Positions 1 to 64,000 of a DNA stretch of 64,000 nt are shown one piece after another (position 1 is the first letter of the stretch; every line of letters begins with the position of its first letter). The stretch lies in the NCBI RefSeq assembly GCF_027587175.1, contig NZ_JAPCID010000009.1, forward strand, positions 62,001 through 126,000, written 5' to 3'. The notes beneath the pieces were generated by a model that searched no databases, had not been told where the DNA came from, and worked only from the letters and a program-made list of their open reading frames with translations. This DNA comes from Solirubrobacter deserti. GTDB lineage: Bacteria > Actinomycetota > Thermoleophilia > Solirubrobacterales > Solirubrobacteraceae. The translations under genes and the position numbers were made by a program.

Positions 1-261
1 TTGCTCCTGGTCGCACCGCCGCTGGTGATGCTCGGCGCGTTGACGCCATGGTCGATCCGGCTGCGCGTGGACTCGCTGGACGGCGCCGGCGACGCGACCG
101 GCCGCCTGTACGCGCTGTCGACCGCGGGCGGGCTCGTCGGCAACTTCGCCGCCGCGCTGGCGCTGATCCCGCTGGTCGGCACCACCTGGACGTTCATCAT
201 CGCGGCGGGCCTGCTCGCCCTCACCTGCGCGCCGAAGGCATGGTCCTCCAAGCCTGCCTGA
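1..261 (+). CDS. C-terminal end of a multi-spanning membrane protein (spermidine-synthase-associated membrane domain type), 5' truncated
   Basis: The reading frame is open to the first base, so the true start lies outside the window. The visible 86 residues hold two hydrophobic segments and a loop containing GRLYALSTAGG followed by LIPLVGTTWTF. This pattern resembles the membrane domain of the fused MFS/spermidine-synthase family. Here the protein stops right after the membrane part, so no aminopropyltransferase domain follows. Its last 22 bases overlap the start of the next gene in another frame, suggesting translational coupling. The family assignment rests on motif resemblance only and its substrate is unknown. 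Confidence 0.5.
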   Translation: MLLVAPPLVMLGALTPWSIRLRVDSLDGAGDATGRLYALSTAGGLVGNFAAALALIPLVGTTWTFIIAAGLLALTCAPKAWSSKPA

Positions 262-935
262 ACGGGGACCGGACGTCCGGCGTCCCGCGCTCGCCCCAGG
301 AGCTGGGCGCGGAAGCGCGGGCGTGCGTCGCGGCGGGCGCGCAGTCGATCCACGCGCACCCGCGCGACGGCGACGGACACGAGACGCTGGATGGCGCGCA
401 CATCGCCGCCGCCGTGCGCGAGCTGCGCACCTGCGGCGTGGAGATCTCGCTCTCGACCGGCCTGTGGATCACCGCCGGCGACGTCGACGCCCGCCTGCGC
501 GCCGTGCGCGGCTGGACCGACGTCCCGGACCTCGTCTCGCTGAACCTGAGCGAGGAGGGCTGGCACGAGCTGGCCGGCGTGCTCACCGGGCACGGCATCG
601 GGATCGAGGCCGGCGTCTGGACCGCGGCCGACGCCGAGCGCCTGCTCGCCAGCGGGCTGGACGTGCGCCGCATCCTGGTCGAGCCGCGCACCGAGAGCTC
701 CGCCGAGGCGGTCGCGATCGCCGACGAGATCGACCTCGCGCTCGACGAGGGCGGCAGCACCGTGCGGCGCCTGCACCACGGCGTCGGCCCGGCGACCTGG
801 GCGGTCCTCGACGCGGCCGTCCCGCGCGGGCACGACATCCGCGTCGGGTTGGAGGACGTCACCACCCTCCCGGACGGGCGCCGCGCTCCCGACAACGCGG
901 CGCTCGTGGTCGAAGCCGTGCTGCGCTACCGCTGA
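240..935 (+). CDS. Short BKACE-family protein (beta-keto acid cleavage enzyme, DUF849), copy 1
   Basis: The 231-residue product begins MVLQACLNGDRT, typical of the BKACE/3-keto-5-aminohexanoate cleavage family, which condenses a beta-keto acid with acetyl-CoA to give acetoacetate and a new CoA ester. The HAH pair near residue 37 matches the metal-binding HxH strand, and the C-terminal RVGLEDVTTLPDG matches the conserved loop. It is about 50-70 residues shorter than the other two family members in this window (17060 and 49420) and lacks their LNMGSMN segment, so it belongs to the short subfamily. The ATG lies inside the end of the upstream membrane gene. Substrate cannot be told. Confidence 0.85.
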   Translation: MVLQACLNGDRTSGVPRSPQELGAEARACVAAGAQSIHAHPRDGDGHETLDGAHIAAAVRELRTCGVEISLSTGLWITAGDVDARLRAVRGWTDVPDLVSLNLSEEGWHELAGVLTGHGIGIEAGVWTAADAERLLASGLDVRRILVEPRTESSAEAVAIADEIDLALDEGGSTVRRLHHGVGPATWAVLDAAVPRGHDIRVGLEDVTTLPDGRRAPDNAALVVEAVLRYR

Positions 936-1108
936 ACCAGCGCGCGCACCCGGTGGTAGCGGTCGTGCAGGAAGATCGCCGCCTGCTCGGCCTTGGCCTG
1001 GCGGCGGGCGGCCTGTTCGGCCTCGGAGAGGGTGGCGAACCACGCGCGACCGACGGTCCACCCGCCCGTGGTGGTGTGCGGGACGACATGGAGCTCAGCT
1101 ACGGCCAT
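926..1108 (-). CDS. DUF2188-like small protein
   Basis: This 60-residue protein begins MAVAELHVVPHTTTGGWTVG and continues with an alanine-rich helix and a final HDRYHRVRAL strand. The pattern (HVVP, a GGW turn, an AxRxxAK helix, then a short basic strand) is that of DUF2188 proteins, which have no firm function. It converges on the BKACE gene and overlaps its end by 10 bases. A CAATGT hexamer lies just upstream of the ATG, but no Shine-Dalgarno sequence is visible. Confidence 0.7.
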   Translation of the reverse strand: MAVAELHVVPHTTTGGWTVGRAWFATLSEAEQAARRQAKAEQAAIFLHDRYHRVRALVQR

Positions 1109-1193
1109 GAGGACATTGAAGGCGTCCGCAGGCGGCCGCCATGTGGACCGTCGGCCAAAATCTCGCCGGAACCGCTGGACACGCGGGCCGGGG

Positions 1194-1217
1194 CGCCACA
1201 CCCATAGGGGTGTGGCG
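1194..1217. repeat. Inverted repeat, 10-bp perfect arms, 4-bp centre
   Basis: Arms CGCCACACCC and GGGTGTGGCG pair perfectly around ATAG. The repeat lies in the 180-bp gap between the divergent DUF2188 gene and the secreted-protein gene. It could be an operator for either promoter. Confidence 0.6.
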
Positions 1218-1236
1218 GACCGCACAGGGCCAAAGA

Positions 1237-1253
1237 TCGGGGAAGTTCCCCGA
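1237..1253. repeat. 17-bp palindrome, 8-bp arms and 1-bp centre
   Basis: TCGGGGAA and TTCCCCGA are perfect complements around a single G, ending 35 bases before the secreted-protein ATG. It is a candidate dimer-binding site; with so short a centre it is less likely to be an RNA hairpin. Confidence 0.55.
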
Positions 1254-1288
1254 CGCAGGCGGGCCTGGGCGGGGCCGAAGATGCGGCC

Positions 1289-1804
1289 ATGAAGATCCTC
1301 CCCCGAATCGCTGCCCTGATGCTGGCGTCCGCGGCCATCGCGTTCACGATGGCCGGCACCGCCTCCGCCAACACGCCGATGATGATCGTCGCCGACGGTG
1401 GCTCGACGATGAAGATCCACGACGACGAGAACGTGGCCTGGGAGGCCACGATGTGGGAGTACAAGACGTTCAGCCTGAGCGGGCTCGTGTTCGGCACGCT
1501 CGGCGCCGGCAACGCCGTCTTCAACCACAAGCACGCACGCTGCTGGGGCAACGAGGTCCGCGGCGAGCTGATCGTCGACGCGCACCGCTGGAGCAATACG
1601 AACGCCGCCACGATCACCGCGCACATCGACCTCTACGAAGGCGCGAGCTGCTCGACCACCGACCACGACGGCCAGTCCCCGTTCGTCACGTTCACGCTCA
1701 AGCCGGGTGAGGCACGGACGGTGCAGCTCCGGGCGGACAACAACGACGAGGGCGACGCCGACCACGCCGCCGCCAAGGTCACCTTCCGGGCCGTCCCCCT
1801 CTAA
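1289..1804 (+). CDS. Secreted protein of unknown function
   Basis: The 171-residue product has a clear Sec signal peptide: a basic N-terminus, a hydrophobic stretch and a likely AxA cleavage after residue 28 (TASAN). The mature part has two cysteines (in ARCWGN and GASCST) that could form a disulfide, and alternating strand-like segments suggesting a beta-sandwich. No family is recognised. It is transcribed alone, downstream of two inverted repeats (1194-1217 and 1237-1253). It is one of few convergent neighbours here with a gap (47 bases) before the next gene's stop; nothing terminator-like stands out in that gap. Confidence 0.75.
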   Translation: MKILPRIAALMLASAAIAFTMAGTASANTPMMIVADGGSTMKIHDDENVAWEATMWEYKTFSLSGLVFGTLGAGNAVFNHKHARCWGNEVRGELIVDAHRWSNTNAATITAHIDLYEGASCSTTDHDGQSPFVTFTLKPGEARTVQLRADNNDEGDADHAAAKVTFRAVPL

Positions 1805-1851
1805 GCGGCCCCTGTGGAACACCGGCACATCGCCCGTTCTTCAGCGACCTT

Positions 1852-3057
1852 CTAGGCGGCCAGCTGAACCGCCGCCACGGGCACCCCGGCTCCCGGCCGG
1901 AACCCTGCGCGCAGCGCGGCGCGGCCGAGCACGGTGGCCGCGTCGCGCAGCTCGTCCCGCTGGTGCGAGGCCATCACGGACACCCGGACCCGCGCCGTAC
2001 CCTCGAACACCGCCGGCGGGCGGACGGCCTCGGCGAAGACGCCCATCTCCAGCGCGAAGTCGACCATCCGCGCCGCGCGCTCGGCGTCGCCGACCACGAG
2101 CGGGATCACGTGGGCCGCGGCGCCGCTGACGTCGAAGCCCTCGCGCGCGAGGCCGTCGCGAAGCGTCTCCGCGTTCGCGCGCAGCTTCGCCACGCGCCGG
2201 GGCTGCGCCTCCAGCAGGTCCAGCGCCGCCATCGCGGCCGCCGCGGCCACCGGCGGCAGCGCCGTGGAGTGCAGCAGCGTGCGCGCGGAGTGCACGAGGA
2301 AGCGCGCGGTCACGTGGTCGCACGCGACGAAGCCGCCGTAGGAGCCGAGGGCCTTGGCCAGCGTGCCGGTGATGACGTCGACCTCGCCCTCGAGCCCGGC
2401 CTCGGCGACGGCGCCGCGGCCGTCGGGCCCCAGCGCGCCCAACGCGTGTGCCTCGTCCACCAGCACGCGCACGTCGTAGCGGTGCGCGAGCTCGACGATC
2501 TCGCGCAGCGGCGCGACGTCGCCGTCCATGCCGAACATGCCGTCGGTGGCGATCAGGGTGGCGCGGCCGTCGCACTGGCGCAGCGCCCACGCGAGGTGGT
2601 CGGCGTCCGCGTGACGGTAAGGGACCACCTCGGCGCCGGACAGCCGGCAGCCGTCGACGATCGAGGAGTGCGCGAGCTCGTCGTGCAGCACGACCTCCCC
2701 GCGGCGAGCGAGCGCGGCGATCACGCCCATGTTCGCGAGCGCGCCGGACCCGAACAGCAGCGCCGCGCGCTGGCCGGTGAACGCGGCGAGCCGCTCCTCC
2801 AGGCGCCGGTGCAGCGTCATCGTGCCGCACGAGACGCGCGCCGCGCCCGCGCCGACACCCCACCGCATGGCCGCGTCGGCGGCCGCTTGCCGGACCTTCG
2901 GATGGTCGGCCAACCCGAGCGCGTTGCCCGAGCACAGCAACAGCACCGGCCGCCCGTCGAGCACCACGCGCGGCCCCTGTGGTCCGGAGACCATCCGCAT
3001 GCGCTGGTGCAGGCCGAGCTGGTTGAGCTCGTCCAGGCGGTCCTCGAGATCCAGCAT
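1852..3057 (-). CDS. Alpha-oxoamine synthase (8-amino-7-oxononanoate synthase / glycine C-acetyltransferase family)
   Basis: This 401-residue fold-type I PLP enzyme condenses an amino acid with an acyl-CoA and releases CO2 (L-alanine plus pimeloyl-CoA in BioF, glycine plus acetyl-CoA in Kbl). Length matches the family. Visible motifs are SGNALGLADHP near residue 43, GSGALANMG near 103, the aspartate pair region VDEAHALGALG near 200, and the PLP-lysine motif GTLAKALGSYGG with Lys at about 235. No other biotin gene is adjacent, so BioF, Kbl or another acyl-CoA condensing role cannot be separated. A TAGCTT hexamer about 36 bases upstream of the ATG may be its -10 element. Confidence 0.85.
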   Translation of the reverse strand: MLDLEDRLDELNQLGLHQRMRMVSGPQGPRVVLDGRPVLLLCSGNALGLADHPKVRQAAADAAMRWGVGAGAARVSCGTMTLHRRLEERLAAFTGQRAALLFGSGALANMGVIAALARRGEVVLHDELAHSSIVDGCRLSGAEVVPYRHADADHLAWALRQCDGRATLIATDGMFGMDGDVAPLREIVELAHRYDVRVLVDEAHALGALGPDGRGAVAEAGLEGEVDVITGTLAKALGSYGGFVACDHVTARFLVHSARTLLHSTALPPVAAAAAMAALDLLEAQPRRVAKLRANAETLRDGLAREGFDVSGAAAHVIPLVVGDAERAARMVDFALEMGVFAEAVRPPAVFEGTARVRVSVMASHQRDELRDAATVLGRAALRAGFRPGAGVPVAAVQLAA

Positions 3058-3112
3058 CCACGATCCTCGGTCGAGTGACGTTGCGCGGAAGCTACGGCCT
3101 CAGCCGGACGAC

Positions 3113-3865
3113 TTAGCGACCAGGCCAGCGCGGTGGGCGTTTCTCTACAAAACTGCGCACGCCCTCGGCGAACTCCGCCGACGTGAACGCATCACGCCGC
3201 AGCGCGTCGAGCTCCTCGACCAGCACCGGATCGAGCGGCGGGATCAGCGCCTGCAGCACGCGCTTGTTCCCACGCACGGACACCGACGACAACGCCGCGA
3301 TCTCGCTCGCCAGCTCGACCGAGCGGGCGTCCACGTCGTCGACGACCTCGTTCACCAGGCCCCAGGCCAGGGCCTCGTCCGCGCTGACCGGCCGCGCCGT
3401 GAGGAACAGCTCGCGCGTGCGGGCGGAGCCGATCGCGTCCACGAACCGCCGCAGCCCCGTGTGCGAGTAGACCACGCCGAGCCGCGCCGGCGGCATCCCG
3501 AGCCGCGCGCCCGGCGCGCACACGCGCAGGTCGCAGGCCACCGCGAGCTCCAACCCGCCGCCGAACGCGTGCCCGCCGAGCGCGGCCACGATCGGCACGG
3601 GCACCGCGTCCAGGGCCGCCATCGCCGCCTCGAACGGGTGGATCAGCACGTCCGCCAAGCCCTCCGGCGTCAACCCGCCGAGGTCGTAGCCGGCCGAGAA
3701 GGCGTCACCGGCGCCGGTCACGATCACGCAGCGCGCGTCGACCTGCGGCAGCTCCCGCGCCAGGCCCTCGAGGATCGAGACGTCGAGCGCGTTGCGCTTG
3801 GCGACGTTGTCGAGCGTGACCCGGACGACGCCGTCGGCCGGGAAGTCGAAGTGCAGCTCGCCCAC
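3113..3865 (-). CDS. Enoyl-CoA hydratase/isomerase (crotonase) family protein
   Basis: The 250-residue crotonase shows both oxyanion-hole segments: FSAGYDLGGL near residue 60 and GGHAFGGGLELAVACD near 102. It should act on an acyl-CoA in the cytoplasm, most likely as a hydratase or isomerase. The GTG start overlaps the stop of the upstream biotin-carrier gene by one base (TAGTG), so the two are almost surely co-translated. The pairing with a biotin carrier suggests a carboxylation or branched-chain acyl-CoA step, but substrate is not evident. Confidence 0.9.
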   Translation of the reverse strand: MGELHFDFPADGVVRVTLDNVAKRNALDVSILEGLARELPQVDARCVIVTGAGDAFSAGYDLGGLTPEGLADVLIHPFEAAMAALDAVPVPIVAALGGHAFGGGLELAVACDLRVCAPGARLGMPPARLGVVYSHTGLRRFVDAIGSARTRELFLTARPVSADEALAWGLVNEVVDDVDARSVELASEIAALSSVSVRGNKRVLQALIPPLDPVLVEELDALRRDAFTSAEFAEGVRSFVEKRPPRWPGR

Positions 3866-4077
3866 TACTCGAGGACCACCAGCGGGTCGCCCTCCTGGAC
3901 GGACTGGCCCTCGCTGACCAGGATCTCCGCGACGGTGCCGTCGTCCTCGGCCTCGACGGGCATCTCCATCTTCATCGACTCGAGGATCACGACCGCGTCG
4001 CCCTCGGACACGGCATCGCCGACCGCGACCTCGATCTTCCACACGGTGCCCGTGATGTTCGCCTCGATGCGCGTCAC
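3865..4077 (-). CDS. Stand-alone biotin/lipoyl carrier protein (BCCP-like)
   Basis: About 70 residues form one biotinyl domain. ILESMKMEMPV carries the MKM biotinylation lysine, with symmetric hairpins before (GTVWKIEVAVGDAVSEGD) and after (GTVAEILVSEGQ). Small carriers of this type occur in actinobacteria as detached BCCPs. A GTG at 4086 is possible, but a TATATC hexamer (4087-4092) directly abuts it. The GTG at 4077 lies 9 bases from that hexamer, matching the leaderless spacing elsewhere in the window, so it is preferred. A carboxyltransferase is encoded far away at 14352; no biotin carboxylase is in the window. Confidence 0.85.
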   Translation of the reverse strand: MTRIEANITGTVWKIEVAVGDAVSEGDAVVILESMKMEMPVEAEDDGTVAEILVSEGQSVQEGDPLVVLE

Positions 4078-4086
4078 GGGCCGCAC

Positions 4087-4092
4087 GATATA
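4087..4092 (-). promoter_or_regulatory. Candidate -10 element (TATATC) for the biotin carrier gene
   Basis: It lies 9 bases before the preferred GTG at 4077, with no ribosome binding site between. Confidence 0.35.
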
Positions 4093-4229
4093 GACACCGT
4101 GTCGATTGTGATCGCACCGATTCCGGACGCGCGGTCGATGGGGAGCAGGACCCCTCCCCGGCACCATGGTCCTTGCTGTTCGTCGCGATCTCTCCTCCCG
4201 CGGCGCACGGCGAACCGGCGAAGGAAGCG

Positions 4230-4260
4230 GCGGGCGGGGCACCTGGACGGCCCCGCCCGC
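4230..4260. repeat. GC-rich inverted repeat, 11-bp arms
   Basis: GCGGGCGGGGC (4230-4240) and GCCCCGCCCGC (4250-4260) pair perfectly around a 9-base centre. It lies between the divergent biotin-carrier and PlsC genes, just upstream of the candidate PlsC -10 at 4277. It is therefore probably an upstream regulatory site rather than part of the PlsC mRNA. Confidence 0.55.
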
Positions 4261-4276
4261 TGCGACCGGACCGCCA

Positions 4277-4282
4277 TACTCT
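4277..4282 (+). promoter_or_regulatory. Candidate -10 element (TACTCT), leaderless plsC
   Basis: Six bases separate it from the ATG at 4289 and no Shine-Dalgarno is present. Confidence 0.45.
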
Positions 4283-4288
4283 GCGTCC

Positions 4289-5017
4289 ATGAGCCAGCCC
4301 GAGCTCGTGGAGATCAAGGAGACGCAGTACAAGGATCCGCGGCCGAAGGAGCACTTCGACCGCTTCCACGAGCGCACGCGGACCCGGCAACCCGACTTCA
4401 TGTACGAGGTCGTGCGCATCCTGATGACGCTGATCGGGTGGGTGTTCTTCCGCGTGAGCCACACGCACCCGGAGCGCGTGCCGGCCGTCGGCCCCGTGAT
4501 CCTGGCGCCCAACCACTTCTCGTTCCTGGACCACTTCTTTCTCGGCGTGGCGCTGCGGCGCAAGGTCCACTTCATGGCCAAGTCGCAGCTGTTCAAGCCG
4601 CCGATGCAGTTCGTCTACACGCACGGCGGCGTCTTCCCCGTGCGGCGCGGCTTCGCCGACGAGGACGCATTCATCACCGCGACCACCGTCCTCGAGCGGG
4701 GGAACACGATGGCGATGTACGCCGAGGGCGGCCGCTCGCGCACAGGGGAGCCCGCCAAGAAGGCCAAGCGCGGGATCGGGCGCCTGGCGCTGCTGAGCGG
4801 CGCGCCGGTGGTGCCCGTCGCGATCGTCGGCTCCAGCCACGTGCGCAACTGGAAGCGCGGCCAGTTCCCGAAGGTGCGCGTGTTCTACGGCGAGCCGTTC
4901 GCGTTCGAGCGCGTCGAGGCGCCGACGCGTGACCAGGAGCAGGCCACCGCCGACGCCATCTTCGCCGAGGTGCGCGCGCTCTACGAGGTCGCGACCAAGC
5001 CCGGCTCGGCGACCTGA
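4289..5017 (+). CDS. plsC: 1-acyl-sn-glycerol-3-phosphate acyltransferase (PlsC family)
   Basis: This acyltransferase transfers an acyl chain to lysophosphatidate at the membrane in phospholipid synthesis. The HX4D catalytic box is NHFSFLD (His76, Asp81) and the glycerol-phosphate binding box is EGGRSRTGE from residue 146; FPVRRG and VPVAIVG are the other two conserved blocks. One hydrophobic stretch (LMTLIGWVFFRV) near residue 45 anchors it. The ATG at 4289 (242 residues) is chosen because the upstream in-frame region looks non-coding and a -10-like TACTCT lies 6 bases before it. It overlaps the convergent MFS gene by 37 bases. Acyl acceptor identity could differ from classical PlsC. Confidence 0.9.
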   Translation: MSQPELVEIKETQYKDPRPKEHFDRFHERTRTRQPDFMYEVVRILMTLIGWVFFRVSHTHPERVPAVGPVILAPNHFSFLDHFFLGVALRRKVHFMAKSQLFKPPMQFVYTHGGVFPVRRGFADEDAFITATTVLERGNTMAMYAEGGRSRTGEPAKKAKRGIGRLALLSGAPVVPVAIVGSSHVRNWKRGQFPKVRVFYGEPFAFERVEAPTRDQEQATADAIFAEVRALYEVATKPGSAT

Positions 5018-6384
5018 GCCGTCGTCGGCCGCGGCTTTCCGGGCACCAGCAGCGCGATCAGCGCACCCGCGGCCAGCACCGCGGCGCCGACCCACGCGGC
5101 GGACGTCATCCCGTCGACGTACGCCTGCGGGGACGCGTAGGAACCGGTCGCGGCGAACACGGACGCGAGCACCGCCACGCCCAGCGCGCCGCCCACCTCG
5201 CGGATCGCGTTGGTCGCCCCGCTCGCCTGCCCCGCCTCCTCCGGCCGCACGGCCGCGAGCACCGCATTGGCGGTCGGCGCGAACACGAGCGCCATACCCG
5301 TGCCGGCGAGGATGAACGGCGGGACGAGCGACGCGTAGGCTGTCGTGGGCGACGAGACCGAAGCGATCCACGCGATCGCGACCGCCTGCAGCGCGAGCCC
5401 GGCGAACATCAGCGGGCGCGAGCCGATGCGGTCGCTGAGCAGGCCGGCGATCGGCGCGACGATCATCGGCATCGCCGTCCACGGCAGCGTGCGCAGGCCG
5501 GCCTCCAGCGGCGACAGGCCCTGCACCACCTGGAAGAACTGGGCGAGCAGGAAGATCGACCCGAAGACGCCGAAGTACATCGCCAGCGACACGCCGTTGG
5601 AGGCGGCGAACGCGCGCGAGCGGAAGAACCGCAGCGGCAGCATCGGCGCCGGCGACCGCCGCTCCCAGGCGACGAACGCGGCCAGCAGCAGCGCGCCGCT
5701 CGCGAGCGAGGCGAGCACGGTGCCCGACGTCCACCCGAGCGTCTCCCCGCGCACGATCCCGAACACGACGCCGAACAGGCCGAGTCCGGCGAGCACCAGC
5801 CCGGGCAGGTCGAGCCGGTTCGCGGGCCCGAAGGACTCCTCCAGCCGCGTCACGGCCAGCGGCAGCAGCGCCAGGCCGATCGGCACGTTGATCCAGAAGA
5901 TCCACTGCCACGAGATGCCGTCCACGACGGCGCCGCCGATCAGCGGCCCGAGCGCAACGCCGAGGCCGGAGATGCCCGACCAGAGCCCGATCACGAGCCC
6001 GCGCTTGCCGGGCGGGAACGCTTCGGAGAGCAGCGTGAGCGTGAGCGGCGTGACGATCGCCGCGCCGACGCCCTGCAGCGCCCGCGCGGCGATCAGCGCG
6101 CCGGTCGAAGGAGCGAGGGCGGCGAGCGCGCTGGCCACCGTGAACAGAACGAGCCCGCCGACAAACACGCGCCGGCGGCCGAAGCGGTCGCCGAGCGCTG
6201 CGCCCGTGAGCAGCAGCACGGCGAACGAGAGGGTGTAGGCGTTGACCGTCCACTGCAGGTCCTCCAGGCTGCCGCCGAGGTCCGTGCGGATGGACGGGAG
6301 CGCGGTCGTGACGACGAGGTTGTCGAGCACGACCATGAAGAGGGCGACCGAGACGATCGCGAAGGTCCAAGCTGAACGCGACAT
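4981..6384 (-). CDS. MFS drug-efflux transporter (DHA2, 14-TM type)
   Basis: The 467-residue protein has about 14 hydrophobic segments. It carries the MFS motif A GDRFGRRRV near residue 65, the antiporter motif region GLGVALGPLIGG near 140, and motif D1 near LDNLVVTTALPSI at residue 20. It should export hydrophobic drugs by proton antiport. The ATG at 6384 has no Shine-Dalgarno. A TTGACG-17-TTCACT promoter ends 7 bases before it, and two inverted repeats with a shared consensus flank that promoter, so a TetR- or MarR-like repressor probably controls it. No such regulator is adjacent; the nearest TetR gene is at 22.7 kb and its operator sequence differs. Confidence 0.92.
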   Translation of the reverse strand: MSRSAWTFAIVSVALFMVVLDNLVVTTALPSIRTDLGGSLEDLQWTVNAYTLSFAVLLLTGAALGDRFGRRRVFVGGLVLFTVASALAALAPSTGALIAARALQGVGAAIVTPLTLTLLSEAFPPGKRGLVIGLWSGISGLGVALGPLIGGAVVDGISWQWIFWINVPIGLALLPLAVTRLEESFGPANRLDLPGLVLAGLGLFGVVFGIVRGETLGWTSGTVLASLASGALLLAAFVAWERRSPAPMLPLRFFRSRAFAASNGVSLAMYFGVFGSIFLLAQFFQVVQGLSPLEAGLRTLPWTAMPMIVAPIAGLLSDRIGSRPLMFAGLALQAVAIAWIASVSSPTTAYASLVPPFILAGTGMALVFAPTANAVLAAVRPEEAGQASGATNAIREVGGALGVAVLASVFAATGSYASPQAYVDGMTSAAWVGAAVLAAGALIALLVPGKPRPTTAQVAEPGLVATS

Positions 6385-6408
6385 GGAAGTAAGTGAAGAC
6401 TCACTTCC
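6385..6408. promoter_or_regulatory. Operator-like inverted repeat O1 (AGTnAGT-N4-ACTnACT) overlapping the MFS -10
   Basis: Arms GGAAGTAAGT and ACTCACTTCC match at 9 of 10 positions around 4 bases. It covers the candidate -10 (TTCACT on the minus strand, 6392-6397) and touches the ATG, so bound protein would block transcription. Confidence 0.7.
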
Positions 6409-6420
6409 ACTCCGCGTCAA
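6392..6420 (-). promoter_or_regulatory. Candidate MFS promoter: TTGACG -35, 17-bp spacer, TTCACT -10
   Basis: On the minus strand TTGACG lies at 6420-6415 and TTCACT at 6397-6392. The start codon follows 7 bases later, consistent with a leaderless transcript. Confidence 0.5.
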
Positions 6421-6435
6421 GAGCGTCGGTGCGCC

Positions 6436-6455
6436 AAGTTAGTGGCGACTTACTA
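6436..6455. promoter_or_regulatory. Second operator-like repeat O2 (AGTnAGT-N4-ACTnACT)
   Basis: AAGTTAGT and ACTTACTA flank GGCG. The core shares the AGTnAGT-N4-ACTnACT pattern of O1, with centres 49 bp apart. It overlaps the stop codon of the cupin gene. Confidence 0.55.
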
Positions 6456-6836
6456 CGTCGGCTGATCCGCCCATGGCACCTCGACGGAGTCCTCGGTCGG
6501 CGAGTCACGCGCGACGACGTACTCGGCCGGCTCGGAATCCGACGTGTTCGTCACCGTGTGCGTCTCGCGCGGAGGCACGTAGAGCATGTCGCCGGCCTCG
6601 ACGATCAGCGCCTGTTCGAGCTGGTCGCCGAAGCGGATCTCGATCGAGCCGGAGAGCATGTAGAGCGCGCTCTCGCAATTGTCGTGGTAGTGCGGACGGC
6701 CGCGCGCGCCGGCGGGCACGCGGAAGATGCCCATGTAGAGGTTGTGCGCACCCGTCGTGGCCTGGGAGATCTCGGTTCCGCCCACCACCCCGCGCGGGAC
6801 GTCGCGCTCCTCCCCGGAGGGCTTGACCAGCTTCAT
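6453..6836 (-). CDS. Cupin-domain protein
   Basis: This 127-residue single-domain cupin shows the metal-binding motif 1 around PHYHDNCESALYMLSG (two histidines and a glutamate) and motif 2 around PPRETHTVTNTS (histidine). Such proteins bind a metal and are small oxygenases, isomerases or ligand sensors. It overlaps the upstream SDR stop codon (ATGA), so both are made from one mRNA. Its partner suggests a modification acting on the same carbonyl or alcohol substrate, but no specific reaction can be named. Confidence 0.85.
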   Translation of the reverse strand: MKLVKPSGEERDVPRGVVGGTEISQATTGAHNLYMGIFRVPAGARGRPHYHDNCESALYMLSGSIEIRFGDQLEQALIVEAGDMLYVPPRETHTVTNTSDSEPAEYVVARDSPTEDSVEVPWADQPT

Positions 6837-7660
6837 GACGTCATCCCCGTGAACTGGCCGCCGGTGACGTTGAGCACCTGGCCGTGGACGAAGTTCGACC
6901 ACGGCGAGCAGAGGAAGAACACGCCGCCGGCGGCCTCCTCCGGCGTGCCCGGTCGGCCGATCGGGATCAGCGCCGGCGCCATCGAACGCATCTGCTCGGG
7001 GATGCCGAGCTGCACGGTCTCGCCGTCGATCTCCATCGTGTTCTCGGCGTCCTTGGTGGCGGTCAGGCGCGTCTCGATCCACCCGAACGCGACCGCGTTG
7101 ACGTTGATCTTGAACTGGCCCCACTCCTTGGCCAGCGTCTTGGTCAAGCCGACGACGGCGGACTTGCCCGCCGAGTAGTTGGCCTGGCCGGCGTTGCCCA
7201 TCGTGCCGCTGATCGAAGACACGTTGACGATCTTGCGGAAGACCTCCACGCCCTGCGCGCGCTCGGCCTTGGCGGGCTCGCGCAGGTGTGGCGCGGCCGC
7301 GCGGACCACGCGGAACGGGACGACCGTGTGGATGTCGAGCATGCGCTGGAACGCGTCGTCGGACAGCTTGTGCACCGGCGCGTCGATCGTGTAGCCCGCG
7401 TTGTTGACGATGATGTCGATCCGGCCGAAGGCGTCGATCGCCGTCTGCACCAGCGCCTCCGGCGAGCCCGCCTTGGTCAGGTCACCGCCATAGACCGCCG
7501 TCTCGCCCGCGATCTCGGACGCCGCCTGCTCGGCGAGGTCGGCGTCGAGGTCGTTGATGATCAGCTTGGCGCCGTGCTCGGCGAGCAGCTCGGCCGTCGC
7601 GCGGCCGATGCCGCGTGCCGAGCCGGTCACGATCGCCACCTTGTCGTCCAGGACTCCCAT
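6833..7660 (-). CDS. Short-chain dehydrogenase/reductase, FabG-like
   Basis: A classical SDR of 275 residues. It has the NAD(P)-binding TGSARGIG at residue 12, NNAG near 86, catalytic Ser148/149, Tyr162 and Lys166 in the YSAGK motif, and a C-terminal VLNVTGGQ strand. It interconverts a ketone and a secondary alcohol, probably on an acyl thioester or related metabolite. An insert after residue 120 (PHLREPAKAERAQG) is longer than in FabG itself. The ATG has a TATCGT hexamer 7 bases upstream. It is followed with ATGA overlap by the cupin gene. Confidence 0.9.
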   Translation of the reverse strand: MGVLDDKVAIVTGSARGIGRATAELLAEHGAKLIINDLDADLAEQAASEIAGETAVYGGDLTKAGSPEALVQTAIDAFGRIDIIVNNAGYTIDAPVHKLSDDAFQRMLDIHTVVPFRVVRAAAPHLREPAKAERAQGVEVFRKIVNVSSISGTMGNAGQANYSAGKSAVVGLTKTLAKEWGQFKINVNAVAFGWIETRLTATKDAENTMEIDGETVQLGIPEQMRSMAPALIPIGRPGTPEEAAGGVFFLCSPWSNFVHGQVLNVTGGQFTGMTS

Positions 7661-7667
7661 GGCCCGG

Positions 7668-7673
7668 ACGATA
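7668..7673 (-). promoter_or_regulatory. Candidate -10 element (TATCGT), leaderless SDR gene
   Basis: Seven bases separate the hexamer from the ATG at 7660. Confidence 0.45.
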
Positions 7674-7704
7674 TCGGGGGTCGGCGAGATACGCGGACCC
7701 CCGA
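7674..7704 (-). terminator. Hairpin between the carboxypeptidase stop and the SDR start
   Basis: TCGGGGGTC (7674-7682) and GACCCCCGA (7696-7704) form a 9-bp GC-rich stem with a 13-base loop, 10 bases after the carboxypeptidase stop. There is no U-tract, so it is a weak or factor-assisted terminator candidate. Confidence 0.4.
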
Positions 7705-7713
7705 CTATCGGAA

Positions 7714-10590
7714 CTACGGGTTCGTGGTCGAGAGCGTGAACGTCAGCGTCTTGCTGTACGTGCCCGTGCGCAGCGGATCGGTCCGCTTGATCAGCTGCTT
7801 GTAGGCGACGTCGACGTTCTCGTTGGACACCGGGCCGGTCCACGCGGACTTCGAGAGCTCCACGCGCAGCGGCTCGGCGAGCGAGAACGCGCCGTTGGTC
7901 AGATGGCCGGGCGAGGCCACCGTCAGCGTCGCGTCACCCGCCGACGAGACCACGCCGGCCTTCGAGGTCGCCGTGTAGTCCTGCTCGACGCCCGGCACGA
8001 ACGGGCCAAGCGGCGTCGCCGGGGTCAGCGTGAGCGACAGCGTCGGCGCGACGGACCCGCCGACGGGCGCCGTCGTGGACGTGTACGGGTTCACGCCGAG
8101 GTGCTTCATCGCCTCGAACACGAGCGACTTGCGCTTCGCGCGGTCGGCGACGTTCTCGAGGCCGAAGCCCCACAGCAGCGTGTCGTCGGTCGAGACGCCG
8201 GCGAACGTCGTCGCACCCGAGATCGCGTGCGTGCCCTTCGAGGACGCGAACGACGGGAACTGCGCGGGCGGCAGCGCCGACGAGGTCGGGGTGAAGCCCG
8301 GCAGGTAGGACTGGTCGGTCAGGCCGAACGAGGCCGTGAATGGCGCGAGGCCGGTGATCGTGCGGGTGGCCGGGTTCGACACGCTCGCACGCTGGTTGGC
8401 GCCCATCCAGTACTGCATGAAGTCGTTCTTGACATACACGCAGTTCTCCACCTGGCCGACGGGGTCGTTCTCGGTCGAATTGGCGGGGCACTGCGGCAGC
8501 GGCGGGACGCGCCCCAGCGGGTTGTAGGAGTACTCCTGCCACGCGCCCTGGAGCGCGCGCTGGCCGGTGACGAGCACCTTGCCGCCCTCGTTGATGTAGT
8601 CCCGGACGGCGATCAGCTGGTCGTCGAACAGCTTCGCGACACCGACGGTCTGGCCGGGATCGCGCACGAAGTCGTCCTGGCCCGTGTACCAGAGGACGGC
8701 CTTGTAGTGGCTGAGCACGCCGTGCAGGTCCGCGTGGTTGCGGGTGGACGCGTCGATGTCGTAGACGTCAGCCGGGATGCCGGCGTCGGCGAGCGCCTCC
8801 AGATACGTCGCGAGGTACGTCGGACCGGTACCGGGCGCCGCGTTCGGCGACACGCCGCTGTAGTCCTCCGCGCTCAGCACCAGGACCTGGCTCCCGCGGC
8901 CGAGCGATGACGCCGCGAAGGTGAACGGCTCCGAGCTCTTCCCGCCGGCTTCGAACCACACCTTGACGCTGTCGCCCGCCTTGAAGCCCGTCACGGACCC
9001 GCGCACGTGGTGGTAGTAGACGCCGGACTCGCCGTAGCGCTCGCCGCCGTCGAACTCCGAGGTGGCGCCGCTCTGCACGGCACCGCCGTTGACCTGCCAC
9101 TTGACCGTCACCGCGCCGAGCGCGCGGCGCGCGTTGACCTCGACCCGCTGCGAGCCGGCGCCGTACGACGTCGGGAACGCGTCCGTGACGAAGTCCGGGG
9201 CCTTGGCGCCGATGTGCGACGACGGCTGGTCGGGCGTTCGCGCCGACTTGGCCAGGTCGAGCATGAAGTTCTTGTTCTTGAGCCAGACGTTCTCGACGTC
9301 GGCCTCGCGGTCCTGGAACACGAAGCCGCCGGGCGGGTCGCTGCCGGGAACCTGCGTGCCGCCGACGGGCGCGCCGGAGCCGCCGTCGAGCTCGATCGTG
9401 TAGCCCAGGATGCCGTGCTGCATGTACATCGTGTCGGTGACCTCGCCGTTGGTGATGTAGAGCTCACCGCCGACGTCCGGGTCGTACGTCGGGACCGCCG
9501 GATTGCGGTCGGTGCCGGCCAGCGACTCCATCAGCGGGTTGTCGCCGCTGTAGGTCTCGACCTGCCAGCCGAGGGGGTACAGCACGAGGTTCGCGTACGA
9601 GTGGTAGTCGATGTAGAACTCGGGCTTGATGCGCGCCATCAGCTCGTGGAAGGCCTTGACCTCGGACTCGGACTCGGGCTCGGTGCCGCGGTAGCTCGCG
9701 GCCGTCAGCGCGCTGCTCGAGCCTTCGTTGTCGTAGCGCCACTTCTCCGAGAAGTTGCGGTTGGTGTCCACGCCGTCGGCGTTCGTCAGCACGCCGTCGT
9801 TGTTGTTGTCGCGCAGGGTCTTGCGCCACAGCCGCGTGCCGCGGTTCTGGAACGTGTAGTCGTAGCCGTCCGGGTTCACGACCGGGATGAACCACACCTC
9901 GGTGGAGGCGAGAACCTCCGGAACGCCGGACGCGGCGTCGCCAGAGTGCTCGAGGAAGTACTGGTAGCCGCGGCGCACGACCTCGGCTGAGATCCACTCA
10001 CGCGCGTGCTGCGCGCCGTGATACATGACGCCGGGCTTGGCGCCGTCCGCGGTGGTGTTCGCATCGGTCGTGAGCTTGTAGGCGATCAGGTCCTGGCCGA
10101 GCAGCGACTTGCCGTACACGACGCGCTTGACCAGCGTCGGGTGGGCGGCGGCCAGCGTGTCGTAGAACGTGCGCAGGTTGACGGGCTGGCCCTGTGCGTC
10201 GACCGCACCCGCGCACGTCGTCGGGCACGGCGCCGGCTTGAGGTTGAGCGGGCGGAACACGTCATAGCCCCACGTCGGGTCCGCGAGCGGGCCGTCGGCC
10301 GCACGCGCGGCGTAGCGCCGCTTGTTCTCGCCGCCGAGCGGCGTGATGTCGAAGCCCTTGGCCTCGAGCGCATCCGCCTCCGACGGCGTCGCGACGATGC
10401 CGGTCCGGCCGGGCGCTTGCGCACCCTCCGTCAGGTCATGCCCGAGGGGGCCGAGCGCCTTGAGCTCGGCGTCCGTCCCGGTGACGATGTATTGGTTGTA
10501 TGGCTCGACGGGGTCGGCAGCCAGTGCGGGCTGCGCGGAACCGAGCGAGACCATGGCGCCGACCATGGCGCCGAGGTAGACCCTCCGCAT
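7714..10590 (-). CDS. Secreted M14 zinc carboxypeptidase, multidomain
   Basis: The 958-residue protein has a signal peptide (residues 1-24, ending PALA) and an M14 catalytic domain from about 130 to 460. Zinc ligands are His195 and Glu198 in QHARE and His330 in IDYHSY; the catalytic Glu400 is in GYTIELDGGSG. NPDGYDY and DTNRNF are substrate-pocket motifs. The roughly 500 C-terminal residues contain strand-rich regions and a segment like a glutamine-amidotransferase or ThuA-type fold (ALADAGIPADVYDID, GKVLVTGQRALQG). It should trim C-terminal residues from extracellular peptides. It is transcribed alone, with a TAGCTT hexamer 6 bases before the ATG. Confidence 0.92.
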   Translation of the reverse strand: MRRVYLGAMVGAMVSLGSAQPALAADPVEPYNQYIVTGTDAELKALGPLGHDLTEGAQAPGRTGIVATPSEADALEAKGFDITPLGGENKRRYAARAADGPLADPTWGYDVFRPLNLKPAPCPTTCAGAVDAQGQPVNLRTFYDTLAAAHPTLVKRVVYGKSLLGQDLIAYKLTTDANTTADGAKPGVMYHGAQHAREWISAEVVRRGYQYFLEHSGDAASGVPEVLASTEVWFIPVVNPDGYDYTFQNRGTRLWRKTLRDNNNDGVLTNADGVDTNRNFSEKWRYDNEGSSSALTAASYRGTEPESESEVKAFHELMARIKPEFYIDYHSYANLVLYPLGWQVETYSGDNPLMESLAGTDRNPAVPTYDPDVGGELYITNGEVTDTMYMQHGILGYTIELDGGSGAPVGGTQVPGSDPPGGFVFQDREADVENVWLKNKNFMLDLAKSARTPDQPSSHIGAKAPDFVTDAFPTSYGAGSQRVEVNARRALGAVTVKWQVNGGAVQSGATSEFDGGERYGESGVYYHHVRGSVTGFKAGDSVKVWFEAGGKSSEPFTFAASSLGRGSQVLVLSAEDYSGVSPNAAPGTGPTYLATYLEALADAGIPADVYDIDASTRNHADLHGVLSHYKAVLWYTGQDDFVRDPGQTVGVAKLFDDQLIAVRDYINEGGKVLVTGQRALQGAWQEYSYNPLGRVPPLPQCPANSTENDPVGQVENCVYVKNDFMQYWMGANQRASVSNPATRTITGLAPFTASFGLTDQSYLPGFTPTSSALPPAQFPSFASSKGTHAISGATTFAGVSTDDTLLWGFGLENVADRAKRKSLVFEAMKHLGVNPYTSTTAPVGGSVAPTLSLTLTPATPLGPFVPGVEQDYTATSKAGVVSSAGDATLTVASPGHLTNGAFSLAEPLRVELSKSAWTGPVSNENVDVAYKQLIKRTDPLRTGTYSKTLTFTLSTTNP

Positions 10591-10596
10591 TGCGCG

Positions 10597-10602
10597 AAGC
10601 TA
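10597..10602 (-). promoter_or_regulatory. Candidate -10 element (TAGCTT), leaderless carboxypeptidase gene
   Basis: Six bases separate it from the ATG at 10590. Confidence 0.5.
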
Positions 10603-10618
10603 CAGGAAGCGGTGCGGC

Positions 10619-11803
10619 CTATAAACCGTACGAACGGCCAACGACGTCGAGCATGATCTCGTCCGTGCCGGCGCCGATCCGGTTCAGGCGCAGGTCACGC
10701 CACGCGCGCTCGATCTGGTATTCGCGCATGTATCCGGCGCCGCCGTGGATCTGCAGGCACTCGTCGGCGACCTCGCAGCACATCTGGGAGGCGTCGAGCT
10801 TGGCCATGGAGATCTCGCGCACGGGGTACTCGCCGTTGGCGAAGCGCCAGGCGGTCGAGTACACGAGCTGGCGCGAGCGTTCGATCTTGGTCGCCATCGC
10901 CGCGAACTTGTGGCGGATCACCTGGAAGTGGCCGATCTCGCGCCCGAACGCCTTGCGCTCCAGCGCGTAGGCGAGCGTGCGGTCGAACGCTCGCTGGGCG
11001 CCGGCGACGCAGCCCGCGGCGCCGATCAGCCGCTCGCCCTGGAGCTCCCACATGATGTGGTAGAAGCCTTTGCCGAGCTCGCCGAGGACCGCGGTGTCGG
11101 GCACGCGGACGTCGTTGAAGGCGAGCAGCGCGGTGTCGCTCGCGTGCATCCCGAGCTTCTCGAGCTTCTTCTCGCGGATCACGCCGGGCGCGTCCATGTC
11201 GACGATGAACAGCGTGAAGCCGTCGTAGCCGGCGTCCGGGTCGGTCTTGGTCACGAGCACGATGAAGTCGGCGCGGTGACCGTTCGTGATGTAGGTCTTG
11301 GAGCCGTTGATGACCCATTCGTCGCCGTCGCGCACGGCGCGCGTCCGGATGCCGGACACGTCGGAGCCGGCGTCGGGCTCGGTGATGCCCAGACAGGCGA
11401 TCTTCTGGCCGGCGATCGCGGGCACGAGGTAGTCCTGCTTCTGCTGTTCGGTGCCGAACTGCAGGATCGGCGGCGTGGCCATGTCGGTGTGCACGGCGAC
11501 ACCCATCGCCAGCCCGCCGCTGCCCGAGTGCGAGAGTTCCTCGGCCAGGACGAGATTGAAGAAGTAGTCGCCGCCCTGGCCGCCGTACTCCTCGGGCATC
11601 GAGAGCCCGAGGAACCCGAGCTCGCCCATGCGCGGGAACACCGAGCTCGGGAAGGTCGTCTGTTCCCACTCCTCGGCGTGCGGCGCGAGCTCCTTCATCA
11701 CGTAGCTGTGGAGCGACTCGCGCAGCGCCTCGTGCTCGTCGTTGAAGATGAAGTGACGCCGCGGCGCGGCGTGATCCGGTTTCAGGACATTCGCGGCGGC
11801 CAT
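10619..11803 (-). CDS. Acyl-CoA dehydrogenase
   Basis: A full-length (394-residue) FAD-dependent acyl-CoA dehydrogenase that oxidises an acyl-CoA to the trans-2-enoyl-CoA, passing electrons to ETF. It has the ITEPDAGSDVSGI flavin/substrate block near residue 137, WVINGSKTYITNG near 163, and the C-terminal QIHGGAGYMREYQIER signature. The usual YEGTxEI is GAGTDEI here, so the catalytic base is not at the medium-chain position; it may be elsewhere, as in isovaleryl/long-chain types. It faces an enoyl-CoA hydratase gene across 38 bp, the next enzyme of beta-oxidation. Confidence 0.93.
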   Translation of the reverse strand: MAAANVLKPDHAAPRRHFIFNDEHEALRESLHSYVMKELAPHAEEWEQTTFPSSVFPRMGELGFLGLSMPEEYGGQGGDYFFNLVLAEELSHSGSGGLAMGVAVHTDMATPPILQFGTEQQKQDYLVPAIAGQKIACLGITEPDAGSDVSGIRTRAVRDGDEWVINGSKTYITNGHRADFIVLVTKTDPDAGYDGFTLFIVDMDAPGVIREKKLEKLGMHASDTALLAFNDVRVPDTAVLGELGKGFYHIMWELQGERLIGAAGCVAGAQRAFDRTLAYALERKAFGREIGHFQVIRHKFAAMATKIERSRQLVYSTAWRFANGEYPVREISMAKLDASQMCCEVADECLQIHGGAGYMREYQIERAWRDLRLNRIGAGTDEIMLDVVGRSYGL

Positions 11804-11809
11804 AGCGGG

Positions 11810-11815
11810 AGACTA
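11810..11815 (-). promoter_or_regulatory. Candidate -10 element (TAGTCT), leaderless acyl-CoA dehydrogenase gene
   Basis: Six bases separate it from the ATG at 11803. Confidence 0.5.
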
Positions 11816-11826
11816 CGGAGTGCGGA

Positions 11827-11832
11827 TAGGCT
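11827..11832 (+). promoter_or_regulatory. Candidate -10 element (TAGGCT), leaderless enoyl-CoA hydratase gene
   Basis: Nine bases separate it from the ATG at 11842. It is back to back with the divergent element at 11810. Confidence 0.5.
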
Positions 11833-11841
11833 CGGCAGCAG

Positions 11842-12624
11842 ATGGGTCTCACCACTTTGCGATACGACGTCCAGGATCACGTCGCGACCATCGCCATGGA
11901 CCGTCCGGAGGCACGCAACGCGCTCTCGGACGAGTTGCTCGACGACCTGCTGGCGGCGTTCGCGCAGGCGCGCGAAGACGCAGTCGTGCGCGCCGTCGTG
12001 CTCACCTCCACGCACGAGAAGGTCTTCAGCGCGGGCGGCGATCTGAAGGGCTTTGCGGCCGATGTGCCGCTCATCGGCAAGCACTTCGCGACCGCGAAGT
12101 TCGTCCAGCTCTTCCAGGCCATCGGCGCCCTGGGCAAGCCGACGCTGTGCGCCGCGAACGGCCACGTGCTCGCCGGCGCGCTCGGGCTCGCGCTCGCCTG
12201 TGACCTGATCGTCGCGAAGCAGTCCGCGCGCTTCGGGACGCCCGAGATCAACGTCGGCGTGTTCCCGTTCATGATCATGGCGCTGATCTACCGGAACGTC
12301 GGGCGTAAGAAGACGAACGAGTTGCTGCTGCTCGGCGAGCAGATCAGCGCCGCCGAGGCCGAGCGGATCGGGATCGTCAACAAGGTCGTGCCGGACGCGG
12401 AGTTCGAAGCCGCCGTCGCCGGCTGGGCGAGCGCCCTCGCGGCCAAGTCGCCGCTGCTGATGCGCATGGGCAAGGACGCGATGTACCGCCAGCAGGACAT
12501 GCCGTTCGCCGACGCGCTCGAGTACCTGCAGGCGCAGCTCAGCTTGGCGTTCTCGACCGACGACATCCAGGAGGGCGTGAAGGCGTTCATGGAGAAGCGG
12601 GAGCCGGTGTGGACCGGCCACTGA
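11842..12624 (+). CDS. Enoyl-CoA hydratase/isomerase family protein
   Basis: A 260-residue crotonase. The oxyanion-hole blocks are KVFSAGGDLKGF near residue 59 and NGHVLAGALGLALACD near 105; the C-terminal EGVKAFMEKREPVW is a typical trimerisation tail. It hydrates or isomerises an enoyl-CoA. It heads a co-directional run: the arginase-like gene starts 16 bases inside its end. Divergent partner of an acyl-CoA dehydrogenase, so a shared beta-oxidation-like role is likely. Confidence 0.92.
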   Translation: MGLTTLRYDVQDHVATIAMDRPEARNALSDELLDDLLAAFAQAREDAVVRAVVLTSTHEKVFSAGGDLKGFAADVPLIGKHFATAKFVQLFQAIGALGKPTLCAANGHVLAGALGLALACDLIVAKQSARFGTPEINVGVFPFMIMALIYRNVGRKKTNELLLLGEQISAAEAERIGIVNKVVPDAEFEAAVAGWASALAAKSPLLMRMGKDAMYRQQDMPFADALEYLQAQLSLAFSTDDIQEGVKAFMEKREPVWTGH

Positions 12625-13379
12625 GCGTCACCGCGCTGCGCTGCCGCACGTCCGACCGCACGCCCGGCGCGTCGCGCGGGGCGGAGGCGCTCGCGCTCGC
12701 TCTGGACCCGGACGCGCGCCTGGTCGGCACCTTCGGCGAAGCGCGGATCGCCAACTGGGACGACGACCTGCGCGACTCGCACGGCTGCCTGCTCGAGGCG
12801 GGAGGTCAGGTGGAGGACATGCTGGTGGCGGGCGCGTTCCCGGTCCTGACGACGTCGGACTGCTCGATCTGCATGACGACCTTCCAGGCCATCACCCGCC
12901 ATGAGCCGGACGCGCGCGTCCTGTGGCTCGACGCCCACGGTGACTACAACACGCCGGACACGACGCCGTCCGGCTTCCTCGGCGGCATGTGCCTGGCGGC
13001 GTCCTGCGGCGTGTGGGACGCGGGCTTTGAGCCGTCGATCGACCCGGGCCGCGTGCTGATGTCCGGCGTGCGCGACCTCGACGCCGGCGAGCGGGTGCTC
13101 GTGGACACGACCGGCGTCAAGAACGTCCGGCCGTCCGAGGTGGCGCAGCGCCTGGCCGGCCAGAAGGTCTACGTCCACCTGGACCTCGACGTGCTCGACC
13201 CCGACATCCTGCCGTCGCAGTTCGCCGTGCCGGGCGGCCTGAGCGACACCGGGCTGCGGACGCTGCTGGCCGAGGTCAAGCGTGAGTGCGAGGTGATCGG
13301 GCTCGAGGTGACCGCCTTCGAGTATCCCGAGCCCGCGAACGTGGAGCTGGTCGAGTCGATCGTGCGAGCGGTGCTCTAG
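12609..13379 (+). CDS. Arginase/agmatinase-family protein with altered first metal motif
   Basis: This 256-residue ureohydrolase-fold protein shows DAHGDYN near residue 110 and DLDVLDPDI near 195, both manganese-binding motifs of arginase/agmatinase. The usual first motif GGDHS is TTSDCSICM near residue 82, with Cys in place of the metal-ligand His. It could still hold one metal or act on a different guanidino or amide substrate. GTG start, overlapping the hydratase by 16 bases; the GAF gene follows with no gap. Catalysis of arginine hydrolysis should not be assumed. Confidence 0.8.
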   Translation: MDRPLSVTALRCRTSDRTPGASRGAEALALALDPDARLVGTFGEARIANWDDDLRDSHGCLLEAGGQVEDMLVAGAFPVLTTSDCSICMTTFQAITRHEPDARVLWLDAHGDYNTPDTTPSGFLGGMCLAASCGVWDAGFEPSIDPGRVLMSGVRDLDAGERVLVDTTGVKNVRPSEVAQRLAGQKVYVHLDLDVLDPDILPSQFAVPGGLSDTGLRTLLAEVKRECEVIGLEVTAFEYPEPANVELVESIVRAVL

Positions 13380-14345
13380 GTGACCGGCGTCGGGGACCCG
13401 CGGCGCCTGGCGGCGCTGGCCGAGACGGGCCTGCTCGACGGCTCGTCGGTGGCCGCGTTCGACCGCGTGACGCGGCTGGTCGCCGAGGTCCTGCAGGTCC
13501 CCGTCGCGCTGTTCACGCTCGTCAGCGACGACCGCCAGGTGTTCAAGAGCTCGGTCGGCGTGGGCCACGTGCGCGAGACCCCGCTCTCGCACTCGTTCTG
13601 CAAGCACGTCGTGGAGTCCGGCGCGCCGCTCGAGGTCGTGGACGCGCGCGTGCACCCGAAGGTCCGTGATAACCCCGCCGTCGAGGAGCTTGGCGTCGTC
13701 GCCTACCTCGGCATGCCGCTGACGACCTCGTCCGGCGAGCGGATCGGCGCGTTGTGCGCGATCGACCACGAGCCGCGCCAGTGGACCGGCCGCGACAACG
13801 GCGTGCTGGAGGACCTCGCGGGCGCGGCGATGGCCGAGGTCGAGCTGCGCCGGGCCAACCGGGCCGTCGCGGCGGCGGCGGCCGAGCTGCACTTCGCGGC
13901 CACGCACGACACGCTCACGCGGCTCGGCAACCGGCGCGCGCTCTTCGACGATCTCGGCCAGCTGCTCGCGGACGGCCACCCGGCCTCGTTCGCGCTCTTC
14001 GACCTGCACGGGATGCGCGGCTACAACGACCGCCACGGGCATGTCGCCGGGGACGCGCTGCTGGCCCGGCTCGGCGCGCGCCTGGAGAGCCTGCTCGTCG
14101 GCCACGGCCACGTGTACCGGCTCGGCGGCGTCCAGCTGTGCGCGCTGATGGACGCGGGCTCCGAGGACGTCGTCCGCATGGCCGCGGCCGCCGTCGCCGA
14201 TCGCGCGAGCGGCGTGCGTTGCCGCTCGGTCACCGTCCAGCTGCCCCGCGAGGCGCCCAGCGTCGCGGCCGTCCTGCGCCTCGCCGACACGCGGCTGGCA
14301 GGCTCCGTGCCGTCAGGGAATCCCTCGGAGCGGGCTGTCCTGTGA
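13380..14345 (+). CDS. GAF-domain protein with degenerate GGDEF domain
   Basis: Residues about 10-155 form a GAF sensor domain (FTLVSDDRQVFKSSVG, HSFCKHVV, GMPLTTSSGERIGALCAID). Residues about 165-300 follow the diguanylate-cyclase pattern: HDTLTRLGNRRALFDD and FDLHGMRGYNDRHGHVAGDALL are kept, but the signature GG[D/E]EF reads GGVQL, so GTP cyclisation is very unlikely. The domain may bind GTP or act by pairing with another cyclase. A second, intact GGDEF protein is two genes downstream (15883). It starts with GTG immediately after the arginase-like stop. Confidence 0.85.
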   Translation: MTGVGDPRRLAALAETGLLDGSSVAAFDRVTRLVAEVLQVPVALFTLVSDDRQVFKSSVGVGHVRETPLSHSFCKHVVESGAPLEVVDARVHPKVRDNPAVEELGVVAYLGMPLTTSSGERIGALCAIDHEPRQWTGRDNGVLEDLAGAAMAEVELRRANRAVAAAAAELHFAATHDTLTRLGNRRALFDDLGQLLADGHPASFALFDLHGMRGYNDRHGHVAGDALLARLGARLESLLVGHGHVYRLGGVQLCALMDAGSEDVVRMAAAAVADRASGVRCRSVTVQLPREAPSVAAVLRLADTRLAGSVPSGNPSERAVL

Positions 14346-14351
14346 GCCGGC

Positions 14352-15863
14352 ATGTTGCGACCGCTGGCCGCTGAACTCGAGGAACGCAGAGCCGCCGCCC
14401 GGTTGGGCGGAGGCGAGGAGAAGATCGCGCGCCAGCACGCGGCGGGCAAGCTGACCGCGCGCGAGCGGATCGCGCTGCTCACCGACGACTTCACGGAGCT
14501 GGGCGTGCACGCGCGCCCGCACTTCTCCCAGCGCGCGATGGACGGGCGCGAGGCGCCTGCGGACGGCGTCGTCACGGGCTGGGGGCACGTGGACGGGCGC
14601 CCGGTCGCGATCGTCGCCTACGACTTCACCGTGATGGCCGGGTCGATGGGCATGACCGGCGAGCTCAAGGTGACGCGGATCCGTGAGCTGGCGCTGACCA
14701 AGCGGATCCCGATCGTGTGGCTGCTCGACTCCGCCGGCGCGCGCGTGCAGGAGGCGGTCGGTGCCCTGTTCGCCGGCACGGGCCACCTGTTCCGCGAGGA
14801 GTCGATCATGAGCGGCGTCGTGCCGCAGGTGGCCGCGGTGATGGGCCCGTGCGCGGCGGGCACGGCCTACATCCCGGGCCTGGCGGACTTCGTCCCGATG
14901 GTGAGCGGGCAGGGGTCGATGGCGCTGGCGGGCCCGCACCTCGTGCGCGCGGCGATCGGCGAGGAGGTCACGCCGGAGGAGCTCGGCGGGGCGCGCGTGC
15001 ACTGCCGCAAGTCGGGCGTCGGCGACCTCGAGGTGGCCGACGACGCCGAGTGCATCGCGCGCATCAAGGAGTACCTGTCGTTCTTCCCGTCGCACTGCGA
15101 GCAGGCGCCACCAGTGCGCGAGCCGGGCGCCGAGCTCGACCAGGAGCCGCTGCTGGACGTGCTCCCCGAGTCCAACCGCAAGCCGTACGACATGTACGAC
15201 GTGATCAAGACCATCGTCGACGACGGGTCCTACTTCGACCTCAAGCCCAAGTGGGCGAGGACGATCATCACCTGCCTGGCGCGCATGGGCGGGCAGCCGG
15301 TCGGGATCGTCGCCTCCCAGCCGCGCCACCTCGGCGGCATCCTCGACAACGACTCCGCCGACAAGGCCGCGCGCTTCGTGAACCTGTGCGACGCGTTCGG
15401 CATCCCGCTCGTGTTCCTGGTCGACGTGCCGGGCTTCATGGTCGGCACCAAGGTCGAGCAGGCGGGGATCATCCGGCACGGCGCGAAGATGCTGCACGCG
15501 GTCTCGAGCGCCACCGTCCCGAAGGTCACGGTCGTGCTGCGCAAGGCCTACGGCGCCGGTTACTACGTGATGAACGGGCGCGCGTACGAGCCCGACCTGA
15601 TCGTCGCGTGGCCGTCGGCCGAGATCTCCGTGATGGGCGCCGAGGGCGCGGCGGAGATTCTGTTCCGCGACGCGCCCAACAAGGCCGAGATGATCGAGAC
15701 CTACCGCGGGCTGATCGACGTCTACGTCGCCGCGGGCAACGCGATGATCGACGACGTCATCGATCCGCGCGAGACCCGGCCGACCATCATCCGCGCGCTC
15801 CAGCTCGCTAAAAACAAGAAACTGGAGCGCCCATACCGCAAACATGGTGTAGTGCCGGTCTGA
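14352..15863 (+). CDS. Acyl-CoA carboxylase, carboxyltransferase (beta) subunit
   Basis: The 503-residue protein is the carboxyltransferase half of an acetyl/propionyl/methylcrotonyl-CoA carboxylase: carboxyl-biotin plus acyl-CoA gives malonyl- or methylmalonyl-type CoA. The two crotonase-like halves are visible. The N-terminal half has DSAGARVQEAVG and GPCAAGTAYIPGLADF; the C-terminal half has FVNLCDAFGIPLVFLVDVPGFMVG and RKAYGAGYYVMNG. Length is normal. The biotin carboxylase/carrier alpha subunit is not adjacent. The detached biotin carrier at 3865 could serve it. Substrate is undetermined. Confidence 0.93.
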   Translation: MLRPLAAELEERRAAARLGGGEEKIARQHAAGKLTARERIALLTDDFTELGVHARPHFSQRAMDGREAPADGVVTGWGHVDGRPVAIVAYDFTVMAGSMGMTGELKVTRIRELALTKRIPIVWLLDSAGARVQEAVGALFAGTGHLFREESIMSGVVPQVAAVMGPCAAGTAYIPGLADFVPMVSGQGSMALAGPHLVRAAIGEEVTPEELGGARVHCRKSGVGDLEVADDAECIARIKEYLSFFPSHCEQAPPVREPGAELDQEPLLDVLPESNRKPYDMYDVIKTIVDDGSYFDLKPKWARTIITCLARMGGQPVGIVASQPRHLGGILDNDSADKAARFVNLCDAFGIPLVFLVDVPGFMVGTKVEQAGIIRHGAKMLHAVSSATVPKVTVVLRKAYGAGYYVMNGRAYEPDLIVAWPSAEISVMGAEGAAEILFRDAPNKAEMIETYRGLIDVYVAAGNAMIDDVIDPRETRPTIIRALQLAKNKKLERPYRKHGVVPV

Positions 15864-15882
15864 GTGGGTAAGTGGATCGCGC

Positions 15883-17049
15883 GTGACTGACCGACATGTG
15901 CTCGATGCCGTGCCCGTCGCGCTGCAGGTGTGGGCCCTCGCCGACGGCGCGCTCACCCGCTCGTGGGCCAACGCCGAAGCACGCCGCCGCATCGCGTTGC
16001 CCGACGATCCGGAAGCGCTCGCCGCCGCCTGCCGCGCACAGGAGCCGGCGCTGCTGGAGTGGGCGGCCGGAGACGCGTGGTGGCGCGTGCAGCTGACGCC
16101 GCTCGGCGCGCGGTCCGTGCTGGCCGCGTTCGCCGACATCACCTCGCACAAGGCGCACGAGCGCTCGTTGCGCGCGTCCGAGGAGCTCAACCGCGAGATC
16201 CTCGCCGGCCTGCAGGAGGGCGTCATCGTCGTCGACATGGACGGCTGCGTCGTGGTGGCCAACGAGGCCGCCGCGGACGTCTTCGGCGTGGCCGTGAGCG
16301 AGCTGTCGGGGAGCGTGCTGAGCGGCATCCCGGTCGACCTGCTCGACGATCGCGGGCACCTGCTGGGCGAGGACCGGCTGCCTTTGCTGCGCGCACTGAA
16401 GGGTGAGGAGGTGACGGGCCAGGTGATGCGCTGCGTGCGCCGCGACGGCTCGTTGCTATGGGTCGAGGTGCACGCGAACCCGCTGTTCGACGGGCACGGC
16501 CGGCAGTACGGCGCGGTCGCCTCCTACGACGACGTGACCGCGCGGGTGGAGCAGGACCGGCGCACGCGCCACGAGGCCGACACCGACGCGCTGACCGGGC
16601 TCGCGAACCGGCGCGCGCTGGAGCGGACGCTGGAGGCGGCGCTGCGGCGCGCCGAGGCGCGCGGCCGGGCGGTCGGCGTGATCATGCTCGACCTCGACGG
16701 CTTCAAGGCCATCAACGACACCCACGGGCACGCGGCCGGCGACACGGCGCTGCGCGAGGTGGCGCTGCGGCTGCGGCGCTGCGTGCGCGAGCGCGACCTC
16801 GTCGCCCGGCTGGGCGGCGACGAGTTCGTGGTCGTGCTGACCGACCTCGACGACCCCGCGCGCGCGGTGATGCACTCCGTCCAGCGGGTGCGCGAAGCGC
16901 TGGCCGCGCCGTTCGATCACATGGAGCTGCGGGCCGCGGTCGGCATCGCGCAGTTCCCGGGCGACGCGGCGGGCGCCGCTGACCTGCTCGCGCACGCCGA
17001 CCGCGCGATGTACGTGAACAAGGGCGCGCGCAACGGCTCGTTCCGATAG
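15883..17049 (+). CDS. PAS-GGDEF diguanylate cyclase
   Basis: The 388-residue cytoplasmic protein has an N-terminal PAS-like segment (residues 1-85), a second PAS domain (about 95-220, ILAGLQEGVIVVDMDGCVVVANEAA) with a PAC tail, and a GGDEF domain (about 225-388). The latter has HEADTDALTGLANRRA, DLDGFKAINDTHGHAAGD and an intact RLGGDEFVVVL, so it should make cyclic di-GMP from GTP. No RxxD inhibitory site is obvious upstream of GGDEF. GTG start. It may set c-di-GMP levels together with the degenerate partner at 13380. Confidence 0.92.
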   Translation: MTDRHVLDAVPVALQVWALADGALTRSWANAEARRRIALPDDPEALAAACRAQEPALLEWAAGDAWWRVQLTPLGARSVLAAFADITSHKAHERSLRASEELNREILAGLQEGVIVVDMDGCVVVANEAAADVFGVAVSELSGSVLSGIPVDLLDDRGHLLGEDRLPLLRALKGEEVTGQVMRCVRRDGSLLWVEVHANPLFDGHGRQYGAVASYDDVTARVEQDRRTRHEADTDALTGLANRRALERTLEAALRRAEARGRAVGVIMLDLDGFKAINDTHGHAAGDTALREVALRLRRCVRERDLVARLGGDEFVVVLTDLDDPARAVMHSVQRVREALAAPFDHMELRAAVGIAQFPGDAAGAADLLAHADRAMYVNKGARNGSFR

Positions 17050-17059
17050 AGGTACCGGG

Positions 17060-17917
17060 GTGAGCGACCCCGTGATCTTGACGTGCGCCGTCTCGGGGGC
17101 GCTGGCTTCGCGTGAGCAGTGCCCGGCGATCCCGTACACGCCGGCCGAGTACGCGGCCGAGGCGCGGCGCGTGGTGGACGAGGGCGGCGTGATGGTGCAC
17201 CTGCACGCGCGCCGGCCGGACGGGACGCCGTCGCACGCGATCGAGGACTTCCGCGCGATCACGGACGCGATCCGGGGCGAGGTCGGCGACGCGCTCATCA
17301 TCAACTACTCGACCGGCGCGTTGGGCGTGCCGATCGAGGTGCGGCAGGCGTACCTGAAGGAGCTGCGGCCGGACGTCGGCGCGCTGAACATGGGCTCGAT
17401 GAACTACGCCAAGTACTCGGCGCGGCGGAAGGACTTCGTGTTCAAGGCCGTGTTCGAGAACTCGTTCGACACGATCGGCGCGCTGCTGGCGACGATGGTC
17501 GAAAGCGGCATCCGGCCCGAGCACGAGTGCTTCGACTCGGGCCATGTGGCGTCGCTCGATCCGTTGCTCGACATGGGTGTCCTGAAGCCGCCGCTGCAGG
17601 TGTCGTTCGTGATGGGCGTGACGGGCGGGATCCGGCCGACGGCGCGCAACGTCGCGCACATGGCCGAGCAGGTGCCGGACGTGCCGCACCAATGGGGCGT
17701 GATCGGCATCTCGCGCGCGCAGTGGGGGCTGCTGGCCGCGGCCCTGTCGCTCGGCGGGAACATCCGCGTCGGGCTCGAGGACAACTTCTACCTCCCGGAC
17801 GGGGCGATGGCCCGGTCCAACGGTGAGCTGGTCGCGCGGGCGGCGCGGATGGCGGTCGACTCGGGGCGGCGGCTGGCGACGGTCTCCGAGGCGCGGGCGA
17901 TGCTGGGGCTCGCGTGA
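17060..17917 (+). CDS. BKACE-family beta-keto acid cleavage enzyme, copy 2
   Basis: The 285-residue protein has VHLHARRPDGTPSH (HxH zinc ligands near residue 50), INYSTGALG, LNMGSMNYAKYS and the C-terminal RVGLEDNFYLPDGAMARSN. These are the full set of BKACE/DUF849 blocks, and the family uses zinc and acetyl-CoA to cleave beta-keto acids. GTG start. The next gene (acyl-CoA thioesterase-like) overlaps by a GTGA junction, fitting a step that releases the acyl-CoA product. It is about as long as the third copy at 49420 and clearly distinct from the short copy at 240. Confidence 0.92.
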   Translation: MSDPVILTCAVSGALASREQCPAIPYTPAEYAAEARRVVDEGGVMVHLHARRPDGTPSHAIEDFRAITDAIRGEVGDALIINYSTGALGVPIEVRQAYLKELRPDVGALNMGSMNYAKYSARRKDFVFKAVFENSFDTIGALLATMVESGIRPEHECFDSGHVASLDPLLDMGVLKPPLQVSFVMGVTGGIRPTARNVAHMAEQVPDVPHQWGVIGISRAQWGLLAAALSLGGNIRVGLEDNFYLPDGAMARSNGELVARAARMAVDSGRRLATVSEARAMLGLA

Positions 17918-18669
17918 GCTTCTACGTGGACCTGGGCGAAGGGCGCTTCCGGGCGACGAAGCGGACCTCCGGGCCGTGGGACCCGGCGCACCAGCACGCC
18001 GGACCGCCTTCGGCGCTGATGCTGCGGGCGTTCGAGCGGCTGGCGTCCGAGCTCGTGATCGCGCGGATCACGATCGAGATCCTCGGGCCGGTGGCGATCG
18101 GGGAGATGGACGTGCGCGTCGAGGTCGAGCGGCCGGGGCGGTCGGTCGAGCTGCTCGCGGGGTCGATCGCCGTGGACGGCCGCGAGGTGCTGCGCGCACG
18201 GGCCTGGCGGGTGCGGCCGGCTCCCGCGGGCACCGTCGAGGAGGCTCCCGTCGACCTGCCCGAGCAAGAGCACGTGCCGCCGGCCGCGCTGGGCGAGACG
18301 TTCGGCTACGCGCACGCGGTCGAGTGGCGGTGGGCCCGCGGCGGGTGGCTGGACCGCGGGCCGGCGACGGTCTGGACGCGCATGAAGATCCCGCTCATCG
18401 AAGGCGAGGAGCCGTCGCCGCGCCAGCGCGTGACGGTCGTGGCCGACAGCGGGAACGGCGCGTCCAACGTGCTCGACTGGGCGCGCTACCTGTTCATCAA
18501 CACCGAGCTCACGGTGCACTTCGTGCGCGAGCCGGTGGGCGAGTGGGTCCTGCTGGACGCGGCGACGCAGATCGCCGAAGGCGGCGCCGGGCTGGCCTCG
18601 TCCGTGCTCAGCGACCGGACGGGACCGGTTGCCCGCGGCGCGCAGGCGCTGCTCGTCGCGCCACGATGA
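17914..18669 (+). CDS. Acyl-CoA thioesterase-like (double hotdog) protein
   Basis: The 251-residue protein fits the TesB-like/thioesterase family: an N-terminal hotdog (RTSGPWDPAHQHAGPPSALMLRAFE, then the PVAIGEMDVRVEVERPGRSVELL strands) and a C-terminal hotdog (SNVLDWARYLFINTELTVHFVREPVGEWVLLDAATQI). It would hydrolyse an acyl-CoA. Translational coupling to BKACE (GTGA) suggests it acts on that enzyme's product. It overlaps the convergent P450 gene by 62 bases, one of the longer tail-to-tail overlaps here. Confidence 0.85.
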   Translation: MSFYVDLGEGRFRATKRTSGPWDPAHQHAGPPSALMLRAFERLASELVIARITIEILGPVAIGEMDVRVEVERPGRSVELLAGSIAVDGREVLRARAWRVRPAPAGTVEEAPVDLPEQEHVPPAALGETFGYAHAVEWRWARGGWLDRGPATVWTRMKIPLIEGEEPSPRQRVTVVADSGNGASNVLDWARYLFINTELTVHFVREPVGEWVLLDAATQIAEGGAGLASSVLSDRTGPVARGAQALLVAPR

Positions 18670-19903
18670 CGCGGCCGTCGGCCTTCGGGGCGAGCGTGAT
18701 CGAGCGGTGCTTGGTGTCCTCGGCGGAGGTCGTGCCCGGCTGCAGCTCCACCACGGCGTCGGCGATCGCGCGCAGCACCCAGCGCATCTCGAACAGCGCG
18801 AAACTCGCGCCCAGGCAGCGGCGCACGCCGCCGCCGAACGGGATCCACGTGTAGGTGCCGGGCGGCTTCTCCAGGAAGCGCTCCGGGCGGAATGCGAGCG
18901 GGTCCGGGTAGATGTCCGCGCGGGTGTGGATGAGGTGGATCGACGGCACGACCGCGACGCCCGCGGGCAACGTGTAGCCGGCGATCTCGTACGGCGCCTT
19001 GAGCAGGCGGATCACGCCCGGGAGCACGGGGCGCAGCCGCAGCGTCTCCTTGCACACGGCGTCGACGTAGTCGTCGTCGCCCTCGCGCAGCCGCGCCCAG
19101 GCGCCCGGGTGGCGGGCGAGCCGCTCGAGCGCCCACGCCAGCGCCGTGGCCGTGGTCTCGTGCCCGGCCACGAGCAGCGTGAGGAGCTCGTCCTTGAGTG
19201 TCGCGTCGTCCATGTCGGTGCCGGCCAGCAGCATCGAGAGGATGTCGGCGTGCTCGGAGAGATCCGGGTCGGCGCGGCGGGCCGTGATCAGCTCGCCGAG
19301 CAGGGCGTCGATCGGCACGCGGACGCGGTCGAAGACGGCCGTGTTCGCGCGCTTGCCGCCGAGCACCGACAGCACGAGCACGCTGGTCCGGCCGACGAAC
19401 TCGAGCAGGCCGTGCAGCGCGTCGCGCAGGCGCTGGTCCCGTGAGCCGAAGACGGCGCGCATGATGATCTCGAGCGTGAGCTCCTGCGTGCGCAGGCGGG
19501 TGGCGAGCGGCGTCCCGACCGGCCAGCCCGCGACCTCCTCATTCGCGATGGCGCGGATCATGTCGCCGTAGGCCTGCATGCGCTCGCCGTGGAAGGGCGG
19601 CAGCAGCGCCTTGCGGTGCTGCATGTGCTCGGAGCCGTCCAGCAGCAGGACGCTGCGCGCGCCGAGCAGCGGCTTGAGGATGTTGTTGCCCTCACCCGCG
19701 TGCAGCACGTTCGGGTCGCCGGTGAAGACCTGCTTGACGTGATCGGGATGGCCGAGCATGACCCAAGGGGCGCGCTGCTCGACGTGGATGGTGAAGACGT
19801 CGCCGTAGCGCTCGCGCAGGCGGCGCGAGTACGGGCCGGGGCGCGTGAGCCAGCCGACGGTCTGCGCGAGGTGGGGGCGCGGCGGGCCAGGCGGGAGCGT
19901 CAT
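18608..19903 (-). CDS. Cytochrome P450
   Basis: A 431-residue soluble P450. The I-helix AGHETTATA starts at residue 246, the K-helix ExxR is Glu286-Arg289 (KETLRLRP), and the haem-thiolate loop FGGGVRRCLGA has Cys363. PDPLAFRPERF is the PERF block. It should insert oxygen into a hydrophobic substrate using ferredoxin-type electron donors, none of which is adjacent. The ATG has TAGCTT 10 bases upstream. Substrate class cannot be read from sequence. Confidence 0.95.
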   Translation of the reverse strand: MTLPPGPPRPHLAQTVGWLTRPGPYSRRLRERYGDVFTIHVEQRAPWVMLGHPDHVKQVFTGDPNVLHAGEGNNILKPLLGARSVLLLDGSEHMQHRKALLPPFHGERMQAYGDMIRAIANEEVAGWPVGTPLATRLRTQELTLEIIMRAVFGSRDQRLRDALHGLLEFVGRTSVLVLSVLGGKRANTAVFDRVRVPIDALLGELITARRADPDLSEHADILSMLLAGTDMDDATLKDELLTLLVAGHETTATALAWALERLARHPGAWARLREGDDDYVDAVCKETLRLRPVLPGVIRLLKAPYEIAGYTLPAGVAVVPSIHLIHTRADIYPDPLAFRPERFLEKPPGTYTWIPFGGGVRRCLGASFALFEMRWVLRAIADAVVELQPGTTSAEDTKHRSITLAPKADGRVIVARRAAPARRGQPVPSGR

Positions 19904-19913
19904 CGCACTCGCG

Positions 19914-19919
19914 AAGCTA
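19914..19919 (-). promoter_or_regulatory. Candidate -10 element (TAGCTT) of the P450 gene
   Basis: Ten bases separate it from the ATG at 19903. Confidence 0.45.
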
Positions 19920-19948
19920 CCGGTTGTCCGTGCCCGTGTGTGTGACGC

Positions 19949-21127
19949 TCACACCGTCAGCCACAGCGCGACGGTGCCGAGGACGAGGATCGGCGGAACG
20001 GACAGCACGCCCAGCAGATGGAACTCGCGGTGGCTGACCTGCTCGCCCTGCTGGTGCAGGACGCGGCGCCACAGCAGCGTGGCCAGTGAGCCGGTGTAGG
20101 TCAGGTTGGGGCCGGCGTTGACGCCGATCAGCACCGCGAGCACGATGTGCGGCCCGGCGGCGGCCGCCGCGGGGAGCAGGACGAGCAGCGCCGGGACGTT
20201 GTTGAGCGTGTTCGCCAGCGCGGCGGCGAGGAACGTCGCGCCCAGCAGCGCGAGCAGTCCGGTCCCGCTCGGAAGGACGTCCGCGGCGATGTCGGCGAGG
20301 CCCGCGTCGGCGAGCGCGCGCACGATCAGGCTCAGGCCGAGCACGAACGCCAGCAGCGGGAAGTCGATCGCCCTGATCCGCGGCACCATCGCCAGGGCGC
20401 CGAGCGCCGCGGGCCACGCGGGGTCCAGGTGCAGCGGCTCGGCGACGACGAAGCCGGCCAGCGTGAGCGCGAGGATGACCAGCGGGCGGCGCGGGAGCGG
20501 CGGCGGGGCGGCGTCGGGCGTCGTGCCGGGCGCCGCGAGCGCCGTGCGGAACACGCGCCGGATGACGATCCACTCGATCGCGATCGCGACCGCCGTGGGC
20601 AGCGCCATGTGCGCCGCGAAGCCCGCGAACGAGAGCCCGGTGGCGCTGAACGCGAGCAGGTTCGTGAGGTTGGAGACGGGCAGCAGCGTCGAAGCGCTGT
20701 TGGCCAGGTGTGAGCACGCGTACACGTGCGGGCGCCCGGCGAGCCGCGCCTTCGCCGCCGCGGCGAACGCGGCGGGCGTGAGCAGGACGACGGTCGCGTC
20801 GAGGCCGAGCACGGCGGTCACCGCGACCGCAGCCCCGAACACGTAGCCGAGCAGCCGCGGGCCGGACCCACGGGCGCGCGCCGCCATCCGGGCCGCCAGC
20901 GCGTCGAACAACCCCGCCCGCTCGCACCCGTCGCCGAGCACGAGCAGCGAAGCCAGCACGATCAGCGTCGACGCCAGCGACTCCGCCTCGTCGAGCGCCG
21001 CGTCCGGCTCGAGCACGCCGAAGACGAGCAGCAGCGCCGCGCCCACGAGCGCCACGAGCGCCTCGGGCGCGCGCCGCCCGATCGCGGCGGCGATGGCGGC
21101 GACGAGCGCCGCGGCAGCCGCGATCAC
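19949..21127 (-). CDS. ArsB/NhaD-superfamily (SLC13-type) permease
   Basis: About 11 hydrophobic segments in 392 residues arranged as two repeats. Features include VLGDGCERAGLFDALAARM near residue 60, DATVVLLTPAAFAAA near 110, NLTNLLAFS near 150 and, in the second half, NNVPALLVLLPAAAAAG and NAGPNLTYTGSLATLLW. This is the ArsB/citrate-type ion transporter fold. Arsenite, a dicarboxylate or another anion are possible substrates. No ars genes are nearby, so an arsenic role is not supported. The gene runs from 52 bases downstream of the DUF2804-like gene, likely in one unit. Confidence 0.82.
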   Translation of the reverse strand: MIAAAAALVAAIAAAIGRRAPEALVALVGAALLLVFGVLEPDAALDEAESLASTLIVLASLLVLGDGCERAGLFDALAARMAARARGSGPRLLGYVFGAAVAVTAVLGLDATVVLLTPAAFAAAAKARLAGRPHVYACSHLANSASTLLPVSNLTNLLAFSATGLSFAGFAAHMALPTAVAIAIEWIVIRRVFRTALAAPGTTPDAAPPPLPRRPLVILALTLAGFVVAEPLHLDPAWPAALGALAMVPRIRAIDFPLLAFVLGLSLIVRALADAGLADIAADVLPSGTGLLALLGATFLAAALANTLNNVPALLVLLPAAAAAGPHIVLAVLIGVNAGPNLTYTGSLATLLWRRVLHQQGEQVSHREFHLLGVLSVPPILVLGTVALWLTV

Positions 21128-21179
21128 GCGTACACCGGCGGTGTGGTGCCGGCGCGCGGCCGGCCACCACGCGGCCGGG

Positions 21180-21809
21180 TCACCAGAGCGCCTCGTGGCG
21201 CTCCATCACGCCGAAGCCCTGCGCGAGCTCGCCGGCGATCGGCAGCGACCCCGTGAACGTCCCGAACGGCTGCTCGTAGTCGGAGGCCAGGACGAGGTAG
21301 TTCTCCTTCGCGGCGCGCGTGGCGAGCGCGGTGAAGCGCAGGTCGGCCACCCCTTCGATGCCGTCGAACCGCGGCGGGTCCACGCGGTGCGGCGTGCCGT
21401 TCACCCACACGGTGTTCTCGCCGGGATGCATGCCCTCGACGAGGTTCCAGACCACGGCATCGCCGCCGGTCGTCACGCCCGCGCCCGCCGACCACAGCCA
21501 CGACGTGCGGCGCGGGTGGCGGCCGTGGGACTCGTCGAGCAGGCCCGGCGCGTCGAGCTCGCGGCCGAGCACCGTCCCGCGCACGCGCAGCGGCGTCTTG
21601 CGCGTCCAGGTCGGTCCCGTCTCGGCCTCGATCGGCTCGCCCTCGTCGAGCTGCAACGCGAACGGCGCGCGCGTGCCCTCGTGCAGCGTCTTCCCGTCCC
21701 AGACGGCCCACCACGAGCGGCGCACGAGGCCCACGCGGGCCTGCGCGACGCACAGCATCATGTCGGGCGCGAAGGCGCCGATCCAGCGCCAGGACTTGCG
21801 GAGCGGCAT
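21180..21809 (-). CDS. DUF2804-like protein (lipocalin-type beta-barrel)
   Basis: About 209 residues, with the patterns RRSWWAVWDG, VVWNLVEGMHPGENTVWVNG, FDGIEGVADLRF and ENYLVLASDYEQPFGTFTG, recalling DUF2804 or CrtC/AttH-type lipocalin folds. Function is unknown. A GTG at 21818 is possible, but a TATCGT hexamer (21819-21824) abuts it. The ATG at 21809 lies 9 bases from it and matches the leaderless spacing elsewhere, so it is preferred. It is divergent from a nitrilase-TetR operon with an operator repeat in the shared control region. Confidence 0.7.
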   Translation of the reverse strand: MPLRKSWRWIGAFAPDMMLCVAQARVGLVRRSWWAVWDGKTLHEGTRAPFALQLDEGEPIEAETGPTWTRKTPLRVRGTVLGRELDAPGLLDESHGRHPRRTSWLWSAGAGVTTGGDAVVWNLVEGMHPGENTVWVNGTPHRVDPPRFDGIEGVADLRFTALATRAAKENYLVLASDYEQPFGTFTGSLPIAGELAQGFGVMERHEALW

Positions 21810-21818
21810 GGCGTCCAC

Positions 21819-21824
21819 ACGATA
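21819..21824 (-). promoter_or_regulatory. Candidate -10 element (TATCGT) of the DUF2804-like gene
   Basis: Nine bases separate it from the preferred ATG at 21809. A TATGCT hexamer on the plus strand (21823-21828) overlaps it and may serve the nitrilase operon. Confidence 0.4.
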
Positions 21825-21839
21825 TGCTCCGGCACCGGA

Positions 21840-21855
21840 TTGACTGGTTAGTCAA
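21840..21855. promoter_or_regulatory. TetR-type operator (TTGACT-N4-AGTCAA)
   Basis: A perfect 6-bp-arm inverted repeat around GGTT lies between the divergent DUF2804-like and nitrilase genes, just downstream of a candidate TATGCT -10. A TetR gene is the second gene of the nitrilase operon, so autoregulation is likely. Confidence 0.7.
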
Positions 21856-21872
21856 CCGAAGGAGACATTGCC

Positions 21873-22697
21873 TTGCGCGCCGCCGCCGTCCAGCTGCAGT
21901 CGACCCCCGACCGCGACCGCAACCTCGAGACCGCCGACCGTCTCACGCGCGCCGCCGCGAAGGCGGGGGCGGAGCTCGTCGTACTGCCCGAGAAGTGGCC
22001 CGCGCTGGGCACGCCGGAGCAGACGATCGCGGCCGCCGAGCCGCTCGACGGTGCCGTCGCGCAGTGGGCGAAGGCCACGGCGCGCGAGCTGGGCATCGAC
22101 CTCGTGGCGGGCTCGTTCACCGAGCAGGGCGAGCCGCGGCACAGCAACACCTCGTTGCACGTCGGCCCGGACGGCGAGGTCCACGCGACCTACCGCAAGA
22201 TCCACATGTTCGACGTGGAGGTCGGCGGGCGTGTCTACCAGGAGTCCGCGCACGAGGCGCCCGGCGAGGAGATCGTCACGTCGGACACGGCGGCGGGGCC
22301 CACGCTCGGCCTCTCGATCTGTTACGACGTCCGCTTCCCCGAGCTGTACCGCATCCTCGCGGTCAAAGGCGCGCAGATCATCGCCGTGCCGGCCGCGTTC
22401 ACGTTCGCGACCACGCGCGACCACTGGGAGATCCTGCTGCGCGCCCGCGCGATCGAGGGCCAGGCGTTCGTGGTCGCGGCCAACCAGGTCGGCGAGCACG
22501 CGCCGGGCATCCGCTCCGGCGGGCGCTCGATGATCGTCGACCCGTGGGGCGTCGTGCTCGCGACCGCACCGGACACGGAGACGTTCGTGGTCGCCGACCT
22601 CGACCTCGAGCGCCAGGCCGAGATCCGCCGGACGCTGCCGTCGCTGGCCAACCGGCGCCCCCAGGCGTACGCGTGGCCCGACGAGGTCACGGCGTGA
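21873..22697 (+). CDS. Carbon-nitrogen hydrolase (nitrilase superfamily, omega-amidase/Nit-like)
   Basis: This 274-residue enzyme has the full catalytic triad: Glu40 (VVLPEKW), Lys109 (YRKIHMFD) and Cys150 (LSICYDVRFPELYR). The family hydrolyses amides or nitriles; the ICYDxRFPELYR block is closest to Nit/omega-amidase members. TTG start, set by a good GGAG 8 bases upstream, so unlike many neighbours this mRNA has a leader. It overlaps the TetR gene by GTGA and has an operator repeat in its leader or promoter. Confidence 0.92.
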   Translation: MRAAAVQLQSTPDRDRNLETADRLTRAAAKAGAELVVLPEKWPALGTPEQTIAAAEPLDGAVAQWAKATARELGIDLVAGSFTEQGEPRHSNTSLHVGPDGEVHATYRKIHMFDVEVGGRVYQESAHEAPGEEIVTSDTAAGPTLGLSICYDVRFPELYRILAVKGAQIIAVPAAFTFATTRDHWEILLRARAIEGQAFVVAANQVGEHAPGIRSGGRSMIVDPWGVVLATAPDTETFVVADLDLERQAEIRRTLPSLANRRPQAYAWPDEVTA

Positions 22698-23290
22698 CGA
22701 AGGCCGCGCCGGTCGACAAGCGGCGCCTCATCCTCGACGCCGCCGTGCGCGTGTTCGCGCGCGAGGGGTTCCACAAGTGCCGCGTGTCAGACATCGCCGA
22801 CGAGGCGGGCGTGGCCTACGGGCTCGTCTACCACTACTTCAAGTCCAAGGACCAGGTGCTCGACACGCTCTTCCTCGAGCGCTGGGAGGTCCTGCTGGAG
22901 GCGATCCGCCACACGGACGCGACCGACCTCCCCGCCGAGCAGAAGCTGCACCAGATCGCGGGCTTCATCATCGACTCCTACCGTCACGATCCCGACCTGA
23001 TGAAGGTGATCATCGTCGAGGTCACGCGCGCCGCGAACTCGTTCGGCGCCGTACACATCGGCAAGATCGGCGAGGCCTACGCGCTCATCCGCGGCGTGGT
23101 CGAGAAGGCGCAGGAACGCGGTGAGTTCCGGGCCGAGATCCCGGCCGAGTTCGCCGTCATGTCCTTCTACGGGGCGATCGAGCAGGTGTTGACGGGATGG
23201 ATCTTCGGGCTGCTCGACGAGAGCGAGGCCGAGTACGAGGACGCGAAGGTCCACATCGTGCAGACCATCTGCGGCGGCCTGGCCGCATAG
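22694..23290 (+). CDS. TetR-family transcriptional regulator
   Basis: A 198-residue regulator with an N-terminal TetR helix-turn-helix (RRLILDAAVRVFAREGFHKCRVSDIADEAGVAYGLVYHYFKSKDQVL, residues 10-55) and a ligand-binding helical C-terminus. GTG start overlapping the nitrilase stop. The LVYHYFKSKDQVL block is typical of fatty-acid/acyl-CoA responsive TetR proteins such as the FadR of Bacillus. It likely binds the TTGACT-N4-AGTCAA site at 21840 and controls its own operon and perhaps the divergent DUF2804-like gene. Ligand unknown. Confidence 0.93.
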   Translation: MTKAAPVDKRRLILDAAVRVFAREGFHKCRVSDIADEAGVAYGLVYHYFKSKDQVLDTLFLERWEVLLEAIRHTDATDLPAEQKLHQIAGFIIDSYRHDPDLMKVIIVEVTRAANSFGAVHIGKIGEAYALIRGVVEKAQERGEFRAEIPAEFAVMSFYGAIEQVLTGWIFGLLDESEAEYEDAKVHIVQTICGGLAA

Positions 23291-23301
23291 ACTCCGCCGC
23301 T

Positions 23302-23436
23302 ATGGACAACGATCTCGTCAAGCGCCTGGCCTGGTCTGGCCTGCTCGCCGGCACCGGGGCCCTGGCCTCGATCGTGACGACGCGGCTGGCCGCTGTGGTT
23401 TTCCGCCGCATCTTTGGGGAAGATCCGCCGGAGTGA
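23302..23436 (+). CDS. Small membrane protein, DUF4235-like
   Basis: The 44-residue product has one or two short hydrophobic stretches (LAWSGLLAGTGALASIVTTRLAAVVF) and an acidic RIFGEDPPE tail, as in DUF4235 proteins. It begins a four-gene overlapping cluster of membrane-associated proteins (to 24766), each start overlapping or abutting the previous stop. Function unknown; the cluster resembles actinobacterial envelope-stress modules. Confidence 0.65.
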   Translation: MDNDLVKRLAWSGLLAGTGALASIVTTRLAAVVFRRIFGEDPPE

Positions 23437-24068
23437 GTAAGGACGACCCCCAGCGCACCCAGGAGTGGGACGCCCCGCCGGACATCGAAGAGCCGGGAGT
23501 GCCCGCCCAGGCCGGCAGCGTCTCCGCCGGCTCCACGGCCAAGGAGGCCGAGGAGGCCGCCGCCGCCCGTGAGGCGCAGGCCCAGGCCGAGCGCACCAAG
23601 GCCGAGGCCCGCGGCGCCGAACTGCGCGCCGAGCTGCGTGAGACGGACGCGCGCCGCGCCGAAGAAGAGACGGCCAAGGCCCAGGAGCAGGCCGAGTCCG
23701 CTCGTCGCGAAGAGGAGAAGCAGACCCGCAAGCAGCGGCGCGCGCGCCAGGAGGCCGAACGCGCCGAAGCCGAGGCGCGCCGCGCGCGCGAGCAGGCCGG
23801 GAACGCGGAGCGCCTCGCCGTCAAGGGCTCGACGCCCGGCAAGGAGCCGCCGGCGGCCGTGAGCGGCGCGAGCGTGATGAGCCCGGGCCTGGGCTCGGAG
23901 ACCGACCCGGCCGCGGCCGCGTCGGCCGCCGGTGCCTACCGCCCGCCGGTGGAGGCGCCGCGCGCCGGAGGCGAGCCAGGCCCGCTGGACCGCCCGGAGG
24001 TGGTCGCGGGGCTCGTCTTCGCGGGTGCGTTCCTGGCGGCCCGCATCTTCAAGAGGCTGGTCGACTAG
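23433..24068 (+). CDS. Long coiled-coil protein with C-terminal membrane anchor
   Basis: The 211-residue protein is mainly a charged Ala/Glu/Arg-rich coiled coil (residues 35-125). It is followed by a Gly/Pro/Ala linker and a single C-terminal hydrophobic segment (VVAGLVFAGAFLAARIFKRLVD), so the bulk is cytoplasmic and tail-anchored. GTG start overlaps the preceding stop (GTGA). No known family. Its place between DUF4235-like and holin-like proteins suggests it bridges a membrane complex. Composition is biased, so apparent similarity to other coiled coils would mean little. Confidence 0.75.
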   Translation: MSKDDPQRTQEWDAPPDIEEPGVPAQAGSVSAGSTAKEAEEAAAAREAQAQAERTKAEARGAELRAELRETDARRAEEETAKAQEQAESARREEEKQTRKQRRARQEAERAEAEARRAREQAGNAERLAVKGSTPGKEPPAAVSGASVMSPGLGSETDPAAAASAAGAYRPPVEAPRAGGEPGPLDRPEVVAGLVFAGAFLAARIFKRLVD

Positions 24069-24524
24069 ATGCCCGATCATCAGACGTCCGAGCTCGCGAA
24101 GGCGATCACCGAGGTCACCGAGAAGGCGCAGCTGCTGGTCCGCGAGGAGATCGCGCTGGCCAAGGCCGAGGTGACCGAGAAGGTCTCCGGCCTGGTCAAG
24201 GGCATCGCCGTCGGCGCCGCCGCCGGCATCTTCGTGCTCGCCGGCCTGATCTACTTCCTGCACTTCCTCGCGCTGCTGATCGCGGACGTGCTCGGGTCCA
24301 ACCCGTGGCTCGGCTACCTGATCCTCGCGGGCGTGCTGTTCCTCTTCGGCGGCATCGCCGGCTTCATGGCCGCGCGCTTCTTCAAGAAGGGCACGCCGCC
24401 CACCCCGCAGATGGCGATCGAGGAGGCCCAGCTGATCAAGGCGACGCTGCAGAACCCCCACCCGGCCACGCCCGAGGGCGTCGTGGCGCCGACCACGCCG
24501 GGCAAGGTGGAGGCCAAGCGATGA
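24069..24524 (+). CDS. Phage-holin-family protein (Act_holin/DUF1469 type)
   Basis: This 151-residue membrane protein has an amphipathic N-terminal helix (KAITEVTEKAQLLVREEIALAKAEVTEKV) and then two transmembrane helices (about 50-80 and 90-115). That is the pattern of the cellular Act_holin/DUF1469 family, not of phage lysis holins. It directly follows the coiled-coil gene and overlaps the DUF3618 gene by ATGA. It is probably a structural envelope protein. Confidence 0.82.
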   Translation: MPDHQTSELAKAITEVTEKAQLLVREEIALAKAEVTEKVSGLVKGIAVGAAAGIFVLAGLIYFLHFLALLIADVLGSNPWLGYLILAGVLFLFGGIAGFMAARFFKKGTPPTPQMAIEEAQLIKATLQNPHPATPEGVVAPTTPGKVEAKR

Positions 24525-24766
24525 GCGCCCAGCGCACGCCGGAGGAGATCCGGCGCTCGATCGAGGCCAACCGCGCCGAGCTCGGCCTCGCCGTCGAGAA
24601 CCTCCGCGGCGAGATCACCAAGGCCACCGACTGGCGCTCGCAGCTGGCCGCGCACAAGCGCGAGGTAATCATCGGCGCGGCGGTCGCGGGCTTCGTGCTC
24701 GGCGGCGGCATCGCCGCGATGACCGGCCTGCTCACAGGCCGGCGTTCTTCACGGCGTCACTACTGA
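24521..24766 (+). CDS. DUF3618 protein
   Basis: 81 residues beginning MSAQRTPEEIRRSIEANRAELG, the DUF3618 signature, followed by a C-terminal transmembrane helix (VIIGAAVAGFVLGGGIAAMTGLL). DUF3618 proteins are regularly encoded beside Act_holin proteins in actinobacteria. Function unknown. It overlaps the convergent exporter gene by 18 bases. Confidence 0.88.
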   Translation: MSAQRTPEEIRRSIEANRAELGLAVENLRGEITKATDWRSQLAAHKREVIIGAAVAGFVLGGGIAAMTGLLTGRRSSRRHY

Positions 24767-25915
24767 GCCGCCCGCCGGCGGGGGAACGTCTTCGGGCGGG
24801 ACCGCGCCGGCGGTGAGCTCCGCTCGCGCCTGGTCGCTGCGGTACTCCCACCACTCGCGGATGCCGATCTGCACGGAGGCGGCGACCGGGATCGCGACCA
24901 GCGCGCCCAGGACGCCTAAGAGCGTGGAGCCGAACAGCACGGCGACGAGCACGATGAACGGGTGCACGTTGACCGCGCGCTTCTGGATCTGCGGCTGGAT
25001 CAGCGTGTTCTCGACCTGCTGGTAGATGATCGAGTAGATCGCCCACACGATCGTCGCCGTCGGGAAGTCCGCGAACACGGTGACGACGCCCACGAGCACC
25101 GCGCCGATCGTCGCCCCGATCAGCGGGACGAGGTCGGCGAAGAAGATGATGATCGCCAGCGCCGCTGCGAACGGGACGTCGAGGATGATCAGGACGATGT
25201 AGGCGCTGACGGCCGCGACCGTGGCCTGCGCGAGCACGCCGCCGACGTAGCCGCCCACCGCCTTGCCCATGTGGTTGGTGGCCGAGCGGATGCGCGCGGC
25301 GTGCCGCGGCGGTCTGAGGTCGATCGCGCGCTGCACCCATTTGTGCCCGCTGCCGAGCAGGAACGCGGTCAGCACGAGGATCGTGAACAGCGCGAACAAC
25401 GAGTTGACGACCCCAAGACCGATGTCGCCGAGCACGTTCGCGGCGTCCCCGATCCGGCCTGGCAGCGTTTCCGCCTGCTCCTGTAGCTGGCCCGTGATGT
25501 TGTAGTCGGCCTCGAGGCTGCGCAGCCGCTCGTTCTTCTCGACGTAGTTCTGGACGTCCTGCGCGTATTGCGGGAGGTTCTGGATGAGGTTGTTGGTCTG
25601 CGTGACCAGCGGCGGCACGATCAACGCGCCGATGCCGATCGGTATCAGGAGCAGCGCCAGGTACACGATCGTGATCGCGAACCCGCGTTTCATCCACTGG
25701 TCGAGCCAGTTCACGGGGCCGCTCAGCGCCACCGCGAGGAAGATGGCGATCAGCACCCAGCTGATCGGCTTGCGCAGCAGGTACACGAGCCACAGGGCGA
25801 GCGCGAAGAAGACGACGATGAACAGCGTCCGCAGGACGATCTGCGCCGACAGGTGAGGGACCACCCGGACCAGCGGCGGTTCCTTGCGGTCTGGGGGATC
25901 GAGGGGGACGCCCAC
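24749..25915 (-). CDS. AI-2E family transporter-like permease
   Basis: About eight transmembrane segments with the AI-2E/TqsA family blocks: the N-terminal pair, a long periplasmic coiled region (TQTNNLIQNLPQYAQDVQNYVEKN), GGYVGGVLAQATVAAVSAYI, DLVPLIGATIGAVLVGVV and IYQQVENTLIQPQIQKRAVNVHP. Members export small molecules or exchange ions; the AI-2 role is true only for a few. Start is uncertain: GTG at 25915 is preferred over an ATG at 25972, whose first 20 residues look non-coding. Another GTG lies at 25864. Confidence 0.87.
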   Translation of the reverse strand: MGVPLDPPDRKEPPLVRVVPHLSAQIVLRTLFIVVFFALALWLVYLLRKPISWVLIAIFLAVALSGPVNWLDQWMKRGFAITIVYLALLLIPIGIGALIVPPLVTQTNNLIQNLPQYAQDVQNYVEKNERLRSLEADYNITGQLQEQAETLPGRIGDAANVLGDIGLGVVNSLFALFTILVLTAFLLGSGHKWVQRAIDLRPPRHAARIRSATNHMGKAVGGYVGGVLAQATVAAVSAYIVLIILDVPFAAALAIIIFFADLVPLIGATIGAVLVGVVTVFADFPTATIVWAIYSIIYQQVENTLIQPQIQKRAVNVHPFIVLVAVLFGSTLLGVLGALVAIPVAASVQIGIREWWEYRSDQARAELTAGAVPPEDVPPPAGGSVVTP

Positions 25916-25992
25916 CGCGCACGGCTTTCTCGATCCGCGGTGCGAATCCTCCAAGGGCGTGGTCGCGCGCACCCGGCAGGAGCGGCGCGGGG

Positions 25993-26865
25993 CTACATCG
26001 GGCCCAGGAGTTCCGTGCGCAGCCCGGCGACGCCGAGGATGCCCGGGCCGGTGTGCGTGCCGATCACGGGGCCGATCTCCGAGACCATCTCGGGGTCGCG
26101 CCCGAAGATCTCGCGCCCGCGCTCGGCGAGGCGCTCCGCTTCCGCGGGTGCCTGGATGTGCTGGATCGCGAACGCGTCGCAGCCGTTCTCGTGGCGCTGC
26201 TCGAGGTGGGCGACCAGGCGCTCGAAGGCGCGGCCGGCGGTGCGCACGCGCTCCACCGGCTTCATCTCGCCCTCGATCGTGAGAATCGGCTTGACCTTGA
26301 GTGTCGCGCCGATCCAGGCGGCGGCCGCGCCGATGCGCCCGCCGCGGCGCAGGTACTCGAGCGTGTCCACCATCACGAGGATCTGCAGGTCCTCACGAAG
26401 CTTGTTCGCCGCTTCGACGGCGCCTTGCAGGTCGGCCCCGCGCTCGACGGCGTTGGCCGCCGCGACCGCCATGAAGCCGTGGCCGGCGCTCCCGGTCTGC
26501 GAGTCCACCACGACCATCTGCTCGGCGGGCATCCCGCGTTCGATCAGCAGCTCGCGGGCCTGCTCGGCGGCGCGCACGGTGCCGGAGATGCCGCCGCTGA
26601 GGTGGACGGAGAGCACCTCGTCGCCGGCCTCGACCAGTGGCTCGTAGACCTCGAGGAAGTCGCCGAGCGAAGGTTGCGAGGTGGTCGGCAGATCACCCGC
26701 GCTGCGCAGGAAGTCGTAGTAGGCGTCGTAGTCGGGGAGGTCGATCTCGCGATCGGTCCTGCCGTCCCAGTTGACGTACAGGGACACCAGGTGGATCCCG
26801 TGCCGCGCGATCACGTCGGAGGGGAGGTACTGCGTGGTGTCGGTGACTACCGCGATCCTGGACAT
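25993..26865 (-). CDS. DegV-family fatty-acid-binding protein
   Basis: The 290-residue protein starts MSRIAVVTDTTQYLPSD and has TSQPSLGDFLEVYE, VHLSGGISGTVRAAEQA and the C-terminal IGTHTGPGILGVAGL, all DegV hallmarks. DegV proteins bind a fatty acid between two lobes; as FakB they present it to a FakA kinase. No FakA/DAK gene is near. The ATG at 26865 is preferred over an upstream extension because of the TAGGGT hexamer 10 bases before it and the N-terminal motif. Confidence 0.92.
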   Translation of the reverse strand: MSRIAVVTDTTQYLPSDVIARHGIHLVSLYVNWDGRTDREIDLPDYDAYYDFLRSAGDLPTTSQPSLGDFLEVYEPLVEAGDEVLSVHLSGGISGTVRAAEQARELLIERGMPAEQMVVVDSQTGSAGHGFMAVAAANAVERGADLQGAVEAANKLREDLQILVMVDTLEYLRRGGRIGAAAAWIGATLKVKPILTIEGEMKPVERVRTAGRAFERLVAHLEQRHENGCDAFAIQHIQAPAEAERLAERGREIFGRDPEMVSEIGPVIGTHTGPGILGVAGLRTELLGPM

Positions 26866-26875
26866 CGCCGGAGGA

Positions 26876-26881
26876 ACCCTA
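26876..26881 (-). promoter_or_regulatory. Candidate -10 element (TAGGGT), DegV gene
   Basis: Ten bases separate it from the ATG at 26865. Confidence 0.4.
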
Positions 26882-26980
26882 ACGCGACGACCGGACGAGC
26901 GTTTGCGCGCCACGAATGTCAAGCACGAGGATCCCGGACGTCGTAGGGTCGACAAGCGACCCAACTGGAGGGCACCACCC

Positions 26981-27343
26981 ATGAAGTTCCTCGCGATCAT
27001 CTACAACGACGAATCCATCTACGCCGACGCGACGCAGGAGCAGATCGCCGCGTCCTTCGAGGCGCACGGGGCGTTCGCCGGGGCGGCCGGCGAGGCGGGC
27101 GTGCTGCTCGGCGGCGAGGGCCTGGAGCCCACCGCGGCGGCCACCACCGTGCGCGTGCGCGACGGGGAGCGCATGCTCACCGACGGTCCCTACGCCGAGA
27201 CCAAGGAGCAACTCGGCGGCTACTACCTGCTCGAGTGCAAGGACCTCGACGAGGCCCTGACGTGGGCGGCGCAGATCCCCGAGGCCAAGTTCGGCGCGGT
27301 CGAGGTGCGCCCGGTCATGGACTACGACGGGTACGAGGGCTGA
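26981..27343 (+). CDS. DGPF/YCII-domain protein (partner of the ECF42 sigma factor)
   Basis: The 120-residue ferredoxin-like protein has MKFLAIIYND at the start and the diagnostic LTDGPYAETKEQLGGYYLLEC block near residue 65. DGPF proteins are encoded beside ECF42 sigma factors across actinobacteria and may help regulate or sense for them, in place of an anti-sigma factor. GGAGG at 26967-26971 is 9 bases from the ATG, so it is leadered. The sigma gene follows immediately and its start probably overlaps this stop. Confidence 0.92.
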   Translation: MKFLAIIYNDESIYADATQEQIAASFEAHGAFAGAAGEAGVLLGGEGLEPTAAATTVRVRDGERMLTDGPYAETKEQLGGYYLLECKDLDEALTWAAQIPEAKFGAVEVRPVMDYDGYEG

Positions 27344-28560
27344 GCGCCGGGCCACAAGCGGTTCTGGTCGACCGCCTGTTCCGGCGCGAGTCGGGGCAGG
27401 CGGTCGCCGTGCTCACGCGCGTCCTCGGCGACCTCGACCGCGCCGAGGAGGCCGTGCAGGACGCGTTCCTGGTCGCGCTCGAACGCTGGCCGCGCGACGG
27501 GCTGCCGGACAATCCGGCGGCGTGGATCGTCACCGCCGCGCGCAACCGCGCGCTCGATCGCATCCGGTCCGAGAAGCGTTGGATCGGGCGGCGCAAGGCG
27601 CTCGAGGCCGAGCTGCGCACGGTCGGCGAGGAGGCGCCCGAGCCGGACGCCGACGAGCCCGTGAGCCCGATCGTCGACGACCGGCTGCGGCTCATGTTCA
27701 CCGTCTGCCATCCCGCACTCGCCCCCGAGGCGCGCGTCGGGCTCACGCTGCGCACGCTCGGCGGGCTGAGCACGGCCGAGGTCGCGCGCGCGTTCCTGGT
27801 CGCCGAGCCGGCGATGGCGCAGCGCATCTCCCGCGCCAAGCGCAAGATCGCGTCGTCGGGCATCAAGTACGAGATCCCGCGCGACGCCGACCTGCCCGAG
27901 CGCCTGCGCAGCGTCCTCACGACGCTGTACCTGATCTTCAACGCGGGCTACGGCCCGCCCGTGCGCAGCGAGTTCACGGCCGAGGCGATCCGGCTCGCGC
28001 GCCTGCTCGTCCAGCTGATGCCCGACGAGGGTGAGGCGGTCGGCCTGCTCGCGCTGATGCTGCTGCAGGACTCGCGCCGCGCCGCGCGGGTGGACGCGGA
28101 CGGCCGGCTGGTGCTGCTGCGCGACCAGGACCGCAGCCTCTGGGACCGCGAGCAGATCGCCGAAGGACAGCGGTTCGTGGCGCGCGGGTGGCAGCTCGGC
28201 CGGCTCGGCGTCTACCTCATCCAGGCGTCGATCGCGGTCGAGCACGCGCGCGGTTCGGACTGGACGCGGATCGTCTGGCTCTACGACCAGCTGTGGGCCG
28301 TGTCGCCGACGCCGGTCGTGGCGCTCAACCGCGCTGTGGCCATCGCCGAGCGCGACGGGCCGGAAGCGGGCCTGGACGCGATGGACGCGATCGGCGACCT
28401 CGACGGCTACCACCTCTTTCACGCCGCGCGCGCCGACCTGCTCCGCCGCCTCGACCGGCTGGGTGAGGCCCAAGCGGCCTACGGCGCCGCGCTCGGGCTG
28501 TGCGACAGCGAGGTCGAGCGGGAGTTCCTGAGCCGTCGGATCGCGGAGCTAGGCTCGTAG
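27340..28560 (+). CDS. ECF42-type RNA polymerase sigma factor
   Basis: The roughly 406-residue protein has sigma region 2 (GDLDRAEEAVQDAFLVALERWP), region 4 (TLRTLGGLSTAEVARAFLVAEPAMAQRISRAKRKI) and the long TPR-like C-terminal extension characteristic of ECF42, with FNAGYGPP and LNRAVAIAE. Start is unclear: no ATG, GTG or TTG lies between a GTG at 27262 and one at 27409 that would cut into region 2. A CTG at 27340 overlapping the DGPF stop (CTGA) is the best fit for the homologous start. The DGPF partner upstream supports the assignment. Confidence 0.9.
   Translation: MSAGPQAVLVDRLFRRESGQAVAVLTRVLGDLDRAEEAVQDAFLVALERWPRDGLPDNPAAWIVTAARNRALDRIRSEKRWIGRRKALEAELRTVGEEAPEPDADEPVSPIVDDRLRLMFTVCHPALAPEARVGLTLRTLGGLSTAEVARAFLVAEPAMAQRISRAKRKIASSGIKYEIPRDADLPERLRSVLTTLYLIFNAGYGPPVRSEFTAEAIRLARLLVQLMPDEGEAVGLLALMLLQDSRRAARVDADGRLVLLRDQDRSLWDREQIAEGQRFVARGWQLGRLGVYLIQASIAVEHARGSDWTRIVWLYDQLWAVSPTPVVALNRAVAIAERDGPEAGLDAMDAIGDLDGYHLFHAARADLLRRLDRLGEAQAAYGAALGLCDSEVEREFLSRRIAELGS
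28550..28555 (+). promoter_or_regulatory. Candidate -10 element (TAGGCT)
   Basis: It lies inside the sigma-factor 3' end, 9 bases before the ATG at 28565. Confidence 0.45.
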
Positions 28561-28564
28561 CCAG

Positions 28565-28978
28565 ATGCGCGTCGGCTGGATGTTGCTCATCTTGGCCGCC
28601 GCGCTGGGGGTCGGCAGCGCCGTGGCCGTGGAAGAGGCGCAGTTCTTCTTCTTCGTGCTGCCCGCGATCTTCATGCTCGCGATGGCGATCGCCGCGCTGC
28701 TGCTCGCGCCGCTGATCGCCGGACGGGGGTTGACGGGCCGCCCGCCGAAGCCGCCGTGGCCGATCATCGCCGTCGCCCTCGCGGTCGGGGCGCTGATCGT
28801 CTTCCCCGTGAAGGCGGACCTCCCGCGCGAGGGACGGGTGTGCGAGGACAGCACGGTCGCGCTGCCCGAGCAGGTGCTCAACGAGCTCACCGACGACGAG
28901 GACGCGACCGTCGTGTACGTGAACACGTGCACCACCGGCGGAGTTGAAGATTCCGTGCAGAACGGCGGGTCGGGCTGA
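28565..28978 (+). CDS. Small membrane protein of unknown function
   Basis: 137 residues with three hydrophobic segments (about 5-22, 27-50, 66-82) and an outside-facing C-terminus holding two cysteines (GRVCEDS and VNTCTTGG) that could form a disulfide. No family recognised. It begins 5 bases after the sigma-factor stop, with a TAGGCT hexamer 9 bases before the ATG, so it may be both co-transcribed and separately initiated. It may be a target or partner of that sigma factor, which is inference only. Confidence 0.65.
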   Translation: MRVGWMLLILAAALGVGSAVAVEEAQFFFFVLPAIFMLAMAIAALLLAPLIAGRGLTGRPPKPPWPIIAVALAVGALIVFPVKADLPREGRVCEDSTVALPEQVLNELTDDEDATVVYVNTCTTGGVEDSVQNGGSG

Positions 28979-28990
28979 GAATCGGGCAGG

Positions 28991-29836
28991 ATGGCCGGCG
29001 TGCCTGACGCACTCGCTGTCGAAGACCTCCGCAAGCGCTACGGCGCGAACGAGGCGCTCAAAGGCGTCGACCTGACGGTCGGCGAAGGGGAGCTGGTCGG
29101 CCTGCTGGGGCCGAACGGCGCCGGCAAGTCCACCCTCGTCAAGATCGCCTGCGGCCTGGTCCAGCAGACGAGCGGGAGCGCGGCCGTGGCGGGCGCGCCC
29201 GCCGGCTCGCTCCCAGCCAACCGCTCGCTCGGCTACCTCGCCGAGCTGTTCCGCTTCCCCGACTGGCTGGCCGCGGATGAGCTGCTGCAGCTGCACCAGA
29301 AGCTCGTCGAGTCGCGCGGCGGCGCGGCCGAGCGGCGGGAGCTGCTCGAGCTCGTCGGGCTCGGCGAGGTGCCGGACCGGCGCGTGGGGCAGATGTCGAA
29401 GGGCATGCAGCAGCGGCTCGGGATCGCACAGGCGATGCTCGGTGAGCCGAAGCTGCTGATGCTCGACGAGCCGACCAGCGCGCTCGACCCGGCGGGCCGG
29501 CGCACGGTGCGCGAGCTGCTGGAGACGCTGCGCTCGCGCGGCGTCGCGGTGCTGCTCAACTCGCACCTGCTGTCCGAGGTGGAGCTGGTGTGCGATCGCG
29601 TGGTGATGATCGCGCGCGGCGAGGTGGTCGCGGCGGGCGCACCGGAGGAGCTCTCGCGTGCGGGCGGCGTGGAGGTCACCACCGGCCGCGGCGTGCGCCA
29701 CTTCGCGCAGGCCACGCGTGAGGAGCTGCCCCGGATCGTGCGCGAGCTGGTCGCCGAGGGCGAGGACGTGTACGAGATCCGCGTGCTGCGCTCGTCGCTG
29801 GAGGACGTGTACCTCGAGCTGGTGGGCGGGCGATGA
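28991..29836 (+). CDS. ABC transporter ATP-binding protein
   Basis: A 281-residue single ABC domain with Walker A GPNGAGKST near residue 38, a Q-loop, the signature MSKGMQQRLG (a K for G variant of LSGGQ), Walker B LLMLDEPTSALDP and the switch His in LNSHLLSEVE. The C-terminal extension (TTGRGVRHFAQATREELPRIV, SSLEDVYLELVG) is typical of ABC-2 exporters of the NosF/CcmA type. It overlaps the permease by ATGA. GTG at 29000 is an alternative start. Confidence 0.93.
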   Translation: MAGVPDALAVEDLRKRYGANEALKGVDLTVGEGELVGLLGPNGAGKSTLVKIACGLVQQTSGSAAVAGAPAGSLPANRSLGYLAELFRFPDWLAADELLQLHQKLVESRGGAAERRELLELVGLGEVPDRRVGQMSKGMQQRLGIAQAMLGEPKLLMLDEPTSALDPAGRRTVRELLETLRSRGVAVLLNSHLLSEVELVCDRVVMIARGEVVAAGAPEELSRAGGVEVTTGRGVRHFAQATREELPRIVRELVAEGEDVYEIRVLRSSLEDVYLELVGGR

Positions 29837-30687
29837 GGGGCGCCGGGATCGTCGCTGGCGTCGCCCTGCGCGAGTCGGTGCGCCGGCGCGTGTTCGTGGT
29901 CGTGGCGCTGCTCACCGTCGCCTTCCTCGGGCTGTACGGGCTCGGCGTGTGGCGCGTCTCGCGCGAGGTGACCGAGTTCGGCGACTTCCAGTCGGGCGTG
30001 GACGGCGACGTGGTCGCGGGCGCGACGCTGCTCGGCCTCTCGATGTTCGCGACGCTGTTCCTCGGCGCGATCCTCGCCGTCTTCCTGACGCTGAACGCCG
30101 TGCGCGGCGACGCCGAGCGCGGGCTGCTGCAGCCGTTGATCGTGCGCCCGCTCGGGCGCGGGACGTTCCTGCTCGGGCGCTTCGCGGCCACCGCGGGCGT
30201 GTGCGTGACCTACACGGTGTTCGTGTTCCTGGCTTCGGTCGTGATCACGAACCTGTTCATCGACTGGTGGCCGGACCGGCTGTTCGTTCCGGCGTTCCAG
30301 ATGGCGGTCGCCGTCGCGGTGCTGGCCGCCCTCGCGCTCGGCGGGTCGGTGTTGCTGTCGAGCACCGCGAACGGGATCGCGATCTTCATGCTCTTCGGCG
30401 CCGGGCTCACGGCCGGGCTGCTGGGCCAGATCGGGGAGGCGCTGAGCTCGGAGACGCTGCAGGACGTGTCGCAGGTGACGTCCTGGATCCTGCCGTTCGA
30501 GGCGCACTACCAGAACGCGCTGAGCCAGATCACGGCCGACACGTTCGGCTTCTCGCGCTTCGCGATCGACCTCGGCCCGTTCGGCGGCGCGCAGGAGTTC
30601 GGCTGGTTCCTCTGGCCGTTCACCGCGCTCTATCTCGGCGCGATCGCATTCGGCGCGCTCGCCGCCTTCCGCCGCCGCGACTTGTGA
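29833..30687 (+). CDS. ABC-2 type permease (NosY-like)
   Basis: 284 residues with six predicted membrane helices. RESVRRRVFVVVALLTVAFLGLYG at the N-terminus and GDAERGLLQPLIVRPLGRGTFLLGRF in the first loop match the NosY/ABC-2 family. It pairs with the ATPase just upstream (ATGA overlap) to form a homodimeric exporter. Cargo is unknown; no nos or other substrate genes lie nearby. Confidence 0.9.
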   Translation: MRGAGIVAGVALRESVRRRVFVVVALLTVAFLGLYGLGVWRVSREVTEFGDFQSGVDGDVVAGATLLGLSMFATLFLGAILAVFLTLNAVRGDAERGLLQPLIVRPLGRGTFLLGRFAATAGVCVTYTVFVFLASVVITNLFIDWWPDRLFVPAFQMAVAVAVLAALALGGSVLLSSTANGIAIFMLFGAGLTAGLLGQIGEALSSETLQDVSQVTSWILPFEAHYQNALSQITADTFGFSRFAIDLGPFGGAQEFGWFLWPFTALYLGAIAFGALAAFRRRDL

Positions 30688-30701
30688 GCCGCGGCGTGGG
30701 G

Positions 30702-30707
30702 TAGAGC
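30702..30707 (+). promoter_or_regulatory. Candidate -10 element (TAGAGC), PRC-barrel gene
   Basis: Seven bases separate it from the ATG at 30715. Confidence 0.4.
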
Positions 30708-30714
30708 AGCGGGC

Positions 30715-31068
30715 ATGATCGCAGTGGAGAACATCGCGGACTGGCGCGGTCAGGAGGTCGTCGACCCCAACGGCGAGAAGCTGGGCAAGCTCGACGAGGT
30801 CTACTACGACGGCGAGACCGACGAGCCCGCCTTCCTCGCGGTCAAGACCGGCCTGGTCTCCAAGTCGGTGACGCTCGTGCCGCTGGTGCGCGCGACCGTC
30901 GGGCGCGACTACGTGCGCGTGGACCGGCGCAAGGCCGTCTTCAAGAAGGCGCCGAGCTTCGACACCGACAAAGAGCTCACGCTCGACGACGAGGCCGCGA
31001 CCTACGAGCACTACTCGATGGACTACACGCCGGCGGGCACCGGCGCGCGCCGGCTCGCCAAGCGTTGA
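30715..31068 (+). CDS. PRC-barrel domain protein
   Basis: This 117-residue protein has a PRC-barrel (residues 5-75): WRGQEVVDPNGEKLGKLDEVYYD and FLAVKTGLVSKSVTLVPL. The acidic tail (FDTDKELTLDDEAATYEHY) resembles PRC-barrel proteins of stress-tolerant actinobacteria. The domain is a protein-interaction or RNA-metabolism module. It abuts the convergent methyltransferase gene with zero intervening bases. Confidence 0.88.
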   Translation: MIAVENIADWRGQEVVDPNGEKLGKLDEVYYDGETDEPAFLAVKTGLVSKSVTLVPLVRATVGRDYVRVDRRKAVFKKAPSFDTDKELTLDDEAATYEHYSMDYTPAGTGARRLAKR

Positions 31069-31668
31069 TCACCGCCGGATCGCGATGAAGCGGCTGCCCG
31101 TCGCGGGGATCTCGCCCGCGGCGATCAGCCTCTCCTCCTCGGCGCGGTGCTCCAGCCCGAGCTTGTGGCGGTACAGGTAGGCGCCGGGCACGGGCTCGGA
31201 GACGTCGAAGTGCACCGCGAGCGCCTCCCGCAGGCGCGGTACCGAGGCGATGTGGTCGCGCATGTGGGCGACGAAGTGCGCTGGGTCCTCGTCCTGCTTG
31301 CCCACCTTGTCCAGCCACCATCGGGCGGCCCGCTCGTCGAGGGCGGCGACGTCGTACTCGTCGACCACCAGCCGCGCACCGGGGCGCAGCAGCCGCTCGG
31401 CGAGGTGGCACAGCGAAGCCTCGAGCGGCTCGACGTGATGCAGCGACGTCATCGCCACGGCGGCGTCGAACGGCTCCGACGGCGCGAGCTCGAGCAGCGG
31501 GACCGGCAGTACGTCGCCCTCGCCGACCGGGTCGATCGCGGTCACGTCGTACCCGGCACCGCGCAGCACCTGCGCGAGCGCGCCGTCCCCGGCGCCGATC
31601 TCGAGGACTCGGGCGGGCGCGGGCGGCAGGGCGGCACGGACATAGGCGATGGCGTCAGGAGCAGGCAC
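31069..31668 (-). CDS. Class I SAM-dependent methyltransferase
   Basis: 199 residues with motif I VLEIGAGDGALAQVLRGAGYDVTAIDP (SAM site, residues 20-45), post-I acidic region and motif III region LLRPGARLVVDEYD. TSLHHVEPL is the motif II area. It methylates a small molecule of unknown nature. GTG start with TATCGT 8 bases upstream. Its upstream gap (31669-31893) carries two copies of the dispersed palindrome. Confidence 0.85.
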   Translation of the reverse strand: MPAPDAIAYVRAALPPAPARVLEIGAGDGALAQVLRGAGYDVTAIDPVGEGDVLPVPLLELAPSEPFDAAVAMTSLHHVEPLEASLCHLAERLLRPGARLVVDEYDVAALDERAARWWLDKVGKQDEDPAHFVAHMRDHIASVPRLREALAVHFDVSEPVPGAYLYRHKLGLEHRAEEERLIAAGEIPATGSRFIAIRR

Positions 31669-31676
31669 GGCCGGCC

Positions 31677-31682
31677 ACGATA
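31677..31682 (-). promoter_or_regulatory. Candidate -10 element (TATCGT), methyltransferase gene
   Basis: Eight bases separate it from the GTG at 31668. Confidence 0.45.
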
Positions 31683-31730
31683 GGCGGCCGCCGCGGGTTC
31701 GCCAAGTGCACTTGCCAGCAAGGCAAGTTT

Positions 31731-31757
31731 CCTAAAGAGGGACTGTCCCCCTTTAGG
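31731..31757. repeat. Dispersed 27-bp palindrome, copy 1
   Basis: CCTAAAGAGGGAC-T-GTCCCCCTTTAGG has 13-bp arms around one base, with a single arm mismatch. It lies in the gap between divergent methyltransferase and membrane-protein genes. The 9-mer GGTTCGCCA occurs at 31696 and again at 31756, flanking the segment. Confidence 0.85.
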
Positions 31758-31805
31758 TTCGCCACGCCGACGGACCGCCAAATCCCTTGCTGCGCCGCCG
31801 TGTTT

Positions 31806-31832
31806 CCTAAAGAGGGACTGTCCCTCTTTAGG
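31806..31832. repeat. Dispersed 27-bp palindrome, copy 2
   Basis: CCTAAAGAGGGAC-T-GTCCCTCTTTAGG is a perfect 13-1-13 palindrome 75 bp from copy 1 in the same intergenic gap. Confidence 0.9.
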
Positions 31833-31881
31833 TTGACCAGGTCGCACCGCGTGGGTGATGACCGCGCCCGGGAAGCGGCCG

Positions 31882-31887
31882 TAGCGT
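31882..31887 (+). promoter_or_regulatory. Candidate -10 element (TAGCGT)
   Basis: Six bases separate it from the ATG at 31894. Confidence 0.5.
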
Positions 31888-31893
31888 CGGCCC

Positions 31894-32589
31894 ATGCTGT
31901 CCGATCCCCGCCGCTTCTCCCGTCTGGTCGCCGCGTTCTCGCTGATCGCCGCGCCGCTGCTCGTCCTCGCCGGCATGGCGGCGACGCCGTGGGAGGACGA
32001 GAACACCACCGCCGCCTACCACGACGCGCTCGCCGGCCATCCTGACCAGGCCGAGATCGCCGCGATGCTGTTGCACTTCGGCTTCCTGGCGCTGCTGCCG
32101 GCGTCACTCGGGCTGATGCACCTGGCGCGCGGCGCGATGCCCAAGCTCGCGCACGTCGGCGGGCTGCTCGCGATCTTCGGCCTCGCGACGCTGCCCGGCC
32201 TGCTGGTCACGGACTTCTACGACCTCGCGCTCGCCGAGGCGCTGCCGCGCGCGCAGTCCGTGCCGATCTCCGACGCCACGCAGGAGAGCTGGGCGGCCGC
32301 GGTGCTCGGCCTCACGGCCGCGTTCCCGACGATCATCGGCATGATCGTGCTGGCGGTCGCGGCGTGGCGCGCGGGCGCCGCGCCGGGCTGGACCGCACTG
32401 CTGGTCGCGCTCGGGTGGCTCGCGCCGATGGCCGGGCCGATCGGGCTCGCGTTCTCGGTCGCGGGCGCGATCCTGCTCACGATCGGGCTCGGTTGGATCG
32501 GACTCAAGGTGGCGCGGATGGACGACCAGGCATGGTCCGAGCGCGCGTTCGTCCGGGCCAAGCCGAAGCCCGAGCCCGCCTACGCCTGA
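31894..32589 (+). CDS. Multi-spanning membrane protein, paralogue A
   Basis: 231 residues with about six transmembrane segments. It starts MLSDPRRFSRLVAAFSLIAAP and contains LLVTDFYDLALAEALPRAQSV. A close paralogue with the same length, start and this same internal block lies at 34452. Together they bracket a two-component system, which suggests a duplication and possibly a membrane target or signal for that system. No named family. It overlaps the convergent response-regulator gene by 10 bases. Confidence 0.75.
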   Translation: MLSDPRRFSRLVAAFSLIAAPLLVLAGMAATPWEDENTTAAYHDALAGHPDQAEIAAMLLHFGFLALLPASLGLMHLARGAMPKLAHVGGLLAIFGLATLPGLLVTDFYDLALAEALPRAQSVPISDATQESWAAAVLGLTAAFPTIIGMIVLAVAAWRAGAAPGWTALLVALGWLAPMAGPIGLAFSVAGAILLTIGLGWIGLKVARMDDQAWSERAFVRAKPKPEPAYA

Positions 32590-33239
32590 CCCGGCTCGAC
32601 GATGCCGTGCTCGTAGGCGAACACGACGGCCTGGACGCGATCGCGCAGGCCGAGCTTCATCAGCACGCGCGCGACATGGGTCTTGACCGTCGCGTCGCCG
32701 ATGATCAGCTCGGCCGCGATCTCCTGGTTGCTGAGCCCGCGCGCGAGCAGCGTCAGGATCTCGTGCTCGCGCCCGGTCAGCTCCGAGAGCTCGCGCGGCG
32801 GCGGCCTGACGGCGGCGCGGCGGCCGAAGGCGGCGATCACCCGACGGGTCACGGCGGGGTCGATCAGCGCGTTGCCCGCCGCGACGGTGTGGACCGCGGC
32901 GATCAGCTGCTCGGGCGGGGAGACCTTCAGCAGGAAGCCGGACGTCCCGGCCCTCAGTGCCTCGTAGAGGTACTCCTCCTCGTCGAAGGTGGTGAGCACG
33001 AGCACCTTCGGCGGCGCGTCCGTGGCCAGCAGGCGACGCGAGGCCTCGAGCCCGTCGAGCACCGGCATGCGGATGTCCATCAGCACCACGTCCGGCTTGA
33101 CGTTGCGGGCGACGCGCAGCACCTCCTCGCCGTCACCCGCCTCGCCCACGACCTCGATGTCCGGCTCGGCGTCGAGCACCATCTTCAGCCCGGCGCGCAC
33201 GAGCACCTGGTCGTCGGCGACCACCACCCGCACCGTCAT
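32580..33239 (-). CDS. LuxR/NarL-type response regulator
   Basis: 219 residues: a receiver domain (phospho-acceptor Asp55 in VVLMDIRMP, acidic pocket Asp9/Asp10, Lys in GFLLKVSPPE) and a C-terminal LuxR helix-turn-helix (ELTGREHEILTLLARGLSNQEIAAELIIGDATVKTHV). It is phosphorylated by the kinase encoded just upstream, with which it overlaps by ATGA (33236-33239). Target genes probably include one or both flanking paralogous membrane proteins, which is inference. Confidence 0.95.
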   Translation of the reverse strand: MTVRVVVADDQVLVRAGLKMVLDAEPDIEVVGEAGDGEEVLRVARNVKPDVVLMDIRMPVLDGLEASRRLLATDAPPKVLVLTTFDEEEYLYEALRAGTSGFLLKVSPPEQLIAAVHTVAAGNALIDPAVTRRVIAAFGRRAAVRPPPRELSELTGREHEILTLLARGLSNQEIAAELIIGDATVKTHVARVLMKLGLRDRVQAVVFAYEHGIVEPGQA

Positions 33240-34351
33240 GCCGGCAGCCTCGCGTGCACGCGGAAGCCCGCGCCGCCCGGCAGCGGCCCGGCCTCGAGCT
33301 CGCCGCCGAACAGCGCGGCGCGCTCGCGCATCCCGACGATGCCATGCCCCGAGCCCGCCGACGGCGCGTGCCCCGGGCCGTCGTCGCGCACCTCCAGCTG
33401 CAGGTCGCGCCCGTAGCGGACGCGCACGTCGACGCGGGCGCCCGGCGCGTACCGCAGCGCGTTCGTGAGCGCCTCCTGCACGATCCGGTAGGCGGACATG
33501 TCCAGGCCGGGGGCGAGCGTCGCGGGGTCGCCCTCGATGTTCAGCGTCGCGTTCAGCCCGGCTTCGCGCACCTGCTCGACGAGCGCCTCGACACGGGCGA
33601 GGCTCGGTTGCGGCGCGAGCTCGGCGCCGTCGTCGCGCTTGCGCAGGATCCCGAGCATGCGGTGCAGCTCGACGACGGCCTGGCGCCCCGTCTCCTCGAC
33701 GCCCGCCAGTGCCTCGCGCTCGCGTTCGCGCGCCGGGTCGTCCCCCAGCAGCCGTCGCACCGCGCCCGCCTGGAGCACCATCACCGAGACGCTGTGAGCG
33801 ACAGCGTCGTGCAGCTCGCGCGCGATCCGCGCCCGCTCGTCCGCGACCGCGGTCTGTGCGTGCTGCTCGGCCTCCGCGCGGCGGGTCTCATGCCCGTGCA
33901 GCAGCCGCCCGAGCGTCCACGCGAGCACGTAGAAGCCGCACTGCGCGCCGGCCTGCGCGAGCTCCATCTCGCGCCCGGAGGCGAAGTCGAGCCACACGTA
34001 CGCGACGCCGATCCCGAGACCGATGGCGGCGGTCCGCAGCTCGAGCTGGTACCCGACGGTGAACAGCAGCAGCAGCTCGGCCAGGAACGGGGAGAGCGGA
34101 TCGGTGTCATAGGTGGCGTCGTGCGCCATCACCTGACCGAGCACGATGGCGGTCAGGGCGAGCAGCGGCGACCGGCGCCGGAACGCGACCGCCGCGCCGT
34201 TGACGACCGCCGCGGCGAGCCAGCGGCCCGTGTGGTCGCGGGCCAGCGCCTCCAGCACGCCGAGCGCGAGGATGGCGACCCCGATGGCCAGGTCGATGAG
34301 CTGGACGCGACGCACGATGGCGCGCACGCTACCGGCGGGCGAGGCGCCCAT
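33236..34351 (-). CDS. Histidine kinase, HPK7/NarL-partner type
   Basis: 371 residues: about five N-terminal transmembrane segments with short loops, then the HisKA_3 dimerisation helix ERARIARELHDAVAHSVSV with His181, and an ATPase domain with the N-box VQEALTNALRYAPG (Asn297) and G-box DDGPGHAPSAGSGHGIVGM. No large sensor domain, so it senses through the membrane part. The downstream regulator overlaps by 4 bases. Confidence 0.94.
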   Translation of the reverse strand: MGASPAGSVRAIVRRVQLIDLAIGVAILALGVLEALARDHTGRWLAAAVVNGAAVAFRRRSPLLALTAIVLGQVMAHDATYDTDPLSPFLAELLLLFTVGYQLELRTAAIGLGIGVAYVWLDFASGREMELAQAGAQCGFYVLAWTLGRLLHGHETRRAEAEQHAQTAVADERARIARELHDAVAHSVSVMVLQAGAVRRLLGDDPAREREREALAGVEETGRQAVVELHRMLGILRKRDDGAELAPQPSLARVEALVEQVREAGLNATLNIEGDPATLAPGLDMSAYRIVQEALTNALRYAPGARVDVRVRYGRDLQLEVRDDGPGHAPSAGSGHGIVGMRERAALFGGELEAGPLPGGAGFRVHARLPA

Positions 34352-34438
34352 CGTCGTCCGCGCGGATGATCCACGGGTCCGCCGCGCGGGTGACCGCGAA
34401 TCGCCGCCCCGGGGGAAGACCGCTCACGGATCCCGGCG

Positions 34439-34444
34439 TAGCTT
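34439..34444 (+). promoter_or_regulatory. Candidate -10 element (TAGCTT)
   Basis: Seven bases separate it from the ATG at 34452. Confidence 0.5.
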
Positions 34445-34451
34445 CGTCGGC

Positions 34452-35162
34452 ATGCTCTCCGACCCCCGCCGCTTCTCCCGTCTCGTCGCCGCGTTCGCCC
34501 TGATCGCCGGGCCGCTGATCGTGCTCGCGGGCATGATCGCGACGCCCTGGGAGGAGGAGGCCACGACCGCCTCCTACCACGACGCGCTGGCCGCCCACCC
34601 GGGCCAGGCCGAGCTCTCCGCGACGCTCCTGCACTTCGGCTACGTCCTGCTGCTCCCGGCCGCGCTCGGGCTCATGCACCTCGCCCGCCGCGCCTCACCC
34701 AGGCTCGCGCACACCGGCGGCCTGCTCGCCGTCCTCGGCCTCGCCACGCTCCCCGGCCTGCTCGTGACCGACTTCTACGACCTGGCCCTGGCCGAGGCGC
34801 TGCCGCGCGCCGAGTCGGTCGCGATCGCCGACGCCGCGCAGGAGGGCTGGGCCGCCGCCGTCATGGGCCTGTCCGCCGTGTTCCCGATGCTGATCGGGCT
34901 CGTCCTGCTGACGGTCGCCGCGTGGCGCGCCGGCGTCGCGCAGGCCTGGATGACCGTCGGGATCGCGGTCGCCTGGCTGCTGCCGTTCGTCTCCGGCACC
35001 GGGCTGGTGCCGGCCGTCGCGGGCGCCTCGCTGCTGCTCGCGATCCTCGGCTCGATCGGCGTGAAGGTCGCGCGGATGGGCGATCAGGCGTGGGCCGAGC
35101 GCGCGTTCTCGCGCACGACGCGCGTGAAGGCGCCGAAGATCGCGGTCGAGAGCGCCGCCTGA
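34452..35162 (+). CDS. Multi-spanning membrane protein, paralogue B
   Basis: 236 residues, closely similar to paralogue A at 31894 along the whole length: MLSDPRRFSRLVAAFALIAGP at the start and LLVTDFYDLALAEALPRAESV inside. Both also share ARMxDQAWxERAF near the C-terminus. It lies beyond the kinase on the opposite side of the two-component genes, divergent from the kinase gene. The last 79 bases overlap the convergent amidotransferase gene. Function unknown. Confidence 0.75.
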   Translation: MLSDPRRFSRLVAAFALIAGPLIVLAGMIATPWEEEATTASYHDALAAHPGQAELSATLLHFGYVLLLPAALGLMHLARRASPRLAHTGGLLAVLGLATLPGLLVTDFYDLALAEALPRAESVAIADAAQEGWAAAVMGLSAVFPMLIGLVLLTVAAWRAGVAQAWMTVGIAVAWLLPFVSGTGLVPAVAGASLLLAILGSIGVKVARMGDQAWAERAFSRTTRVKAPKIAVESAA

Positions 35163-35779
35163 CCGGCCAGGTGGCGGGCGTCCGCGGCGCGGGCGTCCGC
35201 CACCGTGGTGCCGGCCTCGCCCACCGCCTCCGGCCAGCCGGCGTACCAACCGTCCAGCGTCACCTCGTCCACCTCCGGGTGGAACTGGACGCCCCACGCG
35301 GAGCCGCCCACGCGGAAGCCCTCCGCGCGCCCGCCGTCCGGCCGCGCGTAGACCTCGACGGCGCCGGGCGGCGGCTCGAAGCCGTCCTGGTTCCAGTGCA
35401 GCGCGTGCGCGCCGGGCGGGATCGCGCCCAGGACCGGATCCTCCGCGATCACCGTCAGCGGATGCCACGTCAGCAGCCGCCGCTCCAGCCGCAGGTTCTC
35501 CCCGCCGGTCGCGCGCGCCAGCAGCTGCGCGCCGAGGCAGACGCCCAGGAACGGGATCCTGCGCGTGACCGCCTCCGCGATCAGCTCGACCTCGGGCGCC
35601 AGTGCCGGGTCCCATGCGGCCTGCTCGCCGCCGAACGACACGAGCCCGTCGAGCCCGGCCAGGTCCGGCAGCACGCCGCCGAAGTGCTCCTCCACCGCAC
35701 CGAGCGGCGCGGCGGCGTTCCCGAAAAAGGGCTGTTGCAGGTGATGGATGACGGCGATGCGCGGGTACTGGGCGTTCAT
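35084..35779 (-). CDS. Class I glutamine amidotransferase (GMP-synthase-like)
   Basis: 231 residues with the nucleophile Cys81 in PFLGVCLGAQLLA and the His-Glu pair in WGVQFHPEVD. That is the complete GATase1 triad, so it should release ammonia from glutamine or hydrolyse a related gamma-glutamyl bond. It is free-standing. The ATG at 35779 overlaps the ATG of the divergent permease by two bases, leaving no intergenic promoter space; it may start further in, or be read from a promoter inside the permease gene. Confidence 0.87.
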   Translation of the reverse strand: MNAQYPRIAVIHHLQQPFFGNAAAPLGAVEEHFGGVLPDLAGLDGLVSFGGEQAAWDPALAPEVELIAEAVTRRIPFLGVCLGAQLLARATGGENLRLERRLLTWHPLTVIAEDPVLGAIPPGAHALHWNQDGFEPPPGAVEVYARPDGGRAEGFRVGGSAWGVQFHPEVDEVTLDGWYAGWPEAVGEAGTTVADARAADARHLAGQAALSTAIFGAFTRVVRENARSAHA

Positions 35780-37207
35780 GGATTCAGGGGGTCTGCAGAG
35801 CGGCCTCAAGCGCCGCCACGTGACGATGATCTCGCTCGGCGGGGTCATCGGCGCCGGGCTGTTCGTGGGCTCGGGCGCCGTGATCAACCAGACCGGGCCG
35901 GCTGCGGTGCTCTCCTATCTTGCCGCAGGCCTGCTCGTGATCCTCGTGATGCGCATGCTCGGGGAGATGGCGGTGGCCCGCCCGCGCACCGGCTCGTTCG
36001 CCAGCTACGCGGGCGAGGCGCTCGGGCCGTGGGCGCGCTTCACCGTCGGCTGGCTGTACTGGTACTTCTGGGTGATCGTGCTGGCCGTCGAGGCGGCGGC
36101 GGGCGCGGCGATCATCGAGGAGTGGCTGCCCGGCGTGCCGATCTGGGCGTCCAGTCTCGTGCTGATGATCCTGCTCACGGCCACGAACCTGATCTCGGTG
36201 CGCTCCTTCGGCGAGTTCGAGTTCTGGTTCGCGTCGATCAAGGTGGCGGCGATCGTGGCCTTCATCGCGGTCGCGCTCGGCTACGTGATCTTCGGCGGTG
36301 GGGTGGCGCCGCTCACCAACGAGGGCGGCTTCGTCCCCGAGGGCGGCGTGACGATCCTGTCCGGCATCGTGATCGTGATCTTCGCCTTCGTCGGCGCGGA
36401 GATCGCCACGATCGCGGCGGCGGAGTCCGACGAGCCGGGCGAGTCCGTGCGCAAGCGACCAACTCCGTGATCACGCGCGTGCTCGTGTTCTACGTGCTGG
36501 CGGTGTTCCTGATCGTCGCGATCCTGCCGTGGAACTCGGCCGAGCTCGGCAAGTCCCCGTTCGCGGCCACGCTGGACGAGATCGGCATCCCGGCCGCGGC
36601 GCAGGTGATGAACGTGATCGTCCTCACCGCGGTGCTCTCGTGTCTCAACAGCGGGCTCTACGTTGCTTCGCGCATGAACTTCTCGCTCGCCCGTGAAGGC
36701 GACGCGCCGCAGTGGATGGTCGCCTTGAACGGGCGCGGCGTGCCCGCGCGGGCGATCATCATCGCCAGCTCGATCGGCTTCCTGTCGGTGATCGCGAACG
36801 TGATCTCGCCCGACAAGGTGTTCCTGTTCCTGCTCAACACCAGCGGCGCGGTCGCGCTGTTCGTCTACCTGCTGATCGCGTGCTCGCAGCTCGTGCTGCG
36901 GCGCCGGCTCGAGCGCGAGGACCCGGAGGCGCTGAAGATCCGCATGTGGGCGTACCCGTACCTGACGTACTTCGCGATCGCGGCCATCGGCGTCGTGATC
37001 GCCTCGATGGCGTTCGTGGAGGACGTGCGCTCGCAGCTGTGGCTCGGGCTGCTGAGCGTCGGCGTCGTGCTCGCCGCCTACTTCGTCAAGTCACGCGTGC
37101 AGCACACGCGCGGCGACGCCGGCGAGGGTGGCCGCCCCGTACGCGACCGACGGTTCGTCGCTGGTCAGGACCGCGAGCGCGACCCGTCGTCCGTCCCGCT
37201 CCAGTAG
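35778..37207 (+). pseudogene. Amino-acid permease (APC family), interrupted by a single-base frameshift
   Basis: Two frames together give one APC-family permease. The first (35778 to 36470) runs from GLKRRHVTMISLGGVIGAGLF to AAAESDEPGESVRK; the second resumes as ATNSVITRVLVFYVLAVF and ends at 37207. The homologous junction would read EPGESVRKATNSV, which needs one extra G near 36453-36458 (AAGGCGACC instead of AAGCGACC). The protein would have 12 transmembrane helices. Either the gene is recently broken or the sequence has a base-calling error; the rest of both frames is intact. The tail overlaps the convergent hydrolase gene by 117 bases. Confidence 0.85.
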
Positions 37208-37801
37208 CGCGGCCTGGTGGGTGAGGCCCTTGCGCCACCCGCCCTTGAAGAGGACCGTGAAGCCGCGCCGCTCGGCGACGGGCGCGATGCCCCAGCGCTG
37301 GCCGCGCGTGACGCCGGCCAGCAGCTCGCGCGCGTAGGCGCGGTGGCGCGCGGGCAGGAGCCGGTCGAGCCGCAGGAAGAACCGGGCCTGATCGGCGGCC
37401 GTGATGCGGGCCTCGAAGAGCGCGCCGACGGGCTGGAAGTGCGTCATCCGGGCCGCGCGGGCCACGGCGTTGAGCGACGCGTCCCCGTACGTCTTGTAGA
37501 CCTCGCGCGCGGCCTTGTTGGACGAGCGCACGATCATCGGACGCAGCCGCTCGTCCTCGTGCGGGGCGAGCGGGCGGTCGGCGGCGGCCCGCAGGACGGC
37601 GACGAGCAACATCGCCTTGGTCATGCTCGCGCTGCGGAACTGCACGTCGAGGTCGTGGCCGCGGATGCGACCATCGGCGCCGGCGACGGCATACGCCACC
37701 GTGCCCGCGCGCGTCTCGGCGAAGCGGTTGGCCTGCGCGCGGCCCTCCGTTCCCGTGGTGAGCGGGCCCGCGGCCGCGAAGCTCGCGGCCGCGGTCGCCA
37801 G
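37091..37801 (-). CDS. Beta-lactamase-class-A-like serine hydrolase, secreted
   Basis: The catalytic SxxK is FRSASMTKAM, SxN is RSSNKAA, and the KTG-like motif is FKGGWRKG, so the penicillin-binding/beta-lactamase fold is clear, though not necessarily beta-lactam hydrolysis. A signal-peptide-like segment (AFLATAAASFAAAGPLTT) precedes it, yet no ATG/GTG/TTG fits it. The choices are a CTG at 37801, or an ATG at 37903 that would run 95 bases through the glutaredoxin gene as Arg/Pro-rich sequence. The CTG is used here, with low certainty. Confidence 0.75.
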   Translation of the reverse strand: MATAAASFAAAGPLTTGTEGRAQANRFAETRAGTVAYAVAGADGRIRGHDLDVQFRSASMTKAMLLVAVLRAAADRPLAPHEDERLRPMIVRSSNKAAREVYKTYGDASLNAVARAARMTHFQPVGALFEARITAADQARFFLRLDRLLPARHRAYARELLAGVTRGQRWGIAPVAERRGFTVLFKGGWRKGLTHQAALLERDGRRVALAVLTSDEPSVAYGAATLAGVAARVLHA

Positions 37802-37808
37802 AAAGGCG

Positions 37809-38213
37809 CTAGACGAGGTCGTTCTTGATCTGGAGGGGCGGGGCGCCCGGCTCCGCGGCCGCGGGGGCCTCGGCCGGCGCGTCCGGCTTGGGCTCCAGGC
37901 CAAGGGTCTCGCGCAGCTCGCCCGACTCGTACATCTCCGTGACGATGTCGCAGCCGCCGATCAGCTCGCCGTTGACGAACAGCTGGGGGATCGTCGGCCA
38001 GTTGGAGATGGCGGAGAGCTCCTGGCGGATGCGCGGATCCGGGAGGATGTCCACGGCCGCGTAGGAGGCGCCGAGCGCGTCCAGGGCCGCGACCGTGCGG
38101 GCGCTGAAGCCGCACATCGGCTGCTCCGGGCGGCCCTTCATGAAGAGGATCACTTCGTGCTCGGAGATCGCCTTGGAGATCTCGTCGCGGATGGGGTTTT
38201 CGGTGGCGCTCAT
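37809..38213 (-). CDS. grxD: Monothiol glutaredoxin (Grx4/GrxD type)
   Basis: 134 residues with the CGFS active site (Cys34 in PMCGFSART) and the TIPQLFVNGELIGGCD cis-proline/GSH-binding block. CGFS glutaredoxins hold and transfer [2Fe-2S] clusters with glutathione or a related thiol. A proline/alanine-rich tail after residue 112 (EPKPDAPAEAPAAAEPG) is an extension. Co-translated with bolA (ATGA overlap at 38210-38213), its well-known partner, and divergent from a HesB/IscA gene, so the locus is an Fe-S trafficking unit. Confidence 0.95.
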   Translation of the reverse strand: MSATENPIRDEISKAISEHEVILFMKGRPEQPMCGFSARTVAALDALGASYAAVDILPDPRIRQELSAISNWPTIPQLFVNGELIGGCDIVTEMYESGELRETLGLEPKPDAPAEAPAAAEPGAPPLQIKNDLV

Positions 38214-38440
38214 GCTTCCGCCTTCGTGACGAGGGATAGGGCGTGGATCGGACCGCCGATGTCGGCGCCGAACACCGCATACACGCGGCGATGCTGCTCG
38301 ATGCGGCTCATCCCGGCGAACTCCGGCGCGATGACGATGGCGCGGAAGTGGTCCTCCGTGCCCGTGAGGTCCGTCACCTCGGCCGTCGACCCCGGGATCG
38401 CGGCCTCGATGCGCTGCTTGAGGTCGTCCGTGGAGGGCAT
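38210..38440 (-). CDS. bolA: BolA-family protein
   Basis: 76 residues with the BolA fold: KQRIEAAIPGSTAEVTDLTGTEDHFRAIVIAPEFAGMSRIEQHRRVYAVFG. BolA binds monothiol glutaredoxins and shares a [2Fe-2S] cluster with them; here the partner gene overlaps its stop. The ATG at 38440 has TACCCT 9 bases upstream and no Shine-Dalgarno. Confidence 0.95.
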   Translation of the reverse strand: MPSTDDLKQRIEAAIPGSTAEVTDLTGTEDHFRAIVIAPEFAGMSRIEQHRRVYAVFGADIGGPIHALSLVTKAEA

Positions 38441-38449
38441 TCACCCGAG

Positions 38450-38455
38450 AGGGTA
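38450..38455 (-). promoter_or_regulatory. Candidate -10 element (TACCCT) of the bolA-grxD operon
   Basis: Nine bases separate it from the ATG at 38440. Confidence 0.4.
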
Positions 38456-38513
38456 GCGGTCGCTACACTTCGGGAAGTATTGGCTGGGAAACCCGCACGG
38501 GAGTACTGACAAA

Positions 38514-38867
38514 GTGATCACCTTCACCGAAAAGGGCGCCGAGAAGGTTCAGGAGTTCCTGGCGTCCCAGAGCACCGACGTGCAGACGTCGGGCCTGCGC
38601 GTGGGCGTCCGCGGTGGCGGGTGCTCCGGCTTCCAGTATGCGCTCGCGTTCGACCAGGAGCGCCCGGGTGACGAGGTCTTCACCGACCACGGCCTGCGGA
38701 TCCTCGTCGACGGCCCGTCGCTCCCGTACGTCAAGGGCGCGGTCGTCGACTACGTCGAGTCCATGCAGGGCGCCGGCTTCAAGGTCGACAACCCGAACGT
38801 GATCGCGGCCTGCGGCTGCGGCTCTTCCTTCCGCGTGGCGGAGGAAGAGGAAGTCTCCGCGGTCTGA
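38514..38867 (+). CDS. HesB/IscA-type iron-sulfur cluster insertion protein
   Basis: 117 residues with the three conserved cysteines of A-type carriers: Cys37 in GGGCSGF and Cys100/Cys102 in AACGCGSSF. It delivers [Fe-S] clusters to apo-enzymes. GTG start. The putative -10 TACACT (38464-38469) lies far upstream, so this mRNA would have a leader of roughly 40 bases, unlike the facing bolA transcript. Gene order with bolA-grxD supports the function. Confidence 0.94.
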   Translation: MITFTEKGAEKVQEFLASQSTDVQTSGLRVGVRGGGCSGFQYALAFDQERPGDEVFTDHGLRILVDGPSLPYVKGAVVDYVESMQGAGFKVDNPNVIAACGCGSSFRVAEEEEVSAV

Positions 38868-38930
38868 CGATTCCCTTAATGGCGCGCCGCGCGGTGCGTG
38901 GCGCGACCGCTCACGGGTACCAGAGCGGGC

Positions 38931-39604
38931 ATGCTTCGTTCGCTGGTACCCGCCGTCCTCGTCCTGCTCACCGGTCCCGCCGCGGCGCACGCCGCGCTCG
39001 CTGACCGATACGTCCCGTTCTACGACGCGGCCGACGGGGTTCGCGCGGGCCGGGACGAGGTGCGCTTCGACGCCAAGGCGGCGGCGCTGTACCGGCGCAC
39101 GCTCGCGGGCCGCCGGGTGACCGTGCGCTGCCAGACCGTCCCGGCCAGGACATCGACCTCGGCGGCACCACCCGGCCGCTGAAGCCGCGCAACCGCCGGA
39201 TCGTGCTGCCGCGCAACGGCGAGGTGTGCGCGCTCGCCACGCCGCGCCGGACCGCCGAGCGGGCGTGCCTGCCGCTGGACCGGACGGGCGAGCAGTGCCT
39301 GCGCGTGATCCTCGCGCGGTCGGACGCGGCCCGCGCGTACGTCGCGGACTTCTCGCGCACCGTCGAGCTCTCGCTCGTGCTCGCCGCCGCGGACCCGTTC
39401 GACATCGGCCCGGAGGTGGTCGCGCTGCCCTCGCCCGACGCCGCCCCGGCTGCCGGGCAGGTCGGCGTGTGGCTCCAGGGCGGCTCGCGCGCCGTCGCGG
39501 TGCTGGATTCCGCGGGCGTGCGGCGCTTCGCCCGAGTGGACGGCGGCGTCTTCTCCACCAACGTCGAGGCGTTCGTGGACATCGCGGACCTCACGTTGTT
39601 CTAG
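38931..39604 (+). pseudogene. Secreted protein, paralogue of 39652, interrupted by a single-base frameshift
   Basis: Frame one (38931-39182) gives a signal peptide (LVPAVLVLLTGPAAAHAALA) and the N-terminal part; a second frame continues the protein to 39604. Reading across a missing G near 39141-39146 gives QTVPGQDIDLGGTTRPLKPRN, aligning with the intact neighbour at 39652. Both proteins share the start (MLR...), the DRYVPFYDAADGV-type first strand, DVC/GEVC, and the VDGGVFSTNV ending. Either this copy is degraded or the base is a sequencing error. Function unknown. Confidence 0.75.
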
Positions 39605-39651
39605 CCGAACGTCCCATTGATGAGCGAGCGTGCGCGGCTTCAATGGCCCGC

Positions 39652-40365
39652 ATGCTCCGCTGTGCCGTTCTCGCGTGCCTGCTCACGTTCGTGCTCGTGC
39701 CGTCCGCCCACGCCGCGATCGGGGACGAGCTCATTCCCTATGTGGACGCGTCCGACGACGTCCACGTCGGGACGCCGAGCAGGCACGCGGTGACCGTCCG
39801 CTTCGGACCACGGGCGGCGAAGCTCTACCGGTCACTGCGCGGCGGCCCGTACTCGTCGGGCTGCATCGCCGAGCGGCGGCGAGGAACCTCGAGCGGTGGG
39901 CACAACGAGCTGCCGCGCAAACGCTCTCGAGTCACGATCGCGGTGACGCCTGGAGCCGACGTGTGTTTCGTCGCGACCGCGGCGCGCGCGTCGGACGGCG
40001 GCTGTATCAACCCACGGACCGTCCGGGACCGTGAGTGCGTGCGGTTCGTCGTCGCCCTGAGCGATCGCGGCCGGGCGATCGTCGACGAGATCAAGCGGAC
40101 GTTCGAGATCGGAGGGCTCTTCTTCGAGGACGAGGTGCCGTTCGCGGAGCTGCAGCAGATCCTCGGCGGCGACCTGGTCACGCTGGCCACCCCGGACGCG
40201 TTGCCGCCGCCCGGGACCGTCGGCGTCTTCGACGACGGGAACGTCCGCGTCGTCGCGGCGCTGCTCGCCGACGGGACTCGCTGGTTCGCGCGCCGGGACG
40301 GCGGGGTCTACAGCACCAACGTCCCGCGTCTGTTCGGGGACCGGGACACGCTCACGTTGTTCTGA
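39652..40365 (+). CDS. Secreted protein of unknown function, intact paralogue
   Basis: 237 residues with a signal peptide (CLLTFVLVPSAHAA) and a beta-rich mature part with four or more cysteines. It follows the frameshifted paralogue by 47 bases, pointing to tandem duplication. Conserved features between the two are the LIPYVDASDDV opening strand, a repeated acidic-basic pattern, and the FARRDGGVYSTNVPRLF ending. An ATG 9 bases earlier (39643) is an alternative start. No family known. Confidence 0.75.
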   Translation: MLRCAVLACLLTFVLVPSAHAAIGDELIPYVDASDDVHVGTPSRHAVTVRFGPRAAKLYRSLRGGPYSSGCIAERRRGTSSGGHNELPRKRSRVTIAVTPGADVCFVATAARASDGGCINPRTVRDRECVRFVVALSDRGRAIVDEIKRTFEIGGLFFEDEVPFAELQQILGGDLVTLATPDALPPPGTVGVFDDGNVRVVAALLADGTRWFARRDGGVYSTNVPRLFGDRDTLTLF

Positions 40366-40384
40366 GGCGTCGCGTTGGAGGCGT

Positions 40385-41005
40385 ATGCGCCTCTACGACT
40401 ACGCGGCCTCCGGGAACTGCTTCAAGGTCCGGCTCCTGCTCGGGATGCTGGGCGTCGAGTACGAGCGGGTCCCGGTCGACATCTTCGCCGGGGACACGCT
40501 CACCTGCGAGTACGCGATGATCAACCCCGTGCGCGAGACCCCCGTGCTCGAGCTCGACGGCGGCGAGCGGATCACGCAGTCCAACGCGATCCTCTGGTAC
40601 CTGGCGGAGGGGACGGTGTGGCTGCCGGACGGACGGCTGGAGCGCGGGTGGGTGGCACAGTGGCTCGCGTTCGAGCAGGAGCGCGTGATGGGCGGGCTCG
40701 GCGGGCCGCGGTTCCTGCTGGCGACCGGACGCGCGACCGAGGCGCAGGTCGCCCGGCGGCTCGCCACCGGGCGCGGCGCGCTCGAGGTGCTCGACGCGCA
40801 CCTCGCCGCCCGCGACTGGCTCGTGGGCGAGGCGGCGAGCATCGCCGACCTGTCGGTGTTCGCGTACACGAGCGTGGCACCGGTCGAGGTGCCGGCCAAC
40901 GTGGAGGCATGGCTGGAGCGGGTGCGCGCCCTGCCGGGGTTCGTCGACGACTTCGTCCCCTATCCGGAGAACGCGCAACTCGGGGCGGGAAGCTCGATCT
41001 ACTAG
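40385..41005 (+). CDS. Glutathione S-transferase-family protein
   Basis: 206 residues. The N-terminal thioredoxin-like half is MRLYDYAASGNCFKVRLLLGMLGVEYE with the cis-proline at ETPVLELDGGERITQSNAILWYLAEG, and the C-terminal helical domain includes DWLVGEAASIADLSVFAY. It conjugates or reduces electrophiles with a low-molecular-weight thiol. Solirubrobacterales-type organisms mostly use mycothiol, so the thiol is uncertain. GGAGG precedes the ATG closely (GTTGGAGGCGTATG). Confidence 0.9.
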   Translation: MRLYDYAASGNCFKVRLLLGMLGVEYERVPVDIFAGDTLTCEYAMINPVRETPVLELDGGERITQSNAILWYLAEGTVWLPDGRLERGWVAQWLAFEQERVMGGLGGPRFLLATGRATEAQVARRLATGRGALEVLDAHLAARDWLVGEAASIADLSVFAYTSVAPVEVPANVEAWLERVRALPGFVDDFVPYPENAQLGAGSSIY

Positions 41006-41008
41006 CGT
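41003..41008 (+). promoter_or_regulatory. Candidate -10 element (TAGCGT), truncated-haemoglobin gene
   Basis: Seven bases separate it from the GTG at 41016; it overlaps the GST stop codon. Confidence 0.45.
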
Positions 41009-41015
41009 CCGCGGT

Positions 41016-41480
41016 GTGAGCGAGACGCCGACGATCTATGAGTGGGCCGGCGGGCGCGACGCGTTCGCGCGCTGGCTGAACGCGTTCTACGACCTCGTCG
41101 AGGACGACGAGGATCTGGCCGAGCTGTTCGGCGGCGCCGTGAGCGAGGCGCACCGCGAGCATGTCGTCACGTGGTGGTGCGAGGTGATGGGCGGGCCGGC
41201 GGAATACACGGCGCACCACGGTGGCTACGAGCACATGCTCGGCCACCACATCGGGCTCGGGATCACGGCCGAGCAGCGGCTGAACTTCGTGACGCTGCTC
41301 TCGCACGCGGCGGACCTGGCGGCGCTGCCCGACGATCCGGAGTTCCGGGCCGCGATCATGGGATACGCGGAGTGGGGCACGCGCCTGGCGCTGCAGAACT
41401 CGCAGCCGGGCGCGGACGTGGCCGAGCACGCGCCCGTCCCGCGCTGGGGCTGGGGCGTGGCGCCGCCGTACATCCCGTAG
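41016..41480 (+). CDS. Group II-like truncated haemoglobin
   Basis: 154 residues with the 2-on-2 globin pattern: an N-terminal GGRDAFARWLNAFYDLVEDDEDLAELFGG, the helix HREHVVTWWCEVMGG, the His-rich YEHMLGHHIGLGI for the proximal region, and a long final helix (FRAAIMGYAEWGTRLALQNSQPG). It binds O2 or NO at a haem. GTG start, probably leaderless. Neighbours are a GST and a secreted glycosidase-like gene, offering no clear pathway. The C-terminal PRWGWGVAPPYIP tail is family-like. Confidence 0.85.
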   Translation: MSETPTIYEWAGGRDAFARWLNAFYDLVEDDEDLAELFGGAVSEAHREHVVTWWCEVMGGPAEYTAHHGGYEHMLGHHIGLGITAEQRLNFVTLLSHAADLAALPDDPEFRAAIMGYAEWGTRLALQNSQPGADVAEHAPVPRWGWGVAPPYIP

Positions 41481-41481
41481 G

Positions 41482-41487
41482 TAGCCT
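41482..41487 (+). promoter_or_regulatory. Candidate -10 element (TAGCCT)
   Basis: Eight bases separate it from the ATG at 41496. Confidence 0.5.
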
Positions 41488-41495
41488 CGAAGGGG

Positions 41496-42770
41496 ATGCG
41501 GCGACCCGCGCTTCTCCTCGCCCTCGCGGTCGCCGTGTTCGTGGTCGTCGTGGTGGCCTCGGCGCGCGAGAAGCCCGAGCCGCGGGTGCAGGCCACGCCG
41601 ACGCCCACCGCGAGCCCCAGCGCTTCGCCCGCGCCGACGCCGTCCCCGATCCCCGCCGCCGGGCGCGGCCTCGCCGTCGGCATCACCGAGTTCAACCCGA
41701 ACCTCGTCGCCGCCGAGCCGGCGGTGCCGGAGCCGTGGGAGTCGGTCCGGCAGGCGATCGGCGCGCTCAAGCCCGAGTTCTTCCGGCTCGTGATCGACTG
41801 GCACCACCTGCAGTTCTTCTCGGCCGAGCAGCCCGCCGACCTGGAGAAGCCCGAGACCGGGTGCATGCGGGAGGTGCAGCCGTGCCTGGGCTGGGCGGGC
41901 GTGCGCCAGCAGCTGCGGGCGCTCGCGTCGCGCCAGCGCGAGGGCGGCTGGCAGACGCTCGTGGTGATGACCGGCACGCCGGAGTGGGCCGCGCAGCCGC
42001 CGTCCGGCTGCGAGCGCGCGAAGGCGACGCCGCGGGCCCGCGCGCCGCGCCCCGAGACGCTGCCCGCCTATCGGCAGCTGATCCTCGACGTGCTCCGCGT
42101 GGCCGAGGAGGAGGGCGCGACGCTGCGCTTCTGGAGCCCGTGGAACGAACCGAACCTGCCGCCGTTCGTCTCGCCGCAGCGCGCGGAGTGCGACCCGGCC
42201 TCGCCGAGCCTCGCGCCCGCCGTCTACGCCGAGCTGGCACGCACGCTGCAGAGCGCGCTGGATGAGGCGCCGGGCGAGCAGCAACTGCTGATCGGCGAGA
42301 CCGCGGGCCTGCTCGAGGACACCAAGCTCGTGACCAGCGTGGGCCAGTTCATCGAAGGGCTGCCGCGGGATCTGGTGTGCGCGTCGCCCGTCTACACGCA
42401 GCACGCCTACATCGGCGGCGACGACCCGGTCGAGCAGGCGGCGACCGCGCTCGCCGCTCACGACTGCCCGGAGCCGCACACGCTCTGGATCACCGAGACG
42501 GGCGTCGGGCCGGCCCCGGAGGAGTACTCGGCGGTGGAGAACCCGGCCGCCGCGGGCTGCCGGGACCTGCACGAGCGGCTCGTGCGCTGGTACGAGGATC
42601 CGCGCGTGACCGTCGCCTTCCAGTACACGGTCCGCGAGGACGACAAGTTCCCGGTCGGCCTGTTCTCCACCGACATGACCGAGCGGCGCCCCGCCCTGGC
42701 GGAGTGGACCGCGTGGGGCGGGGGACGAGCGGCGACCGCGCCGCCGCCCGCCTCCGCCTGCGCAACCTAA
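41496..42770 (+). CDS. Membrane-anchored or secreted glycoside-hydrolase-like TIM-barrel protein
   Basis: 424 residues: an N-terminal hydrophobic segment (residues 5-22), a Pro/Thr/Ser-rich linker (30-55), and a clan-A-type barrel. FWSPWNEPNLPPF gives the acid/base Glu in the NEP motif near residue 215, and LWITETGVGPAPEEY gives a candidate nucleophile Glu near 335. Such proteins cleave polysaccharides (GH5/GH39-type), but the substrate is unknown. The TAA stop lies inside palindrome copy 3 (42766-42792). Confidence 0.8.
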   Translation: MRRPALLLALAVAVFVVVVVASAREKPEPRVQATPTPTASPSASPAPTPSPIPAAGRGLAVGITEFNPNLVAAEPAVPEPWESVRQAIGALKPEFFRLVIDWHHLQFFSAEQPADLEKPETGCMREVQPCLGWAGVRQQLRALASRQREGGWQTLVVMTGTPEWAAQPPSGCERAKATPRARAPRPETLPAYRQLILDVLRVAEEEGATLRFWSPWNEPNLPPFVSPQRAECDPASPSLAPAVYAELARTLQSALDEAPGEQQLLIGETAGLLEDTKLVTSVGQFIEGLPRDLVCASPVYTQHAYIGGDDPVEQAATALAAHDCPEPHTLWITETGVGPAPEEYSAVENPAAAGCRDLHERLVRWYEDPRVTVAFQYTVREDDKFPVGLFSTDMTERRPALAEWTAWGGGRAATAPPPASACAT

Positions 42771-42792
42771 AGAGGGACAGTCCCTCTTTAGG
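42766..42792. repeat. Dispersed 27-bp palindrome, copy 3
   Basis: CCTAAAGAGGGAC-A-GTCCCTCTTTAGG is a perfect 13-1-13 palindrome filling the gap between two convergent genes. Its TAA is the stop codon of the glycosidase-like gene, so it may act as a two-way terminator. Confidence 0.9.
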
Positions 42793-42798
42793 GGGTGC

Positions 42799-44172
42799 TT
42801 AGCGGACGTTTACCTTCATCGTCTTGGTGACGGGGGCGCCGGAGACCGGCTTGAACGTGACCTTCACGGACAGCTTGCCCTTCTTGGACACCTTCAGCTT
42901 GAGCTTGGCCGTGCCGGCCTTCTTCACCGTCTGGGAGGCCTTGCCGACGATCTTGCCGCGCAGCGTCGCGACCGCGGAGAGCTTGCCCTTGCCGGTGACC
43001 TTGACCTCGAGCGTGACGCCCGACTTGCGCGTCGGCGTGCCCGCGACCTTGGCCGGCAGCGAGACCTTGGCGGGCTCGGTCGGCTGGGTCGGCTGGGCGG
43101 GCTGAGCCGGCGGGGCCGGCTGCGTCGGCGTGACCGGCCGCGGCGCGGGAACGTCGGCGGGACCCCAGTCGGGCTCGGTCGCGCCGGCGACGAGCACGGC
43201 CGGCTGCGGCGTGGCGCCGTCGGTGGTGCACTCGTTGGCGAAGTTCGGGACGTTCGCGATCTTCAAGCCGGCGCCGTCGTTGAACGCCATGCGGCTGCCG
43301 TCCGGCGACCAGGTCGGCTGCCCGTAGGCGCCGCCCTCCGGGCCCTCGTAGCGGTAGCAGCGGACCACGTCGGAGCCGATCGGGTTGCCGTCCTTCCACG
43401 CGCTCGGGAAGCCGCGGACCATGTACACCGTCAGCGTCGAGTCGTTCTCACCCGTCTGGGCGGCGAGCTTGCGCTTGTCGCGCGTGATCTCGGCCCCGCT
43501 CATGTGCGGGTTGTTGACGATGTCGCTGAACCACGCCATCACCATGTTGCCCTTGCCGTTGCCGCCGTCGGAGATGCGGTCCAGCAGCAGGTCGTGGTTC
43601 GGGAGCTTGGTCGGGTTGGCGAGCAGGGTCATGTCGTTGTCGACCCACGACGGGTGGCGCCAGCCGGAGTGGTAGCCGATCGCGTCGCCGGTCTTCCAGT
43701 CCGTCATCCGGTCCGACCACGTGTAGCCCGTGCCACCCTCGTTGAGCGCGACCAGGCACTTGGGCGGGTAGCAGTTCGGCGTCGTGGTCTGGGAGAGCCA
43801 GTAGTAGGTGTAGGCGACCTTCGTGCCGTCCGGGGAGATCGCGGGGTCGTACGGGCCCCAGAACTGCTTGGAGCCGGCCGGGCGGGTGTCTGACACCGGC
43901 GTGGCGAAGTCGGCCAGCACGGCGCCTTCACGCGAGAGCTTGTGCAGGCGCACGCCGTTGAGCGCGACGATCGCGCCGTCGTCGGCCTGCGTGACGTCGG
44001 AGTAGCCGCCGGTCGAGGTGACCTGGTACTGGCGGGCGCCGTCGGGCGTGGTCAGCCAGACGTTGCCGTCCTTGATGTAGGCGATGGAATCGGCCGAGGC
44101 GCTCGACGCGCACGCCAACACGAGGAAGGCGGCGGCGAGGCCGGAGAAGAGGGAGCGGAGCATGCCCGCCAT
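42799..44172 (-). CDS. Secreted TolB-like beta-propeller protein with C-terminal beta domain
   Basis: 457 residues: a signal peptide (SLFSGLAAAFLVLACASSASA), TolB/WD40-like repeats with PAISPDGTKVAY and QPTWSPDGSRMAFND, a Pro/Gln/Thr-rich linker near residue 345, and a Lys-rich immunoglobulin-like tail (SLPAKVAGTPTRKSGVTLEVKVTGKGKLSAV). Lone cysteines in PNCYPPKC suggest a disulfide. A cell-surface binding role is likely. It is flanked by palindromes at both ends (42766 and 44217). Confidence 0.82.
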   Translation of the reverse strand: MAGMLRSLFSGLAAAFLVLACASSASADSIAYIKDGNVWLTTPDGARQYQVTSTGGYSDVTQADDGAIVALNGVRLHKLSREGAVLADFATPVSDTRPAGSKQFWGPYDPAISPDGTKVAYTYYWLSQTTTPNCYPPKCLVALNEGGTGYTWSDRMTDWKTGDAIGYHSGWRHPSWVDNDMTLLANPTKLPNHDLLLDRISDGGNGKGNMVMAWFSDIVNNPHMSGAEITRDKRKLAAQTGENDSTLTVYMVRGFPSAWKDGNPIGSDVVRCYRYEGPEGGAYGQPTWSPDGSRMAFNDGAGLKIANVPNFANECTTDGATPQPAVLVAGATEPDWGPADVPAPRPVTPTQPAPPAQPAQPTQPTEPAKVSLPAKVAGTPTRKSGVTLEVKVTGKGKLSAVATLRGKIVGKASQTVKKAGTAKLKLKVSKKGKLSVKVTFKPVSGAPVTKTMKVNVR

Positions 44173-44215
44173 GGTGCGGAGCGGCGCTTGCCGCCCGCTT
44201 GCCGCGACCTTGCCG

Positions 44216-44252
44216 CGTTTCCTAAAGAGGGACAGTCCCTCTTTAGGAAACG
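44216..44252. repeat. Dispersed palindrome, copy 4 (extended 37 bp)
   Basis: The 27-bp core is at 44221-44247 (CCTAAAGAGGGAC-A-GTCCCTCTTTAGG). Pairing extends through GTTT/AAAC and one more base on each side, giving 18-bp arms around the central A at 44234. Confidence 0.92.
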
Positions 44253-44265
44253 GAACGCAGCCGAA

Positions 44266-44292
44266 CCTGAACGGCGCCTGGCGCCGTTCAGG
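44266..44292. repeat. Second-type 27-bp palindrome (CCTGAACGGCGCC-T-GGCGCCGTTCAGG)
   Basis: It has the same geometry as the other family (13-1-13, ends CCTRAA/TTYAGG) but unrelated inner bases. It lies 18 bases from copy 4. Its TGA (44288-44290 on the minus strand) is the stop codon of the membrane-protein gene. Confidence 0.9.
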
Positions 44293-45676
44293 AAGCGCCC
44301 TGGGCCAGCAGCCACAGGGCGAGCGACGTGAAGCCGACCATCACGCCGAGCATCCAGTACTGCGAGCGCACCGCGAGCTTCGCTTCGCCGTACAGCGTGA
44401 GCGCGCGGTCGTGCGCGAGCGCGAGCGCCGCGACGTGGCCGATCACGACCACCGCGACCTGCACGTACCACGTGTTCTCCTGCGGGAAGACGGTGTAGTC
44501 GATGCCGTTGTCGACGGTGCCGAACAGGTTCCAGCCCTGCTCGAACGGGTCGCTGGCCAGGTAGCTGATGGCCTGGCCCTCGTAGAAGATCAGCGTCAGG
44601 TAGTGCGCGGCGACGTAGACGGCGGCGATCGGCACCAGCGAATGCACGAAGCCGTACTCGAGCTTGTGCAGGCTGAGATTCCCGCCCACCGAGCGGGCGC
44701 CCTCGATGCCGAGCCGGTAGAAGCCCCACACGATCAGCACGCCGAGCAGCATCCCGAGCGTGCCGGCGATCCGGGTCGCGGTCAGCACGCCGATGCCGAC
44801 GCCGTCGAGCGAGTCCACCACGCCGGTCTGCAGGTCCCGCCACAGCTGGCCCTGGCTGAGCCCGTCGAACGTGACCGTGCCGATCATCACCATCACGAAC
44901 GCGACGGTCCCCGCCACGTCGTCCAGCCGCGGCAGCCCGCCGAGCGGGCGCCGCAGGCCGAGCGTGCCGCCACGCGTCTCGAACACCGACATGCGCGCGA
45001 ACAGGCCGAAGTAGACCGCGAACGCCTCGCCGTTGCGCGTCCACGTCTCCACGCCGAAGTAGCACTGCGCGGCCAGCGTCAGCACCGTGTAGCCGAGCGC
45101 GGCGGTGACCAGCAGCGACGGGTTCGTCTCACCCCACTTGCCGACGAGCTCGATCCAGACGAACGCGAACAACAAGATCGCGGCCGGCCAGCGCCCGAGC
45201 TTCTCCGGATACGGCCGGTTCAGCGACGGCAGCAGCCGCCCGAGCGCCCGCCACGGGCTGAGCGCGCGGAACACGTCGCCGAACAGGATCGAGATGAACA
45301 CGAGCCCGACCCAGAACGTGATCAGGATGAACGTCGACGAGAAGTGGTTGAGCGCGAGCCCTTCCGCGATGTAGCCGGCGAGGACCGTCACGGCGAGCAG
45401 GAAGATGCCGAGCGCGCCCCACAGGATCTGCAGCGGCAGGCTGCCCCAGCCCTTGCCGAACGGCAGCGGGCGCCAGTTGTCCTGCTCGAGCCGCGGCGTC
45501 GGCCACAGCACCGCGAGCGCGAAGAACGAGATCACCAGCACCGCCGCGGCGGCCCACGCGAACAGCCACTGCGGGATCGGCAGCGGTGGGCGCTGGACGA
45601 GGCCGTGCGCCTCGGCTGCAGCGGGAAGGAGGACGAGCAGGGCGGCGCCGAGCGCCGCCGGGGCGAGCTTTCTCAC
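44288..45676 (-). CDS. Conserved multi-spanning membrane protein (fenitrothion-hydrolase-annotated type)
   Basis: 462 residues: a short signal-like start ending AEAHGLVQRPPLPIPQW, then about 10-11 hydrophobic segments with WPTPRLEQDNWRPLPFGKGW, FGDVFRALSPWRALG and FARMSVFETRGGTLGLRRP. Proteins of this type in actinobacteria are sometimes annotated fenitrothion hydrolase, a label I would not take literally. It is the last gene of a DsbA/thioredoxin-lipoprotein/membrane-protein operon (GTGA overlap with the lipoprotein). Its stop codon is inside the second-type palindrome. Role unknown, plausibly thiol or respiratory electron traffic. Confidence 0.82.
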   Translation of the reverse strand: MRKLAPAALGAALLVLLPAAAEAHGLVQRPPLPIPQWLFAWAAAAVLVISFFALAVLWPTPRLEQDNWRPLPFGKGWGSLPLQILWGALGIFLLAVTVLAGYIAEGLALNHFSSTFILITFWVGLVFISILFGDVFRALSPWRALGRLLPSLNRPYPEKLGRWPAAILLFAFVWIELVGKWGETNPSLLVTAALGYTVLTLAAQCYFGVETWTRNGEAFAVYFGLFARMSVFETRGGTLGLRRPLGGLPRLDDVAGTVAFVMVMIGTVTFDGLSQGQLWRDLQTGVVDSLDGVGIGVLTATRIAGTLGMLLGVLIVWGFYRLGIEGARSVGGNLSLHKLEYGFVHSLVPIAAVYVAAHYLTLIFYEGQAISYLASDPFEQGWNLFGTVDNGIDYTVFPQENTWYVQVAVVVIGHVAALALAHDRALTLYGEAKLAVRSQYWMLGVMVGFTSLALWLLAQGAS

Positions 45677-46686
45677 AGCCCGGTCTTCACCGCGTCCTCG
45701 AACTGCTGGACGCCGATCGAGCCCTCGAGGCGGGACGTGATCTTCCCGCGCTTGTCGACGACGAACAGCCACGGCTCCGACGGGAGGTTGAACTGGCGCA
45801 GCGGCTCGCGCAGCCCCTTGCTCACGTCGTTGTCGACGTAGACCTCCTGGTGGATGAAGCTCATCCGGTCGCCGTACTTGGCCTTGATCTGCAGCGCGAT
45901 GTCCGCGACCGGGCCGCACACCTGCGAGGCGCACAGCTGCGGCGTCGCGAACAGCAGCGCGACCGGCTTCTTGCCCACCACCTGCGCGAAGTCCTCGTGC
46001 ATGTCGCTGGGCGGCTCGCGCGTGTCCAGCAGCGCCTCGTCGCCCTTGGTGGTCTCCAGCGTGTCCGTGGTGACCTTGGGCGCCTCCTCGCCGACGGCGG
46101 GGATCGGGTCGGCGCCCTTGCTGGACACCTGGATCTGGCTCGTGGCGCCGACGAACTTGCCGTCCGCGCCCTTGGTCGCCGACAGCACCGAGTACTGGCC
46201 GCGCTTCGGGAAGCGGACCTGCGCGGCGTAGATCGCGGCGAACGGGCTGTCCTCGGTGGCGGCCTGCTTGGAGCGGTAGCGCGCGTCGGTCAGCAGCACG
46301 TCGGCGGGCGCGACGAACGGGCCCTCGGCGGGCGAGTCCGGCGTCGGCGCGATGTAGACGGCGGTCGGGCCGTAGACGGGGAGGCCGTCCTGGCCGATCA
46401 CGCCGAACGCCATCCGGCTGTCGCCCCCCGTGGTGAAGATCGAGGTGGCGAGCGCGAAGTCCGGGCCGGCGGTCATCTCGTTCGCGAGCTGCTCGAGCGT
46501 CTTGCCCGCGGGCGCGGGGAACTCGGCCTCGTCCGGGTTGACGGCGACCTTCACGCGCTCGCGCACGCCCGCCTCCTGGGGCACGTTCTCGACCGGGTCC
46601 TTCGGCGCGTCGTTGTCGCCCGCGCCACCGCACGCGGCGGCGAAGACGGCCAGGACAGCAGCGAGCAGCACGACGAACCGAGGCAT
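45673..46686 (-). CDS. Lipoprotein with C-terminal thioredoxin-like domain
   Basis: 337 residues: a lipobox with Cys19 (VLAVFAAACGG), a middle beta-rich region (residues 40-190, FALATSIFTTGGDSRMAFGVIGQDGLPVYGPTAVYIAP), and a C-terminal thioredoxin-fold region (KKPVALLFATPQLCASQVCGPV, YGDRMSFIHQEVYVDNDVS, PWLFVVDKRGKI). The cysteine pair is Cys252 and Cys257 (CX4C), wider than the usual CxxC, recalling SCO-like copper/thiol proteins but not matching CxxxC. Located between dsbA-like and membrane-protein genes, so an extracytoplasmic redox role is likely. Confidence 0.85.
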   Translation of the reverse strand: MPRFVVLLAAVLAVFAAACGGAGDNDAPKDPVENVPQEAGVRERVKVAVNPDEAEFPAPAGKTLEQLANEMTAGPDFALATSIFTTGGDSRMAFGVIGQDGLPVYGPTAVYIAPTPDSPAEGPFVAPADVLLTDARYRSKQAATEDSPFAAIYAAQVRFPKRGQYSVLSATKGADGKFVGATSQIQVSSKGADPIPAVGEEAPKVTTDTLETTKGDEALLDTREPPSDMHEDFAQVVGKKPVALLFATPQLCASQVCGPVADIALQIKAKYGDRMSFIHQEVYVDNDVSKGLREPLRQFNLPSEPWLFVVDKRGKITSRLEGSIGVQQFEDAVKTGL

Positions 46687-46699
46687 GAGCGGGCCTAGG

Positions 46700-47230
46700 T
46701 TAGTCGGCGGCGGGTCGAACGGACGTGAGTGCGTCGACCAACGAACGGGCGTCGAACGCTTCGGTGTGGTGGACGCCGTTGACGAAGAACGCCGGCGTGG
46801 AGGCGATGCCGTTCGCGCGCGCGGCGTCCGCGTCGCGCGCCACGCGGGCGGCGGGCGCACCGGACGCCAGGTCGGCGCGGAAGCGGTCGGGGTCCAGCCC
46901 GATCCGGTCGGCGAGCGCGAGCAGGTCCGCGTCCGAGAAGCGGCCGCCGTTGGCGTAGAGCGCGTCGTGCATCTCCCAGAACGAGCCCTGCAGCGAGGCG
47001 GCCTCGGCCGCCTCGGCGGCGCGCTCGGCGTCCGGGTGGACCTCGGTCAGCGGCAGGTGGCGGAAGACGAACCGCAGGCGCCCGTCGAGCCGCTCGCGCA
47101 CGCGCCGGACGATCGACTGGGAAGCCGCGCAGTACGGGCATTGGAAGTCGCCGTACATGACGAGCTCGAGCGGCGCGTCGAACGGGCCGGCGACGTGGTC
47201 GTGTTCATCCAGGGGCGGCTGCAGGGGCAT
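46700..47230 (-). CDS. DsbA-family thiol-disulfide oxidoreductase, no signal peptide
   Basis: 176 residues with CPYC (Cys31/Cys34 in YGDFQCPYCAASQ), the DsbA alpha insert (REVHPDAERAAEAAEAASLQGSFWEMHDALYANGG) and the cis-proline in GIASTPAFFVNGV. No secretion signal is seen, so it may act in the cytoplasm. It leads an operon with the lipoprotein (13-base gap) and the membrane protein. It starts divergently from the antiporter, with face-to-face -10 elements between. Confidence 0.9.
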   Translation of the reverse strand: MPLQPPLDEHDHVAGPFDAPLELVMYGDFQCPYCAASQSIVRRVRERLDGRLRFVFRHLPLTEVHPDAERAAEAAEAASLQGSFWEMHDALYANGGRFSDADLLALADRIGLDPDRFRADLASGAPAARVARDADAARANGIASTPAFFVNGVHHTEAFDARSLVDALTSVRPAAD

Positions 47231-47241
47231 CGTCGGTTTCG

Positions 47242-47251
47242 ATCCTAGACT
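47242..47251. promoter_or_regulatory. Face-to-face -10 elements (ATCCTAGACT) sharing one TA
   Basis: On the minus strand TAGGAT (47247-47242) is 11 bases before the DsbA-like ATG; on the plus strand TAGACT (47246-47251) is 10 bases before the antiporter GTG. The two hexamers share the central TA. Confidence 0.55.
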
Positions 47252-47261
47252 TTCCGCCTCC

Positions 47262-48782
47262 GTGGGCGAACTCGAGCTGTTGTTCGCGCTCCTGTTCGCT
47301 GCCGTGCTGCTCGTGCGTGCGGCCGACCGGCTGCGCATCCCGTACCCCATCGTCCTGGTGCTGGGCGGGCTCGCGCTCGCGTTCGTGCCGGGCATGCCGC
47401 GCGTGAACATGGACCCGCACGTCGTGCTGCTGGTGTTCATCCCGCCGCTGCTGATGAGCGCCGGCTGGAACTCCTCGCCGCAGGAGCTGCGCGCGGAGGG
47501 CCGGGCGCTCGGACTGCTCGCGCTGCTGCTCGTGCTGGTGACGACGAGCGTCGTCGCGGTCGCCGCACACTGGCTCGTCGACGGGTTGAGCTGGCCGGCC
47601 GCGTTCATGCTCGGGGCCGTGGTCGCGCCGACCGACGCGGTCGCGGCCGTTGCGACGTTCTCCACCGTCCACGTGCCCGAGCGCGTGCGGCGGCTCGTGG
47701 AGGGCGAGTCGCTGATCAACGACGCCACGGGCCTGACCGGGTTTCGCGTGGCGCTCGGCGCGGCCACCGCAGGCACGTTCTCGCTGCTGGATGCGACGGT
47801 CGAGTTCCTGATCGCGGCGATCGGCGGCGCGGCGATCGGCCTCGCGGTGGCGCTGGGCGCGCTGCGGGCGATCCGCCGCCAGCCCGACGTGACGATCTCG
47901 GTGCTGCTGACGATCCTCGCCGCGTACGCGAGCTACATCGCGGCCGAGGAGGTCCACGCGTCCGGCATCCTCGCCGCGGCCACGTGCGGCGTCGTCGCGG
48001 GCTGGAAGCAGTCGACGTACTTCGACGCCGACACGCGCCTGACCGCGAACGCGTTCTGGCGCATCCTCGTGTTCGGGCTGGAAGCGATGCTGTTCGTCCT
48101 GCTCGGGCTTCAGCTCGAGGAGGCCGTGGAGAGCATCCGCGGGCAGGTGGGCACGCTGGTGGCGATCGGCGTCGCGCTGGCGCTGCTGACGATCGTCGTG
48201 CGGATGGTGTTCGCGCTGCTCCCGGTGGCGCCCGGCCTCGGGCTGCGCGAGCGCGTGGTGGTGGGCTGGTGCGGCATGCGCGGCGCGATCTCGCTCGCCG
48301 CCGCGCTCTCGATCGCGACCGACATCCCGGGCCGCGACGAGGTCGTCTTCCTCACCTTCGTCGTGATCCTGGTGACGCTGGTCGGCCAGGGCCTCTCGCT
48401 GCCCATGGTTGTCCGCGCGCTGCGCATCCCGAGCGAGCGCGAGTGGTCCCCGGAGGAGGCGATCGCCCGCCTGGAAGCCGCCCAGACCGCGCTCGACCGC
48501 CTCGACGAGCTCGAGGACGACGACCGCATCGCCGAGGAGCCGCTGCGCCGCCTGCGCGAGCTCTACCGCGCCCGCTTCCAGCAGTGCGTGGCCGTGCTCG
48601 GCGGCGAGAAGGCGCCCGACCTCGCCGACGACGCGCGCATGCGCTACTCCAACGTGCGCCGCGACCTGATCCGCTCCGAGCGCTCCGCCGTGCTGACCTT
48701 GCGCAACGAGGGCCGCATCTCGCAGGAGACCCAGCGCGTGATCGAGCGCGACCTCGACCTCGAGGAAGCGCGGCTGCGCTAG
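47262..48782 (+). CDS. Na+/H+ antiporter (CPA1/NhaP family)
   Basis: 506 residues with 12 or so transmembrane segments. The ion-binding region includes MLGAVVAPTDAVAAVATFS and EGESLINDATGLTGFRVAL; GLEAMLFVLLGLQLEE and WCGMRGAISLAAALSIA follow. A long charged cytoplasmic tail (SEREWSPEEAIARLEAAQTALDRLDELEDDDRIAEEPLRRL) completes it. It expels Na+ or K+ for protons. GTG start, with TAGACT 10 bases upstream. Divergent from the DsbA-like operon. Confidence 0.93.
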   Translation: MGELELLFALLFAAVLLVRAADRLRIPYPIVLVLGGLALAFVPGMPRVNMDPHVVLLVFIPPLLMSAGWNSSPQELRAEGRALGLLALLLVLVTTSVVAVAAHWLVDGLSWPAAFMLGAVVAPTDAVAAVATFSTVHVPERVRRLVEGESLINDATGLTGFRVALGAATAGTFSLLDATVEFLIAAIGGAAIGLAVALGALRAIRRQPDVTISVLLTILAAYASYIAAEEVHASGILAAATCGVVAGWKQSTYFDADTRLTANAFWRILVFGLEAMLFVLLGLQLEEAVESIRGQVGTLVAIGVALALLTIVVRMVFALLPVAPGLGLRERVVVGWCGMRGAISLAAALSIATDIPGRDEVVFLTFVVILVTLVGQGLSLPMVVRALRIPSEREWSPEEAIARLEAAQTALDRLDELEDDDRIAEEPLRRLRELYRARFQQCVAVLGGEKAPDLADDARMRYSNVRRDLIRSERSAVLTLRNEGRISQETQRVIERDLDLEEARLR

Positions 48783-49393
48783 GCGGGCTCGTTGTCGAGC
48801 GAGCGCCAGAGGTAGAGGCACGCCCGCGTGCGGTGCGGGCGCCACGGCTCGGCGAGCTCGGTCAGCGCGTCCGGGGTGGGGACCGCGTCGAGGCCGTAGG
48901 CGGTCATCACGGCGTTCTTGATGCCCTGGTCGCCGGTGGGCAGGACGTCCGGACGACGCAGCGTGAACATCAGGTACATGTGCGCGGTCCATTCGCCGAT
49001 GCCCTTGACCGCCACGAGCTCGCGGATGACCTCCTCGTCGGGCAGCGCGTCGAGCTGGTCGAGCTGGAGGCGGCCGTCGATGACGTGCTCGGCGAGGGAG
49101 CGCAGCGAGGCGGTCTTGGCGCGGGACAGGCCGGCCGCGGCGCGCAGCTCTTCGGGGTCGTCGGCGAGGAGCTCCTCGGGCGTGGGCGCGCGGTCACCGA
49201 AGCGCGCGATCAGGCGGCCGTAGATCGCCGCCGCGGCCTTCACGGACAGCTGCTGGCCCGTGATCGAGCGCAGCAGGGCGCCGTATAGGTCGGTGCGGGG
49301 CTCGCCCTCGTCGGGGCCCAGCGGGCCGCCGAAGCGCTCGATGAGGTCCGCCATCACCGGGTCCTGGGCGAGGTGGGCGTCGGCGGCGTCCAT
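48779..49393 (-). CDS. DNA-3-methyladenine glycosylase II-like (AlkA/HhH-GPD)
   Basis: 204 residues with the HhH-GPD core: SITGQQLSVKAAAAIYGRL, the helix-hairpin-helix LVAVKGIGEWTAHMYL and the catalytic Asp155 in VLPTGDQGIKNAV. It removes alkylated purines in base-excision repair. It lacks the N-terminal domain of E. coli AlkA, as in many short bacterial members. The last 4 bases overlap the antiporter. Start ATG at 49393 with TACGCT 9 bases upstream, divergent from BKACE copy 3. Confidence 0.93.
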   Translation of the reverse strand: MDAADAHLAQDPVMADLIERFGGPLGPDEGEPRTDLYGALLRSITGQQLSVKAAAAIYGRLIARFGDRAPTPEELLADDPEELRAAAGLSRAKTASLRSLAEHVIDGRLQLDQLDALPDEEVIRELVAVKGIGEWTAHMYLMFTLRRPDVLPTGDQGIKNAVMTAYGLDAVPTPDALTELAEPWRPHRTRACLYLWRSLDNEPA

Positions 49394-49396
49394 GGC

Positions 49397-49418
49397 CGCG
49401 GGAGCGTAGCCTCCCGCG
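49397..49418. promoter_or_regulatory. Inverted repeat holding overlapping divergent -10 elements (AGCGTAGCCT)
   Basis: CGCGGGAG and CTCCCGCG form 8-bp arms around CGTAGC. TACGCT (minus strand, 49408-49403) is 9 bases before the AlkA-like ATG and TAGCCT (49407-49412) is 7 bases before the BKACE GTG, so the two promoters share their core. Confidence 0.55.
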
Positions 49419-49419
49419 C

Positions 49420-50328
49420 GTGTCCGTGATCGTCAGCTGCGCGGTGACCGGTGCGATCCACGTGCCGTCGCTCTCGCCACACCTGCCGGTCACGCCGGAG
49501 CAGATCGCCGAGCAGGCGATCGGCGCGGCCGAGGCGGGCGCGGCGATCCTGCACCTGCACGCGCGCGACCCCGAGACGGGTCAGCCGACCGCCGACCCGG
49601 AGGTGTTCGAGCGCTTCGTCCCGCACATCGCCGAGCGCACCGACGCCGTGATCAACATCACCACCGGCGGCGGGCACGGCATGTCGCTCGACGAGCGGCT
49701 CGCGGCGGCGCGCCGCTTCCAGCCCGAGCTGTGCTCGCTGAACATGGGCTCGATGAACTTCGGCATCTTCGGGATGCTCGACCGCATCGACACGTTCCAG
49801 CACCCGTGGGAGCCCGAGTACCTGGAGATGACCCGCGACTACATCTTCCGCAACACGTTCGCGGACATCGAGCAGATCGTCGGCGAACTGGGCTCAGCGG
49901 GCACGCGCTTCGAGTTCGAGTGCTACGACGTCGGCCACCTGTACAACCTCGCCCACTTCGCCGACAGGGGCGTCGTAGAGCCGCCGTTCTTCGTCCAGGC
50001 GATCTTCGGCATCCTCGGTGGGCAAGGACCGCACCCGGAGAACCTCCTGCACTTCAAGGCGCTGGCCGACAAGCTGCTCGGGGACGATTACGTGCTGTCC
50101 GTGCTCGGCGCCGGCCGCCACCAGATGCCGCTGGCGACGATGAGCGCGATCCTCGGCGGGAACGTGCGCGTCGGCCTCGAGGACAGCGTCTACCTCGAGA
50201 AGGGCCGGCTGGCGAGCAGCAACGCCGAGCAGGTGGCCAAGATCACGCGCATCCTCGGCGAGCTGTCGCTGCAACCAGCGACGCCCGCCGAGGCCCGCGA
50301 GCGGCTCGCGCTCAACCGTCGGCGTTGA
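49420..50328 (+). CDS. BKACE-family beta-keto acid cleavage enzyme, copy 3
   Basis: 302 residues with the complete family set: ILHLHARDPETGQPT (HxH zinc ligands near residue 47), INITTGGGHGMSLDERL, LCSLNMGSMNFGIF, FECYDVGHLYNLA and RVGLEDSVYLEKGRLASSN. This is the closest of the three copies to classical Kce/BKACE length. GTG start. It overlaps the convergent DHH gene by 17 bases. It likely serves a different keto acid from copies 1 and 2, since the blocks around the substrate loop differ. Confidence 0.94.
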   Translation: MSVIVSCAVTGAIHVPSLSPHLPVTPEQIAEQAIGAAEAGAAILHLHARDPETGQPTADPEVFERFVPHIAERTDAVINITTGGGHGMSLDERLAAARRFQPELCSLNMGSMNFGIFGMLDRIDTFQHPWEPEYLEMTRDYIFRNTFADIEQIVGELGSAGTRFEFECYDVGHLYNLAHFADRGVVEPPFFVQAIFGILGGQGPHPENLLHFKALADKLLGDDYVLSVLGAGRHQMPLATMSAILGGNVRVGLEDSVYLEKGRLASSNAEQVAKITRILGELSLQPATPAEARERLALNRRR

Positions 50329-51262
50329 TCTTCGCGATCAGCTCGCCGAGGACGCGCTCGGCGTCCTCGTTCTCGACCTGGCAGGTGCCGGCCGCCTCGT
50401 GGCCGCCGCCGCCGTAGCTGAGCATCAGCTCGCCGACGTTCGTCTTGGAGCTGCGGTCGATGATCGACTTGCCCGTCGCGAACACCGTGTTCTGCTGCCT
50501 GAGGCCCCACAGCACATGGATGGAGATGTTGCACTGGGGGAACAGCGCGTAGAGCATGAAGCGGTTGGTCGGGTGGATGATCTCCTCGTCGCGGAGGTCG
50601 AGCACGACCAGGTTGCCGTGCACGGTGGCGCAGCGCTTGATCTGCTCCTCCGCCTGCTCGGCGTGGGCGTTGTAGAGCGCGACGCGCTCGGCGACGTGCG
50701 GGTTCTCGAAGACCTCCTCGATCGACATCGCGACGATGACGTCGATCAGCTGCATCATCAGCTGGTAGTTGGAGATCTCGAACTCGCGGAAGCGGCCGAG
50801 GCCGGTGCGCGGGTCCATCAGGAAGTTGAGCATGACCCAGCCGGTGGGATGCAGGATCTCGTCGAGGTCGAACTGGGCGGCGTCGCCCTTGTCGACCGCA
50901 TCCATGAGCTCCTCGATGCCGGGGAAGACCTCGGCGCCACCGTAGTAGTCGTACACCACGCGGGCCGCGGAGTCGGCGTCCGGGACGATCACGTGGTTCG
51001 GCTTGTCCTCGCCGACGCGGACGGCCTCGGAGTGGTGATGGTCGAACGAGATCGCCGCGTTCGGGTTGTACGGCACGTTCGTCGTGATGTCGTTCGGGCC
51101 GATGTCGACCTTCCCGTCCTGCACGTCCTTCGGATGGACGAAGAGAATGTCGTCGAGGATGCCGAGGTGCTTGAGCAGTGCGGCGCACACGAGCCCGTCG
51201 AAGTCCGAGCGGGTGACGAGCCGGTACCGCTCGACGTGCGTGGAGGTCATAGTCGTACTCAT
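50312..51262 (-). CDS. DHH-family phosphoesterase
   Basis: 316 residues: VTRSDFDGLVCAALLKHLG (Asp-rich motif I, DHH family), FDHHHSEAVR (motif III), a middle helical region, and the C-terminal DHHA1 element MLSYGGGGHEAAGTCQV. Members hydrolyse short oligonucleotides, cyclic dinucleotides or polyphosphate. Two c-di-GMP-related proteins lie at 13-17 kb, so a dinucleotide substrate is possible but unproven. Start at ATG 51262; an ATG at 51247 (STHVERYR) is an alternative. Confidence 0.87.
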   Translation of the reverse strand: MSTTMTSTHVERYRLVTRSDFDGLVCAALLKHLGILDDILFVHPKDVQDGKVDIGPNDITTNVPYNPNAAISFDHHHSEAVRVGEDKPNHVIVPDADSAARVVYDYYGGAEVFPGIEELMDAVDKGDAAQFDLDEILHPTGWVMLNFLMDPRTGLGRFREFEISNYQLMMQLIDVIVAMSIEEVFENPHVAERVALYNAHAEQAEEQIKRCATVHGNLVVLDLRDEEIIHPTNRFMLYALFPQCNISIHVLWGLRQQNTVFATGKSIIDRSSKTNVGELMLSYGGGGHEAAGTCQVENEDAERVLGELIAKINADG

Positions 51263-51320
51263 CCCCCGGGTACATCGGCGGTACGCGCTGAAAGTTCAAT
51301 GAGCGGGTACCTACCGGGCC

Positions 51321-52724
51321 ATGAAGGAGAGAGGCCTCTACAAGCAGCTGTGGTTCTGGGTGATCATCGCGATCGCCCTCGGCATCGTGTTCGGGCTGGT
51401 GGCGCCAGGGCCGGCGGAGAGCTCGAAATGGCTCGCCGACGCCTTCATCCAGCTGATCAAGGCCGTCACGGGCCCGGTGATCTTCCTCACGGTCGTGATC
51501 GGCATCGCCTCGCTCGGCAACCTCGCGCGCGCGGGCGGGCTCGCGCTGCGGGCGCTGGCCTACTTCTTCGGCATGACCGTCATCGCGCTCAGCCTCGGCC
51601 TGCTGGCGGCGAACGTGTTCAAGCCCGGCGCGGGCTTCGAGGGCGAGCCGAGCGAGTCCGCGCGGCAGAGCGCCCAGGAGTCGATTGACGAGGCCGGCGC
51701 GTCCGAGGAGGGCGGCCTGGTCGGCTTCATCACCGACGACCTGCTGCCGACGAGCTTCGTCTCCCCGTTCGTGGAGAACGAGATCCTGCGCGTGCTGGTG
51801 CTCGCGATCCTCGTCGCCGCGGCCATCTCGATGCTCCCCGACGCCACGCGCAAGCCGATCATCAGCGTCTTCGAGACGCTGTCGAAAATCGTCTTCGGCG
51901 TGATCCGGCTGATCATGTGGGTCGCGCCGCTGGGCGCGTTCGGCGGCATGGCCTACACGGTCGCCGTGTTCGGCGCCGAGTCCCTTTCCAACCTCGCCGC
52001 GCTGATGGCCGTGTTCTGGGGCACCTGCGCGTTCTTCGTGTTCGTGGTGCTGGGCGCCGTCTCGCGCGCCGCGGGCTTCTCGATCTTCCGCCTGGTGCGG
52101 CTGATCCGCGACGAGCTGCTGATCATCGTCGGCACCTCCAGCTCGGAGACCGTGCTCCCGCGCCTGCTGGCCAAGACCCAGGCGGCGGGCGCCTCCAAGC
52201 AAGTCAGCGGCATGGTCCTGCCGACCGGCTACTCCTTCAACCTCGACGGCACCTGCATCTACCTCACGCTCGGCGCGCTGTTCATCGTGCAGGCCACCGG
52301 CCAGGACATGGCGATCGGCGAGCAGATCGCGCTCGCCGGCCTGATGATCCTGACCTCCAAGGGCGCCGCGGGCATCACGGGCGCGGGCCTGGTCACGCTG
52401 ACCGCCTCGCTGACCGCGTTCGGCGGCACGTTCTTCAGCGCCGAGGCGATTGCGGTCGGCATCGCGCTCGTCGTCGGCATCGACCGCATCATGTCCGAGG
52501 GCCGCGCCCTCACCAACGCGATCGGCAACACGGTCGCGGTGATGGTCATCGCCAAGTGGCAGAACGAGCTCGACGTCGAGCACTTCGACAAGGTCCTGCA
52601 CGATCCGACGATGATCGACCGCGAGGTCGAGGCCGCGATGCGCGGCGAGGACGTCTCGGAGCCGACCGGCCGCTTCGACCGCGACCGGGACCGCGAGAAA
52701 ACGCCCGAGCTCGCTACGCCGTGA
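51321..52724 (+). CDS. Dicarboxylate/amino-acid:cation symporter (DctA/GltP family)
   Basis: 467 residues with the family hallmarks TSSSETVLPRLLAKTQAAGASKQVSGMVLPTGYSFNLDGTCIYLTLGALFIVQATG (residues 272-325), KGAAGITGAGLVTL and IAVGIALVVGIDRIMSEGRALTNAIGN. It imports C4-dicarboxylates or acidic amino acids with Na+ or H+. The 58-base upstream gap has GGGTAC repeats but no clear -10. It overlaps the convergent ChdC gene by 11 bases. Confidence 0.94.
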   Translation: MKERGLYKQLWFWVIIAIALGIVFGLVAPGPAESSKWLADAFIQLIKAVTGPVIFLTVVIGIASLGNLARAGGLALRALAYFFGMTVIALSLGLLAANVFKPGAGFEGEPSESARQSAQESIDEAGASEEGGLVGFITDDLLPTSFVSPFVENEILRVLVLAILVAAAISMLPDATRKPIISVFETLSKIVFGVIRLIMWVAPLGAFGGMAYTVAVFGAESLSNLAALMAVFWGTCAFFVFVVLGAVSRAAGFSIFRLVRLIRDELLIIVGTSSSETVLPRLLAKTQAAGASKQVSGMVLPTGYSFNLDGTCIYLTLGALFIVQATGQDMAIGEQIALAGLMILTSKGAAGITGAGLVTLTASLTAFGGTFFSAEAIAVGIALVVGIDRIMSEGRALTNAIGNTVAVMVIAKWQNELDVEHFDKVLHDPTMIDREVEAAMRGEDVSEPTGRFDRDRDREKTPELATP

Positions 52725-53400
52725 CGGTGGCGGTGGCGCCGTCGAGCGCGTTCAGCGCGCGCTCGACGGACATCGCCACGCACGTGAACGTCGGCGTGTC
52801 GCGCTTGGTGAAGGCGGAAGCCTCGGTGGTGCGCAGGCGCTGCACGAGGTCCAGGAATACGGCGGGCTCGTCACCCTCGAAGGCGACCACGAACTCCTGG
52901 TCGTCCAGCCCGAAGGAGTACGACGTGTTGAGGTCGATGCTCGGGTACTCGCGGCCCACGCGGATGTGCTCCTGCATGATCCGCCAGCGCTCCTTCGGGT
53001 CCAGCCCGTACCACTCGCGCGTCTTGACGAAGGGGTAGACGAACAGGTACTTCGAGTGCGCCTCGCGGACCTCCAGGCGGGACTCGTCGGAGTACTCGCT
53101 CGGCTTGGTCATGGCCAGGAAGCTGTAGGGCGTCGTGGCCCAGCTCATCAGCCCGGACTGGGCGAGCACGACGTGGAACTCGTGGATGCGCTCGAGGTTG
53201 GTGGCCTGCGTGAGCAGCAGCAGGTCCGCGTCCCCGCGCGTGCCGACGGTCGAGAACGCGCGCAGCAGGCGCTCGGACGCGAAGTCCTCGCACGCGGCCA
53301 TGAACTCGCGTTTGTGGGTGGCTCGCTCCTCCGCGTCCAGGCGCCGCCAGGCGGGATCGACCTTGAGGAACGTGTACTTGACGAACTGGCGCTCGGGCAT
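52714..53400 (-). CDS. chdC: Coproheme decarboxylase (ChdC/HemQ, chlorite-dismutase family)
   Basis: 228 residues: KYTFLKVDPAWRRLD at the start, ADLLLLTQATNLERIHEFHVVLAQSGLMSWATTPYSFLAMTKPSEY, then KYLFVYPFVKTREWYGLDPKERWRIMQEHIRVGREYP with the catalytic Tyr (in FVYPF) and proximal His (in QEHIRVG), and a FALDDQEFVVAFE-type strand. It catalyses the last step of the coproporphyrin-dependent haem pathway of actinobacteria and Firmicutes. Start ATG with TATCCT 13 bases upstream. Confidence 0.95.
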   Translation of the reverse strand: MPERQFVKYTFLKVDPAWRRLDAEERATHKREFMAACEDFASERLLRAFSTVGTRGDADLLLLTQATNLERIHEFHVVLAQSGLMSWATTPYSFLAMTKPSEYSDESRLEVREAHSKYLFVYPFVKTREWYGLDPKERWRIMQEHIRVGREYPSIDLNTSYSFGLDDQEFVVAFEGDEPAVFLDLVQRLRTTEASAFTKRDTPTFTCVAMSVERALNALDGATATVTA

Positions 53401-53463
53401 CTCTGTGGTCTGCAGGATAGGTGAAGAGCGGTTAGCCGCACCCTGGATTCACGCGCGAACACA

Positions 53464-53469
53464 TAGGAT
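53464..53469 (+). promoter_or_regulatory. Candidate -10 element (TAGGAT)
   Basis: Six bases separate it from the ATG at 53476. Confidence 0.5.
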
Positions 53470-53475
53470 CGCGGA

Positions 53476-55773
53476 ATGCGGGTCGCGCTGGTCTCCCCGT
53501 ACTCCTGGACATATCCCGGCGGGGTGACCCGCCACATCGAAGCGCTGAGAGCCGAGCTGGACCGTGCTGGTCATGACGTTCGCGTGTTCGCGCCCTTCGA
53601 CCCTGATCGGCGCCTGACGGCGGCGCTGCACCGCGGTGCGCGCCCGCAGGACCGCGAGGTGCCGGAGTGGCTGACGCCGCTGGGCCCGACGATCGGCTGG
53701 CCGTCCAACGGCGCCGTCTCGAACCTCTCGCCGTTCCCGTCGGCCGTCTCGACCCTGCGCCGCGAGCTGCGCGCGGGCGGCTTCGACGTCGTCCACCTGC
53801 ACGAGCCCGTGGCCCCCGTGGTCGCCTGGGACGCGCTCACGAGCGTCGAAGCGCCGCTCGTCGGCACGTTCCACTGCTACTCGGAGTCCGTGCCGCCGCA
53901 CAAGGTCGCGGCGCTGATCGGCGCGCGGCGCAAGCTCAACCGGCTCAACGTCCAGATCGCCGTCAGCGAGGCGGCGGCGTGGACGGGGCGCCGTTTCTAC
54001 GGCGGTCGCTACCGGATCGTCCCGAACGGCGTCGCGCTGCCGGAGGGCGGCGTGCCCGCGCCGCGTGAGCGCGCCGCCGGCGAGCCGCTGCGGATCGTCT
54101 TCGTCGGCCAGGCCGTCGGGCGCAAGGGCCTGCCGGTGCTCCTGCGCGCGTTCGAGGCGCTGCGCGGGCAGGTTCCGGCCGAGCTCACCGTCATCGGCCT
54201 GACGCAGGCGGAGTTGGCGCCGCTGCTCGTCGAGGGCGAGGGCGTGACCGCGCTCGGCCGCGTCGACGACGCGGTGAAGGCCGCCGTGCTGCGCGACGCC
54301 GACGTGCTGTGCGCGCCGTCGCTCGGCGGCGAATCGTTCGGGATGGTGCTGACGGAGGCGTTCGCGGCGGGCACGCCGGTCGTCGCCTCCGACATCGCGG
54401 GCTACCGCGACGTCGTCACCGCCGGCACGGACGGCGTGCTGGTCCCGCGCGGGAACGCGACCGCGCTGGCCGAGACGCTGCGGGACCTGGCGCTGGACCC
54501 GGGCCGCGTGCAGCGGATGGCGCAGGGCGCCGCCGTGAGCGCCGAGCGCTACGCGTGGCCGCGCGTGGCCGAGCAGGTCGTCACCGCCTACGAGGACGCG
54601 CGCGCGGTGCCGGAGCCGTCCACCGCGACCCAGCGCGTGGCCGTCAAGCTCGGCGCGGTGCCGCGCGACGGCCTGCCGCGCGTGGGCGCCCAGCGGCTGC
54701 CGTCGCTGGAGCCGGTGCCCGAGCGGCGGCGCGGCGCGCTGGTCCGGCGCGGGGCGATCGGGCTGGCCGGGCTGATGACGGTGGTCGGCGCGGTGCTCGC
54801 GGTCGATCACATCGGCCCGGCGCGGATCGGCGACGCGCTCGTGCGCTCGAGCCCGCCGTGGGTGCTGTTCGGGCTCGCCCTGATGTGCCTGTCGATGCTC
54901 GCCCGCGCGGTGAGCTGGCACGCGATCTTGAAGGCGGCGCTGCCCGGCGCCCGCCCGAAGCTGGCCGACGCCGTGCAGGGCACGACGATCGGCGTGCTGA
55001 TGAGCGCGACGCTGCCCGCCCGGCTGGGCGAGCCGTCACGCGCGTTGATCGTGGCGCGGCGATTGGGGCGCGCGCGGGACCGGTTGCCCGTGGTGCTGGG
55101 CACGATCGTGTCCCAGACGCTGATCAACGTGCTCGCGCTGGTGATCCTCGGCGCGGTGATGTTCATCACCATCGGGCTCTTCGCGGGCCGCCAGCAGGCG
55201 CTGGTCTGGTACGCGCTCGCGCCGATCGGGTTGCTGGCGCTCGTGCTGGTCGCGCCGGCGCTCGTGCGCTCAGGCCGGCCCACGAGGTCGCGCTGGGTGC
55301 GGCAGGGCCGCCAGGCCATCGCGCGCGTGCGCTCGGGCCTGGTCGTGTTCCGGCGCCCGCGCGAGGGGTTCGTGGCGATCACGATGCAGCTCGGCGCGTG
55401 GGCGCTGCAGTGGGTGGCGTGCTACGTGCTGCTGGTGGCCCTCGGGCTCGAGCACAAGGCCGACCTCGGCGCCGCGGCCGCGATCCTGTTCGCCGTCAAC
55501 GTCACCGCCGTGCTGCCGGTCACGCCCTCCAACGTGGGCGTCTTCCAGGCCGCATGCATGGCGGTGCTGGTCGGCGCGTACGGCGTCGCGCCCGCGCAGG
55601 CGCTCGGCTACGGGATCATCCTGCAGGCGGTCGAGGTCGCGTGCGCGGTCGTCATGGGCGGTCCGGCGCTGGTCAAGGAAGGGCTGAGCTGGCGCGAGGT
55701 GCGCCTGCGCGCCCTGCACAGCGCGCCCGTGCGGCTGTCGGCGCCGAAAGCGCCAGAGCCCGCCGAGGCCTAA
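53476..55773 (+). CDS. Fusion: GT4 glycosyltransferase + flippase-like (LPG_synthase_TM/UPF0104) membrane domain
   Basis: 765 residues. Residues 1-375 are a GT-B glycosyltransferase of family 4, PimA-like: VSPYSWTYPGGVTRHIEALRAELDRAGHDVRVFAP, HLHEPVAPVVAW and the donor-site block APSLGGESFGMVLTEAFAAGTPVVASDIAGYRDVV. Residues about 420-740 are eight hydrophobic segments of the UPF0104/LPG_synthase_TM type, including MSATLPARLGEPSRALIVARRLG and VNVTAVLPVTPSNVGVFQAACMAVL. The fusion suggests coupled synthesis and membrane handling of a glycolipid. No aminoacyl-transferase domain is present, so it is not an MprF enzyme. Confidence 0.9.
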   Translation: MRVALVSPYSWTYPGGVTRHIEALRAELDRAGHDVRVFAPFDPDRRLTAALHRGARPQDREVPEWLTPLGPTIGWPSNGAVSNLSPFPSAVSTLRRELRAGGFDVVHLHEPVAPVVAWDALTSVEAPLVGTFHCYSESVPPHKVAALIGARRKLNRLNVQIAVSEAAAWTGRRFYGGRYRIVPNGVALPEGGVPAPRERAAGEPLRIVFVGQAVGRKGLPVLLRAFEALRGQVPAELTVIGLTQAELAPLLVEGEGVTALGRVDDAVKAAVLRDADVLCAPSLGGESFGMVLTEAFAAGTPVVASDIAGYRDVVTAGTDGVLVPRGNATALAETLRDLALDPGRVQRMAQGAAVSAERYAWPRVAEQVVTAYEDARAVPEPSTATQRVAVKLGAVPRDGLPRVGAQRLPSLEPVPERRRGALVRRGAIGLAGLMTVVGAVLAVDHIGPARIGDALVRSSPPWVLFGLALMCLSMLARAVSWHAILKAALPGARPKLADAVQGTTIGVLMSATLPARLGEPSRALIVARRLGRARDRLPVVLGTIVSQTLINVLALVILGAVMFITIGLFAGRQQALVWYALAPIGLLALVLVAPALVRSGRPTRSRWVRQGRQAIARVRSGLVVFRRPREGFVAITMQLGAWALQWVACYVLLVALGLEHKADLGAAAAILFAVNVTAVLPVTPSNVGVFQAACMAVLVGAYGVAPAQALGYGIILQAVEVACAVVMGGPALVKEGLSWREVRLRALHSAPVRLSAPKAPEPAEA

Positions 55774-56195
55774 CCGTCAATCAGCCAGCGGCCGCCGACC
55801 TTGCGCAGCTGCTGCGTCCAGCCGTGGTCGGTGTAGACGGTCGCGGTGTCGCCCTGGATGCGGATCTCCTCGTTCGCGACCGTCTCAGCATCGAGTGAGA
55901 CGAGGATCGCCTCGCCGAGGGGCTCGCCGTCGCTCGGCTCGATGGTCTCCTCGGCGTGGCTTGCCAGGGTGCGGATGCCCTCGGCGCAGTCACGCGCATC
56001 GCCGGCGTAGGCGCGGCGCAACGCCTCGGTCATGCGCGCGCACGCGGCGTCGTAGTTCAGCTGCTCCCACGCGCGGTCGTAGTCGCGCAGGGCCTGTTGG
56101 ACGTGCTGCTGCTCCGGCGCGCCGCAGCCGGCAAGGACGACGGCGAGGACCGCAAGGCGGTGCACGCGACTTGACCTTGCCCTCGGGGGAGACAT
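55770..56195 (-). CDS. Small lipoprotein, NTF2-like, copy A
   Basis: 141 residues: a lipobox (LAVLAVVLAGCGAP), then VQQALRDYDRAWEQLNYDAACARMTEALRRAYAGDARDC and the strand TATVYTDHGWTQQLRKVGGRWLIDG, giving an NTF2/DUF4878-type cone fold. It has a paralogue at 57335 with the same plan and ending. The two bracket a MerR-VOC gene pair. The start lies 12 bases from the divergent MerR start. Confidence 0.75.
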   Translation of the reverse strand: MSPPRARSSRVHRLAVLAVVLAGCGAPEQQHVQQALRDYDRAWEQLNYDAACARMTEALRRAYAGDARDCAEGIRTLASHAEETIEPSDGEPLGEAILVSLDAETVANEEIRIQGDTATVYTDHGWTQQLRKVGGRWLIDG

Positions 56196-56196
56196 G

Positions 56197-56209
56197 ACAA
56201 TCCCATTGT
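56197..56209. promoter_or_regulatory. Inverted repeat ACAAT-CCC-ATTGT between divergent lipoprotein and MerR starts
   Basis: The 5-bp arms span almost the full 12-base gap and reach the first base pair of the MerR GTG. It is a possible autoregulatory site. Confidence 0.4.
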
Positions 56210-56933
56210 GGCCAGACCAAGCGACCTGATCGGCGCGTTCGCGCGGCGGGTGCGGCTGAGCCCGCGCCAGCTGCGCGACTACGACGAGCTCGGCCTGCTC
56301 GCGCCCGCCTACGTCGACCCCGACAGCGGCTACCGCTACTACCACCGCGGGCAGGTACGCAGCGCGATCACGATCGGGCTGCTGCGCTCGCTGGACGTGC
56401 CGCTGCCGGAGATCCACGCGCTGCTGGTGGCCGACGAGGTCGCGCCGCTGCTGGAGCGCCAGCGGGCGCGGGTGGAGGCGGAGCTCGAGCGGGCGCAGCA
56501 GGCGCTGCGGGCGCTGGACCGGCTGATCGGGTCCGACGAGCTGATCCCGTACGCCGTGGTCGAGCGCGACGAGCCGGCGCTGTCGCTCACGGTGCTGCGC
56601 GGCCGCTGCGACGCGGCCGAGCTGGACGGCGCCGCGGCGACGCTGATCGGCGAGCTGCCCGACGGTCCCGTGACCGGCCTGTACCCGCTCGACCTCGAAG
56701 GCGAGGTCGAGTTCATGGTCGGTGTGCCGGGACCCGGAATGGAGCTGCCGGCGGCACGCGTGGCGGTCGCGACCCACCGCGGGCGCTACGCCGAGCTGCC
56801 GCTCGCCTACTTCGCGCTGCTCGCGCACGCCGAGGAGCGCGGCCGCCGGCCGGGCGCCTGGGTCCGTGAGCGCTACCTCGAGGCGGCGTCGCCGGAAGCG
56901 GCCGTCACCGAAGTGCTGTTGCCCTACGAATAG
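56208..56933 (+). CDS. MerR-family regulator with GyrI-like effector domain
   Basis: 241 residues: the MerR helix-turn-helix (LIGAFARRVRLSPRQLRDYDELGLLAPAYVDPDSGYRYYHRGQV, residues 7-51), a coiled-coil dimer helix (LERQRARVEAELERAQQALRALDRLI), and a C-terminal SOUL/GyrI-like ligand domain (EVEFMVGVPGPGMELPAARVAVATHRGRYAELPLAYFALLAHAEERG). BmrR-type family members sense hydrophobic drugs. GTG start; the downstream VOC gene shares an AGGAGG that overlaps its stop. Confidence 0.9.
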   Translation: MARPSDLIGAFARRVRLSPRQLRDYDELGLLAPAYVDPDSGYRYYHRGQVRSAITIGLLRSLDVPLPEIHALLVADEVAPLLERQRARVEAELERAQQALRALDRLIGSDELIPYAVVERDEPALSLTVLRGRCDAAELDGAAATLIGELPDGPVTGLYPLDLEGEVEFMVGVPGPGMELPAARVAVATHRGRYAELPLAYFALLAHAEERGRRPGAWVRERYLEAASPEAAVTEVLLPYE

Positions 56934-56937
56934 GAGG
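56932..56937 (+). promoter_or_regulatory. Ribosome binding site (AGGAGG) of the VOC gene
   Basis: The perfect Shine-Dalgarno overlaps the MerR stop and lies 6 bases before the ATG at 56944, supporting that start and coupling. Confidence 0.6.
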
Positions 56938-56943
56938 CTGACG

Positions 56944-57354
56944 ATGTCCGTCACCGCGCTGTACCCGGTCCTGATGACCGATCGTCCCGCCGTGCTCGCG
57001 CGCTTCTACGCGCAGCTGCTGGACCTGGAGCCCGTGTTCGAGGCCGACTGGTTCGTGCAGCTGACGGGCCAGATGGGCTTCGTCGCCCGCGACCACGACT
57101 CCGTGCCGGAGCGCTTCCGCGGCGCTCGCACCGCCGGCCTGCTCGTGACCGTCGAGGTGGAGGACGTCGACGCCGTGCACGAGCGTGCGCAGGCGATGGC
57201 GCTGCCGATGGAGCTCACGCTGCGCAGCGAGAACTGGGGCCAGCGGCACTTCATCACGGCCGACCCGGACGGCACGGCCGTCGACGTCGTGCAGGTGATC
57301 CCGGTGACCTCCGAGGAGATCGCCGCGCAGTACGTCAGCCCTCCGAGTCGATGA
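56944..57354 (+). CDS. VOC (glyoxalase/bleomycin-resistance) family protein
   Basis: 136 residues with two beta-alpha-beta3 modules: VTALYPVLMTDRPAVLARFYAQLLDLEPVFEADWFVQL and TAGLLVTVEVEDVDAVHERAQAMALPMELTLRSENWGQRHFITADPDGTAVDVVQVI. The PDGT turn and the Glu/His positions are typical. VOC proteins are small lyases, dioxygenases or drug-binding proteins. Co-transcribed with the MerR-type drug-sensing regulator, so toxin or antibiotic handling is plausible. Confidence 0.85.
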   Translation: MSVTALYPVLMTDRPAVLARFYAQLLDLEPVFEADWFVQLTGQMGFVARDHDSVPERFRGARTAGLLVTVEVEDVDAVHERAQAMALPMELTLRSENWGQRHFITADPDGTAVDVVQVIPVTSEEIAAQYVSPPSR

Positions 57355-57682
57355 GCCAGCGGTCGTCGACCCTGCGCAGCCGCGTGACCGAGTCGCTGTC
57401 GTAACGCACCGTGGCGCGGTCGCCATCCACGTCGATGTCGGTCACGTGGCCCTCGTGGACGTAGAAGACCGCGACCGGCTCGTTGCCGAGCGTGACGTCC
57501 ATGTCCGCGTCTTCCTCGGGGCAGAACCCGCGTTGCGCGGCGCCCGTGCGCAACGCGCACATCGCGTCCCAGTCGCGGCGCTCGGCCGCCCGTGCGTCCG
57601 CGTCGAGCGTCGCGCGCACGGCATCCTCCTCACCGCAGCCGGTGAAGGCGAGCGCGAGCAGCACGGCGGCGACGCGTTTCAC
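57335..57682 (-). CDS. Small lipoprotein, NTF2-like, copy B
   Basis: 115 residues: a lipobox (VLLALAFTGCGEE), helix AVRATLDADARAAERRDWDAMCALRTGAAQRGFC and strands ending DRATVRYDSDSVTRLRRVDDRWLIDSEG, close to the end of copy A at 55770. GTG start that overlaps the stop of the Mug gene (GTGA), so it is in one operon with the DNA glycosylase. It overlaps the convergent VOC gene by 20 bases. Confidence 0.75.
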   Translation of the reverse strand: MKRVAAVLLALAFTGCGEEDAVRATLDADARAAERRDWDAMCALRTGAAQRGFCPEEDADMDVTLGNEPVAVFYVHEGHVTDIDVDGDRATVRYDSDSVTRLRRVDDRWLIDSEG

Positions 57683-58191
57683 AGGGCCTCAGCATAAGCG
57701 CGGGCCTCGGCGAACCGGCGCGCGAAGTCCGCGGGCGTGTGGTGGGCGTTGAGCCCGCTCGTGTTCGGGAGGATCCAGACCGGGCGGCCGCCGATGGTCT
57801 CGGCCTGCAGGCCGAGCGCGGCCCGGCGGCGCCCGAAGGCGGTCCGGTAGGCGGTGACGCCGACGATGGCGACCAGGCGCGGCCGGAGCTCGGCGACGAG
57901 CCGCTCGAGCTCCGCCGCGCCCGCGCGCAGCTCGTCCGCGCTGAGCTCCGACGCCGCGCGGGTCGGCCGGGGCGCGATGTTCGTGATGCCCAGGCCGTAC
58001 TCGGGCAGCGTGACGTCCTCCTCGGGGGCGAGCAGGCGCGGCGTGAATCCCGACGCGTGCAGCGCGGGCCAGAACCGGTTGCCGGGCCGCGCGAAGTTGT
58101 GTCCGGTCTGGGCCGAGCGCAGGCCGGGGTTGATGCCGACGAAGAGGACCTTCAGGTTCGGGGCGACGATCGGTGGGAGCGCCTGCGTCAC
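57679..58191 (-). CDS. mug: Mismatch-specific uracil/thymine DNA glycosylase (MUG/TDG family)
   Basis: 170 residues with the MUG motif VLFVGINPGLRSAQTGHNFARPGNRFWPALHASGF (GINPG with the catalytic-site Asn) and the C-terminal ILPNTSGLNAHHTP. It excises uracil or ethenocytosine from mismatches. GTG at 58191 is used; another GTG lies at 58200. No ATG fits. The following lipoprotein gene overlaps by GTGA, a pairing with no known logic. Confidence 0.92.
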   Translation of the reverse strand: MTQALPPIVAPNLKVLFVGINPGLRSAQTGHNFARPGNRFWPALHASGFTPRLLAPEEDVTLPEYGLGITNIAPRPTRAASELSADELRAGAAELERLVAELRPRLVAIVGVTAYRTAFGRRRAALGLQAETIGGRPVWILPNTSGLNAHHTPADFARRFAEARAYAEAL

Positions 58192-58248
58192 GGCATGCAC
58201 GATGACGTAGCCCGCGTCGCCGGACGCCGGGAGGGGGAGCGTCGGGCC

Positions 58249-58719
58249 ATGTCCCACATGCACGGTCCCGCCACGGACTTCGATCGCGCCCGCACCCCGG
58301 CGCAGTGGTATTGCCTGCTCGCCGGCGCAGCACTCGCGCTGGCCGGCCTCGCCGGCTTCATCGCCGACGCGAGCTTCGAGTTCGGCGACGGCATCGACGG
58401 CGGCTCGCTGCTCGGGTTCGAGGTCAACGGGGTGCACAACCTCATCCACCTGGCGTCCGGTGCGCTGCTGCTGGTGGCGTCGCCGCGGCGCGACACCGCC
58501 AAGGCGGTGGCGATCGCGTTCGGGGCCACCTACGCGCTCGTCGCCGTGATCGGCCTGATCGACGGCGATGACGTCCTCGGGCTGATCCCGATCAACAGCG
58601 CCGACAACGTGCTGCACGTCGGCCTCGCGCTGGTCGGCCTGGTCGCCGGGCTCGTGTCGCGCAGCGCGAGCCGCCGCGACAGCGACACGCTCGTCGATCG
58701 CACCTCGCCGACCGCCTGA
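58249..58719 (+). CDS. DUF4383-domain membrane protein
   Basis: 156 residues, four transmembrane segments, with the pattern AQWYCLLAGAALALAGLAGFI, FEVNGVHNLIHLASGALLLVASPRR and INSADNVLHVGLALVGLVAG typical of DUF4383. The NGVHNLIHL and NVLHVGL histidine-containing helices are conserved in the family. Function unknown. Its start lies 57 bases from the divergent Mug start. Confidence 0.88.
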   Translation: MSHMHGPATDFDRARTPAQWYCLLAGAALALAGLAGFIADASFEFGDGIDGGSLLGFEVNGVHNLIHLASGALLLVASPRRDTAKAVAIAFGATYALVAVIGLIDGDDVLGLIPINSADNVLHVGLALVGLVAGLVSRSASRRDSDTLVDRTSPTA

Positions 58720-58753
58720 GTCACAACTTCAGGGCCCACGCGATACATAGAGC

Positions 58754-59023
58754 GTGGGTCCTGAGGATGCTCGCACCGATGAAGCGCTGCTGGCCGCGAC
58801 CGCGACCGACCCGCAGGCGTTCGCCGTCTTCTACCGGCGCCACCTGCGGGCCGTGCTCGCGTTCCTCGTGCACCCACCGACGTCCGCACGCTGGTCCCGT
58901 CGCCCGTCGGCCACGCGATCCTCGCCGTCTACCGACGGGGACTTCGTCTCCGGCAGCCTCCGGCTCACCGCCCATCTGCAGGGCGGCGGGACCTGGACGC
59001 AGGAGTGCCCGCTGGGCTTCTAG
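58754..59023 (+). pseudogene. Remnant of an ECF sigma factor joined to an unrelated tail
   Basis: Residues 1-40 (DEALLAATATDPQAFAVFYRRHLRAVLAFLVH) are the start of an ECF sigma factor region 2. From residue 41 the frame turns to low-quality sequence and then SGSLRLTAHLQGGGTWTQECPLGF, which looks like the tail of a beta-rich secreted protein. A large deletion joining two neighbouring genes would explain it. TACATA lies just upstream of the GTG. It is unlikely to make a working sigma factor. Confidence 0.55.
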
Positions 59024-59128
59024 CCGATGCGCCACCGGTCGCCCGGGCGCTTGCGGCCGCCCGGAGCCGACGGCGACCCAACCGGGTCGCCGTCGTCGCA
59101 ACCGGGTATGGTGCGCCGGGGAGAGCGC

Positions 59129-60325
59129 GTGACGCGGTCGGTCACAGAAGAACGCGTGGAGCAGAGCCGCGAACAGGCGTGGGATGAGCTCGTGCGCGTG
59201 CTCCGCGAATCCGGGATCACCGACGGCAAGGGCCCGATCGCGGAACGGATGGCCGAGCGTGTCTTCACGTTGCCGTCGTACCGCAACGTGGACCCCGAGC
59301 TCGTCCGCCAGGGCTGGCTGCGCAACATGAGCGTGTCGATGGTTGGGATGCTCGAGCACCGCGTGCCGGACGAGGACGACGACGACACCCCGCTGCGCGT
59401 GACGGGCGAGTCCCGCGCACGCTCGGGCGTCAATGTCGCCGAGATGCTGCAGACCGCCGTTCAGAACCAGTTGATCTTCATGGAGATCGCGGCCGAGCTG
59501 GCGCCTGAGTCGCCCTGGCGCGACAGCCTGCTGCTCGAGCTCTTCCAGCTCTACCAGGCGTGGTCGGCCTGGGGCTCGGCCGCGCTCGCCGCGGGTCATC
59601 GCGACGCTGAGCTCGAGATGCAGCGCCGCCAGCAGGAACGCCAGGACAACTACGTCAAGCACATCCTGCTCAGCGGCGCGGCCCAGTCGGAGATCGGCGA
59701 CGGCGCCGAGGCGTACGGCCTGGACCCCGACGCCAACTACCACGCCTTCCGCGCGCGGCTGACCGTCGCGACCGACGTGCGCGCGGTCGAGCGGTACCTG
59801 CACGTCGCGCCGTCGGCGGGCCGCCGTGCCGGGTTGATGGCGATCATCGACGGCGACCTGTGCGGGTTCGCGACCAAGCTCCCGGACGCTCCGGCGCCGA
59901 TGCCGATCGGCATCTCCCACGCCGTGCACATGGAGGAGCTCGCGTCCGTGTTCCGGCTCGCGACCCGAGCGCTGGAGACGGCGCACGCGATCGGGCGGGA
60001 GGGGATCGTCGGCATCGACGACCTCGGCCTGCACGCGGCCGTCGTCGCCGACCGTGACCTCGCGGAGCTGATGGTCGCCCGCTACCTGAAGCCGTTCGAG
60101 GAGCTCGGGGCCTCCGGCACCGCCGTGCTGGAGACGGTCGAGCGCTACATGGACAACAACAGCGCGCTGGAACGCACGGCCAAGGAGCTCTACGTGCACA
60201 CCAACACGGTGCGCTACCGGCTGGCGCGGTTCGAGACCGTGACGGGCCGCTCGCTGCGCGACACGCAGACGCTGGTCGAGGTGTGGTGGGCGCTCGCCTG
60301 CCAGCGCCGTCCGCACGCTTTGTAG
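59129..60325 (+). CDS. PucR-type transcriptional regulator
   Basis: About 398 residues: an N-terminal all-helical region (40-190), a GGDEF-like/CdaR middle region, and the C-terminal HTH_30 (MDNNSALERTAKELYVHTNTVRYRLARFETVTGRSLRDTQTLVEVWWAL). Start set by TATGGT at 59107-59112 followed by GGGGAG and GTG at 59129; longer starts at 59108/59111 fall inside that -10-like element. It faces away from the FMN oxidase and amidohydrolase operon immediately downstream and may control it. Confidence 0.85.
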   Translation: MTRSVTEERVEQSREQAWDELVRVLRESGITDGKGPIAERMAERVFTLPSYRNVDPELVRQGWLRNMSVSMVGMLEHRVPDEDDDDTPLRVTGESRARSGVNVAEMLQTAVQNQLIFMEIAAELAPESPWRDSLLLELFQLYQAWSAWGSAALAAGHRDAELEMQRRQQERQDNYVKHILLSGAAQSEIGDGAEAYGLDPDANYHAFRARLTVATDVRAVERYLHVAPSAGRRAGLMAIIDGDLCGFATKLPDAPAPMPIGISHAVHMEELASVFRLATRALETAHAIGREGIVGIDDLGLHAAVVADRDLAELMVARYLKPFEELGASGTAVLETVERYMDNNSALERTAKELYVHTNTVRYRLARFETVTGRSLRDTQTLVEVWWALACQRRPHAL

Positions 60326-60403
60326 CCGCCCACAAATCCGCGCCGCGAACTTCGGCTCCGCCGCCGTAGCCACGGGGCCACGCGCGCGCGAGCGTTCCGC
60401 GGC

Positions 60404-61570
60404 ATGAGGAGAGCCGTGAACCGGGCCAACAACGTGGAGGATCTGCGACGCATCGCCCGCCGGCGATTGCCGAAGGCGGTGTTCGACGTCATCGACGGAG
60501 GGTCGGGGGACGACGTCACCCTGCGCGGCAACCGCGCCGCGTTCGAGACCCTGTGGCTGCGGCCGCGCCCGCTCGAGGACGTCAGCCGCGTCGACCTGCG
60601 CACGACCGTGCTCGGGGAGGACGTCTCGATGCCGCTGCTGCTGGACCCGTGTAGCTTCGCGCGCATGTGCCACCCGCAGGCCGAGCTGGCGGTCGCTCGG
60701 GCGGCGGGCCGGGCGGGCACGATCTACACGATCGCGGGCGGCGCGAGCGAGAAGCCCGAGGACATCGCCAAGGTCGCGATCGGCTCCCTCTGGTACCAGC
60801 TGTACATGATGCCCGACCAGGGCATGAACGAGGCGCTGCTGGACCGCGTCGAGGCCGCGGGCTACCGCACCCTGGTGGTCACGGTCGACACGCCGATCAA
60901 GCCCTACCGCGAGCTGGACCTGCGCAACCGGATCGAGCTGCCGCTGCAGATCACGCCGCGGCTGATCGCGGCCGGCGTCTCCCGCCCGCTGTGGGCCCGG
61001 GACTTTCTGATGGGCAACTCCGGCTCGTCGAACTTCAGCCTCACGCAGGCCAAGAAGGCCTACGACAACTTCGCCGACGCGATCATGCACATGAAGTCGG
61101 TCACGCGCACCGACGTCGCGTGGCTGCGCGAGCGCTGGAAGGGGCCGCTGGTGATCAAGGGCGTGCTGCGCGGCGAGGAGGTGCCGGAGCTGCTCGCGCT
61201 CGGCGTCGACGGGATCGTGGTCTCCAACCACGGCGGCCGCAACCTGGACGGCGTGCCGCCCACGCTGCAGGTGCTGCCGGAGATCGTCGAGGCCGCCGAC
61301 GGGCGCGCCGAGGTCCTTCTCGACGGAGGCGTCCGGCGCGGCACCGACGTCGTGAAGGCGCTCGCGCTCGGCGCCCGCGCCGTGCTCACGGGCCGCCCCT
61401 ACATGTTCGCGCTCGCGGCCGGCGGCGAACCCGGGGTGGACCGCGCCCTCGAGCTGCTGCGCAACGAGATCCACCGCGCAATGGCCTTCTGCGGCGTCAC
61501 CTCGATCGCCCAGATCGACGCTTCGCTCGTCCACCGTCCCGAGCCCGCGCTCACCCCGCTCGCCGTCTGA
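60404..61570 (+). CDS. FMN-dependent alpha-hydroxy-acid oxidase/dehydrogenase
   Basis: 388 residues with the (S)-2-hydroxy-acid oxidase TIM barrel: FMN/active-site HGGRNLDG with His276 and Arg279, Lys252 in LVIKGVL, and the C-terminal LDGGVRRGTDVVKALALGARAVLTGRP phosphate site. It oxidises an alpha-hydroxy acid such as lactate or glycolate, or a longer one. It is followed after 10 bases by an amidohydrolase gene and preceded by a PucR regulator, suggesting a small catabolic operon. Confidence 0.93.
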   Translation: MRRAVNRANNVEDLRRIARRRLPKAVFDVIDGGSGDDVTLRGNRAAFETLWLRPRPLEDVSRVDLRTTVLGEDVSMPLLLDPCSFARMCHPQAELAVARAAGRAGTIYTIAGGASEKPEDIAKVAIGSLWYQLYMMPDQGMNEALLDRVEAAGYRTLVVTVDTPIKPYRELDLRNRIELPLQITPRLIAAGVSRPLWARDFLMGNSGSSNFSLTQAKKAYDNFADAIMHMKSVTRTDVAWLRERWKGPLVIKGVLRGEEVPELLALGVDGIVVSNHGGRNLDGVPPTLQVLPEIVEAADGRAEVLLDGGVRRGTDVVKALALGARAVLTGRPYMFALAAGGEPGVDRALELLRNEIHRAMAFCGVTSIAQIDASLVHRPEPALTPLAV

Positions 61571-61580
61571 GGAGAGACCC

Positions 61581-62732
61581 TTGACCGTCGTCAAATACCC
61601 GATCGTCGACACCGACGTCCACCCCGCCATGAACCCGGCGGTGCCCGGCGTGATGGCGTACCTGCCCCAACGCTGGCGCGACTACGTCGGCGAGATCGGC
61701 ATCATGCGCAACTTCATGACCGGCGGTGAGCGCCCGCGCCACCGCGAGTTCGCGAGCCGATGGGACGCCACCCCGCCCGCGGGCGGCGCGCCCGGCTCGA
61801 ACCCGGAGTTCGCGCGCGCGCAGCTGCTCGACCAGTTCGACATGAGCGGCGCGATGCTCAACGACATCGCGCCGATCTTCCTCAATGGCGGCAAGCACCA
61901 GCCCGCGGAGCTCGCGGCCGCGTTCTGCTCGGCCGTCAACGACCATCGGCGCGACGAGTGGCTGGCCTCGGACCCACGCTGGTACGGCTCGATCAACACG
62001 CCGTACGAGCTGCCGCACCTCGCGGTGGAGGAGATCCGCCGCTGCAAGGAGGACATGGGCGAGTACAACGATCGCTGGAAGCAGGTCATGTTCGCGCCCG
62101 ACAACGCGCGTCCGCCCGGGCATCCGTCGTACTGGCCGATCTACGAGGCCGCCGAGCACTACGGGCTGCCGATCGGCTTCCACGTGCTCGCCAGCCGCAA
62201 GCTCACCTCCTCCGGCAGCTGCAACTTCTACTTCGAGGAGCACTGCGACTGGGCGGCGTTCAACTTCCCGCTGTTGTCGAGCTTCGTCTTCGAAGGCGTC
62301 TTCGACCGGTTCCCGAAGCTCAAGGTCGCGATGATCGAGCTGTCGTGGTCATGGGCGATCCCGCTCGCCTGGCGCATGGACCATGCCTACCGCGTCATGA
62401 AGAGCGAGGTGCCGCACCTGCAGCGCCTGCCGTCCGAGTACATCCGCGACCACGTCTGGTACTCGACGCAGCCGATCGAGGAGCCCGAGGATCCGCGCCA
62501 CATCGACGACGTGCTCGAGCTCTTCGAGGTCTCCGGGATGGCGGACAAGCTCATGTACTCGTCGGACTATCCGCACTGGGACTATGACCCGCCGTCGGCG
62601 TTCCCGAAGGCCGTGAGCGGCGAGCGCATGGGCCGGATCCTGGGCGAGAACGCCGCTGCGCTCTACGGCATCGACCTGATCGAGGGCACGGGCTGGACGC
62701 CCGAGCAGCCCGCGGTCGCCGCCGCCGCGTAG
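61581..62732 (+). CDS. Amidohydrolase-2 family protein (metal-dependent TIM barrel)
   Basis: 383 residues beginning VDTDVHPAMN with the HxH-like metal start (DVH), then FHVLASRKL, MIELSWSWAIPLAWRMDHAY and the terminal metal Asp in MYSSDYPHWDYDPP. The family includes decarboxylases and hydrolases acting on aromatic or pyrone substrates. TTG start with GGAGAG upstream. Linked to the hydroxy-acid oxidase. It overlaps the convergent MFS gene by 70 bases. Confidence 0.9.
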   Translation: MTVVKYPIVDTDVHPAMNPAVPGVMAYLPQRWRDYVGEIGIMRNFMTGGERPRHREFASRWDATPPAGGAPGSNPEFARAQLLDQFDMSGAMLNDIAPIFLNGGKHQPAELAAAFCSAVNDHRRDEWLASDPRWYGSINTPYELPHLAVEEIRRCKEDMGEYNDRWKQVMFAPDNARPPGHPSYWPIYEAAEHYGLPIGFHVLASRKLTSSGSCNFYFEEHCDWAAFNFPLLSSFVFEGVFDRFPKLKVAMIELSWSWAIPLAWRMDHAYRVMKSEVPHLQRLPSEYIRDHVWYSTQPIEEPEDPRHIDDVLELFEVSGMADKLMYSSDYPHWDYDPPSAFPKAVSGERMGRILGENAAALYGIDLIEGTGWTPEQPAVAAAA

Positions 62733-64000
62733 CGAGGGACGAGGGCGCTCGCCGCGACCGCCGCGGCGAGCAGCCCCGCGATCACCCAGAAGGCGGGGGC
62801 GAACCCGTGCGCGACGACGATCGTCGCGCTCAGCGTCGCGCCGACGCTGCCGCCGATCGTCCGCATGATCTGGTTGACGCCGGTGGCCACGCCGCTCTGC
62901 GTCAGGTCGACGGCGCCCATCACGAGGTTGACCATCGCGGCGTAGGAGAGCCCGATGCCGGCGCCCATCACCGCCGAGGCGACCGCCACGCCGGCCACGC
63001 TGCGGTACGCGACCGCGCACAGGACGAACGACAGGCACGAGCACAGCGCGCCGGCCGTCAGGCACGCGCGCGAGCCGAAGCGTGCCTCCAGGCGCCCCGC
63101 CGCCGAGCTGAACGCGAGCAGCGTCACCGTCGACGGGAGCAGCAGCAGCCCCGCGCCGGTCACGTCGGTGCCGAGCAGCGGCGCGAGCTGCGGGATCAGC
63201 AGCCCGAACGCGAACAGCCCCGCACCCAACAGCAGCGTGGTCAGGTTCGTCGTCCAGACCGTGCGCCGCGCCAGCACGCGCATGTCCACGAGCGGAACGG
63301 GCGCCCGCCGCTCCGCCCACACCCACGCCGGGAGCAGCGCCAGACCGGCGGCGCCGAGCACCGCATCGCCCCAGGTCAGGGCGAGCAGCGCCGCCGACAG
63401 CCCGGCGGCCATCAGCGCCATGCCCGTCCAGTGGATGCGCCCGCCGCTCGCCCGCACGGGGGAGGCCGGCACCGTGCGCCAGACGGCGACCGTCGCCAGC
63501 GCGATGCCCGCCAGCGGAAGCCAGAACAGCCAGTGGTAGGACAGGTGCTCGACGACCGGGCCCGCGAGGACGATGCCGGCGCCGGCGCCGGCGCTCAGGA
63601 TCCCCGAGAGGAACCCGAGCGCGCCCGGCACCGCGCGCGGCTCGAGCTCGTCACGCACGATCGCGAAGGCGAGCGGGAACACGCCACCGCCCGCGCCCTG
63701 CACGAGCCGCGCGGCGACGAGCACCTCGATCGAGCTCGCGAGCGCGCCGAGCAACGTGCCGGCGCACAGCACCAGCAGCACCGCGAGCAGCACGCGGTGC
63801 TTGCCGTAGAGGTCGCCGAGCCGGCCGATCACGGGCGTCAGCACCGAGGCGCTGAGCAGGTAGCCCGTCATCACCCAGCTCGCGGTCGCCGGGGTGATCG
63901 CGAACGCGCGCTGAAGGTCGGGAAGCGCCGGGGCCAGGAACGACTGCATCAGCGCGTAGCCGGCTCCGGCGGCGGCCAGCGCGGCCAGCAGGCGCCGGCG
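62663..64000 (-). CDS. MFS transporter (DHA2-like), 5' end outside the window
   Basis: At least 446 residues of an MFS efflux protein with about 14 hydrophobic segments: motif A GRLGDLYGKHRVL, GAGGGVFPLAFAIVRDELEP and GFLSGILSAGAGAGIVLAGP (motif C). The frame stays open to base 64000, with RRRLLAALAAAGAGYALMQS at the edge, so the true start is further up. An internal ATG at 63949 is not the start. A second DHA2-type transporter is at 4981; the two are not close copies. Confidence 0.9.
   Translation of the reverse strand, partial: RRRLLAALAAAGAGYALMQSFLAPALPDLQRAFAITPATASWVMTGYLLSASVLTPVIGRLGDLYGKHRVLLAVLLVLCAGTLLGALASSIEVLVAARLVQGAGGGVFPLAFAIVRDELEPRAVPGALGFLSGILSAGAGAGIVLAGPVVEHLSYHWLFWLPLAGIALATVAVWRTVPASPVRASGGRIHWTGMALMAAGLSAALLALTWGDAVLGAAGLALLPAWVWAERRAPVPLVDMRVLARRTVWTTNLTTLLLGAGLFAFGLLIPQLAPLLGTDVTGAGLLLLPSTVTLLAFSSAAGRLEARFGSRACLTAGALCSCLSFVLCAVAYRSVAGVAVASAVMGAGIGLSYAAMVNLVMGAVDLTQSGVATGVNQIMRTIGGSVGATLSATIVVAHGFAPAFWVIAGLLAAAVAASALVPRYAAAATAGCSGVQPVPSIRSMP

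Follow-up and report, generated by a model that had tools for sequence, protein, structure and literature searches.

The window analysed here is a stretch of 64,000 nucleotides of Solirubrobacter deserti and is part of contig C378 of a 7.55 Mb assembly with 72% GC (genome G000). At positions 44266-44292 it contains CCTGAACGGCGCC-T-GGCGCCGTTCAGG, a perfect palindrome of two 13-base arms around one central base (13-1-13; no strand is assigned to this and the other palindromes). Bases 3-5 of the element, read on the minus strand, are the TGA stop codon (44288-44290) of the minus-strand gene 44288-45676, which encodes a predicted membrane protein and has orthologues in five congeners (G001 to G005 in the following) with 72-82% identity. 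The palindrome begins 18 bases past the 27-bp core (44221-44247) of a further element, copy 4 (44216-44252), whose perfect stem is extended to 18 bp. Copy 3 (42766-42792) is situated between two convergent genes and supplies the TAA stop codon (42768-42770) of the plus-strand gene 41496-42770, for which neither a Pfam nor an NCBIfam match was found. Copies 3 and 4 enclose the minus-strand gene 42799-44172, whose product matches a PD40 beta-propeller repeat. Two additional elements, 75 bp apart, are found at 31731-31757 and 31806-31832 (C378:580133-580159 and C378:580208-580234); together with copies 3 and 4 they are assigned below to the GAGGGAC class of REPs. The geometry, the distance to copy 4 and the positions of both stop codons agree with a preliminary description made from the letters of this DNA. 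A separate feature of the region is formed by three CTTGCCG units with 11-base spacing (44187-44215) between the start of gene 42799-44172 and copy 4, which are kept in G001, G003 and G004 and are possibly an operator or promoter element.

For the genome surveys, stretches of sequence and pattern searches were combined. The pattern CCTRAA-N15-TTYAGG, a search along the lines suggested in the preliminary description, was matched 31 times in the 7.55 Mb genome and not at all in the control. A GAGGGAC-type core was present in 30 of these matches; unrelated inner bases, as already described for 44266, occurred at this position only, which makes it the single 27-bp CCTRAA/TTYAGG palindrome with a non-GAGGGAC core inside G000. 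The GAGGGAC palindrome itself amounts to approximately 60 copies (61 forward matches, 63 copies extracted), many of them in pairs 75-100 bp apart. At their feet, CCTAAAG is preceded by GAA or GTTT, and TTTAGG is followed by TTC or AAAC. A GTAG (or CGTC) tetranucleotide is absent at these feet, and the GAGGGAC elements are therefore not filed under the tagged super-families.

Three genes of G000 exceed the Pfam cut-off for PF01797 (Y1_Tnp), and two of them (C390:320749 and C1:1468293) are flanked on both sides by inverted GAGGGAC copies (320646/321269 on C390 and 1468188/1468844 on C1), one preceding the conserved domain by approximately 105 bases and the other following it at 190-220 bases. 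The same arrangement was found at a PF01797 gene of the congener G003 (C4). On rescanning, two of the three proteins scored 35.7 and 39 bits against a Pfam cut-off of 23, and the sole NCBIfam family matched was NF047646 (REP-associated tyrosine transposase) with 63.9 and 60.9 bits; these values lie below the cut-off of 80, which delimits NCBI's equivalog and not RAYT/REP systems as such. A HUH motif (NHVH) and a candidate tyrosine (YAQYFN) can be read in the protein sequence; no solved structure close in sequence was found at an E value of 0.01. Among 101 genomes searched, four carry the GAGGGAC palindrome, all of which belong to the genus and possess PF01797 genes. Judged from these sequences, the GAGGGAC palindromes are a mobile REP family of a predicted RAYT transposase. 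They resemble the described RAYT/REP (REPIN) systems of the Y1 HUH transposase TnpA-REP (PMC2817692, PMC3116915, PMC8266576) in being dispersed, short and mostly extragenic with a bias for 3' ends, in the inverted copies on either side of a single-copy PF01797 gene, in the REP pairs 75-100 bp apart and in having one class per RAYT. Unlike these systems, the REPs considered here are near-perfectly symmetric with CYTRAA/TTYAGG ends and have no GTAG at the foot, and their RAYT remains below the NCBIfam equivalog cut-off. An inverted GAGGGAC pair 632 bases apart, a spacing like that around RAYT genes, was also noticed at C1:85458-86116 (1655-2321 of the extracted locus L035); no PF01797 gene was found between its members, and one gene runs through instead.

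Genes were called with a codon-usage caller of our own, with small errors possible. On this basis, the 63 extracted copies are distributed over convergent (18), tandem (23) and divergent gaps (10), called genes (10) and locus edges (2). Convergent gaps are over-represented compared with their share of intergenic base pairs (18 of the 51 intergenic copies, P = 2e-4), in accordance with the gene 3'-end location expected earlier. In 19 of the 63 copies the CC-TAA end supplies the stop codon, the flanking gene ending exactly at element base 5, and three copies provide the stop codons of both flanking genes, as had been anticipated for palindromes beginning with CCTRA. Comparable stop codons are known from GTAG- and CGTC-tagged REPs (PMC3733652), whose termini likewise give stop codons to flanking ORFs, mostly in convergent or unidirectional gaps. 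There the GTAG tag of one end is the source of the TAG, whereas TAA or TGA is provided here by the palindrome's own CCTRA ends and can therefore be used on either strand. Beyond the window, a very long perfect hairpin with 22-bp arms extends over both stop codons of a convergent gene pair and has no U-tract (C378:665970-666016).

On the basis of the stop codons in the 44266 palindrome and in copy 3, the preliminary description had proposed modules combining translational stop and transcription termination. As a class selected for that purpose, such modules would be in line with the 19 stop-supplying copies and the enrichment at convergent 3' ends. The elements, however, bear the hallmarks of mobile DNA (a RAYT, pairs of REPs and a patchy distribution over the genus), and 10 of the 63 copies lie inside called genes and 10 between divergent genes. 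Moreover, the hairpins are not followed by a U-tract, TTCGGCTGCG follows the stem at 44266 on the minus strand, a scan for canonical terminators revealed no terminator-like site between 41000 and 47500, and three congeners have no palindrome at the 44266 site. We regard a dedicated module as unsupported and very unlikely, since a mobile origin accounts for more of the observations; termination by REP hairpins may still be a side effect.

A perfect 13-bp stem as found at 44266 is beyond chance. In dinucleotide shuffles of 295 gene 3' ends (gap of at least 20 bases), 0.4 perfect stems of at least 10 bp arose per round and none of at least 13 bp. A 51-nt stretch at 44266 is predicted to fold into a stable stem-loop at the end of the gene (-29.4 kcal/mol, z = -4.0), and it has to be considered whether the palindrome serves the 44288 gene simply as an intrinsic terminator of the GC-rich, U-less (I-shaped) type or as a hairpin that stabilises the 3' end. 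The CCT/AGG outside a GAA...TTC stem and the overlap with the stop codon would then be due to chance, and only copy 4 would be a REP. Non-REP perfect stems of at least 10 bp were indeed found at 30 of the 295 gene 3' ends, with a mean of 1.4 T in the next eight bases and in several cases with GAANGG...CCNTTC arms; the arms GAACGGCGCC/GGCGCCGTTC of the 44266 element resemble such generic hairpins of G000, e.g., GAAGGGGCGCC...GGCGCCCCTTC. Stable hairpins without a U-tract are known from GC-rich bacteria, and U-poor hairpins were mapped at RNA 3' ends in Streptomyces clavuligerus with its 72% GC (PMC8269248). However, only four of the 30 generic hairpins overlap a stop codon and none has CCTRA ends. 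Unlike a conserved terminator, the orthologous spot is occupied by two other REP classes in two congeners and lacks a palindrome in three, and in contrast to the U-less terminators described, REP sites extend over the stop codon and differ between congeners both in their presence and in their core. That ends, register and REP site should coincide by chance is improbable by our own estimate. We regard the terminator reading as unlikely.

The inner bases of the 44266 palindrome have no family of their own. With up to three mismatches, a search of G000 for its core yielded only non-palindromic matches at chance level, and a second dispersed repeat family with this core inside the genome was accordingly rejected. 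The exact 21-bp core was matched only twice among 84,980 species, both times in unrelated MAGs, which does not point to a source RAYT, and it is absent from the ten RAYT loci inspected. The palindrome corresponds to the REP family in its ends, its geometry and the register of its stop codon, and relatives (G001 and G003) have REPs in its place; the multiple copies typical of the family are missing. Since it is single-copy, we term it a REP-site palindrome with an orphan core, outside any living REP class. The single copy and the missing RAYT with the same core count against its identity as a REP. Palindromes ending in TGAA were considered as a class of their own and rejected, because forward counts of CTGAA-N7-21-TTCAG in the genus were close to the control, with the exception of a few palindromes. 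A second palindrome with CCTGAA...TTCAGG ends, which has a GGGGCC core, is located just beyond a stop codon at C93:344064, so that such ends can occur on hairpins unproven as REPs.

Comparison with the sister species revealed what occupies the same position elsewhere. On the orthologous stop codon G001 carries a REP of the GGGGTC type and G003 one of the GGCCC class; within both elements the stop codon occupies the same bases as at 44266. No palindrome was detected on this stop codon in G002, G004 and G005, and in G004 the gene simply ends in TAG at an empty site. G001 has the foot GAACCTGAA in common with G000 and a CCTAAAGG remnant at the position of copy 4. The place of copy 3 is likewise occupied by different classes, namely GAGGGAC in G000, GGCCC in G003, CGTCC in G001 and a nested GGGGTC type in G005; G004 has no element there. 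The CYTAA end is found at the identical place in all four occupied sites. In G005 (L148, about 2100-2160) the GGGGTC-type REP sits midway inside a palindrome AACCTAAACCCCACC...GGTGGGGTTTAGGTT and represents a REP nested in a REP, and in G001 (L147, 1898-1965) the CGTCC REP is tandemly duplicated, in units of approximately 49 bases that include the final codons of the gene. In G002 (L090) the counterpart of gene 42799-44172 is apparently missing, and a decayed GGGGTC palindrome lies between the two flanking gene ends, which face each other. The comparison also bears on a possible role of the 44266 palindrome as operator of a transcription factor controlling gene 42799-44172. It is located 93 bases upstream of this gene, and odd palindromes can be operators; we rejected this reading as next to negligible in view of the overlap with the stop codon of the upstream gene, the absence from three congeners and the different inner bases in two others.

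An unbiased comparison was made between C378 and 400 kb of G001; the collinear stretch amounts to approximately 435 kb, and 213 intergenic gaps entered the statistic. Six of the seven REP sites of G000 have a REP at the same place in G001 (hypergeometric P = 1.2e-8), and the core differs at five of these six. The seventh site (C378:580135) could not be placed in G001 and has the same core in G004. At site A (C378:542005), the cores differ between G003 and G004, and both species keep even the atypical feet GGAACATAAAG...CTTTATCTT. Site B (C378:640450) is occupied by REPs in G003 and G004 and in G001 by a perfect orphan palindrome, TGAACGGGCC-G-GGCCCGTTCA, on a stop codon, which is a second case resembling 44266. 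Other REP sites retain the same core between species, and core switching is thus frequent and not universal.

The preliminary description had postulated a diverse class of palindromes. Such a class with fixed ends and many cores does exist; it spans the genus, however, and not this single genome. Each RAYT in the genus has its own palindrome at fixed offsets, and the cores linked to a RAYT are GAGGGAC, GGGGTC (G000 C200 and G004 C802), GGCCC (G003 C149) and CGTCC (G001). Further dispersed cores include GTGCC, GGGGCC and GGTGCC. Real classes were also obtained with TAAA-N8-12-TTTA in G001 (53 matches versus 1 in the control) and G003 (78 versus 3). In G000 the control of this pattern exceeded the signal, and the listed matches were almost all on AT-rich contigs. 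These contigs (C12, C36, C57, C77, C94, C158 and others) are small, stand out from an assembly with 72% GC and an estimated contamination of 5%, and probably belong to another organism. The RAYT loci G000 C200, G001 and G003 C149 have a downstream hairpin in common, 1.16-1.17 kb away, yet carry three different cores. By this arrangement they look syntenic, and three cores at apparently syntenic loci are an "orthoswitch" as published for Pseudomonas and Stenotrophomonas (PMC3686654), where orthologous RAYT loci are likewise flanked by different REP classes and older classes are left in the genome. In the published case a new class is described as spreading and old copies as decaying in place; here, in contrast, sister species have different classes at identical dispersed sites away from RAYT genes, and both the ends and the stop codon persist.

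Taken together, we consider the 44266 palindrome, with a probability of approximately 0.7, to be a REP-site element of a RAYT/REP system in which the ends were kept and the inner bases replaced. The site, its register, its ends, the REPs of relatives and the linkage of the classes to RAYT genes are seen directly in the sequences; that the core was replaced in place, as opposed to repeated insertion at one site, is what we infer from alignments of the sites between species. Alternatively, REPs of different classes may have been inserted independently, species by species, into 3' ends that are preferred targets, for instance if stop-codon surroundings are recognised as a target motif, and cores were never replaced in place. 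The empty site with its plain TAG stop in G004 and the enrichment of REPs in convergent gaps are consistent with separate insertions, and relatives of the IS200/IS605 group select short cleavage and target sites via guide-sequence complementarity (PMC8266576). The occupation of all six collinear G000 sites in G001, on the other hand, would demand a very strong target preference, the register is base-exact at several sites, and the non-consensus feet common to two species at site A are expected from one old insertion. We regard separate insertion as rather unlikely, somewhat less so than the terminator. The probabilities of the alternatives are not mutually exclusive and overlap, because independent insertion is compatible with REP identity.

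In the preferred reading of a replaced core, an ancestral REP would have been located on the stop codon of the 44288 gene. Its ends CYTRAA/TTYAGG would have stayed, and therefore also the stop codon, as the inner bases of both arms were exchanged for a core that now has neither a RAYT nor another copy in G000. Two routes of replacement are conceivable: the RAYT might cut at the common feet and put in its current hairpin, or, after mutation, one arm might serve as template for the other during replication. The TnpA-REP proteins studied cut at the dinucleotide CT (PMC8266576), which is contained in the common CCTRA feet, and by analogy a cut at this position is a putative step of the first route. 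The stop codon and any protection or termination of RNA at the 3' end would then be consequences of the tolerance of REPs at these places and not the reason for the element. As a tentative extension, for which the odds are somewhat against us, REP sites might be durable addresses: with a change of the RAYT core, existing REPs would be converted genome-wide while feet and stop codon are kept, and 44266 would have been caught outside the current classes.

RAYT/REP systems, class switching at RAYT loci (PMC3686654) and stop codons supplied by REPs (PMC3733652) have already been published. What appears to be new, within the open-access literature searched, is a change of core at dispersed sites away from RAYT genes in which the ends and the stop codon persist. 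The CCTAA or CCTGA stop codons within perfect palindromes seen at some genes of this organism are explained by the REP ends. According to the paper describing class switching, only speculation is possible on its mechanism (PMC3686654). The sites presented here bear on the joint turnover of REP classes and their RAYT, and a genus comprising six or more core classes, whose sister species carry different classes at corresponding gene ends, provides a ready test of replacement in place versus fresh insertion.
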